A DNA stretch of 38,498 nucleotides, taken from Labilithrix sp. Lineage in GTDB: Bacteria > Myxococcota_A > Polyangia > Polyangiales > Polyangiaceae. The first letter of the stretch is position 1. Each line of letters starts with the position of its first letter. Where the stretch lies: NCBI GenBank assembly GCA_019637105.1, contig JAHBWF010000068.1, positions 1 through 38,498 of the forward strand, written 5' to 3'. Of the stretch, positions 1 through 38,498 are shown piece by piece. A model generated the notes under the pieces. The model had not been told where the DNA came from, searched no databases, and saw nothing but the letters and a program-made list of their open reading frames with translations. Both the position numbers and the translations under genes were made by a program.

Positions 1-52
1 CCCCGGCCGCCGGAAGCGCGGCGCGCCGGCGCCCGCGGACCGCGAGGCGCGC

Positions 53-78
53 AGCGGGCACGGGCGTTGCTGCCCGCT
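53..78. terminator. GC-rich hairpin before the first gene
   Basis: A perfect 8-bp inverted repeat (AGCGGGCA at 53-60, TGCCCGCT at 71-78) with a 10-nt loop lies 18 nt before the start of the 97-681 gene. No T-tract follows, so it could be the terminator of a gene outside the window or a leader hairpin. The pairing is seen directly; the role is inference. Confidence 0.3.
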
Positions 79-96
79 CCGCCGAGGGACATGGTC

Positions 97-681
97 ATGA
101 CCGAAACGGACATCGCCTGGGCCGTCGTCGGCGCGCTGGTGTTGGTCGCGCTCGCCGCCTTCGTGTCGATGACGCTCGCCCGGCGGGCTCGGCAGCGCGC
201 CGCCGCCCTGCGCGAGCGGTTCGGCCCGGAGTACGAGCGCGCCGTCGAGCGCTACGGCCCGCGGGAAGGTCAGCGCGTCCTCGCCGCTCGGGCTCGACAC
301 GTCGAGGAGATCGAGCTCCACGAGCTCAGCGAAGGCGACCGCGCGCGCTTCACGTCCGCCTGGACCGGCATCCAGGGGCAGTTCGTCGACGATCCGCGCA
401 GCGCGGTCGGGCACGCCAACGAGCTGATCAAGGAGGTCATGCGCGCGCGCGGCTACTCCGCCGACAGCGGCTTCGAGCAGCGCGCCGCGGACCTCTCCGT
501 CGACCACCCCGACGTCGTCCAGCACTACCGCGCGGCGCGCGAGCTCGCGCAGGCCAGCACCGCCGCGCGGTTGAACACCGAGGAGCTTCGGCAGGCGCTC
601 GTGCACTACCGGGCGCTGTTCGCCGATCTGCTCCAGCCCGGTCCCGGCGCCCCGACGACGCCCGCGCCCGCCCACGCCTGA
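97..681 (+). CDS. Conserved membrane-anchored helical protein, function unknown
   Basis: About 194 residues. The chosen ATG at 97 has a GAGGGA ribosome site at 84-89 with 7-nt spacing; an upstream TTG at 67 and ATG at 91 are in frame but placed worse. Residues about 7-29 form one hydrophobic membrane segment, followed by an Arg/Glu-rich helical cytoplasmic part. Signature stretches are RFGPEYERAV, FVDDPRSAV, EVMRARGY, FEQRAADLSVDHP and LRQALVHYRALFADLL, which I recall from a widespread uncharacterised family in Actinobacteria and Myxococcota. The tail is Pro/Ala-rich. No catalytic motif is visible. The gene stands alone, followed by a candidate promoter for the next gene. The family match is from memory; function is unknown. 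Confidence 0.75.
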   Translation: MTETDIAWAVVGALVLVALAAFVSMTLARRARQRAAALRERFGPEYERAVERYGPREGQRVLAARARHVEEIELHELSEGDRARFTSAWTGIQGQFVDDPRSAVGHANELIKEVMRARGYSADSGFEQRAADLSVDHPDVVQHYRAARELAQASTAARLNTEELRQALVHYRALFADLLQPGPGAPTTPAPAHA

Positions 682-707
682 CGCGATTCGATGATCGCGG
701 GTATATT
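678..707 (+). promoter_or_regulatory. Candidate sigma70 promoter for the 782 gene
   Basis: CTGACG (678-683) is followed after 18 nt by TATATT (702-707), which matches 5 of 6 positions of the -10 consensus. It overlaps the stop codon of the preceding gene and would give a leader of about 65-70 nt before the ATG at 782. Seen by pattern only. Confidence 0.4.
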
Positions 708-781
708 CCGAAGTTCATGCGCTTCGTTCTCAGGGGCTCGACAGGCTCGAGTCGCTCCTCGACCTCCACGCTCGATCCGCG

Positions 782-1168
782 ATGATGCCCTCGATGCCCG
801 CGTGGGATCGTGCGCGACGACGTCTCCGCGGAGCCGCGCCCTCTCGAAGGACGGTGGCGGCGACGGCAGCGTACGGGCTCGTGGGCGCGCTCGTGATCGC
901 CTGCGCCGTGAGCGAGCCGGAGCCGCCGAGAGTGCCGCTGAGCCGGCGCGCTTCCATCGACTTCGGCTGTCCCGCCGCGGAGCTGCACCTCACGAGCGAC
1001 GACGACGTTCTGTGGATCGTGCGTGGCTGCAACAAGTACGGCTACTACGTGAAGACGTGCGATCAGTGCATGGACATGCTCGTCTCGGGCGCGGCGGGCT
1101 TCCCGGTCACCAGCAGCTGCGACTGCCGATGGGTCCTCACGACCGGACGCCGTGCTCCGAAGCGGTGA
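782..1168 (+). CDS. Small lipoprotein with myxobacterial IDFGCP...GC domain
   Basis: 128 residues. A basic N-terminus is followed by a hydrophobic segment ending in LVIAC, an acceptable lipobox with Cys at about residue 41, so an envelope lipoprotein is likely. The mature part contains IDFGCPAAEL, then WIVRGCNKYGYYVKTC. This resembles a module (FxCPxxEL ... VxGCGxxxxYxxxC) that I recall as common in myxobacterial surface proteins, usually at the C-terminus of larger lipoproteins. Here it is nearly the whole protein, with further cysteines in CDQC and CDC. No strong ribosome site is visible; an ATG at 794 is an alternative start. Function is unknown. The domain recognition rests on motif memory, not a search. 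Confidence 0.6.
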   Translation: MMPSMPAWDRARRRLRGAAPSRRTVAATAAYGLVGALVIACAVSEPEPPRVPLSRRASIDFGCPAAELHLTSDDDVLWIVRGCNKYGYYVKTCDQCMDMLVSGAAGFPVTSSCDCRWVLTTGRRAPKR

Positions 1169-1235
1169 CGGCGGCCGCCCCGCGCGGGGCGTCTTCGGCG
1201 TGGATCCGCAGGCCGGCGGCCCCTAACCTCTGGCG

Positions 1236-2540
1236 ATGCCCCCCTCACGCACGGCCATCGATCTCGCCCGCGCCTCACTCGCCGCCGCGAACGACAAGGT
1301 CGCCCGTCTGGCGACGGTCGAGCCGTACCTGATCGACCTCTCGCTGCGGGAGAACCCCGTCGGCGCGCGCGTCGGGCAGACGCTCGCGGACAAGCTGAGC
1401 ATCCTGCCTCGCGTCCGCGAGTTCGGCTTCAAGAACGTCCTCCTCGGGACGCTCGACTACGCGATGCCCGAGGAGCTCGAGGTCGACGACGACTTCATGA
1501 TGTACCTCCGCGACCACGGCGTCGACATGACCGGCGGCTTCGCGTTCACCGACATCGGCATCGCGAGCCCCGACGGCGTCTTCACGCCGTCCCCATCCCA
1601 GCAGAAGCTGAAGGCGTACGGCGTCCCCAACACGCTCCACGAGATCTACCTGAGCCCGGCGGGGATGAAGGGGCTCTACGACTTCGAGACGCTCCGCCGG
1701 AGCCTCCCGCCGACGATCGCCTGGCTCAACGAGAACATCCGAGGCGACGGCGGCGGCCGGCCTCGCGTCCTGATCAACATCGTCGACGGCTGCGACGCCT
1801 TCGCCGAGAACGCGGACGAGACGTTCGAGATCCTGAGCCTGCTCGCCAGCCAACCGATCGAGGGCGTGAGCATCGAGGACGATCGCGGCACGTACATGCC
1901 GTTCCAGGTCGGCGCCTACGTCGCGGCGGCGCGGAGCCTCTTGCCGCCTCCGCTCAAGATCCTGGTCCACATGCACGCCGGCGGCGGCTTCGAGAACGCG
2001 TCGCTGATCGAGTCGCTCCTGAACGGCGCCGACGGCGTCTGGGGCGGGCTCCCGAAGCGGGCCGCGATCATCGGTCACGCCTCGCTCGGGGAGCTGATCG
2101 CGAACCTCGTTCGTGTCGGCAACCCACACATGAGCTCCTACCGCCTCGACCAGCTCCTGCCCCTCGCGACGTCGCTCCAGGTCCTCGACGACGAGGCGCC
2201 GGTCCCGGAGGACCTGCCGATCCTCGGGGCGAACGCCTACCGCCTCACGCTCGATTTCTTCCGCCAGCGGCCGGGGCGCTTCATGGACCTCGTCCCCGAG
2301 GCGATCGGCGGGAAATACGGCTACCGGATCTGCCCCCTGGTCAGCGACACGACCATCCTCGCCGGCCGGCTGGCGGAGGTCACGGGTCGCCCGGTTGAGA
2401 CGTTTGTCCAGGAAGTCCTCCTTCAGATGATCCGCCTGATGCGCCGCGACCTTCGGGCAGGCGAGCGGATCGTGTACGATGATCCCGCGGAGCTGATGAA
2501 GCTCTACGTTCGAGCGGGCGGAGCCGATGTCAAGCAATGA
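1236..2540 (+). CDS. DRE-TIM metallolyase-like protein (HMG-CoA lyase / isopropylmalate synthase superfamily)
   Basis: 434 residues. DLSLRE at 34-39 matches the DxSLRD/E catalytic motif of DRE-TIM lyases and Claisen-type synthases. HMH at 245-247 matches the paired metal-binding histidines, followed by GGGFENAS and GADGVWGGL, which mimic the family's HxHD...AN and GVDxxxxxxxGLGG stretches. The spacing from HMH to Asn254 is shorter than in classical members, so the substrate cannot be assigned. The family usually forms or cleaves a C-C bond next to a carboxylate using a divalent metal. No Shine-Dalgarno is visible; TAACCT at 1224-1229 sits 6 nt before the ATG, which suggests a leaderless message. 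The 3' end overlaps the diguanylate cyclase gene by 14 nt. Confidence 0.65.
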   Translation: MPPSRTAIDLARASLAAANDKVARLATVEPYLIDLSLRENPVGARVGQTLADKLSILPRVREFGFKNVLLGTLDYAMPEELEVDDDFMMYLRDHGVDMTGGFAFTDIGIASPDGVFTPSPSQQKLKAYGVPNTLHEIYLSPAGMKGLYDFETLRRSLPPTIAWLNENIRGDGGGRPRVLINIVDGCDAFAENADETFEILSLLASQPIEGVSIEDDRGTYMPFQVGAYVAAARSLLPPPLKILVHMHAGGGFENASLIESLLNGADGVWGGLPKRAAIIGHASLGELIANLVRVGNPHMSSYRLDQLLPLATSLQVLDDEAPVPEDLPILGANAYRLTLDFFRQRPGRFMDLVPEAIGGKYGYRICPLVSDTTILAGRLAEVTGRPVETFVQEVLLQMIRLMRRDLRAGERIVYDDPAELMKLYVRAGGADVKQ

Positions 2541-3486
2541 CGTGCCCAGGGGCAGCGGGCGACAGGAGATCGATCCGGCGGTGTACAAGACGCTGCTCGA
2601 GTCGACCAAGGCGATCCCGTGGAAGATCGACTGGAGCACGATGCGGTTCGCGTACATCGGACCGCAGATCGAGGAGCTCCTCGGCTGGACGCCCGAGAGC
2701 TGGGCGACGGTGCAGGACTGGGCCGATCGAATGCACCCCGACGACCGGCAGCGGGTCGTCGACTTCTGCGTCGCGCAGTCGAAGGCCGGCGTCGATCACG
2801 AGGCCGACTACCGCGCGCTGACGAAGGAGGGCAGCTACGTCTGGCTCCGCGACGTCGTCCACGTCGTGCGGAACCCGGACGGGAGCGTCGACTCGCTGAT
2901 CGGCTTCATGTTCGACATCAGCGAGCGGAAGCGGACCGAGGAGCGCCTGATGGGCCTCCAGCGCGAGCTCGAGGACCTCTCGTTCAAGGACGGCCTCACC
3001 GGGGTCGGCAACCGGCGCCGGTTCGACGCGGTCCTCGAGTCCGAGTGGATCGCGGCCCGGGACGCGAAGCGTCCGCTCTCCCTCGTGATGATCGACATCG
3101 ACTGCTTCAAGCAATACAACGACCGGTACGGCCACGTCCGCGGCGACGAGTGTCTCCAGCGCGTGGCGCAGACGCTCCGCACCAACGCGACGCGCCCGCG
3201 CGATTTCCTCGCCCGCTACGGCGGCGAGGAGTTCGTCCTCGTCCTCCCCGACACCGACGCCAACGGCGCCGAGCGCGTCGCGGCGCGCTGCCGCGACGCG
3301 ATCGCGGCCGAGGCGATCGCGCACGAGACGTCGACGGTCGCGCCGAACGTCACCGTCAGCATCGGCGTCGGCACGATCGTCCCGGCGGACGAAGACGCGG
3401 TGAAGCGCTTCGTCGACGAGGTCGACCGGCGCCTCTATTCGGCCAAGGAGCGCGGGCGGAACATGGTGGTCGGGCGCGCGCTGTAG
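2527..3486 (+). CDS. PAS-GGDEF diguanylate cyclase
   Basis: 319 residues, no signal peptide or membrane segment, so cytoplasmic. Residues about 20-140 form a PAS/PAC sensor (YIGPQIEELLG, MHPDD, DISERKR). The GGDEF domain is about 150-315. The catalytic signature is intact as GGEEF at 232-236, with the metal-binding stretch MIDID near 190 and LTGVGNRRRF at its start. An RxxD inhibitory site (RPRD, 223-226) lies five residues before GGEEF, so product inhibition is expected. It should make cyclic di-GMP from two GTP, controlled by a ligand of the PAS fold. The ATG lies inside the upstream lyase-like gene with GGCGGAG just ahead of it, so the two are probably translationally coupled. Confidence 0.9.
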   Translation: MSSNDVPRGSGRQEIDPAVYKTLLESTKAIPWKIDWSTMRFAYIGPQIEELLGWTPESWATVQDWADRMHPDDRQRVVDFCVAQSKAGVDHEADYRALTKEGSYVWLRDVVHVVRNPDGSVDSLIGFMFDISERKRTEERLMGLQRELEDLSFKDGLTGVGNRRRFDAVLESEWIAARDAKRPLSLVMIDIDCFKQYNDRYGHVRGDECLQRVAQTLRTNATRPRDFLARYGGEEFVLVLPDTDANGAERVAARCRDAIAAEAIAHETSTVAPNVTVSIGVGTIVPADEDAVKRFVDEVDRRLYSAKERGRNMVVGRAL

Positions 3487-3502
3487 GCGCGCGTCGCGAT
3501 CG

Positions 3503-3527
3503 CCGCGCCGCTCTCCCCGCGGCGCGG
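3503..3527. terminator. Candidate hairpin terminator between convergent genes
   Basis: CCGCGCCG (3503-3510) pairs perfectly with CGGCGCGG (3520-3527) across a 9-nt loop, 17 nt after the diguanylate cyclase stop and between convergent genes. No T-tract is present, so termination is inferred from position and stem strength only. Nothing else is visible in the 162-nt gap. Confidence 0.4.
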
Positions 3528-3648
3528 ACGAGAATCGACGCGCCGGGCGGATCGGCGCGAGGGCCGCGTCGTACCTCTCGCGCGTACGCGGCGACTCCCT
3601 TACGGGTCGACGCGCTCGAAGCCGCGTCGACGGGCAGGCGGCCTGCGT

Positions 3649-4716
3649 TCACCGTCGGCCGCTCCGGCGACGGCGCATCGTCACGAAGACGGCGGCGCCG
3701 ATCGCCGTGAGAAGACCGCCGCCGCCGAGGGGAGAGCCCGTCGTCGAGCAGCCGCTCTCGCCGTCCGCGGCCTTCGGTTCGGCGTGTCCACACGCCGGCT
3801 CCGAGAGCGGCCCGACGTTCTCGAAGGCGTCCACGGCCGCCAGAGCGATCGCATACGTCGCCGCCGGATCCGCGGGCGTACGCGGCACGAGCGGCTCGCC
3901 GCGCGCCTCCCGTAGCAGCGCCGCCGTCGCGTCCTCCGAGACCGCCCCACACTCGTGCTCGGGGATGAACGCGCCGTCCGGCGTCGTCACGGCGTCGAAG
4001 GCGGGGCTGGAGCACGCGCCCGCCGCGCCGCCGTCCGGGCTCTCGAGGCGATCGCAGAAGACCTTGATCGACGACGCCTCCGGAGGAGCGTCCCAGCTCA
4101 CGTGGATCTGTCCTGTCCCCGCAGCGGTGGTCACTCCTTGCGGCGGCCGCGGACCCACGGTGTCGGCGGCGACGACGACGTCACTCGCCAGCGCAGGCGT
4201 CGCCGGCTGGCCGGGGCCGAAGTAGAGGAACTGCACGGAGATGTTCGTGAGGTCGACCTTCCCGCACACGCGCTCATCGGCGACGGGCTCGAGCGACCCC
4301 GAGGCCGCGCCGGAGAGAAGCGCGCGCACCGGGATGTCGACCGTCGCGGTGGACTGGAGCGGCGCGCCCGTCACGAGAGGCCAGCACGCCGCGGGCGATC
4401 CCGCGCGATTCGTCTGGACCTTGCAATCGGTCCCGCTCGGCGCGGCCCATACCTGCAGCGAAGCGTTCGCCTCGAACCCGTCGAGCTGGACGACGAAGCG
4501 GATCCTCTGGTCGTCGACGCAGTCCCGGTAGCTCACGCCGTCGGGCATCGACGTCGGCGGCCGCTTCGGGATCTCGACGCCGCGCGCGTCGAGGCGCGGC
4601 ATCGACTCGAGGACCCGGAGGCTCTGGGCCCGGGCCTCCCCCGACGATGCGAGGAGGACGAGCGCAGCGAGCCCGATTCTGAAACGCCATGCGGACGGGC
4701 AGGTTCGAAGTTTCAT
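3649..4716 (-). CDS. MYXO-CTERM surface protein with fibronectin III-like domain
   Basis: 355 residues from the ATG at 4716; an upstream in-frame GTG at 4731 adds five residues but spoils the signal peptide. Residues about 1-32 are a Sec signal (LAALVLLASS, then EARAQS cleavage region). The middle has QIHVSWDAPPEASSIKVFC, typical of a fibronectin III-like strand pair, plus several cysteines likely in disulfides. The C-terminus has Gly-Cys, a Gly/Leu-rich hydrophobic segment and VTMRRRR, the MYXO-CTERM sorting pattern that in myxobacteria is cleaved and lipid-modified on the way to the outer surface. A cell-surface protein is therefore likely; a specific role cannot be assigned. It lies downstream of ftsZ on the same strand but 373 nt away, so it is probably independent. 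Confidence 0.8.
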   Translation of the reverse strand: MKLRTCPSAWRFRIGLAALVLLASSGEARAQSLRVLESMPRLDARGVEIPKRPPTSMPDGVSYRDCVDDQRIRFVVQLDGFEANASLQVWAAPSGTDCKVQTNRAGSPAACWPLVTGAPLQSTATVDIPVRALLSGAASGSLEPVADERVCGKVDLTNISVQFLYFGPGQPATPALASDVVVAADTVGPRPPQGVTTAAGTGQIHVSWDAPPEASSIKVFCDRLESPDGGAAGACSSPAFDAVTTPDGAFIPEHECGAVSEDATAALLREARGEPLVPRTPADPAATYAIALAAVDAFENVGPLSEPACGHAEPKAADGESGCSTTGSPLGGGGLLTAIGAAVFVTMRRRRSGRR

Positions 4717-5089
4717 CGCCGGCGCCCCCACGCAAGGAGAAGACCAGCGCGAGCTCGCGACCGCGACGTCGCGATCGCGCGCGGACCGCGCGGCGTTTCG
4801 TCACGAGCGCGGCGCAACCCCCTCCTGCGAGCGCCAATCTGACAACGCGAGCCGCGACGTACCGCCGAGAAATGCAGCAGCGCGACGTGACCAGAGCTCC
4901 ACGGTGGGGCCCGACGTCGAGACCGGCGCGGAGGAGTCCCGCGCTCTCCCGAGCGAGGACGGATCGGGGCTGGTCCAGCCTGCTCGAGGTCCTCCCGGCT
5001 CGACGCGCGCTCGCGATCCGTCGACGCGCGACGCCCGCGCGTCCGGGGAGCGGAGGCGCGGGCGTGGGCTCGGCCGGAGCCGGGGCGCG
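4717..5089. other. Intergenic 373 nt between ftsZ and the MYXO-CTERM gene
   Basis: No gene with a convincing start or codon pattern. TTGTCA on the minus strand (4840-4845) resembles a -35 box for the 4716 gene, but no -10 box follows at 16-18 nt. Frames open through this stretch on the plus strand are antisense continuations of frames running over ftsZ. Confidence 0.5.
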
Positions 5090-6412
5090 CTACTGGTTCT
5101 TGCGCTGGAAGGCGGGGACGTCCCAGTCGGTGTCGAACGCGGGGAAGTTCGAGCCGCGCTCGCGGACCGGGATGCGCCCGCTCGCGGGGGCCACGCGCTG
5201 CTCGAGGCCGGCGTCGCGGCTGACCGGCGCGGCCTGCTGGACGCGGCGGTTCGAGAACGCAGGCGCGTGGACGTCGTGGCGCATCGACGGCTGGCTCGAG
5301 AAGACGGGCTGGACGTGCTGGCGCGAGACGCTCTCCGACGGCGCGCGGAACATCTGCTGCGGGGCCTGCATCGACGGCACCGTCGCCGGGCCGGCCGTCG
5401 GGATCTGGAGGCGCGCCGCCTGATCGAGGCCCGCCATCCGCTCCGCGACGTCGAAGCCGGTCGCGATGACGGTGACCTTCACGTTCTCGCCCAGCTGCTC
5501 GTCGATGCTCGCGCCGAAGATGATGTTCGCGTCCTCGTGCGCCTGCTCCTGGACGAGGCTCGCGGCCTCCTGGATCTCGCGCATCTTGAGGTCGGCGCCG
5601 CCGACGATGTTGATGAGCACGCCGGTCGCCCCGTCCACCGAGATGTCGTCGAGCAGCGGCGACGAGACGGCCATCTCGGCGGCGAGGCGCGCGCGGTTCT
5701 GGCCCTTGGCGATGCCGGTGCCCATGAGCGCGCGGCCCATGCTGTTCATGACCGTCTTCACGTCGGCGAAGTCGACGTTGACGATGCCGTTCTGCGTGAT
5801 GAGGTCGCTGATGCCCTTCACCGCCTGGTAGAGCACCTCGTCCGCCTTGCGGAAGGCGTCGACGAACGACAGGTCGTCCTCGCCGAGCATCAGGAGCTTC
5901 TGGTTCGGGATCGTGATCAGCGTGTCGACCGTCTCGGCGAGCTGCTGGAGGCCGAGCTCCGCGCGGCGCGAGCGCTGGCGGCCCTCGAAGAGGAAGGGCT
6001 TGGTGACCACGCCGACCGTCAGCGCGCCCTCTTCACGCGCGAGCTGCGCGATGACGGGCGCCGCGCCGGTGCCGGTGCCGCCGCCCATGCCGGCGGTGAT
6101 GAAGACCATGTCGGCGCCGCCGATGAGCTCCTTGATGCGCGCGTGGTCCTCCATCGCCGCCTTGCGGCCGCGCTCCGGATCCGCGCCGGCGCCGAGGCCG
6201 CGCGTGACCGCGTTGCCGATGTTCAGGCGCGTGGGGGCGGCGTTGTTGTTCAGCGCCTGCGCGTCGGTGTTCACGACGATGAACTCCACGCCCTCGAGGC
6301 CGAAGTTGATCATCGTGTTGACCGCGTTGCCGCCGGAGCCGCCGCAGCCGATCACCTTGATGCGCGCCTGGTACTCCTGCTGCTCGTCCGCGAACTCGAT
6401 GGAAAACGTCAT
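5090..6412 (-). CDS. ftsZ: Cell division protein FtsZ
   Basis: 440 residues. Tubulin-like GTPase that polymerises into the Z ring at mid-cell. The nucleotide-binding GGGTGTG loop is at 110-116, preceded by GCGGSGGNAV near 22-31. The catalytic T7 loop NVDFAD is at 212-217. The globular part ends near residue 320, followed by a Gln/Pro/Ala/Ser-rich linker. The extreme C-terminus WDVPAFQRKNQ is the conserved tail that binds FtsA and other partners. The ATG at 6412 has GGGAGG 8 nt upstream. Unlike the usual dcw order, it does not follow ftsA directly: two lipoprotein genes and a 623-nt region intervene, so it has its own leader, described separately. Confidence 0.98.
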   Translation of the reverse strand: MTFSIEFADEQQEYQARIKVIGCGGSGGNAVNTMINFGLEGVEFIVVNTDAQALNNNAAPTRLNIGNAVTRGLGAGADPERGRKAAMEDHARIKELIGGADMVFITAGMGGGTGTGAAPVIAQLAREEGALTVGVVTKPFLFEGRQRSRRAELGLQQLAETVDTLITIPNQKLLMLGEDDLSFVDAFRKADEVLYQAVKGISDLITQNGIVNVDFADVKTVMNSMGRALMGTGIAKGQNRARLAAEMAVSSPLLDDISVDGATGVLINIVGGADLKMREIQEAASLVQEQAHEDANIIFGASIDEQLGENVKVTVIATGFDVAERMAGLDQAARLQIPTAGPATVPSMQAPQQMFRAPSESVSRQHVQPVFSSQPSMRHDVHAPAFSNRRVQQAAPVSRDAGLEQRVAPASGRIPVRERGSNFPAFDTDWDVPAFQRKNQ

Positions 6413-6520
6413 GACGCATGCCTCCCGGGCCGGACTCCCCTGTCGTTCGGGGGTTACCGCCTTGGTTTCGTCGAGCGATCCTCCGGGGCCTCTTCCTCGG
6501 GATCGCGCTGAGCACTCGCT

Positions 6521-6574
6521 TCAGCCCCACGCGTACGTGGGGCGCGTGAACCGGGCTTCGGCGACCGAAGCCAT
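6521..6574 (-). CDS. 17-codon leader ORF upstream of ftsZ
   Basis: An ATG at 6574 opens a 17-residue frame, MASVAEARFTRPTYAWG, closed by TGA at 6521. Its start region (Shine-Dalgarno area, ATG and codons 2-3) is identical to that of ftsA, which also begins MAS, so if ftsA is translated from its start this ORF very likely is too. The last codons form one arm of the 6525-6542 stem-loop, so ribosome position could affect folding. It lies 108 nt before ftsZ. It could instead be a decaying copy of the ftsA 5' end with no function. Confidence 0.35.
   Translation of the reverse strand: MASVAEARFTRPTYAWG
6525..6542 (-). promoter_or_regulatory. Stem-loop at the end of the ftsZ leader ORF
   Basis: On the minus strand CCCCACG pairs perfectly with CGTGGGG around a TACG tetraloop. 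It covers the last codons of the leader ORF. No T-tract follows, so it is not a standard intrinsic terminator; it may be a pause or stability element. Confidence 0.4.
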
Positions 6575-6589
6575 CGTGCTCACGCTTCG
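6555..6589 (-). promoter_or_regulatory. Mutually exclusive hairpins around the leader ORF start
   Basis: On the minus strand the order is CGAAGC (6589-6584), 12 nt containing GTGAG and ATG, GCTTCG (6571-6566), 5 nt, CGAAGC (6560-6555). The middle arm can pair with the first arm, placing the start codon in a 12-nt loop, or with the third arm, forming a tighter 5-nt loop just after the start. Only one can form at a time, the geometry of a two-state RNA switch. The ftsA copy has the first pair only. Confidence 0.4.
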
Positions 6590-6630
6590 ACGGTTCGCAT
6601 GCTTCGAGGGCGAGGGCCAAATAAGTGACG
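6566..6630 (-). repeat. 65-nt block shared with the ftsA start region (ftsZ copy)
   Basis: This block aligns without gaps to 11028-11092. The first 31 nt (6566-6596 and 11028-11058) are identical; the remaining 34 nt share 25, giving 56 of 65. It includes the candidate -10 TATTTG, the weak ribosome site, the ATG and codons 2-3 of ftsA. Identity stops abruptly at both ends. Confidence 0.9.
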
Positions 6631-7035
6631 CGCGCGCGAACGAAATTTCTTTCGCCGCGCGCGGGGCCGCGTCGCGAGTCGAGCTGACGAAGGGGTAAGC
6701 GTGAAGAAGCGAAGCCGACTGGACCGTGACGAACGCCCTCGCTCCCGACGCGGGGAGCGCGCCGCCGTCACGGCCCGCCGTAAGGTGTCGCGCTAGATTG
6801 CCAATGTAGGTCAATGTGGCCAACATTTGTGGCCCCGGCGAGGGCGAACGCGCGCGGGCGAGCCCGGGCGAAGCAGAGCGACCGCGCTCACCCCGGACGG
6901 GAGGCGGAGCCGCCCCGGGATGTGTCGAACGGGCCGAGCGTGACGGGATCGCGCTCGGCCGCTCCGAAATGCCCGACACGCGGGACGACGCCCGCGGACG
7001 AGGCGCGGCGGGCTACGCGGCCATGCCTCGGCCGC
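6631..7035. other. Upstream part of the ftsA/lipoprotein-ftsZ intergenic region
   Basis: No credible gene. It holds a long imperfect palindrome at 6632-6662 (GCGCGC arms, inner CGAAA/TTTCG arms, TTTC loop) just upstream of the shared block, and a cluster of short repeats at 6800-6835 listed separately. A 152-codon open frame across part of it on the minus strand is Arg/Pro/Ser-rich without a ribosome site and looks non-coding. Confidence 0.5.
6800..6835. promoter_or_regulatory. Cluster of CAATGT/ACATTG repeats, possible regulator site
   Basis: Two CAATGT units on the plus strand are exactly 10 nt apart, and the second forms an inverted repeat AATGT-GGCCA-ACATT. A further pair GGCCA-N7-TGGCC overlaps it. 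The AT content is higher than in the surroundings. On the minus strand TTGGCC-N17-CAATCT is a weak promoter candidate pointing at ftsZ. The repeats are seen; a bound regulator is inferred. Confidence 0.35.
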
Positions 7036-8508
7036 TCAGAAGTGTCCCGACACGCGGTACGACGGGTTGTCTCGCTGCGCGGCCTTGCAGCCGGCGACGT
7101 CACGCTTCGACACGATGAAGGTGATGGTCGAGTTGTCGCTGTACTTGCTCGAGCCGCTCGGGTTGATCCGGCAGGTCCCGCTCGCGTTCGTATCGCAGTC
7201 GTAGGAGTCCTTGTCCGTCGCGATGTGCAGGTGGTAGCAGCTCGGGTACGCGCTGCCCGTCATCGTCAGCGTGTAGTCGATGTTGTTGACGCAGAGGATG
7301 CTGCCGGTCCCTCGGACCTTGTAGTAGTCGGCGGCCGAGCCGGTCGCGGAGTCGAAGCCGACGATCGAAGGGTTCGCGTGGACCTCGGAGTCGCTCGGCA
7401 GCCGCGCCGGCAGGCTCGCGGTCGACGGCATCGTCAAGATGTCGCTGTCGCTGCAGCCGTGGTCGCCGAGGTTGGTCGCGTTGTTCGTGTCGTGGTTGCC
7501 GACGTAGGGATCGGAGACCTCGCAGCCGTCGCTCTTGTCGTTGTCGACGTTGTACTTCTCGCCCTGACACGAGAAGGTGCACACGGGCTGGTTGCAGCCG
7601 ACGTTGGCGTTCGGCTGCAGGTACCCGGGGCACACCGTCCCGCACGTCCCGCAGTTCGCCGGACCCGCCGTCGCCTCGGCGCAGTACGAGGTGGTGCAGC
7701 CCGCCGGATCGGTCGACGAGCACGTCGCCTTGCAGACCGGCGCCTGCGCCCCGCAGGCGTCGTAGCGCGTCGACGCGGCGAGGCACGTCCGCTGCCCGAC
7801 GCAGCTGCCGGCGGCGTTGGAGCGCGCGCACGCCTGCGGGGTCGCGACGCGATCGCAGAAGCCGCCGAGGGCGTCGAGGCAGCTCAGGCCGCCGGACGGT
7901 CGACAGACCTTCGCGCCGGTGCCGTCGAGCGTGGTGTCCACGCACGCGTAGTCGGGCGGGCACGCGGCCTGACCCGCGATCGTGCAGTCGACGTGGCAGG
8001 CCTTGACGACGTCGCCGTCGGCGACGCCGCAGCGCTCGGAGAGCGAGCCGCACTCGTCGTCGTTGTTGCACGTCTTGCAGTGCGCGGGGCTGCGCGGGAC
8101 GCAGAAGCCCGCGGTCGCGCCGGGCGTGGTCGGATCGCAGAAGAAGTTGTCGGCGCAGTCCGCCTGCGCCGCGCAGGGCGCCACGCAGACGGACGACGTG
8201 CCGCCGGCGAGCACGGGCCGGCACTCGCCCGACATGCAGTCGTCGGCCTTCGCGCAGGGGAACCCGACGGGGTTCCCGCCCGGCGCGACGTCGATCGGCG
8301 CGTCCGTCGACGCGTCGGGCGTCACGCCGGGGTCGCCCCCTGCGCCGCCGTCGTCGGTCGGAGTGTCGGGCCCTCCGCTGCTGCTGCTCGCGCCGGCGCC
8401 TCCGTCGTCGTCGAACTCGGGACGACCGCCGTCTCCCGAGGCCGTCGCGCACGCCGCAAGCACACAGACGCCCGCCATCGCGAGCGCGATGGAGTCTCTC
8501 CGCCTCAT
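7036..8508 (-). CDS. Cys-rich lipoprotein
   Basis: 490 residues. Starts MRRRDS, then a hydrophobic segment ending in a textbook LAAC lipobox with Cys near residue 22. An Asp/Gly/Ser-rich low-complexity linker of about 60 residues follows, then many Cys pairs of the type CxxxxDCxxxxC and CGTCGTVCPG, expected to form disulfides outside the cytoplasm. The C-terminal third is Cys-poorer, with ADYYKVRGTG and alternating beta-like segments. The chosen ATG gives a clean signal; no ribosome site is evident. It begins 14 nt after the end of the upstream lipoprotein gene, so the two form an operon placed between ftsA and ftsZ. Function is unknown. Confidence 0.8.
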   Translation of the reverse strand: MRRRDSIALAMAGVCVLAACATASGDGGRPEFDDDGGAGASSSSGGPDTPTDDGGAGGDPGVTPDASTDAPIDVAPGGNPVGFPCAKADDCMSGECRPVLAGGTSSVCVAPCAAQADCADNFFCDPTTPGATAGFCVPRSPAHCKTCNNDDECGSLSERCGVADGDVVKACHVDCTIAGQAACPPDYACVDTTLDGTGAKVCRPSGGLSCLDALGGFCDRVATPQACARSNAAGSCVGQRTCLAASTRYDACGAQAPVCKATCSSTDPAGCTTSYCAEATAGPANCGTCGTVCPGYLQPNANVGCNQPVCTFSCQGEKYNVDNDKSDGCEVSDPYVGNHDTNNATNLGDHGCSDSDILTMPSTASLPARLPSDSEVHANPSIVGFDSATGSAADYYKVRGTGSILCVNNIDYTLTMTGSAYPSCYHLHIATDKDSYDCDTNASGTCRINPSGSSKYSDNSTITFIVSKRDVAGCKAAQRDNPSYRVSGHF

Positions 8509-8522
8509 GAGCGAAGTGTGCT

Positions 8523-9653
8523 CTATCGGAGGCGCGTCGTCGACGTCTGCGTGTCGTCGGGGAGCCAGACGAAGCGGTCGACGAGGACGGTCGAGTCGAA
8601 CTTGGGATCGCCGGTGTCCCAGATGAGCAGCTCCAAGCTCATCACCTCGCCCGGCGTGACGGCGGCCTGCGTCGTGAGCCACCCCGTCGCGCCGCCGCCG
8701 GTGCTGAGCTGCCCGTTGCAGTAGAGCCCCGGCGCGTAAAACCCCGTCTCTTCGAGCTCGCTCAGGTCCCCGCCGCAGGTCGACGTCTGGAAGATGGGCG
8801 GCTGGCCCTTGCAGCCGGTCTGCGTCCCGACGGTGCAGCGATCGAAGAAGGCGCTGTTCACGCTGAGCGGACGCTGCGCTGCGTCGAACGCGACGTTCTC
8901 CGGGACGCCGCCGTTGAACGCGGACGACGAGAGCCACATCACGAACGCGTCGTTGAACCGGGTGCAGACGTAGTCGGGCCACTCACCCGAGTAAAAGTCG
9001 AAGTCGAGCGAGAAGCCCCTGGCGTTCTTGGGGACCTCGATCGCCAGCTTGACGCTGATCGCGTCGAAGACCTGATCGCTCACCGCGCAGCTCCCGACCG
9101 CCTTCGGGTAGCCGGGGGGCGCCCCGCCCGGCGTCGGCGCGCCGTTCTGCATCTGGACGCCTTGTTTGAAGCAGTGCGTCAGCGTCGCAGGATCGCAGCT
9201 CGTCGCCTGGACGTCGTCGTAGGGGCGCGCCCACCCGGTGCTGAGCACGCCGAGCCTCGCGCCCTCGCGGGGACGGATCACCTTGCCGAACGCCGGCAGG
9301 ATGCCGTGCTGCCCGTCGGCCGGCGGCGTCGTCGCGGCGTGACCGCGCGTGAACGTGGCCGACCGCAGGCCCTTGCAGACGCCGAGCGCCCGCGCGAACC
9401 CGGCGGCGTCCGAGAACACGGGCAGATCGGCGTCGCACGTGGGCGTGTTGTCGACCACGCCGTCGCCGTCGTCGTCGCACCCGTTGCCGGGGACGTCGAA
9501 GTTCGCGGGGTCCGGGACGCACGTGCTCGCGGCGTCGCCGAAGCTCGCCGGGGGAGCGCCCGCCTCCGCCTCGGGATCGAAGCTCGAGCGGGCGCCCTCG
9601 CCGCACGCCGCGGCGAGCACCAGAGCGAGTGCGATGGGTCGAGCGCCGCTCAC
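8523..9653 (-). CDS. Lipoprotein with choice-of-anchor L-like domain
   Basis: 376 residues from a GTG at 9653 with GAGGAT about 8 nt upstream; another GTG at 9698 would add 15 residues before the signal and is less likely. The signal segment ends VLAAAC. Next comes CDDDGDGVVDN, a Ca-binding-like Asp-rich loop often seen in myxobacterial surface proteins. The rest resembles the choice-of-anchor L fold: LDFDFYSGEWPDYV, FNDAFVMWL, and LELLIWDTGDPKFDSTVLVD near the C-terminus. That fold occurs in secreted or surface-anchored adhesin-like proteins. It starts 87 nt after the ftsA stop, on the same strand, and leads the two-gene lipoprotein operon. Specific role unknown. Confidence 0.8.
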   Translation of the reverse strand: MSGARPIALALVLAAACGEGARSSFDPEAEAGAPPASFGDAASTCVPDPANFDVPGNGCDDDGDGVVDNTPTCDADLPVFSDAAGFARALGVCKGLRSATFTRGHAATTPPADGQHGILPAFGKVIRPREGARLGVLSTGWARPYDDVQATSCDPATLTHCFKQGVQMQNGAPTPGGAPPGYPKAVGSCAVSDQVFDAISVKLAIEVPKNARGFSLDFDFYSGEWPDYVCTRFNDAFVMWLSSSAFNGGVPENVAFDAAQRPLSVNSAFFDRCTVGTQTGCKGQPPIFQTSTCGGDLSELEETGFYAPGLYCNGQLSTGGGATGWLTTQAAVTPGEVMSLELLIWDTGDPKFDSTVLVDRFVWLPDDTQTSTTRLR

Positions 9654-9740
9654 GGGACAATCCTCGCACGTCCGCGGCGAAACGCATGCGCCTTCCACGA
9701 AGGGCCGCGGCCGGCGGCCGGCAGCGCGGGTCGCGGCGGA

Positions 9741-11036
9741 TCAGAAGGCGGCCTTGAGCCACTCCCAGAGCTTCGACGACTTCGGCGGCTCGTCGCCCTT
9801 GACCAGCCCGGTCGCGTCCTCGCGCTTGGCGGCCGCGGCGCTCGTGAGGCGCATCATCGACTGCGCCGGCGTGACGGCGCGGGCGTGCGCGTCGGCGATC
9901 GCCTGCGCGCCGTAGCGGACGAGGCCGACGCCGGTGGCGTACTGCGGGCCGTGGACGAGCTGCGTGATCCCGCGGACGCCCGTGGGGAAGCCGATCCGCA
10001 CCGGCATGCCGAGGATCTCCTCCGCGAGCTCGGTCGTCCCCTCGAGCAGGACGGCGCCGCCGGTGAGCACGACGCCCGCCGAGAGCTGCTCGAGCAGGCC
10101 CGTGTCCTCGATGCGCTTGCGGACCACGGCGAAGATCTCCTCGACGCGCGGCTCGATGATGTCGCTGAGCACGCGGCGCGGCGTCCGGCGCGGCTTCTGC
10201 CCGCCGACCCCCGGGACCTCGATCTCCTCGTCGTCCGCGACCATGCGCCCGAGCGAGCAGCCGAAGAGGCGCTTCAAGCGATCCGCCTCGGCCATCGGCG
10301 TGCGCAGGCCCGCGGCGATGTCGTTCGTGATGTTGTTGCCGCCGACGGGCACGACGCTCGCGTGGGCGATGCCGCCGTCGATGTAGAGCAGGATGTCGGT
10401 CGTGCCGCCGCCGATGTCGACGACCGCGGCGCCGATCTCGCGCTCGTCGTCGGAGAGCACGGCCTCGGCGCTCGCGAGCGGCTCGAGGACGACGTCGGCC
10501 ACCACGAGGCCGCAGCGCTCGGCGCAGCGGATGACGTTCTGCACGCAGCTCGTGGCCGCGGTGACGAGGTTCACCTTGGCGCCCAGACGGACGCCGCTCA
10601 TCCCGATCGGATCGCGGATGCCGTCCTGGGTGTCGACGATGTACTCGCGCGGCAAGACGTGGAGGATCTGCCGATCGGCGTCGACGGGGATCGCGCGCGC
10701 GCCCTCGAGGACCCGCTCGACGTCCGCCCGGGCCACCTCGCCCCCGGCGATCGCCGCGACGCCGTCCGACGCCTGCGACCGGATGTGGCTGCCGGCGACG
10801 CCGGCGTACACCGTCCGGATCTCGACGCCGGCCATCGTCTGGGCCGCCTCGATCGCGTCCTTGATCGACCGCACCGTCCAGTCGATGTTGCTGACGATGC
10901 CCTTGCGGAGACCGCGGCAGGGCACGGACCCGACGCCGAGGATCGTGATCCCGTCCTCTGCGATCTCGCCGACGACAGCGCAGACCTTGGTGGTCCCGAT
11001 GTCGAGACCGACGACGATTTCCCCTTGCGAAGCCAT
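9741..11036 (-). CDS. ftsA: Cell division protein FtsA
   Basis: 431 residues. Actin-fold ATPase that anchors the FtsZ ring to the membrane. The phosphate-binding GLDIGTTK is at 10-17, and the second phosphate loop is DIGGGTTD. The C-terminus ends in a basic/aromatic amphipathic helix (KLWEWLKAAF), the membrane anchor, after an Ala/Lys linker. The ATG at 11036 lies in a hairpin loop and is inside the 65-nt block repeated upstream of ftsZ. It is separated from ftsQ by 474 nt holding an opposite-strand zinc-finger gene, so it has its own promoter. The next gene downstream is a lipoprotein, not ftsZ, which is a departure from standard dcw order. Confidence 0.97.
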   Translation of the reverse strand: MASQGEIVVGLDIGTTKVCAVVGEIAEDGITILGVGSVPCRGLRKGIVSNIDWTVRSIKDAIEAAQTMAGVEIRTVYAGVAGSHIRSQASDGVAAIAGGEVARADVERVLEGARAIPVDADRQILHVLPREYIVDTQDGIRDPIGMSGVRLGAKVNLVTAATSCVQNVIRCAERCGLVVADVVLEPLASAEAVLSDDEREIGAAVVDIGGGTTDILLYIDGGIAHASVVPVGGNNITNDIAAGLRTPMAEADRLKRLFGCSLGRMVADDEEIEVPGVGGQKPRRTPRRVLSDIIEPRVEEIFAVVRKRIEDTGLLEQLSAGVVLTGGAVLLEGTTELAEEILGMPVRIGFPTGVRGITQLVHGPQYATGVGLVRYGAQAIADAHARAVTPAQSMMRLTSAAAAKREDATGLVKGDEPPKSSKLWEWLKAAF

Positions 11037-11092
11037 CGTGCTCACGCTTCGACGGTTCTCATGGTTCCGCGGGCTGGGCCAAATATGTGACG
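11028..11092 (-). repeat. 65-nt block shared with the ftsZ leader (ftsA copy)
   Basis: Partner of 6566-6630. It contains the first three codons of ftsA, its weak GTGAG ribosome site in a 12-nt loop between CGAAGC (11051-11046) and GCTTCG (11033-11028), and TATTTG at 11080-11085 as a candidate -10, about 45 nt before the ATG. Unlike the ftsZ copy, no third arm follows. Confidence 0.9.
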
Positions 11093-11189
11093 ACGGATCC
11101 CCGCGAGACCGGGCCCGGAGCGGCCTCGAGACCGCCCGACGCGATCCGGGGATGGACCGGGGCCGGGCATTCGGTGAAGATGAACGGCC

Positions 11190-11489
11190 ATGAGCGCGGC
11201 GGGGAGCACGGGGTCGGGGGAGCGCTGCTCCGCGTGCGGGCGCGCGGCCGCGCAGGTGACGCGGCTGCTCGCCGGCCGCGCGCCCGACGCCGCGCCGATC
11301 CGCATCTGCGACCGGTGCGTCCGCGAGTGCGAGCAGGCGATCGCCGACGCGCCGACGCGCATCCCGGGCGGCGCGCACTCGTGCGCCTTCTGCGCGAAGC
11401 TGGAGGACCAGGTCGCGGTCATCGTCGGCGTCGGGGCGAAGAAGATCTGCGACGAGTGCGTCGACGCGTACCGCGCCGTGCTCGACTGA
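11190..11489 (+). CDS. Tandem ClpX-type zinc-finger protein
   Basis: 99 residues, only two zinc fingers of the ClpX N-terminal C4 type. Finger 1 uses C13, C16, C40, C43; finger 2 uses C65, C68, C87, C90, with the typical ICDRCV and ICDECV endings. There is no AAA+ part. In ClpX this domain dimerises and binds substrates and adaptors such as SspB. A free-standing double copy could bind ClpX, partners or another protein; this is inference. It is divergent from ftsA (153-nt shared upstream region) and convergent with ftsQ (21-nt gap). The ribosome site is weak. Family membership is well supported by the eight cysteines and spacing. Confidence 0.85.
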   Translation: MSAAGSTGSGERCSACGRAAAQVTRLLAGRAPDAAPIRICDRCVRECEQAIADAPTRIPGGAHSCAFCAKLEDQVAVIVGVGAKKICDECVDAYRAVLD

Positions 11490-11510
11490 CGCGCGCGGAC
11501 CGGGTGGTAT

Positions 11511-12449
11511 TCAGCGCATCCGGACGACGACGCGATCCGGGCGCGCCTCGTCGTCGAGCATGATCACCTCCGGCTTCGCGCCGCGGCGATCCAGCTCGCC
11601 GACGATCCGCGCCGCCTGGTCGAGCTTGCGGCGGTACGGCCCCGCGCCCATCCGGAGGACGACGCCGCTCTTGCCGACGACGAGCGTGAGATCGCCGTTC
11701 GGCTCGACGTGCACCTCCTGGATCGGAGAGCGCTGCGCGAGCGGGGAGCGATCGTAGTCGTAGGCGAGATCGAGGGCCTGCCGGATCGTGCGCGTCGCGC
11801 CCTCGCGATCCTCCACCAGCGTCTTCAGGACGAGGCCGGTGACGACGTGGAAGTCCAGCGGATCTCCGGCCTCGACGCGCTTGATGATCACGCCGTCGCG
11901 CGTGACGAGGTAGGTGCCCGCGGGCGTGGCCGGCGCCGACTCGGTCGCGGTCCCCTCCGCGACGGCGACGACGCCCGCCGCCTCGCGCTCGGTGACGCGG
12001 ATCGAGATGGTGCCCGGCAGCTGGCGACCGACCTCGGCGCTCTCGATCCACGGATCGGACGCGAGGCGCGCGCGCGCGCGATCGAGGTCGAGGGCGAAGA
12101 CGTTCTGCCCCTTGGCGATCCCGGCGATGCCCGCGAGGTCCTCGGGCCCGCGGAGCTTGCCGCCCGACGTGACGATCTCGCTCACGGCGAAGCGCGGGCT
12201 CGTCCGCACGTAGCGCCGCGCGCCCCAGACGACGCCCGAGCCGATGCCGACGACCATCGCGAGCCCGACGATCGCCCTGAGCGCGCGGAGGACGCGCGAG
12301 TCGCCGGCGGGCTTCGGACGCGACGCCGGACGCGGCGCGACGTCCCCCGAGACCGGCGGCGGGAGGCTGCCCGAGCTCCGATCACGGCGCCGGACGTTCT
12401 TCGCCGGCTCGAGGCCGTTCGAGCGCGGGGAGGCCGACGGCGGGCTCAC
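11511..12449 (-). CDS. ftsQ: Cell division protein FtsQ
   Basis: 312 residues from a GTG at 12449 that overlaps the murC stop as GTGA. The cytoplasmic N-terminus (about 1-65) is long, Pro/Arg-rich; one membrane segment follows (LRAIVGLAMVVGIGSGVVWG). The periplasmic part starts with a POTRA-like region (FAVSEIVTSGGKLRGPEDL, then VFALDLDRARARLASDPWI and LPGTISIRVTEREA), the usual FtsQ/DivIB order. It links FtsA/FtsK side proteins to the FtsBL and FtsWI complexes. It is the last gene of the mraY-ftsQ block. Neither murB nor ddl lies between it and murC. Confidence 0.93.
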   Translation of the reverse strand: MSPPSASPRSNGLEPAKNVRRRDRSSGSLPPPVSGDVAPRPASRPKPAGDSRVLRALRAIVGLAMVVGIGSGVVWGARRYVRTSPRFAVSEIVTSGGKLRGPEDLAGIAGIAKGQNVFALDLDRARARLASDPWIESAEVGRQLPGTISIRVTEREAAGVVAVAEGTATESAPATPAGTYLVTRDGVIIKRVEAGDPLDFHVVTGLVLKTLVEDREGATRTIRQALDLAYDYDRSPLAQRSPIQEVHVEPNGDLTLVVGKSGVVLRMGAGPYRRKLDQAARIVGELDRRGAKPEVIMLDDEARPDRVVVRMR

Positions 12450-13861
12450 GCTCGTCCTCCCCTCGCGGCGTCGAGCCGGACCGCGAGCTTCTTGGCGCTC
12501 GCGTTGATGTCGCCGGCGCCGAGCGCGATCACGAGATCGCCGGGCAGCACCTCCTCGAGGAGCGCGGCCTCGACGTCGTTCTTGTCGGGGACGTAGCGCA
12601 CGGCGTGGTGGCCGTGCGCGCGGATCGCCTCGGCGAGCTCCTTGCCGGTGGCGCCCTCGATCGGCTTCTCGCCCGCCGGGTAGACCTCGGTCACGATGAC
12701 GAGATCGGCCTTGTTGAACGAGCGCGTGAACTCGTCGAAGAGGTCCCGCGTCCGCGTGTAGCGGTGCGGCTGGAACGCGACGACGACGCGCCGGTCGAAG
12801 CCCGCCTGGGCGGCGTCGAGCGTGGCCTCGATCTCGGCCGGGTGGTGGCCGTAGTCGTCGACGATCATCACGTCGCCCTCCTTGCCGTCCTTCGCGAGCG
12901 CCGGCTGTCCGACGACCGTGAAGCGGCGCTGCACGCCGTGGAAGCCCGCGATCGCCTCGCGGACGACGTCGAGCGGGACCTCGAGCTCGTCGGCGACCGC
13001 GATCACCGAGAGCGCGTTGAGGACGTTGTGCGCGCCGGGCATGCGCACCGTGAACGCGCCGAGCGACTCGCCGCGCCGGTGGACCTCGAAATGCGTCTCG
13101 AGGCCGGCGAACGTCGGGTTCTTCGCGCGGTAGTCCGCCTGCCGCGAGACGCCGTAGGTGACGTGCCGGCGGCCGATCTTCGGGAGGATCGCCTGGACGT
13201 GCGGGTGGTCGATGCACAGCACCGCCAGCCCGTAGAACGGGATCTTGTTGGCGAACGCGACGAAGGCGTCCTTGACGTTCTCGTGGCTGCCGTAGTGGTC
13301 GAGGTGCTCGGCGTCGATGTTCGTGATCACGCCGATGGTGGGCGTGAGCTTGAGGAACGAGCCGTCGCTCTCGTCGGCCTCCGCCACGAAGAGGTCCCCC
13401 TCCCCGAGGCGGGCGTTCGAGCCGAGCGCGTTGACCTTGCCCCCGACGACCACGGTGGGGTCGAGGCCGGCGTGGCGGAGGACGGTCGCGACGAGCGACG
13501 TCGTCGTCGTCTTGCCGTGAGAGCCCGCGATGAGGACGCAGTACTTCACGCGCATCAGCTCGGCGAGCATCTCGGCGCGCGGGATGATCGGGATCTCGAG
13601 CTCCCTCGCGCGGACGATCTCCGGGTTGTCGGGCCTGATCGCGCTCGAGAAGACGACGACGTCGGCCCCCTCGACGTTCTCGGCCCGGTGCCCGACGTCG
13701 ACGCGGACGCCCATCGACTCGAGGCGGCGCGTGATGTCGTTCGGCTTCATGTCGGAGCCGGAGACGTCGAACTCCATCGTGCGCAGGATCTCGGCGAGGC
13801 CGCTCATCCCGATCCCGCCGACGCCGACGAAATGAGCGTGGCGCATCCGTCCGCGGAACAT
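12446..13861 (-). CDS. murC: UDP-N-acetylmuramate--L-alanine ligase MurC
   Basis: 471 residues. Adds L-Ala to UDP-MurNAc using ATP in the cytoplasm, the first amino acid of the stem peptide. The N-terminal UDP-binding motif GVGGIGMSG is at 13-21, the ATP loop GSHGKTTT at 113-120, with EADESDGSF, NIDAEHLDHYG and DDYGHHPAEI as further Mur ligase signatures; the last is typical of MurC. The ATG at 13861 overlaps the murG stop by one base (TGATG), so coupled translation is likely. Confidence 0.97.
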   Translation of the reverse strand: MFRGRMRHAHFVGVGGIGMSGLAEILRTMEFDVSGSDMKPNDITRRLESMGVRVDVGHRAENVEGADVVVFSSAIRPDNPEIVRARELEIPIIPRAEMLAELMRVKYCVLIAGSHGKTTTTSLVATVLRHAGLDPTVVVGGKVNALGSNARLGEGDLFVAEADESDGSFLKLTPTIGVITNIDAEHLDHYGSHENVKDAFVAFANKIPFYGLAVLCIDHPHVQAILPKIGRRHVTYGVSRQADYRAKNPTFAGLETHFEVHRRGESLGAFTVRMPGAHNVLNALSVIAVADELEVPLDVVREAIAGFHGVQRRFTVVGQPALAKDGKEGDVMIVDDYGHHPAEIEATLDAAQAGFDRRVVVAFQPHRYTRTRDLFDEFTRSFNKADLVIVTEVYPAGEKPIEGATGKELAEAIRAHGHHAVRYVPDKNDVEAALLEEVLPGDLVIALGAGDINASAKKLAVRLDAARGGRA

Positions 13862-15036
13862 CAGGAGACCTCCTTCTTCGCCGTGGCGGCGACGCGGAAG
13901 CGAGACGATCCGCCGTTGGTCGCGCCGTTCGTGGGCGGCGGCGGGGCCGATTTCTTCACCGAGATCCGGGCGAGCGCGAGGAGGTCCCTCGCGACGTCCT
14001 CGGCGGCGTGCGGCCGGCCGTGCTCGCGCGCGGCGTCGGCCATGCGCGTCCGCCGCGCGTCGTCGCCGAGGAGCGCCGCGATCTCGTCCGCGAGGCGCGC
14101 CTCGTCGGCGGCCTCCTGGCGGACGCAGACCGCGCCGCCGACGTCGGCGAGCGAGAGCGCGTTCTTCGCCTGGTGATCGTCCGCGGCGTGCGGGAACGGG
14201 ACGAGGACCGCCGCGCGGCCGATCGCCGAGATCTCCGCGACGGTCACGGCGCCGGAGCGCGCGACGATCAGATCCGCCGCCGTCATGCGCGCGGCGACGT
14301 CGTCGAGGAACGGCACCACCTCGACGTCGCGGACGCCGCGCTCCGCGTAGGCGGCGCGCACGCTCGCCTCGCGGTCGCGACCCGCCTGATGGACCACGGT
14401 GAACGGCGCCGACCGGGCCTGCGCGAGCGCGACGGCGCGCGGGAGCGCCTCGTTGAGCGCCTGCGCGCCCTGGCTCCCGCCCAGCACGAGGAGGCGCCGC
14501 GGCCCGGCGGAGGGCGCGTAGGCGCGCGGCTCGAAGCCGGGGCGGAGCGGGACGCCGTAGAGGCGCGCCTTGTCTGCGCCGAAATGCGAGCCCGTCTTCG
14601 GCCAGGCGACGTACGCGCGCTTGGCGAACGGGGCGAGCAGCTTGTTGGCGAGGCCGAGCGTGCTGTTCGGCTCGAGGATCGCGAGCGGGACGCGCTGGGA
14701 CACGCACGCCAGCGCCGCCGGGCCGGCCGCGTAGCCGCCCACGCTCAGCACCGCCGCGGGCGCGAGGCGCCGCACGATCGCGCGGGCCTTCCGCGTCGCC
14801 TTCGCGGCGACGAGCGCGCCGCGGATCGCGCGGCCCGGACCGCCGCCCTTCATCGGCTCGACGTCGAAGAGCTCGAGCGCGTAGCCGTGCTCGGGCACGA
14901 CGCGCGCCTCGAGGCCGCGCGGCGAGCCGGCGAAGACGACGTCGACGTCGGCGAGCCGGCCGAGCGCGCGCGCCACCGCGAGGCCGGGGAAGACGTGACC
15001 GCCGGTTCCGCCGCCGGCGACGAGGATCCAGCGCAT
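13861..15036 (-). CDS. murG: MurG N-acetylglucosaminyltransferase
   Basis: 391 residues. Transfers GlcNAc from UDP-GlcNAc to lipid I, making lipid II, on the inner membrane face. The first glycine-rich loop GGGTGGH is at 8-14. The donor-binding region shows LVLGGSQGAQALNE, ARSGAVTVAEISAIG and PHAADDHQAKNA. The C-terminus carries a Pro/Thr/Asn-rich extension of about 30 residues, longer than in Escherichia coli, with no known role. It starts 3 nt after the ftsW stop. Confidence 0.97.
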   Translation of the reverse strand: MRWILVAGGGTGGHVFPGLAVARALGRLADVDVVFAGSPRGLEARVVPEHGYALELFDVEPMKGGGPGRAIRGALVAAKATRKARAIVRRLAPAAVLSVGGYAAGPAALACVSQRVPLAILEPNSTLGLANKLLAPFAKRAYVAWPKTGSHFGADKARLYGVPLRPGFEPRAYAPSAGPRRLLVLGGSQGAQALNEALPRAVALAQARSAPFTVVHQAGRDREASVRAAYAERGVRDVEVVPFLDDVAARMTAADLIVARSGAVTVAEISAIGRAAVLVPFPHAADDHQAKNALSLADVGGAVCVRQEAADEARLADEIAALLGDDARRTRMADAAREHGRPHAAEDVARDLLALARISVKKSAPPPPTNGATNGGSSRFRVAATAKKEVS

Positions 15037-15039
15037 CGG

Positions 15040-16374
15040 TCAGGCCGTCTCCTTCACCGACGCGGCGTCTCCGAGCAGCGAGGGCTCGCCGAGCGCGCTG
15101 GCCACGCTCTCGTCGTCGCGCGCGCCCGCGTCGAAGAGCGGCTCGTCGAGGAGCGGGTCCTCCGCCACGCGGGGCGGCGCGGGCGTCTCGAGCTCCGGCG
15201 CCGGCGCGGCCATCCCCTGGCGCGACACGTTGAGGAGGATGCCGGCGGCCGCCGCGTTCACGAGGAGCGACGAGCCGCCGAAGCTGAGGAAGGGCAGCGT
15301 GAGGCCCTTCGTCGGGAAGATGGCGAGCGCGACGCAGAGGTTCACGAGCGCTTGCGCGCCGAACATCGTCGAGATCCCGAAGGCGAGGTACGAGCCGTAG
15401 TCGTCGGGCGCGCGGTACGCCGCGCGGACGCCGCGCGCCACGAGCGCGAGGAACACGACGCACAGCGAGAGGATGCCGACGAAGCCGAGCTCCTCGCCGA
15501 TGATCGCGGCGATGAAGTCGTTGTGAGCCTCGGGCAGGTACAGCGTCTGCAGGCCCTTGCCGACGCCCGTCCCCCACGGCCCGCCCGATCCGAACGCCAT
15601 GACGGACTGGAACGGCTGGTACGCGAGATCGGCGCGGTGCTGGTCCATGTTCTGCCACGCCAGCCACCGGTCGAGGCGGTACTGCTTCGACATGATGGAG
15701 ACCGCGCCGAACACGCCGCCGAGCATCGACGCGCCGAGGATGTAGCCGACCTTCGCGCCCGCGACGAAGAGCATCGTGAACGTCAAAAGGAGGAGCACGA
15801 CGCTCGATCCGAAGTCCGGCTGCTTCATGCACAGGAACATGAAGACGCCGGCGACGAGGAGGTGCGGGAGGAAGCCGACGGTGAACGTCTTGACCTTGTC
15901 GGCCTTCTTGGCGAGCGAGTACGAGAGCCAGCAGACGAGCGCGAGCTTCGACATCTCCGCGGGCTGCACGTGGACCGGGCCCACCGCGAGCCACCGCGTG
16001 GCGCCGCCGCCGCTGTGGCCGAGGCCGACGACGCACATGAGCAGCAGGATCCCGACGCCGCCGAGCACCGGATAGGTGAGCTTGTAGAGGCGGTGGTAGT
16101 CGACCGCGCCGACGAGGAAGAAGACGCACAGCGCCACGACGGCGTACGCGGCCTGTCGCTTGAGGAAGAACTGCGGATCGTGCATGTGCAGCGTGGCCTG
16201 CACCGCCGACGCGCTGTAGACCATCACGACGCCGAAGCCGATGAGCGCGATGACGATCGCCGCGAGCACGACGTCCACCGGCCGGTCCGAGGCGGCGCGG
16301 TTCGGCTTGGCGTCGAGCGGCAACGCGAGCTGCTGGACCACCGGCGCCAGGCGGCGATTTCGGATCGTCATCAT
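15040..16374 (-). CDS. ftsW: Peptidoglycan glycosyltransferase FtsW
   Basis: 444 residues from the first ATG of ATGATG (16374), which overlaps the murD stop; the second ATG (16371) is equally possible. SEDS-family polytopic protein that polymerises lipid II at the septum with FtsI. Multiple membrane segments are evident; family signatures include VMVYSASA, KQPDFGSSVVL, YLPEAHNDFIAAIIGEELG and LPFLSFGGSSLL. After the last membrane segment there is an acidic Pro/Glu/Asp-rich tail of about 65 residues, longer than usual and probably disordered. Gene order murD-ftsW-murG is standard. Confidence 0.96.
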   Translation of the reverse strand: MMTIRNRRLAPVVQQLALPLDAKPNRAASDRPVDVVLAAIVIALIGFGVVMVYSASAVQATLHMHDPQFFLKRQAAYAVVALCVFFLVGAVDYHRLYKLTYPVLGGVGILLLMCVVGLGHSGGGATRWLAVGPVHVQPAEMSKLALVCWLSYSLAKKADKVKTFTVGFLPHLLVAGVFMFLCMKQPDFGSSVVLLLLTFTMLFVAGAKVGYILGASMLGGVFGAVSIMSKQYRLDRWLAWQNMDQHRADLAYQPFQSVMAFGSGGPWGTGVGKGLQTLYLPEAHNDFIAAIIGEELGFVGILSLCVVFLALVARGVRAAYRAPDDYGSYLAFGISTMFGAQALVNLCVALAIFPTKGLTLPFLSFGGSSLLVNAAAAGILLNVSRQGMAAPAPELETPAPPRVAEDPLLDEPLFDAGARDDESVASALGEPSLLGDAASVKETA

Positions 16375-17699
16375 GTCGAGAGCTCCGTCACCGCGCGGAC
16401 GAACGCGTCGCCGCGGGCCTTGTAGTCCCGGAACATGTCGAAGCTCGAGCACGCGGGCGAGAGCAAGACGGCGTCGCCCGGGCGCGCGAGCTCGGCGGCG
16501 AGCGCCACGGCCTCGTCCATCGTCGCGGCGGCGCGGACCGGGAGCGCGTCGCCGATCGCGTCGCGGAGGAGCCCGGCGGCCTCGCCGATCAGCACGGCCG
16601 CGCGGCCGCGCGCGCGGAGCGCGTCGACGAGCGGGCCGTAGCTCCCTCCCTTGTCGCGGCCGCCGGCGATCAGGACGACCTTGTCCTCGCGGATCCCGCG
16701 CACCGCCGTGACCGCCGCGCCGACGTTCGTGCCCTTCGAGTCGTCGTAGAACCGGACGCGGCGCCGCTCGCGGACGAACGCCATGCGGTGCGGGAGGCCC
16801 TGGAACGTCGCGAGGACGTCGCGGACGACCTCCGGCGCGATGCCGAACGGGCGCACCGCCGCCAGCGCCGCGGCGACGTTGAGGGCGTTGTGCCCGCCCT
16901 GGAGCGCGAGCGCGGCGCGCGGGTAGGACGCCGCGCCGTCGACGATCGCGTCCGCGCCGACGGAGACGTCGCCGCCCTCGCCGAACGTGACGACGCGGGC
17001 CCGGCCGCGCTTCGCCTGACGGAGACAGACCGGGTCGTTCGCCGGGACGACCGCGACGTCGTCCTCGGTCTGCCGGAGGAACGCGTTGCCCTTCGCGTCC
17101 GCGTAGGCCGCCTCGCTCGCGTACCGGTCGAGGTGGTCGGGCGAGACGTTGAGCAGCACGCCGACCTTCGGGCGGAACGCCTCCACGCGCTCCATCTGGA
17201 AGCTCGACACCTCGAGGACGACGACGTCGAACGCCTCGTCGGCGTGGGCCGCGAGCGGCTCGCCGAGGTTCCCTCCGACGAAGACGCGCTCGCCGGCGCG
17301 CGAGAGCAGCTCACCGACCAGCGACGTCGTCGTGCTCTTGCCGTTGGTGCCGCCGACCGCGACGACCGGCGCCGGGCGCGAAAGCGCCTGCACCGCGAGC
17401 TCGACCTCGCCCCAGACTCGGACGCCGCGGCCCTCGGCGTCCGTCAGCTCCGGGAACGCGGGGACGCCGGGCGAGACGACGACGAGGTCGGCCTCGGCGA
17501 GGCGCGCGGCGCCGTGGCCGCCGAGCGCGAGCGAGACCCCGTTTTCCTCGAGCGCGCGCACCTCCGCGGGGACCGCGTCGGGCGGCTTCGCGTCCGTGCC
17601 GACGACGCGCGCGCCGCGCGCGGCGAGGAGGCGGCAGGCCGCGACGCCGCTCGCCCCGAGCCCCACCACGACGACGCGCCTGTCCTTCACGTCGAGCAC
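16371..17699 (-). CDS. murD: UDP-N-acetylmuramoylalanine--D-glutamate ligase MurD
   Basis: 442 residues from a GTG at 17699; an internal in-frame GTG at 17690 is an alternative. Adds D-Glu to UDP-MurNAc-L-Ala. The N-terminal nucleotide-like fold begins VVVGLGASG; the ATP loop GTNGKSTT is at 117-124, with NVSPDHLDRY, FYDDSKGTNVGAA and LLIAGG-like VLIAGGRDKG, and the ending LLSPACSSFDMF typical of MurD. It starts 4 nt after the mraY stop and overlaps ftsW. Confidence 0.97.
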   Translation of the reverse strand: MLDVKDRRVVVVGLGASGVAACRLLAARGARVVGTDAKPPDAVPAEVRALEENGVSLALGGHGAARLAEADLVVVSPGVPAFPELTDAEGRGVRVWGEVELAVQALSRPAPVVAVGGTNGKSTTTSLVGELLSRAGERVFVGGNLGEPLAAHADEAFDVVVLEVSSFQMERVEAFRPKVGVLLNVSPDHLDRYASEAAYADAKGNAFLRQTEDDVAVVPANDPVCLRQAKRGRARVVTFGEGGDVSVGADAIVDGAASYPRAALALQGGHNALNVAAALAAVRPFGIAPEVVRDVLATFQGLPHRMAFVRERRRVRFYDDSKGTNVGAAVTAVRGIREDKVVLIAGGRDKGGSYGPLVDALRARGRAAVLIGEAAGLLRDAIGDALPVRAAATMDEAVALAAELARPGDAVLLSPACSSFDMFRDYKARGDAFVRAVTELST

Positions 17700-17703
17700 G
17701 CGG

Positions 17704-18858
<1,155 letters not shown>

Positions 18859-19154
18859 CGCGTCCCTGAGGTCGCAGACTCTGAGAGATTCGGCAAAGTT
18901 TCCGGCATATTCGAGCTCGCTCCGGGCGTCCTCGCGGACGCCGTGGTGGGCCCTCCGTATGCCATGAGTCGTCGGCCCTTCGCGCTGTTTCCTCGGGGAA
19001 AACGCCACGCTGAGCTCGAGCTCCGCTCGAGATCGGCGGGCGCGCCGCCGTGGGCCCTCGACGCGGCGGCGACGCGCCCCGCCCGCGCCGCGCGGCTCCT
19101 CCCGGGCGTCGCTCGTCGTTGCAGGCGCCAAGCACGACCGCTAACGTTGTAAAC
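18859..19154. other. Divergent region between mraY and the FGE-like lipoprotein gene
   Basis: 296 nt that must drive the mraY-ftsQ block, since the next upstream gene is on the other strand. On the mraY side I see AGGGA and a CTGAG-N10-CTGAG direct repeat (18866-18885) but no convincing -35/-10 pair. The plus-strand promoter candidate is listed separately. Both strands are open in long Arg-rich frames here that look non-coding. Confidence 0.5.
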
Positions 19155-19156
19155 GT
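19119..19156 (+). promoter_or_regulatory. Candidate promoter and palindrome at the FGE-like gene start
   Basis: TTGCAG (19119-19124), 17 nt, TAACGT (19142-19147) forms a weak sigma70-like pair. The -10 overlaps a perfect inverted repeat ACGTT-GTA-AACGT (19144-19156) that reaches into the GTG start at 19155. Transcription would begin at or next to the start codon, so the message may be leaderless. The palindrome could be an operator. Confidence 0.35.
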
Positions 19157-21095
19157 GCGCTCCAGCTATCCGCGTCGCGGCCTCGGGGGGTTCGTCGTCT
19201 GGGTGTCCACGTGGCTCGTCGCGTCGAGCTGCAGCTCGACCGCGGCCGAGGCGATCCCCGACGGCGGGGACACCGAGACGCCGCTCGAGTGCTCGGCCAC
19301 GCCGTGCGCCGACGGAGAGGCCTGCAGCGGGCCGGCGGACTGCGCGAGCGGGATCTGCGAGACCGGCATCTGCCGCGCCGCGCCCGACGCGCCCGACGGC
19401 GCGGCGCCCGACGGGGCCGCGCCCGACGCCGGTGAGACGAGCGACTGCGGCGGCGCGACGAAGCCGCCGTGCGACGACGGCAAGGCGTGCGCCGCGGGCG
19501 GCGACTGCAAGAGCGGCGCGTGCACGAACGGCGTCTGCGCGGCGCCGACGAGCTCGGACGGCGTGAAGAACGGCAACGAGACCGACGTCGACTGCGGCAG
19601 CGGACCGACCGGGATCGACACGCAGGCCGATCCGTGCGCGGTCGGCAAGGCGTGCCTCGCGAAGTCGGACTGCTTCGAGGCCGACTGCGTCGAAGGCGTC
19701 TGCACGTGGACGAGCTCCGACGGCTTCAAGAACGGCACGGAGTCGGACGTCGACTGCGGCGGCGGCGCCCCGACGAACGCGCCGCCGTGCGCCGTCGGCT
19801 CCAAGTGCGCGGGACCGGCCGACTGCGCGTCCGACGCGTGCATGCGCGACGGGCCGAAGGCCGGCACGTGCACCGCAAACCGGAGCTGCGCCACGCACTA
19901 CGGCGGGCAGACCTGCGGCGCGGGCGAGGTCGCGGGCGGCGGCGCGGCCCACGAGAGCTGCTGCACGTCGCTCCCGGTCGCCGCGACGTTCCAGGACCGC
20001 CTGCACCCCGGCAAGCGCGTCTACCTCGACAAGTACGAGATCACCGCGGGCCGCATGCGCGAGTTCATCACGCGCATGGAGGAGCTCTACGGAGGTCAGG
20101 CCAACATCCGCGCGTGGATCCAGGCGAACATGCCGCCGTTCTGGAACGACAGCGCCGACGCGGCGGTGAACTGGACGCGCTGGCTGCCGACCGGGAAGTC
20201 CACGGTCGTCTCGCTGCCGCGGTTCAACACGTACAAGCCGAGCGACTCCACGCCGGACGTCGCCAACCCGCAGGGCGACGTCGGCACCGATTGGATCCTC
20301 GGCCCCAACGGCTGGTACTTCTACACGCACGGGCACAACTGCGACGCCGAGTACGGCTACCCCACGTACTGGTACCCCCCCGCGGACTGGCTGGCGAACC
20401 ACAGCGACGCGGATCCGGCGACCCCGCTCCGACCGCGCATGACGCGCGAGCAGCTCGACGTCCGCTCGCTCAACTGCGTGCCCAACGCGCTCCTCGCGGC
20501 GTTCTGCGCCTGGGACGGCGGACAGCTCGCGACGGTCAGCGTCCTGCAGGAGGTCACCAAGGTCCCCTACGGCAACCGGAACCTCGCCTCGTGCACGGCC
20601 GCGCGCGGCGGCACGAGCAGCCCGTCGTGCAGCGGAAGCTTCTTCTACGGCGTCCCGGAGGCGAGCGGTCGCTTCGGGCCGCTGACGGAGGGCGGCGTCC
20701 CGAGCTGGCGCCACTTCAACAACCCGCTCCCGTGCCCCGGCAACGACGCCTGCGCGTTCGCCAACTACAGCGACGACGCCGGGTGGATCCACTGGGGGCC
20801 GCAGGTGCCGTACTACTACAGCCCCGGCGTGGACGACTGGGCCGCGCGCATCGCCGCGCCGGGCCGCATGACCCGCGACGTCGTGCGAGTCAACGCGGCC
20901 GACGAGCCGTGGATGGACCTGCGCGGCAACCTGCAGGAGCTCTCGCTCGACGACCGCACCGCGAACACGTACGCGTTCGGCGGCGTCCACTACGACAGCA
21001 TCGGGCGACGCGGCAAGGACGCGAACCGCGCGAGGCAGCCGGAGTTCAAGATCGGTCAGGCGGGCGGGCGCTGCATGCGCTTCCGCGATCCGTAG
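19155..21095 (+). CDS. Cys-rich lipoprotein with FGE/sulfatase-modifying-factor-like domain
   Basis: 646 residues from a GTG at 19155. A hydrophobic signal ends VASSC, a loose lipobox at Cys26. Residues about 45-265 hold four Cys-rich units of the form PCxxGxAC...DC.SGxC..GxC, two of them introduced by KNGNETDVDCG and KNGTESDVDCG. A Pro/Asp/Ala repeat separates units one and two. From about residue 288 the protein follows the FGE fold: YEITAGRMREFI, a central SxNC/FCAWDGG stretch, WMDLRGNLQELSL and the ending GGRCMRF. The paired catalytic cysteines of true formylglycine-generating enzymes are not present before the final GGRC, so a structural or binding role is likely. Envelope location is inferred. 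Confidence 0.8.
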   Translation: MRSSYPRRGLGGFVVWVSTWLVASSCSSTAAEAIPDGGDTETPLECSATPCADGEACSGPADCASGICETGICRAAPDAPDGAAPDGAAPDAGETSDCGGATKPPCDDGKACAAGGDCKSGACTNGVCAAPTSSDGVKNGNETDVDCGSGPTGIDTQADPCAVGKACLAKSDCFEADCVEGVCTWTSSDGFKNGTESDVDCGGGAPTNAPPCAVGSKCAGPADCASDACMRDGPKAGTCTANRSCATHYGGQTCGAGEVAGGGAAHESCCTSLPVAATFQDRLHPGKRVYLDKYEITAGRMREFITRMEELYGGQANIRAWIQANMPPFWNDSADAAVNWTRWLPTGKSTVVSLPRFNTYKPSDSTPDVANPQGDVGTDWILGPNGWYFYTHGHNCDAEYGYPTYWYPPADWLANHSDADPATPLRPRMTREQLDVRSLNCVPNALLAAFCAWDGGQLATVSVLQEVTKVPYGNRNLASCTAARGGTSSPSCSGSFFYGVPEASGRFGPLTEGGVPSWRHFNNPLPCPGNDACAFANYSDDAGWIHWGPQVPYYYSPGVDDWAARIAAPGRMTRDVVRVNAADEPWMDLRGNLQELSLDDRTANTYAFGGVHYDSIGRRGKDANRARQPEFKIGQAGGRCMRFRDP

Positions 21096-21160
21096 GATCG
21101 GCCTCCTCGTCGAGCCCGGCGGACGCGAGCGGGGTCGGACGCGGCGCTCTGCTCGGCGCG

Positions 21161-22066
21161 TCACGCCTTCGCGGGCTTGTCCCTCGGTCGCCTCGGCTTC
21201 GCGCGCGCCGGGGGCTCCGCCGGCGCGTCGGCGCCTCGCGCCTCGGCGTCCGGCGCCGGACCGGCGTCCACGTCCGCGTCGCTCGCCTCGAGCTCGGCGA
21301 GCTCCTCCGCGGTGGGCGCGTCGGGATCGGGCGGATCCTGCTCGAGGACGGCGTGCGTGTCCGGATCCGGCGCGCCGCGGCGGCGCGGCTTCGGCGTCAG
21401 GTCGTACTCCTCGAGCAGCTCCTTCGTGGAGAGCAGCGCGGCTTGCGCGAGCAGGCGGGCCTGCCGGCTCGGGAGGTCGAGGCGGTGCGCGACGATGACG
21501 AGCTCCTCGCTGAGCGCGCGCGCGGAGGCGTCGTCGATCGGCGGGTAGTCGAAGGCGGCGCGCCAGGCCCGGAACGCGTCGAGCACGAGCCGCACCGTGG
21601 GGAGGACGACGGCGTAGGTCTCGTCGGCGAACATGCGCTTGGCGTAGCTCGAGCCGAGCCGCTTCTCGAAGTCGCCGCAGAAGCGCTCGAACTCCTCGCG
21701 CTCGACGCGCCGCAAGACGGGCAGCTTGGCGTTCGCGTACAGCGCCTCGATCAGCGGCGAGCGCGGGCTGGCCGCGAAGCCGATCCCGGCGTGGAGGCGC
21801 TCGAGGGCGTCGACCGCCTCGCCCTGGAGCTCGCGCGCGCGGTCCCCTCGCATCGACTCGAGCTCGTCGAGCTGGAGCACGCGGATCGGAAGATCCCCGA
21901 TCCCCTCGCGCGCGCGGGCGAGGCGGAGACGAGCCGTCTCGAGCCAGGCCTTCTCCTCCGCGAGCCCGGGACGTTTCGCGAGCTCGGCGGCCGCGGCGTC
22001 GAGCCGCCGCGCAAGCTTCTTCGAATGAGCGATCAGCTCGAACGCTTCGAGGAGGGGGGTGCCCAT
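21161..22066 (-). CDS. Uncharacterised helical protein
   Basis: 301 residues from the ATG at 22066; the frame stays open upstream to 22324 but that part is Arg/Trp-rich and atypical, so this start is preferred although no ribosome site is clear. The protein is rich in Ala, Glu, Arg and Leu and predicted by eye to be almost all helical (ELIAHSKKLARRLDAAAAEL and similar). The last 75 residues are acidic, Pro/Asp/Glu-rich, ending in a basic KPRRPRDKPAKA. There is no signal peptide, membrane segment or catalytic motif that I recognise. It is convergent with the FGE-like gene (65-nt gap) and divergent from the acetyltransferase gene. Confidence 0.6.
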   Translation of the reverse strand: MGTPLLEAFELIAHSKKLARRLDAAAAELAKRPGLAEEKAWLETARLRLARAREGIGDLPIRVLQLDELESMRGDRARELQGEAVDALERLHAGIGFAASPRSPLIEALYANAKLPVLRRVEREEFERFCGDFEKRLGSSYAKRMFADETYAVVLPTVRLVLDAFRAWRAAFDYPPIDDASARALSEELVIVAHRLDLPSRQARLLAQAALLSTKELLEEYDLTPKPRRRGAPDPDTHAVLEQDPPDPDAPTAEELAELEASDADVDAGPAPDAEARGADAPAEPPARAKPRRPRDKPAKA

Positions 22067-22213
22067 GCGCGCGTTGGGATACCACGCGCGGCGCGGGGAT
22101 GTCTCGCCCGCGCCCGTGACGGGAGACGGGCGCCGCACGTCGTGCGCGCCGCGCCTCCGCGGTTTCCCTCGAGTGAAACGGAGTCGAAACAGAGCCGCGC
22201 TACACCCCCACGC

Positions 22214-22888
22214 ATGCGTCCACCATCGCGATTCCGCGCCCGTCGCGTCACGCAGGGAGACGTCGTGGTCACCGTCCGCGCCATCCGCCCCGACGACCGC
22301 GACGCGCTCCGCGCTGCGTTCCACAAGCTGAGCCCGCAGTCACGCTACCGTCGCTTCCTGGGGCACCTCTCCGATCTGAGCCCGGCGATGCTGCGCTACC
22401 TCACCGAGGTGGACGGCGTCGACCACTTCGCCGTCGTCGCGCTCCTCGAGCGACCGCGCCGCCCGGCGCTGATGGCGCTCGGCGGCGCGCTCTTCGAGCG
22501 CTGGCAGGCGCCGCCCGAGATCGTCGGCGTGGCGCGCCTCATCCGGCTCCGCCCCGACACCGCGGAGGTCGCGATCACGGTCGCCGACGCGTTCCAGCGC
22601 AAGGGGCTCGGCGCGCGCCTGCTCTCGATCCTGGTCGCGCACGCGCGCCGCACCGGCGTCGACGAGCTCGTCGCCCACGTCCTCGCCGAGAACAAGCCGA
22701 TGCGCGAGCTCCTCTCGACCGTCGGCGTGGTGCGCTCGGTCGCCCAGGACACGGTCACCGTCACCCTCCCGAAGAAGAGCTCCCGTACGGCGGGCGGGCG
22801 ACGGCGCGCGGCGCGCGCGTGGCGCGCCGGGGGCGTCCGGTTCGTCCTCGCGCTGCGTTGGCTCCGGATCCAGCGCTGGAGCTCCTGA
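22214..22888 (+). CDS. GNAT family N-acetyltransferase
   Basis: 224 residues. The N-terminal region IRPDDRDALRAAFHKLSPQSRYRRFL matches in part (IRPDD, LSPQSRYRRFL) the GNAT domain found in protein lysine acetyltransferases of the Pat type and their stand-alone relatives. The acetyl-CoA loop is QRKGLGA at 128-134, followed by a helix LLSILVAHARR. A basic Arg-rich tail of about 35 residues follows the domain. Substrate is unknown; a protein or small amine is possible. No Shine-Dalgarno is seen; TACACC ends 7 nt before the ATG. The upstream 147 nt contain GTTTC-N8-GAAAC and a repeated GAGT(C)GAAAC. Confidence 0.8.
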   Translation: MRPPSRFRARRVTQGDVVVTVRAIRPDDRDALRAAFHKLSPQSRYRRFLGHLSDLSPAMLRYLTEVDGVDHFAVVALLERPRRPALMALGGALFERWQAPPEIVGVARLIRLRPDTAEVAITVADAFQRKGLGARLLSILVAHARRTGVDELVAHVLAENKPMRELLSTVGVVRSVAQDTVTVTLPKKSSRTAGGRRRAARAWRAGGVRFVLALRWLRIQRWSS

Positions 22889-23002
22889 GCGGCGACGGCG
22901 CGCCTCGGCTCGGGGGTGCGGCCGCGCCGCTCGGGAACAGCGCAGGCGCCGTCCCGGTTCACAGGACATCGGCGCGAGGCGGGTCCAGAGGAGGGGCGCG
23001 CG

Positions 23003-23893
23003 ATGTGTCACCTGTTCGGGCTCTCCGCGGCTCCACGAAGAGTACGAGCGACCTTCTGGCTGATGGAGGCGCCGCTCAGCCTGGCCGAGCAGAGCCACGG
23101 CGAGCCCGACGGCACGGGGCTCGGGACGTTCACCGCGGACGGGACCCCGCTCGTCGAGAAGCAGCCGCTCGCCGCCTACGCGGACGCGGCGTTCGCGACG
23201 GAGGCGAAGACGCGGGAGTCCGCCACGTTCGTCGCGCACATACGCTTCGCCACGATGGGGCGGCTCGACGCGAACAACACGCACCCGTTCGTGCAGCGCG
23301 ATCGCGTGTTCGCGCACAACGGCGACATCGGAGATCTCCCGGCGCTGGAGGCCGAGCTCGGCCCGTACCTCGACCTCGTGCGCGGAGACACGGACTCGGA
23401 GCGGTACTTCGCCCTGATCACGAAGCACGTCGACGACAACGGCGGGGACGTCGCGGCGGGGATCACCGCCGCCGCGACGTGGATCGCGGAGAACCTCCCG
23501 CTCACGTCGATCAACTTCGTCCTCGTCAGCGCGCTCGAGCTGTGGGCGCTCCGCTACCCCGCGACGCACGACCTCTTGATGCTCGATCGGGTCGCCGGCG
23601 GCGCGAGCGGTCGGCGGCCGCTGCGTCACGCCGCCGTCGAGCCTCGGAGGATCGGCGCCCGCTCGACCGACCTCACGCGTCACGGCGCGGTCGTCGTGGC
23701 GACCGAGCCGATGGACGAGGATCCGGGGTGGAGCGAGCTCCGGCCGGGGGAGCTCCTGCACGTGGGGCCGAACCACGAGGTCTCGCGGACGCTCGTGTTG
23801 CCTCACCCGCCCCGCCGCCCGATGCGCCTCGAGGACGTCGAGGCGCGCGTCGCGGCGACCCGCGCCGAGCCCGGCGCGCCGCCGGAGAGGTGA
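23003..23893 (+). CDS. Class II glutamine amidotransferase (YafJ/EgtC-like)
   Basis: 296 residues. The start at 23003 is fixed by a strong GGAGGGG ribosome site (22990-22996) and by the need for Cys2 as the nucleophile exposed after Met removal (MCHLFGLSA). HIRFAT (79-84), HNGD (105-108, oxyanion hole) and GDTDSE (128-133) complete the Ntn-hydrolase glutaminase site. No synthase domain follows, so it is a free-standing amidohydrolase like YafJ or EgtC; EgtC cleaves a gamma-glutamyl amide. The gap to gabT is 16 nt, so they form an operon and a gamma-glutamyl compound linked to GABA is a fair but unproven substrate. Confidence 0.85.
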   Translation: MCHLFGLSAAPRRVRATFWLMEAPLSLAEQSHGEPDGTGLGTFTADGTPLVEKQPLAAYADAAFATEAKTRESATFVAHIRFATMGRLDANNTHPFVQRDRVFAHNGDIGDLPALEAELGPYLDLVRGDTDSERYFALITKHVDDNGGDVAAGITAAATWIAENLPLTSINFVLVSALELWALRYPATHDLLMLDRVAGGASGRRPLRHAAVEPRRIGARSTDLTRHGAVVVATEPMDEDPGWSELRPGELLHVGPNHEVSRTLVLPHPPRRPMRLEDVEARVAATRAEPGAPPER

Positions 23894-23909
23894 GCGTCGG
23901 AGGCCGACG

Positions 23910-25277
23910 ATGAGCGCGATCGCGTACCGACTCCCGCAAGAGCGCCGCCTGGTCACCGCGCTGCCGGGGCCGCGCTCGATCGCGCTGGCCGCGCGGCGCA
24001 GCGCGGCGGTCGCCCTCGGGGTCGGCTCGAGCTTGCCCGTCTACGTCGCCGAGGCGGACGGCGGCGTGATCCTGGACGTGGACGGCAACTCGCTCGTCGA
24101 TCTCGGCTCCGGCATCGCGGTCACGTCGGTCGGCGCGTCGAACCCGGCGGTCGTCGCGGCCGTGAGGGAGCAGGTCGCGCGCTTCACGCACACCTGCTTC
24201 ATGATCGGACCCTACGAGTCGTACGTCGCGGTGGCCGAGGCGTTGAACGCGCTGGCCCCCGGCGCGCACGAGAAGCGAACGGCGCTGTTCAACAGCGGCG
24301 CCGAGGCCGTGGAGAACGCCGTCAAGATCGCGCGCTACGTGACCGGCCGGAGCGCCGTCGTCGCGTTCGAACACGCCTACCACGGCCGCACGAACCTCGC
24401 CCTCGCGGTCACGTCGAAGGCGATGCCGTACAAGAGCGGCTTCGGCCCGTTCGCGCCCGAGGTCTATCGGGTCCCGACGTCCTACCCGCTCCGCGAAGGC
24501 CGGAACGCGGACGGCTCGCCGATGACCGGCGCGCAGGCCGCGGAGCGCGCGATCGGGCTCATCGAGACGCAGATCGGCGCGAGCCGGGTCGCCGCCCTCC
24601 TCATCGAGCCGATCCAGGGCGAGGGCGGCTTCATCGTCCCCGCCGAGGGGTTCTTGCCCGAGCTCGCGCGGTGGGCGAGCTCGAAGGGCGTCGTCTTCAT
24701 CGCCGACGAGATCCAGACCGGCATGTGCCGCACGGGAGCGTGGTTCGCGAGCGAGCACGAAGGGATCGTCCCCGACCTCGTCACCACGGCCAAGGCCCTC
24801 GCGGGTGGGATGCCGCTGTCGGCCGTGACGGGCCGCGCGGAGCTGCTCGACGCGATACACCCCGGCGGCCTCGGCGGGACGTACGGCGGGAACCCCGTCG
24901 CGTGCGCCGCGGCCCTGGCGACGCTCGAGCAGATGCGCGCCCTCGACCTCTCCGGGAGGGCGCGCGCGATCGGCGCGACCATGAGCGGGCGCTTGAACGC
25001 CCTGGCGGCCGCCCTCGACGTCGTCGGTGAGGTCCGCGGGCGAGGCGCGATGACGGCGATCGAGCTCGTCGAGCCCGGCGCGCTGCGGCCGAACCCTCCG
25101 GCCGCGAGGGCCGCCGTCGCCGCGGCCCTCCGCGCCGGCGTCGTCGCGCTGACCTGCGGAACTCACGGGAACGTGATCCGGCTCTTGCCGCCGCTCGTGA
25201 TCTCCGACGAGCTGCTCGCCGACGGGCTCTCCGTGCTCGAGGACGCGCTCCGCGCGGTCGCCGCCGGCGGCGCGTGA
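23910..25277 (+). CDS. gabT: 4-aminobutyrate aminotransferase
   Basis: 455 residues, class III PLP aminotransferase. GGAGG lies 6-7 nt before the ATG. Signatures: LFNSGAEAVENAVKIAR, AYHGRTNLAL, EPIQGEGGF, the cofactor-binding Asp266 in IADEIQTG and Lys295 in TTAKALAGG. The overall pattern fits GabT, which turns GABA and 2-oxoglutarate into succinate semialdehyde and glutamate; other omega-aminotransferases such as ornithine or beta-alanine types cannot be excluded. No succinate semialdehyde dehydrogenase gene is in the window. It ends one base from the end of the convergent glutamate decarboxylase gene. Confidence 0.88.
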   Translation: MSAIAYRLPQERRLVTALPGPRSIALAARRSAAVALGVGSSLPVYVAEADGGVILDVDGNSLVDLGSGIAVTSVGASNPAVVAAVREQVARFTHTCFMIGPYESYVAVAEALNALAPGAHEKRTALFNSGAEAVENAVKIARYVTGRSAVVAFEHAYHGRTNLALAVTSKAMPYKSGFGPFAPEVYRVPTSYPLREGRNADGSPMTGAQAAERAIGLIETQIGASRVAALLIEPIQGEGGFIVPAEGFLPELARWASSKGVVFIADEIQTGMCRTGAWFASEHEGIVPDLVTTAKALAGGMPLSAVTGRAELLDAIHPGGLGGTYGGNPVACAAALATLEQMRALDLSGRARAIGATMSGRLNALAAALDVVGEVRGRGAMTAIELVEPGALRPNPPAARAAVAAALRAGVVALTCGTHGNVIRLLPPLVISDELLADGLSVLEDALRAVAAGGA

Positions 25278-25278
25278 G

Positions 25279-26658
25279 TCAGTGCGCGAAGTGACGCGCG
25301 GCCGCGCGCGCGCCTCCGGGCGCGCTCAGCTTCGCGCAGACGTCCTCGATGTCGTCGCACAGCATCGAGCCGAGATCGGCGCTGAAGCCCTCCCTCACGA
25401 CGACGCGCAAGACCGCGACGTCCTCCGCTCCCGGGGGCATCGTGTACGCGGGGACCTGCCAGCCGCGCGCCCGCAGCTCGTGCGACACGTCGAAGACCGT
25501 GTAGCCCGGCGCGCCCGTCAGCTCGAACGTCACGACGGGGATGGCGCTCCCGTCGCTGATCACGCGGAAGTGATCCATCGCGGCGAGCCGCGCGCTCACC
25601 TGCAGCGCGGTCTCGCGCAGCGTCTCCATGACGGCGCGGTACCCCGCGCGGCCGAGCCGCAGGAAGTTGTAGTACTGCGCGACGATCTGGCTCCCCGGCC
25701 GCGAGAAGTTCAGCGTGAACGTCGGCATCTCGCCGCCGAGGTAGTTGACGCGGAACACGAGCTCGCTGGGCAAGTGCTCCCTCGCGCGCCACACGACGAA
25801 GCCGACGCCGGGGTACGTGAGGCCGTACTTGTGTCCGCTCGCGTTGATCGAGACGACGCGGGGCACCCTGAAGTCCCACGGCAGCGCCGGGTGCAAAAAG
25901 GGCGCGACGAAGCCGCCGCTCGCGGCGTCGACGTGGATCGGCACGTCGGGGCCCCCGGCGCCGGCGAGCGCGTCGAGGGCGCCGGAGATCTCGGCGACCG
26001 GCTCGAGCTCGCCGCTGTAGGTCGTGCCGAAGATCGCGACGACGCCGATCGTGCGCTCGTCGACGGCCCCCCGCACCTGGTCCGGGGTGACGACGTAGCG
26101 CCCGCGCGCCATCGGCAGGAACTTCGGCTCGACGTCGAAATACCGGCAGAACTTCTCCCACACCACCTGGACGTTGCTGCCCATGACCAGGTTCGGCCGG
26201 GCGTCGTCCTCGCCGGCGGCGCGCCGCCTGGCTCTCCAGCGCCATTTCATCGCCAGGCCGGCGAGCATGACCGCCTCGCTCGAGCCGATGGTCGAGACGC
26301 CCGTCGCCGCCGCGGCGTCGGTCGTCGAGAGGCCTTCGGCGTGGAACAGATCGGCCACCATCGAGACGCAGCGACGCTCCATCTCCGCCGTCCGCGGGTA
26401 CTCGTCCTTGTCGATCAGGTTCTTGTCCGCGGCCTCGGCCATCAGCGCGTCGGCCAAGGGCTCCATCCACGTCGTCACGAACGTGGCCAGGTTCAGCCGC
26501 GAGCTCCCGTCGAGCATCAGCTCGTCGTGGATGAAGCGATACGCCGCCTCCGGAGCCGTCTCGTCCTCGGGCATGCGCAGCGCCGGGAACGGCTCGACGG
26601 CCATCCGACCCGTGTAGGCCGGCGCGAGGACGGACCTGTCTCGGCGACTCTTGCTCAT
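25279..26658 (-). CDS. gad: Glutamate decarboxylase
   Basis: 459 residues, close to the 466 of Escherichia coli GadB. PLP-dependent, makes GABA from glutamate with uptake of a proton. The cofactor Lys277 is in INASGHKYGL, the pyridine-binding Asp244 in HVDAASGGF; TIGSSEAVMLAGLAMKWRW and GTTYSGELEPV are GAD signatures. The C-terminus ends in His (ARHFAH), as in GadB where the terminal histidine takes part in pH control; that link is inference. Start ATG at 26658, no clear ribosome site. Together with gabT it gives GABA synthesis and removal. It is divergent from the dioxygenase gene across 210 nt. Confidence 0.93.
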   Translation of the reverse strand: MSKSRRDRSVLAPAYTGRMAVEPFPALRMPEDETAPEAAYRFIHDELMLDGSSRLNLATFVTTWMEPLADALMAEAADKNLIDKDEYPRTAEMERRCVSMVADLFHAEGLSTTDAAAATGVSTIGSSEAVMLAGLAMKWRWRARRRAAGEDDARPNLVMGSNVQVVWEKFCRYFDVEPKFLPMARGRYVVTPDQVRGAVDERTIGVVAIFGTTYSGELEPVAEISGALDALAGAGGPDVPIHVDAASGGFVAPFLHPALPWDFRVPRVVSINASGHKYGLTYPGVGFVVWRAREHLPSELVFRVNYLGGEMPTFTLNFSRPGSQIVAQYYNFLRLGRAGYRAVMETLRETALQVSARLAAMDHFRVISDGSAIPVVTFELTGAPGYTVFDVSHELRARGWQVPAYTMPPGAEDVAVLRVVVREGFSADLGSMLCDDIEDVCAKLSAPGGARAAARHFAH

Positions 26659-26831
26659 CGGCGTGTCGGACTCGCTACCCGACGGGCGCGGGCGGCGCAA
26701 ACAGGCACCGCGCCGCAAGAGCGCGCCTGCGTCGGCGGAGCGCGCCTCCTCCGCGCGCTCCGGCGGCTCCGGATCGCGCGCCGGGCTCCCGCGCCGCGGG
26801 CGACGCGCAGCGCGCCGGAGGGCGGCGCCGC

Positions 26832-26862
26832 TTGAGCAATTCATTATAGCGAACTATCGTTC
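26832..26862. promoter_or_regulatory. Divergent gad / dioxygenase promoter with operator-like palindromes
   Basis: An AT-rich island in GC-rich DNA. Plus strand: TTGAGC (26832-26837), 17 nt, TATCGT (26855-26860), leading to a start 8 nt later at 26869. Minus strand: perfect TATAAT at 26848-26843, pointing toward gad, with a poor -35. Two overlapping inverted repeats, ATAG-CGAA-CTAT (26846-26857) and GAAC-TATC-GTTC (26851-26862), lie between and over the -10 boxes, as an operator for a dimeric repressor would. No regulator gene is adjacent. Confidence 0.5.
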
Positions 26863-26868
26863 ATCATC

Positions 26869-27951
26869 ATGAATTCGACCGTGGACGTCCACGACGGCTG
26901 GCTTCGCGTGACCTTCGGCGATCGCGGCGGCGGGACCGCGGACTTCCACTTCCGATGGCTGAGGCACAACTGCGACGTCGATCGCCACCCGCTCACGCAC
27001 GAGCGGATCGCCTGTTCGTCGGAGCTGCCGGACGTCCTCGGCGTGACGCGCGCCTCGATCGAGGGCGACGCGCTCGCCGTGACGTGGGCCCACGACGAGC
27101 GGACGAGCCGCTACGCCTTGAGCTGGCTGCGCGAGCACGCGTACGCGCGCGATCGCGCGATCGTGCCGCCGCCGTCCTCCGATCCCTCGCGCCTCGAGAT
27201 CGCGGTCTCCGGCGCGACGCTCGGCGAGCTGGCGGCGAGCGCGCTCGCGCGGACGTACGAGCGCGGCGCGGCGGTCGTCCGTCGCGGCGCGAGCGTGACG
27301 AGGCCGGAGGACGAGACCGAGTCGATCGTCGAGGCCTTCGCCGCGCAGGGCCTCGAGGTCATCGGGACGCACTTCGGGCGCATCGAGGACCTGCGGACGG
27401 ACAACACGACGAACCAGAACACCGATCAGCTCGGGTACACCGACGCCGCGGTCGACCTCCACACGGACCAGCCGTTCCTCGACGCCCCGCCGCGCTGGCA
27501 GCTCCTCCAGAGCATCCGCGCGGCCGAGCACGGCGGCGAGAACGACGTCGTCGACGCGCAGGCCGCGGCGCGCCACCTCCGCAGCGTCGACGCCGAGGCG
27601 TACGCGATCCTCACCGGGACGCCGGTGGTCTTCCATCGCCGACAGGCGGCGTTCGAACGCGTCGTCGTCGCGCCCGTCCTCGAGGAGGACGGCGACGCCG
27701 TCCGCGTCCGCTTCTCGTACTTCACGATGGCCCCTCACCGCCTGCCCTTCGAGCGGATGGAAAGCTTCTATCGCGCGTACGATCGCTTCTCGCGGCTCGT
27801 CCGCGACCCACGGCACCGCACGCGCTTCACGCTCGCGCCCGGCGATTTCCTCCTCTACGACAACCGCCGCATGCTCCACGGCCGGACGGCCTTCCGCGGC
27901 GCGCGCTGGCTCCGCGGCGTCTACTTCGATCGGCCGGCCCCCGCCGCCTGA
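26869..27951 (+). CDS. Gamma-butyrobetaine hydroxylase-like 2-oxoglutarate dioxygenase
   Basis: 360 residues. N-terminal DUF971-like zinc-binding region (about 1-95), then a TauD/CAS-type Fe(II)/2-oxoglutarate domain. The iron triad is H198, D200 (DLHTDQPF) and H337 (RMLHGRTAF); an Arg near 349 (WLRGVYFD) fits the 2-oxoglutarate clamp. In the family the N-terminal zinc site is C-x-C-xx-C plus His; here the same spacing reads C35, D37, H40, with H90 as the fourth candidate. Family members hydroxylate gamma-butyrobetaine or trimethyllysine. The gad/gabT neighbourhood suggests a GABA-related substrate, but this is inference. The ATG is 8 nt from a -10-like hexamer, so leaderless. Confidence 0.85.
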   Translation: MNSTVDVHDGWLRVTFGDRGGGTADFHFRWLRHNCDVDRHPLTHERIACSSELPDVLGVTRASIEGDALAVTWAHDERTSRYALSWLREHAYARDRAIVPPPSSDPSRLEIAVSGATLGELAASALARTYERGAAVVRRGASVTRPEDETESIVEAFAAQGLEVIGTHFGRIEDLRTDNTTNQNTDQLGYTDAAVDLHTDQPFLDAPPRWQLLQSIRAAEHGGENDVVDAQAAARHLRSVDAEAYAILTGTPVVFHRRQAAFERVVVAPVLEEDGDAVRVRFSYFTMAPHRLPFERMESFYRAYDRFSRLVRDPRHRTRFTLAPGDFLLYDNRRMLHGRTAFRGARWLRGVYFDRPAPAA

Positions 27952-27982
27952 CGCAGCGCGCGGGAGGGCGCGGTCGGCGCGC

Positions 27983-29521
27983 TCAGGCCCGCCGGCGCTC
28001 GAGCTCCGACACGACGAGCTCCGTCCGGGTGCTCCGCGAGCCCTTCACGAGGACCGCGTCGCCCGAGGCGACGTGCTCCTTCGCGATCGCCGCGGCCGCC
28101 CGGGTGTCGGGCGCGCGCTCGACCGTGACGCCGCGCGCGGCCGCGCGATCGAGGGCGCGATCGACGAGGCCGCCGCACCCGATCGCGAGCACGACGCCCG
28201 CGTCGGCGATCGCGTCGCCGAGGGCGTCGTGCTCCGGCTCGGCGAGCGGGCCGAGCTCCTTCATCTCGCCGAGGACGACGACCTTGCGCCGCGCGCCCGC
28301 GATCTCGGAGAGCGTCGCGAGCGCCGCGCGCATGCTCGCCGGGTTGGCGTTGTAGGTGTCGTCGAGCACGAGGACGTCGCCGGCGAGCGCGCGGACCGAG
28401 CCGCGGTCCTCCAAGCGCACGCGCGCGAGCGCGCGCTCGACGGCGGCCGTAGAGAGGACCTCTCGGCTCACGGCCTCCTGCGCCGCGAGCGCCGCGGTCA
28501 GATCGATCGCGGCGGCCTCGCCCGGCAGCGGGAGGTGGAACGTGAGCTCGCGGCCGGCGCACGAGACGACGACGCGCGAGCCCGCCGCCTCCGGGATCCG
28601 ATCCGCGAGGCGGTAGTGCGGCCTCCCCGCGGACGGCGCGCCGGGCGGGAGCGACGACGGCCGCGCCGAGCGCGCGATCGCCTCGGCCGCGCCGTCCTCG
28701 GCGAACGAGCCGGCGCGTCGCGTCGTGGCCGCGCCTCGCCCGAACGTCTCGACGCGGCGGACGCGGGCCTCGCGCGCCGCGCGCCGGACGAGCTCGTCGT
28801 CGGCGTTCACGATCGCGACGCCGTCGGGCCCGAGCGCCCGGTACACGGCGCCCTTCTCCCTCATGACGCCCTCGCGCCCGCCGACGCCCTCGGCGTGCGC
28901 GACGCCGACGTTCACGACGACGGAGACGTCCGGCCTCGCGAACGCGCAGATCGCGTCGAGCTCGCCGGGGAGGCTCATCCCCATCTCGAGCACGCAGAAG
29001 CGGTGCGCGGGCTCGAGCGCGAAGATCACGGCGGGGACGCCGACGCGGTTGTTGAGGTTGCCCGCGGTGAAGTGCGTGGGCGCGATCTCCGCGAGGAGCG
29101 CGGCGGTGAGCTCCTTCGTCGTCGTCTTGCCGGCGCTGCCCGTGACGGCGACGACGCGGCCGTCGAGCGACTCCATGCGCCAACGCGTGAGGTGCGCGCG
29201 CGCGAGGTCGCCCCACGCGACCAGCGTGTCGACCACCTCGACCACGCTCACGCGCTCCGGGACGTCGACCTCGGCGCCCTTCTCCACGATCACCACGGCG
29301 GCGCCCGCGTCCGCGGCGGCGCCGACGAACGCGTGCCCGTCGTGCGCCTCGCCGCGGAGCGCGACGAAGAGGCTCCCGGGCCCGACCGCGCGGCTGTCGC
29401 TGAAGACCCCGACCGTCGGCTCGTCGGCGCGCGCGCCGCGACGGGCGATCGACCCGCCGGTCGCGCGCGCGACCTCGGAGAGGAGGAAACGTGCGCGGTT
29501 GGAGGGGATTGGCGTCGCCAT
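27983..29521 (-). CDS. murF: MurF, D-alanyl-D-alanine adding ligase
   Basis: 512 residues. Joins D-Ala-D-Ala to the UDP-MurNAc-tripeptide. The ATP loop GSAGKTTT is at 128-135; THFTAGNLNNRVGVP, EMGMSLPGEL and DDTYNANPASM are MurF signatures. An internal insertion rich in Arg, Pro and Ser lies in the central domain (about 275-315). The start ATG shares one base with the murE stop (TGATG). It is the last gene of block 1; the usual next gene, mraY, lies 9.1 kb further on. It is convergent with the dioxygenase gene with a 31-nt gap and no obvious terminator. Confidence 0.96.
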   Translation of the reverse strand: MATPIPSNRARFLLSEVARATGGSIARRGARADEPTVGVFSDSRAVGPGSLFVALRGEAHDGHAFVGAAADAGAAVVIVEKGAEVDVPERVSVVEVVDTLVAWGDLARAHLTRWRMESLDGRVVAVTGSAGKTTTKELTAALLAEIAPTHFTAGNLNNRVGVPAVIFALEPAHRFCVLEMGMSLPGELDAICAFARPDVSVVVNVGVAHAEGVGGREGVMREKGAVYRALGPDGVAIVNADDELVRRAAREARVRRVETFGRGAATTRRAGSFAEDGAAEAIARSARPSSLPPGAPSAGRPHYRLADRIPEAAGSRVVVSCAGRELTFHLPLPGEAAAIDLTAALAAQEAVSREVLSTAAVERALARVRLEDRGSVRALAGDVLVLDDTYNANPASMRAALATLSEIAGARRKVVVLGEMKELGPLAEPEHDALGDAIADAGVVLAIGCGGLVDRALDRAAARGVTVERAPDTRAAAAIAKEHVASGDAVLVKGSRSTRTELVVSELERRRA

Positions 29522-31119
29522 CAGGTCTCGCTCTCGTTTACCCGACGTCTCCGCTCGAGCGCCCCCCTCGCCTCGATCCGGTCGTCGAAGGCGCGCTTCT
29601 CGCGGCCGACGATCTGGTAGTCCTCGTGGCCCTTGCCGGCGACGAGGACGACGTCGCCGGGCTCCGCCGCCGCGATCGCCGCCGCGATCGCCGCCCGGCG
29701 ATCGAGCTCGACGAAGAAGCCGCGGGCGCCCCGCGCGGCCTCCGCGGCCGAGACGCGGGAGAGCCCGAGCGCGACGCCCTCGACCACCGGCTCGGCGATC
29801 GAGGCCGGGTCCTCGGTCCGCGGGTTGTCGCTCGTGACGATCGCGACGTCCGCGCCGCGGCCGACGGCCTCGCCCATGGGCCGGCGCTTCGACGGATCGC
29901 GGTCGCCGCCGCAGCCGAAGACGCAGACGACGCGCTTGCCGCCGGCGGCGCCGCGGACCGCGTCGAGCGCGCGCGCGAGGGCGTCCGGCGTGTGCGCGTA
30001 GTCGACGAACACCACGACGTCGTCCTCGGGCCCGTCGCAGCGCTCGAGCCGCCCGGGCGCGCCGGCCTCTCGCGCGAGCGCGGACGCCGCGCGCTCGACG
30101 TCGAGCTCGAGCGCCGAGACGACGCCCATCGCGACGGCGAGGTTCTCGACGTTGTGCGCGCCGACGAGCCGCGTCGCGATCTCGACGGCGCCGCGAGGCG
30201 CTCCCGGCACGCGGAGGACGACGCGCATCCCGGCGCCGCTCGTCTCGACGCTCTCCGGGAAGACGTCCGCGTCGGACGCGCCGGGCCGCGTCCGGACGCG
30301 CAGCACCTTGCACCTCGCCGCCGCGGCGACGGTGGGCCCGAACGGGTCGTCGACGTTCACGACGGCGAGCCCCGGCCCCATCCTCGTGAAGAGCTCGAGC
30401 TTGGCGGCGGCGTAGGCCTCCATCGAGCCGTGAAAATCGAGGTGGTCCTGGGTCAGGTTCGTGAACGCCGCCACGCGGAAGCGCACGGCGGCCACGCGGC
30501 GGAGGACGAGCGCGATCGACGAGACCTCCATCGCCACGTGCGTCGCGCCGCGCGCGCGCATGACGGCGAGGACGCGCGCGAGCTCGTCGGCCTCCGGCGT
30601 CGTGTGCGACGCCGCGATCGTGCGACCGGCGTAGGTGTGCCCCACGGTGCCGACGACGCCGGTCACGGGCGAGCCCAGCGCGCCGTCGATCGCCGCGCGG
30701 ACGAGGTGCGACGACGTCGTCTTCCCGTTGGTCCCCGTGATCCCGACGACGTCGAGCGAGAACGTCGGGTGACCGTAGACGGCCGCCGCGGCGTAGGCGA
30801 ACCCGTCGGCGACGTCCGCCACCCGGAGCACGGGGACGCCGGCCGGCTCGAGCGCGAGGTCGTCGGCCGCGAGGACCGCCACGGCGCCGCGCGCGATCGC
30901 CGACGCGACGAACGCGCGGCCATCGTGCGTCTCGCCCTTGCGGACGACGAACAGGTCGCCCGGCCGCACGCGCCGCGAGTCGTGCTGCACGCCGCGGACG
31001 TTCGCGGTCCGGTCGCCGGCGACGGTCGCGGCGCCCGGCAGCTCGCGCGCGAGCTCCGCGAGGGTCATCCCCTCCGACGGACGCGCCTCCTCGAGGAGCT
31101 CGTCCTCCGGCGCGCTCAT
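29521..31119 (-). CDS. murE: MurE, UDP-MurNAc-tripeptide ligase (meso-diaminopimelate type)
   Basis: 532 residues. Adds the third stem amino acid. The ATP loop GTNGKTT is at 129-135; HTTPEA, NLTQDHLDFHG and YAHTPDAL are family signatures. DNPR at 431-434 is the motif that selects meso-diaminopimelate rather than lysine, so the wall is predicted to be of the Gram-negative type. The ATG overlaps the ftsI stop (ATGA). Confidence 0.97.
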   Translation of the reverse strand: MSAPEDELLEEARPSEGMTLAELARELPGAATVAGDRTANVRGVQHDSRRVRPGDLFVVRKGETHDGRAFVASAIARGAVAVLAADDLALEPAGVPVLRVADVADGFAYAAAAVYGHPTFSLDVVGITGTNGKTTSSHLVRAAIDGALGSPVTGVVGTVGHTYAGRTIAASHTTPEADELARVLAVMRARGATHVAMEVSSIALVLRRVAAVRFRVAAFTNLTQDHLDFHGSMEAYAAAKLELFTRMGPGLAVVNVDDPFGPTVAAAARCKVLRVRTRPGASDADVFPESVETSGAGMRVVLRVPGAPRGAVEIATRLVGAHNVENLAVAMGVVSALELDVERAASALAREAGAPGRLERCDGPEDDVVVFVDYAHTPDALARALDAVRGAAGGKRVVCVFGCGGDRDPSKRRPMGEAVGRGADVAIVTSDNPRTEDPASIAEPVVEGVALGLSRVSAAEAARGARGFFVELDRRAAIAAAIAAAEPGDVVLVAGKGHEDYQIVGREKRAFDDRIEARGALERRRRVNESET

Positions 31120-33248
31120 GACGCGGGCTCGAACACCAGCCGCACGCTCGAGCCCTTCGGCACGGCCGAGCCGGCCGCCGGGAGCTGCTTGACGAGCTTG
31201 CCGCTCCCCTCGACGACCGGCACGAGCCCGACGGCGCCGACGGCGCGGACGGCGTCGCGCGCGCCCATGCCCGCGGTGTCCGGCACCTTCACCGAGCTCG
31301 GGAGCGGCGGGCCCGCGAGCGGCGCCGGCCCCGCGGCCGCGACGGGCGTCCCCGCCGCGCCGGCCCCGTCGCCGTCCTCAGCGGCCGCGGGCTCGTCCGG
31401 CTTCATCGAGACGAGGCTGGGGTCGGCGTCGCTGCCCTTCACGTTCTTGATCTTCGGCGCGGCGTTCGAGGGAGGCACGCCGAGGTAGCGGAGGCTCGCC
31501 TCGGCGACGCGGCGGAACACCGGTCCCGCCAGGTCACCTCCATAACGGCCGATCATCGGCTCGTCGAGCACGACCGCGATGACGAGGCGCGGTTTGTCGG
31601 CCGGGACGAAGCCGACGAACGACGCGGTGTACTTGTCCTCCGAGTACTTGCCGGTCGCCGGATCGACCTTCTGCGCGGTCGCCGTCTTGCCGGCGACGCG
31701 GAAGCCCGACATCGCGGCCTCCACGCCGGTGCCGCCGTCCTCGACGACGGCGGTGAGCATCTCCGTCACCGTCTTGGCGACCGCCTGCGGGACGGCCTCG
31801 CGACGGACGTGCGGAGCCCACTCCCTGACCACGTTGCCGCGCGCGTCGGTGATCTTGCGGACGAGGATCGGCTCCATGACCTTCCCCCCGTTGGCGATCG
31901 CGCTCATCGCCGCCGCGAGCTGCACCGTGGTGACGCTGATGCCCTGACCGAACGAGGCGTTCGCCGTCTCGACCTCGAACCACGGCCGGGCGCGGGGCCG
32001 GAGGACGCCGGAGGCCTCGCCCGGCAGCGGGAGCCCGGTCGGCTCGCCGAAGCCGAAGCGCCGGTACGCGGCGTAGAGGCCGGGCTCGCCGAGCGCGAGC
32101 CCGATCTTGAGCGCGCCGATGTTGGAGCTCTTCGCGAGCACCTGCGTCGTCGTCAGCCAGTCGTTCTGGTGGGTGTCGTGGATCGTGACGTTTCCGATCG
32201 AGTATGTGCCGTGCTCGCAGAAGATCGTCTCGGTCGGCTTGAGCGAGCCGGCCGCGAGCGCGGCCGCGACGGTGAAGACCTTCATGACCGAGCCCGGCTC
32301 GAAGCGATCGGTCACGGCGCGATCGCGGCGCGCGTCCGCCTCCGCCTCGCCGTAGTCGTTCGGGTTGAAGCCGGGCACCGACACCATCGCCAAGAGGTCG
32401 CCCGAGCTGGGATCCATCACGACGAGCGACGCGCCCTTCGTCTCGTAGGTGCGGAACGCGACGTCGAGCTCGCGCTCGGCGACGCGCTGGATCGCCTGGT
32501 CGATCGCGAGGTGGACGTCGTGCCCGGCGAGGCTGCTCTCGTCGGTCGTGCCCTCGGAGAAGATGAGGCGCCCCGAGCGATCGCGCAGGCCGCGCACCTC
32601 TTCGACGCGGCCGCGGAGCTCCTCGTCGAGCGAGAGCTCGAGCCCGTCCTTGCCGAAGCCGTCCGGCGCGACGAAGCCGAGCACCGGACCGGCGAGCTCT
32701 CGGCCCGGGTAGTAGCGCCGGCCCTCGCCCTCGACGCCGAGGCCCTTCACCGCGCCCTTGCCGGGGCCGTACGCGCCGCCGTGCTTCTTCACGTCGCCGA
32801 GATCGCGGATCGCCTGGGCCTCCTCGGCCGTGACGCGCCTCTTCAGCCACACGAAGCGCCGGCGGTTGGCGAGCTTCTGGTGCACGTCCGACGGGTCCAT
32901 CCCGAGGGCGCCCGCGATGCGCGTCGAGAAGTCGATCAGCGCGGCGGCCTGCGTGTTCTGTCCGTCGATGCCCTTCAGCATCTCGACGACGTCGGCGCTG
33001 ATGCTCGGCACCTCGACGCTCGCGGCGAGCGCGGCGCCGTTGCGGTCGTAGATCCCGCCGCGCTTCGGCTCGATGTGGAGGCGCCGCTGGCGCTGGTTCT
33101 CCGCCGTCTCCTTCCACGACGCGGCGTCCTCGACCTGCACGCGGTACGCGCTCGACACGAACCCGCCGAGCCCGAGCGCCATGATCCCCGAGAGCAGTCC
33201 CATGCGGACCCGGATCCACTTCGCCCGGGTGGGATCGAGGTTCTTCAC
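31116..33248 (-). CDS. ftsI: Septal penicillin-binding protein FtsI with PASTA domain
   Basis: 710 residues from a GTG at 33248 overlapping the ftsL stop (GTGA). One N-terminal membrane segment (about 14-35), a dimerisation/pedestal region (RGGIYDRNG at 63-71), and a transpeptidase domain with S320-xx-K323, S374-S-N376 and K521-T-A523. The third motif is KTA rather than the common KTG. After an Ala/Pro/Gly-rich linker (about 595-645) comes one PASTA repeat (VKVPDTAGMGARDAV...), common in Gram-positive and some myxobacterial enzymes but absent from Escherichia coli FtsI. It crosslinks septal peptidoglycan together with FtsW. Confidence 0.95.
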   Translation of the reverse strand: MKNLDPTRAKWIRVRMGLLSGIMALGLGGFVSSAYRVQVEDAASWKETAENQRQRRLHIEPKRGGIYDRNGAALAASVEVPSISADVVEMLKGIDGQNTQAAALIDFSTRIAGALGMDPSDVHQKLANRRRFVWLKRRVTAEEAQAIRDLGDVKKHGGAYGPGKGAVKGLGVEGEGRRYYPGRELAGPVLGFVAPDGFGKDGLELSLDEELRGRVEEVRGLRDRSGRLIFSEGTTDESSLAGHDVHLAIDQAIQRVAERELDVAFRTYETKGASLVVMDPSSGDLLAMVSVPGFNPNDYGEAEADARRDRAVTDRFEPGSVMKVFTVAAALAAGSLKPTETIFCEHGTYSIGNVTIHDTHQNDWLTTTQVLAKSSNIGALKIGLALGEPGLYAAYRRFGFGEPTGLPLPGEASGVLRPRARPWFEVETANASFGQGISVTTVQLAAAMSAIANGGKVMEPILVRKITDARGNVVREWAPHVRREAVPQAVAKTVTEMLTAVVEDGGTGVEAAMSGFRVAGKTATAQKVDPATGKYSEDKYTASFVGFVPADKPRLVIAVVLDEPMIGRYGGDLAGPVFRRVAEASLRYLGVPPSNAAPKIKNVKGSDADPSLVSMKPDEPAAAEDGDGAGAAGTPVAAAGPAPLAGPPLPSSVKVPDTAGMGARDAVRAVGAVGLVPVVEGSGKLVKQLPAAGSAVPKGSSVRLVFEPAS

Positions 33249-33592
33249 GGCTCCGCCTTCGCCTGCGGCCCCTCCCCGGGAGCCGCCTTGCTCGCAGGCT
33301 GCGCGGCGCGCGCGCGGATCGGGACGATGCGATCGGGGCCGGGGGGCTCCATCCCGAGGAGCGATCGGGCGACGATCTCGACGCGCTGCGGGGTCTTGTA
33401 GCTCGCCGCCTCGAGCTCGTGCACGCGCTTGACCTCGCGCAGGCGCGCCTGCTCCTGCCGCGCCTTGCCCAGCTCGTAGCCGAGCGCGACCGTACGCCCG
33501 CGCATCGCGAGGTGGACCACGAACGCGAGCGCGCAGCCGACGACGGCGAGCGTCCAGTGGATGAGGAAGACCCGCGCGCGCCTCAGCGTCAT
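33245..33592 (-). CDS. ftsL: Cell division protein FtsL
   Basis: 115 residues. Short bitopic protein: cytoplasmic TLRRAR, membrane segment about 9-30, then a heptad-like region ELGKARQEQARLREVKRVHE that fits the coiled coil pairing with FtsB. TPQRVEIVARSLLGM resembles the end of FtsL/DivIC proteins. The C-terminal 30 residues are Ala/Pro/Lys-rich. Assignment rests on topology, motif and position between rsmH and ftsI. Starts with ATGA overlap to rsmH. Confidence 0.88.
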   Translation of the reverse strand: MTLRRARVFLIHWTLAVVGCALAFVVHLAMRGRTVALGYELGKARQEQARLREVKRVHELEAASYKTPQRVEIVARSLLGMEPPGPDRIVPIRARAAQPASKAAPGEGPQAKAEP

Positions 33593-34623
33593 CGGCCCCT
33601 CGCCTTCGGGTGCATCCCGGACGCGTCCGCGGCCCACGGCGCCCCGGCGACCGGCGCGATCCGGCGCGCCGCGCGCAGCTTCGCGCTCCGGGCGCGCGGG
33701 TTGGCGGCGCCCTCCTCCTCCGTCGCGACCACGGGCTTCTTGGTGAGCGGCTCCCAGAGGTCGCGATCCTGGAGCGCGCGCTTCACGAGCCGGTCCTCGA
33801 GCGAGTGGAAGCTCAGGATGGCGACGCGCCCCTGGACGCGGATGATCCCGGGGAGCGCGCCCAGCAGCGTCTCGAGCTGATCGAGCTCGCCGTTCACCGC
33901 GATCCGGAGCGCCTGGAACGTCCGCGTCGCCGGATCGACCCCGCCGACGCGCACGGGCCCGACCGCGCGCACGATCGCGCGGCGGAGATCGAGCGTCGTC
34001 ACGAGCTGCCCCTCGGAGAGCGCGCGCTTGATGCTCCGGGCGATGCGCCGCGAGCGCTTCTCCTCCCCGTAGTGGAAGATGATGTCGGCGAGGTCGTCGT
34101 CGGAGACCCGCTCGACCAGCTCCAGCGCCGTCTCGCCCTCGGAGCGATCCATCCGCATGTCGATCGGCCCCTCGCGGCGGAAGCTCATCCCGCGCGCGGC
34201 GTCGTCGAGCTGCGGCGAGCTCACGCCGAGGTCGGCGCAGAGGCCGTCCACCTCGGAGAGGCCCGCGGCGGCGAGCGCCTTCACGACGTCGCCGAAGGGC
34301 GTCTTCACGAACGTGACGCGATCGCCGAAGCGCGCGAGGCGCTCGCGCGCGGCGGCGAGCGCGGCGTCGTCGCGGTCGAGCGCGATCACCCGCGCCTCGG
34401 GGTGAGCCTCGAGGATGCCCTCGGCGTGGCCGCCGCCGCCGACCGTCACGTCGACGTAGACGCCGGCCGCGGGCGCGAGCGCGCTCACCACCGGTGCGCG
34501 CATGACGGTCTCGTGGACGAAGGCGGGCACGTCGATCTCCTCTCCGGTCTCCTCGCTCCACACCCATTCTGCGGCCGTCTCCGCCGCGAGTCCCGGGAGG
34601 GCGAGCTGAGCTTGACCGCTCAT
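33589..34623 (-). CDS. rsmH: 16S rRNA (cytosine(1402)-N(4))-methyltransferase RsmH
   Basis: 344 residues. S-adenosylmethionine-dependent methylation of 16S rRNA C1402. The cofactor loop GGGGHAEG is at 62-69, and SFHSLEDRLVKR is the family signature near the C-terminus, with DLGVSSPQLD and RGMSFRREGPIDMRMD between them. About 35 residues precede the usual start of the family, including an acidic WSEETGEE stretch; the start at 34623 is supported by the ATGA overlap with mraZ, and the frame is also open further upstream. Confidence 0.96.
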   Translation of the reverse strand: MSGQAQLALPGLAAETAAEWVWSEETGEEIDVPAFVHETVMRAPVVSALAPAAGVYVDVTVGGGGHAEGILEAHPEARVIALDRDDAALAAARERLARFGDRVTFVKTPFGDVVKALAAAGLSEVDGLCADLGVSSPQLDDAARGMSFRREGPIDMRMDRSEGETALELVERVSDDDLADIIFHYGEEKRSRRIARSIKRALSEGQLVTTLDLRRAIVRAVGPVRVGGVDPATRTFQALRIAVNGELDQLETLLGALPGIIRVQGRVAILSFHSLEDRLVKRALQDRDLWEPLTKKPVVATEEEGAANPRARSAKLRAARRIAPVAGAPWAADASGMHPKARGR

Positions 34624-35063
34624 AGGCCGAGCTCCGCCAGGCGCGCGCCGATCTGCGCGCGGTCTTCTTCGGTCACGTCGAAGTACGTCTTCCACTGCTG
34701 GGCGTCCCAGAGCTCGGCGTACTTGCCGCTCCCGGCCCAGAGGACGTCCTTCTTGAGGCCGGCGTAGTCGCGGAGCGTCGGCGGCACGAGGACGCGGCCG
34801 GAGTCGTCGACCTCGCACTCGACGGCGCCGGAGACGTAGATGCGCTTCAGCTGCTGGACCGCGCGATCGAACTGAGGCAGCTTCGCGAGCTTCTCCTCGA
34901 AGGCGCTCCACTCGGGCGCGGTGTACGCGACGAGGCACGGATCGAGCGCGCTCGTGAGGATGACGCGCCGCTCTCCGATCGACGACAGCACGTCGCGATA
35001 GCGCGCGGGGAGGCTCGTCCGCCCCTTCGCGTCGATCGTGTGCTCGTAGCGACCGCGGAACAT
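34620..35063 (-). CDS. mraZ: Transcriptional regulator MraZ
   Basis: 147 residues, AbrB-fold regulator, first gene of the dcw cluster. Two SpoVT/AbrB-like repeats are visible, MFRGRYEHTIDAKGRTSLPARYR at the start (key residues FRGxxxHxxDxKGRxxxPxxxR) and VECEVDDSGRVLVPPTLR. The start ATG at 35063 is the canonical MF-R-G beginning. In other bacteria MraZ represses its own operon through repeated GTGG-type boxes; three such boxes lie 49-78 nt upstream here. Confidence 0.96.
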   Translation of the reverse strand: MFRGRYEHTIDAKGRTSLPARYRDVLSSIGERRVILTSALDPCLVAYTAPEWSAFEEKLAKLPQFDRAVQQLKRIYVSGAVECEVDDSGRVLVPPTLRDYAGLKKDVLWAGSGKYAELWDAQQWKTYFDVTEEDRAQIGARLAELGL

Positions 35064-35111
35064 CGACGACGCGCCCTCGAACTCCGGGAGGCTCCTGGGC
35101 AGTCATGCCGT

Positions 35112-35141
35112 TGTTTGGCACTTTCCGCCACTTCTTCCCAC
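35112..35141 (-). promoter_or_regulatory. Three 10-bp MraZ-type operator boxes
   Basis: On the minus strand three consecutive 10-mers each start with GTG: GTGGGAAGAA (35141-35132), GTGGCGGAAA (35131-35122), GTGCCAAACA (35121-35112). The exact 10-bp period and the AAGTGG/AAAGTG cores match the known MraZ site pattern. They begin about 11 nt after the -10 box, covering the start of transcription, which fits autorepression. Sequence is seen; binding is inferred from the family. Confidence 0.75.
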
Positions 35142-35152
35142 GTACAAGCCGC

Positions 35153-35181
35153 AAGGTATTTAGAAGGCGGTTTGGTGTCAA
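35153..35181 (-). promoter_or_regulatory. Sigma70-type promoter of the dcw block
   Basis: On the minus strand a perfect -35 TTGACA (35181-35176), a 17-nt spacer and TACCTT (35158-35153). Placed upstream of mraZ and directly before the MraZ boxes; it gives an mRNA leader of about 80 nt. The best promoter match in the window. Confidence 0.75.
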
Positions 35182-35300
35182 ATATTTATGGGCGAGGAAC
35201 GACCTCGGAGGCGCGCGAGAATCCGAGGGAATCGCCTGCGAACGGCGCTCGAAGACGCAGCGCGCGGCACCTTGGCGCGGCACGTCGGGTGCGTCGCCCA

Positions 35301-35355
35301 TAATCCACAGGTTTTCCACAAGCGGTCGCCCGAGAGAGCGAACAGGTTTTCCACA
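35301..35355 (+). promoter_or_regulatory. Cluster of three DnaA-box-like sequences
   Basis: Plus strand: TAATCCACA (35301-35309, one mismatch), TTTTCCACA (35312-35320) and TTTTCCACA (35347-35355); the latter two match the TTWTNCACA consensus exactly. The two TTTTCCACA copies sit in a 17-nt direct repeat ACAGGTTTTCCACAAGC (35307-35323 and 35342-35358), 35 nt apart. They lie about 120-180 nt upstream of the dcw promoter, with an AT-rich stretch (35153-35190) between promoter and boxes. Confidence 0.6.
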
Positions 35356-35387
35356 AGCTCGCCCCAAGGAGCAAGGAATCGGATCCT

Positions 35388-35422
35388 GCGCGGCCCCGGA
35401 CGCGCGCCGACGGGGACCGCGC
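35388..35422. terminator. Imperfect hairpin after the 35453 gene
   Basis: GCGCGG (35388-35393) pairs with CCGCGC (35417-35422), with an inner CCC/GGG pairing. It lies about 30-65 nt downstream of the stop of the minus-strand lipoprotein gene. No T-tract, so weak evidence for a terminator. Confidence 0.25.
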
Positions 35423-35452
35423 TCGATTCCCGCGCGGCCCCTCGGGGATCCG

Positions 35453-37330
35453 CTAACCGCGGTCGCCCGCCGGCTTCGCGCAGCGCGCGAGCGTGAAGTC
35501 GGCGAGGGCGTTCGAGACCGCCGCGGCGTCGTCCGGGTGCTCGCTCCGCCAGCGCTCGAGCGTCGCGCGGAACGTCGCCAGCCCGGCGGCGTTCTTCTCC
35601 TCGCAGAGGCGCGTCCTCAGGAGGACGAGCGCCGGCCGCGCGCGGGACGTGCGGGCGTCGCGGTCACGGCCGAGGAGGACGGGCAGGTGCTTCGCCAGGA
35701 GCTCGTCGCGCTCGCTGCCCTTCGTGAGCGCCGGCCAGAGCCGCGGCGCCATCTCCACGGCGCGCGCGCCCTCGGCGAGGTACGCCGCGAAGACGTCGCG
35801 CGGGACGCGGCCGCCGAACTCGGCGACGAAGCGCGTCCACTGCTCGTCGCCGTAGTGGACGCCGAGGCGCTCCCACTGGCGCGCCATCACGAGGAGCGCG
35901 AGCCCTCGACGGCCCGGCGCGTCACGCCACCAGCGCGGCGCGGCCTTCTCCAGCGCGCTCTTCACGTCGTCACGGCGCGCGAGGTCGTGGAAGAGGACGC
36001 TCACGCCGTGCCGGAAGAGCGCGTCGTCCTTCATCGACTCGACGAGCGCGAGCGCTTGCGGGCCCTGGGCATACCCCAGGTTCAGGAGCGCGGTCTCGAG
36101 CAGCCTCGTGTCCCGTCGCTGGCCGACGGCGTCGGCAAGCCGCGCGCGGAGGGCGTCGTCCCCGAGCGCCGCCGCGAAGAAGGCGCTGCACCCGTAGCGG
36201 ATCTCGGTCTCGGCCTCCCCGCGCCGCTTCACCGGGCAGACGACGCTCTTGTGGAGCTCGCCGCGCGGTCCGGGAGGGGGCTCGATCCGCGCGCCGTCCT
36301 TCACCCACGCGTCCCAGATCGACATCCCGAAGGCGAATCGATCGAAGCCCGGGAGGACGACCTCGGAGCCGGAGCGCTTGTCCAGCACGGCGCGCGCGAG
36401 GACGAGACGCTCCTCGTCGTCGAGCGACGGGAGGCTCCGCGCGAGCCACGACTCGTACGCGCCGACGACGCGGCGGACGACCGCCGGATCGACCGCGCGC
36501 GAGCCGCGATCGGCGCCGAGGCCGCCGACGAACGGGGCGACGTCGAGGAGGAACCGGCGGACCCTCCGCGCGAGCGGCGCCTTCGGCTCGACGGCGCCGG
36601 CGAGCGTCACGATCCGTCCGACGTGCTCGACGCGGAGCTCGTCCCAGCGCGAGCCGCCCCCGCCCTTCGCGCGCGCGGCGATCCAGAGGTAGCCGGCTCC
36701 CGGGCGCGTCTTCGTCATGTACGCGAAGTAGGGGGCCTGCTCGCGCGGCGCGAGCCGCGCCGGATCGGCCTCGCCCCATCGCGCTTCGAGGTCTTCGACG
36801 TACGCGTCGTAGACCGCCTGCGAGACGACCCAACGCTCGAGGAGCGGGAAGCGATCGGGCGGAGAGCGCACGACGAGGACCCTGCCGGACGCCTCGAGCC
36901 TGCCTTCGCTCTCCTTCGCCACCGCGTCGTAGACGCAGGCGATCCGCTCGATCGCGCGCGCCTTCGCGAACATCTCGGGATCCTCTCTCTGGAGGAGCAC
37001 GAGCTCGCGCGCGAACGTCTCGAAGCTCGCGAGGACCGTCTCCTCGAGCGAGGCGACGAGCTCCGGCGAGAGCGCGGTGTCGAGCTCGAGGACGACGGGG
37101 TGCCCGAGGAGGCGCGCGATCTCCTGCGTGACGATCGTGAGGCGCCCGCCGCGCGGATCGAACGGGAGCGGCTCGGACGAGCCCTTGAGCACGACGACGA
37201 CGTCGCGGATCCCGCCTCGAGGGGTGGTCCGCGCGGCCTCGGCGCGCCCGTCCGCGCCCGCGCCGCCGCACGCGCCGACGAGGCACGCGAGCGCGACGGT
37301 CGCGAACGCGCCGCGGAGCCGCGCGCTCAT
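35453..37330 (-). CDS. Uncharacterised lipoprotein, paralogue of its upstream neighbour
   Basis: 625 residues from the ATG at 37330, which overlaps the upstream stop as ATGA. The signal ends LVGAC, a good lipobox with Cys near residue 20. No known domain is recognised. The C-terminal half is helical and has PGFDRFAFGMSIWDAW, GELHKSVVCP, and ends in LARC; the same order of motifs occurs in the neighbouring gene, so the two look like paralogues. The N-terminal 190 residues (VVVVLKGSSEPLPFDPRGG onward) have no counterpart in the visible part of the neighbour. Envelope location is inferred; function unknown. Confidence 0.75.
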   Translation of the reverse strand: MSARLRGAFATVALACLVGACGGAGADGRAEAARTTPRGGIRDVVVVLKGSSEPLPFDPRGGRLTIVTQEIARLLGHPVVLELDTALSPELVASLEETVLASFETFARELVLLQREDPEMFAKARAIERIACVYDAVAKESEGRLEASGRVLVVRSPPDRFPLLERWVVSQAVYDAYVEDLEARWGEADPARLAPREQAPYFAYMTKTRPGAGYLWIAARAKGGGGSRWDELRVEHVGRIVTLAGAVEPKAPLARRVRRFLLDVAPFVGGLGADRGSRAVDPAVVRRVVGAYESWLARSLPSLDDEERLVLARAVLDKRSGSEVVLPGFDRFAFGMSIWDAWVKDGARIEPPPGPRGELHKSVVCPVKRRGEAETEIRYGCSAFFAAALGDDALRARLADAVGQRRDTRLLETALLNLGYAQGPQALALVESMKDDALFRHGVSVLFHDLARRDDVKSALEKAAPRWWRDAPGRRGLALLVMARQWERLGVHYGDEQWTRFVAEFGGRVPRDVFAAYLAEGARAVEMAPRLWPALTKGSERDELLAKHLPVLLGRDRDARTSRARPALVLLRTRLCEEKNAAGLATFRATLERWRSEHPDDAAAVSNALADFTLARCAKPAGDRG

Positions 37331-38498
37331 TTGCGCTCGCTCGGATCGACGACGGGCCTCTTCGTCGCGAACGGATCGTGCAGCGGCGAGGCGCTCGTCT
37401 TCTTCGGCGCGCTCGCCTTCGGCTTGGTCGGGGCGCGCAGAGGGGGCGCGCACTTCGCCGCGTCGCTCGCCTCGACGACGTCGGAGAGCCCGGCGCCGGG
37501 GTTCGCCCCGAGCTCGGCCTGGGCGAAGGCGCGGAGCGCGGCGAGCTCGGCGGTCGATCGCTCCTTGCAGAGGGCGTGCGCGAGCGAGATCAGCGTGCCC
37601 GGCACCCTGCGGCCGCTGGGGAGCGCCTGGCCGGCGGCGAGGAGCGCCTTCGCGCGCGAGGTGACGAGGCGAAGCCGCCCCGCGCTCTTCGCCACGCCGG
37701 GCCAGGCGGCGGGAACGAGCTCGAAGGCCTCCGCGCCGAGGCCGAGGAACGCGCCGAGCGCGTCGTCGTCCGCGAGCCTCCCCTGGACGAGGTCGGGCCA
37801 GTCGGCGTCGGGGTGATAGGAGCCCTCGGTGTGGCGCGCGAACCAGAAGAGGACGTGCGCGCTCGCCGCCGGCACCTCGCGCCACAGCCGCCGCGACTCC
37901 TCGAGCAGCGCCTCGCTCGGGCGGTAGACGACCTCGCGATGGACGTCGGCGCCGGTCTTCCAGAGCGCGGACCTCGCCTCGAACCGCCGGAGGAAGCGGA
38001 GGTAGTGCGGCTCCTCCCGCAGCGCGCGGCGCGCGTTGAAGAAGACCGCGCGGGCGAACGGGAGGTCGCCGCGCGCGATCGTCCCCTCCACCAGGGCGTC
38101 CTCGCGCGCGCGGTTCGCGAGCGCCCAGCGGTAGAACTCGCCTTCGCCGCGGCCGGCGTGCGACAGGCGCGGCTGTCCGTTGCGCGTCGCGACGGAGACG
38201 GGCGGGCAGACGACGGCGTCGAACAGCGGGTGGAGCTCCCGCTCGCCCGGGCTCGGCGGGTGACCCGCGGAGATCCACGCGTCGACCGCGTCGAACGAGA
38301 ACGCCATCGCGTCGAGCCCCGGGAACGCATAGGAGGCGAAGCGATCGGTTTCGCCGTGGTCCTTGCGGAAGTCGATGACGAACAGGTGCGGCGCCACCCT
38401 GGCGCGGTCGTCGAGCGTCATCCGCGGGAGCTCGGCGCGGAGCCAGCTCACGTAGGTCGACTCGGCGACGCGGAACGACGACGCTCCGGGCGCGCCCT
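37327..38498 (-). CDS. Uncharacterised protein, 5' end beyond the window
   Basis: At least 390 residues; the frame runs off the window end without a stop, and the GTG at 38451 is probably internal because sensible sequence (SSFRVAESTYVSWLRAEL) continues before it. Motifs shared in order with the next gene: YxSWLxxxLP, PGLDAMAFSFDAVDAW, GERELHPLFDAVVCP, a WPGVAK/WPALTK stretch, and a Cys at the helical C-terminal region (AAKC). A Lys/Pro/Ser/Ala-rich tail follows. Signal peptide, if any, is outside the window. Confidence 0.7.
   Translation of the reverse strand, partial: GAPGASSFRVAESTYVSWLRAELPRMTLDDRARVAPHLFVIDFRKDHGETDRFASYAFPGLDAMAFSFDAVDAWISAGHPPSPGERELHPLFDAVVCPPVSVATRNGQPRLSHAGRGEGEFYRWALANRAREDALVEGTIARGDLPFARAVFFNARRALREEPHYLRFLRRFEARSALWKTGADVHREVVYRPSEALLEESRRLWREVPAASAHVLFWFARHTEGSYHPDADWPDLVQGRLADDDALGAFLGLGAEAFELVPAAWPGVAKSAGRLRLVTSRAKALLAAGQALPSGRRVPGTLISLAHALCKERSTAELAALRAFAQAELGANPGAGLSDVVEASDAAKCAPPLRAPTKPKASAPKKTSASPLHDPFATKRPVVDPSERK

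Follow-up and report, generated by a model that had tools for sequence, protein, structure and literature searches.

A 65-bp block carrying the ftsA start codon and the sequence immediately upstream of it is present a second time before ftsZ in a 38,498-nt stretch of Labilithrix sp. DNA, hereafter called the window. Judging from sequence comparison, we consider it likely that this second block is a duplicated promoter, which would have kept ftsZ in a small division and segregation regulon after the ftsA-ftsZ operon opened. The relatives of this organism offer a natural experiment: in six genomes the linkage between ftsA and ftsZ has been opened, the putative promoter has been copied, and its core is unchanged at the ftsZ copy. 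The comparison also supplies a concrete sequence element and a short list of its targets.

The ftsA start region is duplicated upstream of ftsZ

Both copies of the block lie on the minus strand, as do ftsA (9741..11036) and ftsZ (5090..6412), the latter preceded in the sequence by a Shine-Dalgarno-like GGGAGG at 6421..6426 (minus strand). Copy 1 (11028..11092) spans the putative promoter and the start region of ftsA, with the ftsA ATG at 11036-11034. Copy 2 (6566..6630) sits 153 nt upstream of ftsZ. An ungapped alignment of the two copies gives 56 identities over 65 positions; the longest identical run is 31 bases, and the edges of the match are sharp, the adjoining 5-35 bases being 13-40% identical. 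On recomputation, we obtained exactly the block coordinates, the identity, the 31-base run, and the sharp edges described in a first-pass annotation of the window. The same annotation had listed the block, with the ftsA start codon, under 6566-6630. The block pair is real, but 6566-6630 is the ftsZ-side copy, so the true ftsA start lies in 11028-11092; the corresponding ATG of copy 2 is at 6574-6572.

For comparison, the best 65-bp match found among 40 shuffled windows reached 36/65, and the second-best place for the block within the same strand of the unshuffled window reached 32/65. A 201-base query against the 8.45 Mb draft genome returned the two copies and one 23-base match beyond the block; with this query, a third copy of the block was not found in the rest of the draft. 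The 31-base identical run includes codons 1-3 of ftsA, so the homology of copy 2 extends past the regulatory motif described below. A convergent origin of copy 2 was ruled out because ftsA codons were duplicated along with that motif. As a separate observation, a palindrome-like sequence, GCGAAAGAAATTTCGT, lies immediately upstream of copy 2 (6640-6655, minus strand), with looser forms in G003 and G010.

The second copy accompanies the separation of ftsA and ftsZ

We compared 13 genomes of the genus, among them that of the window (G000); most genomes in the analysis are draft assemblies. The distance between ftsA and ftsZ is 68-178 nt in seven members (G001, G002, G005, G008, G009, G011, and G012) and 0.95-3.3 kb in six (G000, G003, G004, G006, G007, and contig C124 of G010). 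A second copy precedes ftsZ in 6/6 split and 0/7 unsplit genomes, and it occupies the same place in the five other split genomes as in the window. Scored with a motif matrix, which included a wrong, later TTGGCC site for G009, the second site reaches 27.2-31.7 bits in the split members and -6.7 bits or less in the unsplit ones, against a shuffled maximum of at most 4.7. The first-pass proposal that ftsZ kept a duplicate of the ftsA promoter and start, for which close relatives had been suggested as a check, is thus borne out by all six split members of the genus.

In the ftsA tree, the split label is explained by a single change in 84% of bootstrap trees; support for the split clade is 79/94, and the placement of G006 is weak. 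G010 contains both a split and an unsplit contig and has a contamination of 7%, so its split contig could come from another organism. Outside the genus, we found separate splits in G059 (L161, 8.3 kb gap) and G040 (L162, 2.1 kb gap). A full second site was not found in the last 600 nt before ftsZ in either; G059 has a half site of 5.3 bits (shuffled maximum, 5.9) and G040 has none. Over the 61 gaps of at least 60 nt that were scanned (last 600 nt, one strand), G023 is the one unsplit operon with a full second site, at 19.4 bits, so a second site does not require a split. G020 has a half site before ftsZ (CACTTATTTGGCC with the wrong spacing, 1.2 bits). Presence in split genomes and absence from unsplit relatives therefore hold within the genus, while G059, G040, and G023 run contrary to this association.

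The DNA that separates the two genes differs among the split genomes. In the window it contains two lipoprotein-like ORFs without a Pfam match, one of 490 aa (7036..8508, minus strand; 88% identical in G004) and one of 391 aa with a GTG start (8523..9698, minus strand). These long ORFs are common only to G000 and G004. G006 and G010 carry shorter lipoprotein-like ORFs with no detectable similarity to those of G000 and G004 or to each other, the insert of G007 is an opposite-strand ORF, and that of G003 consists of small ORFs and repeats only. The copy therefore goes with the split and not with one inserted gene set, and the earlier suggestion that a lipoprotein operon had split the genes was rejected.

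We note two further features of this region. A CCTACAT/ATGTAGG element (6804-6810 in the window, minus strand) occurs in the ftsA-ftsZ gap of 10/61 genomes, where 1.03 are expected; five of the six split genomes have it upstream of copy 2, near a TTGGCCACAT stretch. On the other side of ftsA, a 99-aa ORF with CxxC pairs (11190-11489, plus strand) separates ftsA from the next ORF on its strand (11511-13217, putative ftsQ); as the 99-aa ORF has the opposite orientation, ftsA may also be disconnected from the cluster upstream.

The conserved part of the block is a two-box element

The conserved part of the ftsA upstream region reads TTGGCC-N14-[ACG]TG, with an A/T-rich left flank and a downstream box that is often RTGCGA. 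TTGGCC followed by [ACG]TG exactly 14 nt on (the spaced pair) is present in 57 of 63 ftsA upstream regions from two families, Polyangiaceae and a sister family, and is absent from six (G041, G043, G044, G049, G055, and G058). The downstream box of these 57 pairs extends to [ACG]TGNNA in 54 and to RTGSSA in 38; it is mostly RTGCGA in and near the genus and often ATGGCAGCGTC elsewhere. Our alignment of the sites (A2) comprises 56 of the 57, as G009 was omitted after a later TTGGCC had been picked there, though its true site fits. Elsewhere in the order, outside these two families, the best match to the element model among those listed had an E value of 0.12.

In copy 2 of the window, the upstream box TTGGCC (6615..6620, minus strand) lies inside the core CACTTATTTGGCC (6627-6615), and the downstream box ATGCGA follows 14 nt past TTGGCC (6595..6600, minus strand). 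The corresponding boxes of copy 1 are TTGGCC at 11077..11082 and ATGAGA at 11057..11062 (both minus strand). The core of copy 2 is unchanged in 6/6 split genomes. The copy-1 core is intact in two of these six (G007 and G010), with one change each in G000, G003, and G004 and five in G006; in the seven unsplit genomes it has no change in five, one change in one, and five in one.

This pattern bears on whether copy 2 might be a neutral leftover, still undecayed, from a tandem duplication or a template switch. Such an origin would suit a copy that has sharp edges, ends within ftsA coding codons, and is followed by the inverted complement of its own end. A decaying remnant is hard to reconcile with a core that stays constant while its flanks diverge, with a start region that has decayed in G006 where the core has not, and with the absence of the second site from the seven unsplit relatives. 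We regard it as very improbable.

We infer that the two-box element is a promoter, with the downstream box of copy 2 as the probable -10 and a transcription start that would lie near 6588. The first-pass annotation had named TATTTG as a candidate -10 kept in both copies. TATTTG is indeed conserved in both, but it falls within CACTTATTTGGCC, where it overlaps the upstream box of the fixed-spacing element, and is probably not the -10. Given this overlap, starts near 6588 and 11050 appear likelier than starts near 6611 and 11073. The end of the downstream box is 12-22 nt from the ftsA start codon in 12 of the 13 genus members and in G023 (50 nt in G001), so that hardly any space is left for another -10, and a nearby promoter must then start transcription directly after the box. 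In other genera this distance is mostly 50-100 nt, so the argument from lack of room is a local one.

Sigma-70 promoters have TTGACA- and TATAAT-like hexamers 16-18 bp apart, a spacing that the two conserved boxes do not share, being 14 nt apart in 57 of 63 ftsA upstream regions; a less conserved hexamer could still lie elsewhere. Sigma-54 promoters have the form GG-N10-GC; by eye, the window copies have GG followed 10 nt later by CG (copy 2) or GG (copy 1). The misfit of the 14-nt spacing to sigma-70 makes a special sigma factor or an activator likely.

The same misfit is compatible with the main rival to a promoter, namely that the element is purely an operator for a repressor or activator, that other promoters serve ftsA and ftsZ, and that the copy brings regulation only. 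In the consensus, each box can be taken as one unit of a TGGC direct repeat spaced by 20 bp, or two helical turns. In most other genera, the distance of 50-100 nt before the ftsA start would accommodate a separate promoter, and in unsplit genomes transcription could enter from upstream. The short distance to the ftsA start codon within the genus and in G023 argues against an operator, as do the opposite-strand ORF upstream of copy 2 in G007 and the finding that, in G006, the element is the best-conserved stretch upstream of ftsZ. On balance we think an operator unlikely, and we keep the promoter as the preferred reading.

The ATG within the downstream box raises another alternative, in which the conserved part would be a leader peptide, MRTVEA, that exerts translational control. 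Each copy in the window encodes MRTVEA and then TGA; the AGA/CGA difference between them is synonymous. By eye, the frame or length is lost in copy 1 of G004, G008, G002, and G010 and in copy 2 of G006, and many genera have GTGCGA or GTGGCA at this position. We rejected the peptide, which is not conserved among relatives and which we consider even less credible than the neutral remnant.

The copied ftsA start codon lies within a hairpin

The copied ftsA start codon (6572..6574, minus strand) is probably unused as a start. It is ACG in G003 and lost in G006, and is thus not kept in two of the six split genomes. In the window a hairpin at 6544..6585 (minus strand), a fold common to five of the six split genomes, holds it in a small internal loop. 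This loop contains the start codon in four of the five and the ACG at the same place in G003. The hairpin is made up of the end of the block and its inverted complement directly after it; copy 1 does not form it. The 62-nt segments from the five genomes fold at -32.2 to -34.6 kcal/mol, and the 197-nt leader has a z score of -2.85. The ribosome-binding region and ATG, which had been emphasized in the first-pass annotation, are therefore poor candidates for the working part of the copy, being lost in G003 and G006 and enclosed by the hairpin in five of six genomes. In G006, the start region has decayed and the core is intact. A 17-codon ORF that begins at the copied ATG was also considered and set aside, as it is not conserved.

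The element recurs upstream of ParA-like and Clp-like genes

A genome-wide promoter in the exact form seen in the genus was rejected: with two mismatches allowed, this pattern gave 40 matches against 44 for the control, which is no excess, and with none allowed it matched the two copies only. A broader model (R1), unlike the exact pattern, revealed recurring genes. R1 was trained on a set that contained the ftsA site and not the ftsZ copy. In the genome of the window it found seven places at E ≤ 2, of which the top two, at E 0.003, are the ftsA and ftsZ copies. Four of the remaining five lie upstream of a small Cys-containing ORF (C329, E 0.022), of a ParA-like gene (C279, E 0.044), of a lipoprotein-like gene (C134, E 0.39), and of a Clp-like AAA+ gene (C112, E 0.64); the fifth is on C324 (E 1.29). 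With three of the seven at E 0.39-1.29, these values alone prove little, and the claim rests on recurrence across genera. Pfam and NCBIfam named nothing for several of the motif-linked ORFs.

Upstream of the ParA-like gene, the spaced pair is present at 22 of 28 loci fetched by protein (background, ~0.002 per region), with the full RTGSSA box in only 10 of the 22. It is absent in G015, G023, G030, and G031, and in G073 and G079 of the sister family (both loci there). Thirty loci had been fetched, and L331 (no N-terminus) and L329 (upstream region beyond the contig) were left out; an alternative tally of 25/32 takes in three motif-found loci and L329. Upstream of the Clp-like gene, the spaced pair is present at 14 of 20 loci within the family (background, ~0.007), with RTGSSA in 11 of the 14, and at 0 of 4 loci outside it; six of 30 Clp-like loci had no N-terminal match. 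Removing the loci at which the motif had first pointed to the gene (5 of the 28 ParA-like and 2 of the 20 Clp-like) leaves 17/23 and 12/18, respectively. The same site therefore stands before orthologous genes across genera, with orthology defined as the best protein match.

The ParA-like gene (L316:229-1461, minus strand; also at L254, L307, L312, and L319 and on contigs C279 and C214 of G000) encodes a ParA/MipZ-like ATPase whose N-terminus is, from the sequence, Cys-rich. Its ATPase domain matches Pfam AAA_31, CbiA, and MipZ, and its closest solved relative by sequence is the segregation protein 1wcv (E 2e-46). A ParA-type match was found in 59/59 genomes searched, among the matches listed. 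The Clp-like gene (loci L351-L369) encodes a protein with Clp_N and AAA+ domains.

The ftsZ leader contains a covarying hairpin

A second hairpin is found in many ftsZ leaders of the two families (L144-L210), with a loop that reads AAGAGGCG, AGAGGCA, AAGGCAGA, or similar. In the clade of the window it is located between copy 2 and the Shine-Dalgarno sequence, whereas unsplit genomes have it in the short spacer from ftsA to ftsZ. In the window it spans 6471..6510 (minus strand), with the loop AAGAGGCC at 6494-6487, and only the inner two pairs and an outer GATCC/GGATC stem are formed. The strict form is present in 31 of 64 ftsZ leaders; the alignment is limited to these 31, for which the two inner pairs were required, and its rows align without gaps. 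Double changes occur in all six stem pairs, in 36 cells compared with 15.4 after shuffling, a value reached in 0 of 500 shuffles, and 31 of the 36 cells belong to the four outer pairs, which are free of the selection rule.

Rfam gave no family at the gathering score over the whole window; the one match in the leader region, to a miRNA family at E 0.24, fell far short of its threshold and covered a different stretch. With a model built on the hairpin (R2), the ftsZ leader is the best place in the genome of the window among the matches listed, with at least 10 places at E ≤ 1; among those listed for G010 and G004, other genomic places score near the ftsZ leader, so the hairpin may not be special to ftsZ. 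We can only guess at its role, as a protein-binding or mRNA-stability element.

Discussion

We propose that the two-box element, (A/T-rich)TTGGCC-N14-[ACG]TGNNA, starts transcription before ftsA in Polyangiaceae and the sister family, with TTGGCC as its upstream side and RTGCGA as a -10-like box. In the ancestor of a sub-group of the genus, the element would have been copied upstream of ftsZ together with the first ftsA codons. ftsZ would then have become independent of read-through from ftsA, so that unrelated DNA could build up in the space separating the two genes. Despite this intervening DNA, the copied promoter would give ftsZ the same control as ftsA, and because the same element precedes the ParA-like and Clp-like genes, the copy may keep ftsZ in a small division and segregation regulon. 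The copied ftsA start would be a by-product, neutralized by mutation or by the hairpin.

A bolder form of this proposal would make the element, as (A/T)TTGGCC-N14-[ACG]TGNNA, a dedicated Polyangiaceae promoter class for division and segregation, read by a sigma factor or master regulator and controlling ftsA, the ParA-like gene, and the Clp-like gene, with ftsZ kept in the set by duplication and the copied start silenced by the new hairpin. We take this fuller version seriously and stop just short of favoring it. In the portions available to us of the literature on Myxococcus ftsA and ftsZ promoters, on the splitting of operons, and on PomZ, Sorangium, and the dcw cluster, we found no mention of the element, nor of what governs ftsZ transcription in these bacteria or links it to segregation genes. 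The control element may be undescribed so far.

Three known systems resemble parts of what we observe. Like the structured 5' leaders collected as Rfam families, the ftsZ leader has a covarying hairpin upstream of a Shine-Dalgarno sequence, but here it corresponds to no Rfam family at the gathering score. Other bacteria have promoters inside the dcw cluster before ftsA or ftsZ, and the putative promoters described here are likewise local to these genes. We know of no dcw-cluster promoter with this sequence and spacing, and the present element, in contrast to such promoters, recurs at ParA-like and Clp-like genes. Finally, operons are known to break up when a gene leaves and acquires its own promoter. 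ftsZ has likewise left its operon and appears to have its own promoter, but here the new promoter would be a traceable copy of the promoter of its neighbor, together with part of that neighbor's coding sequence.
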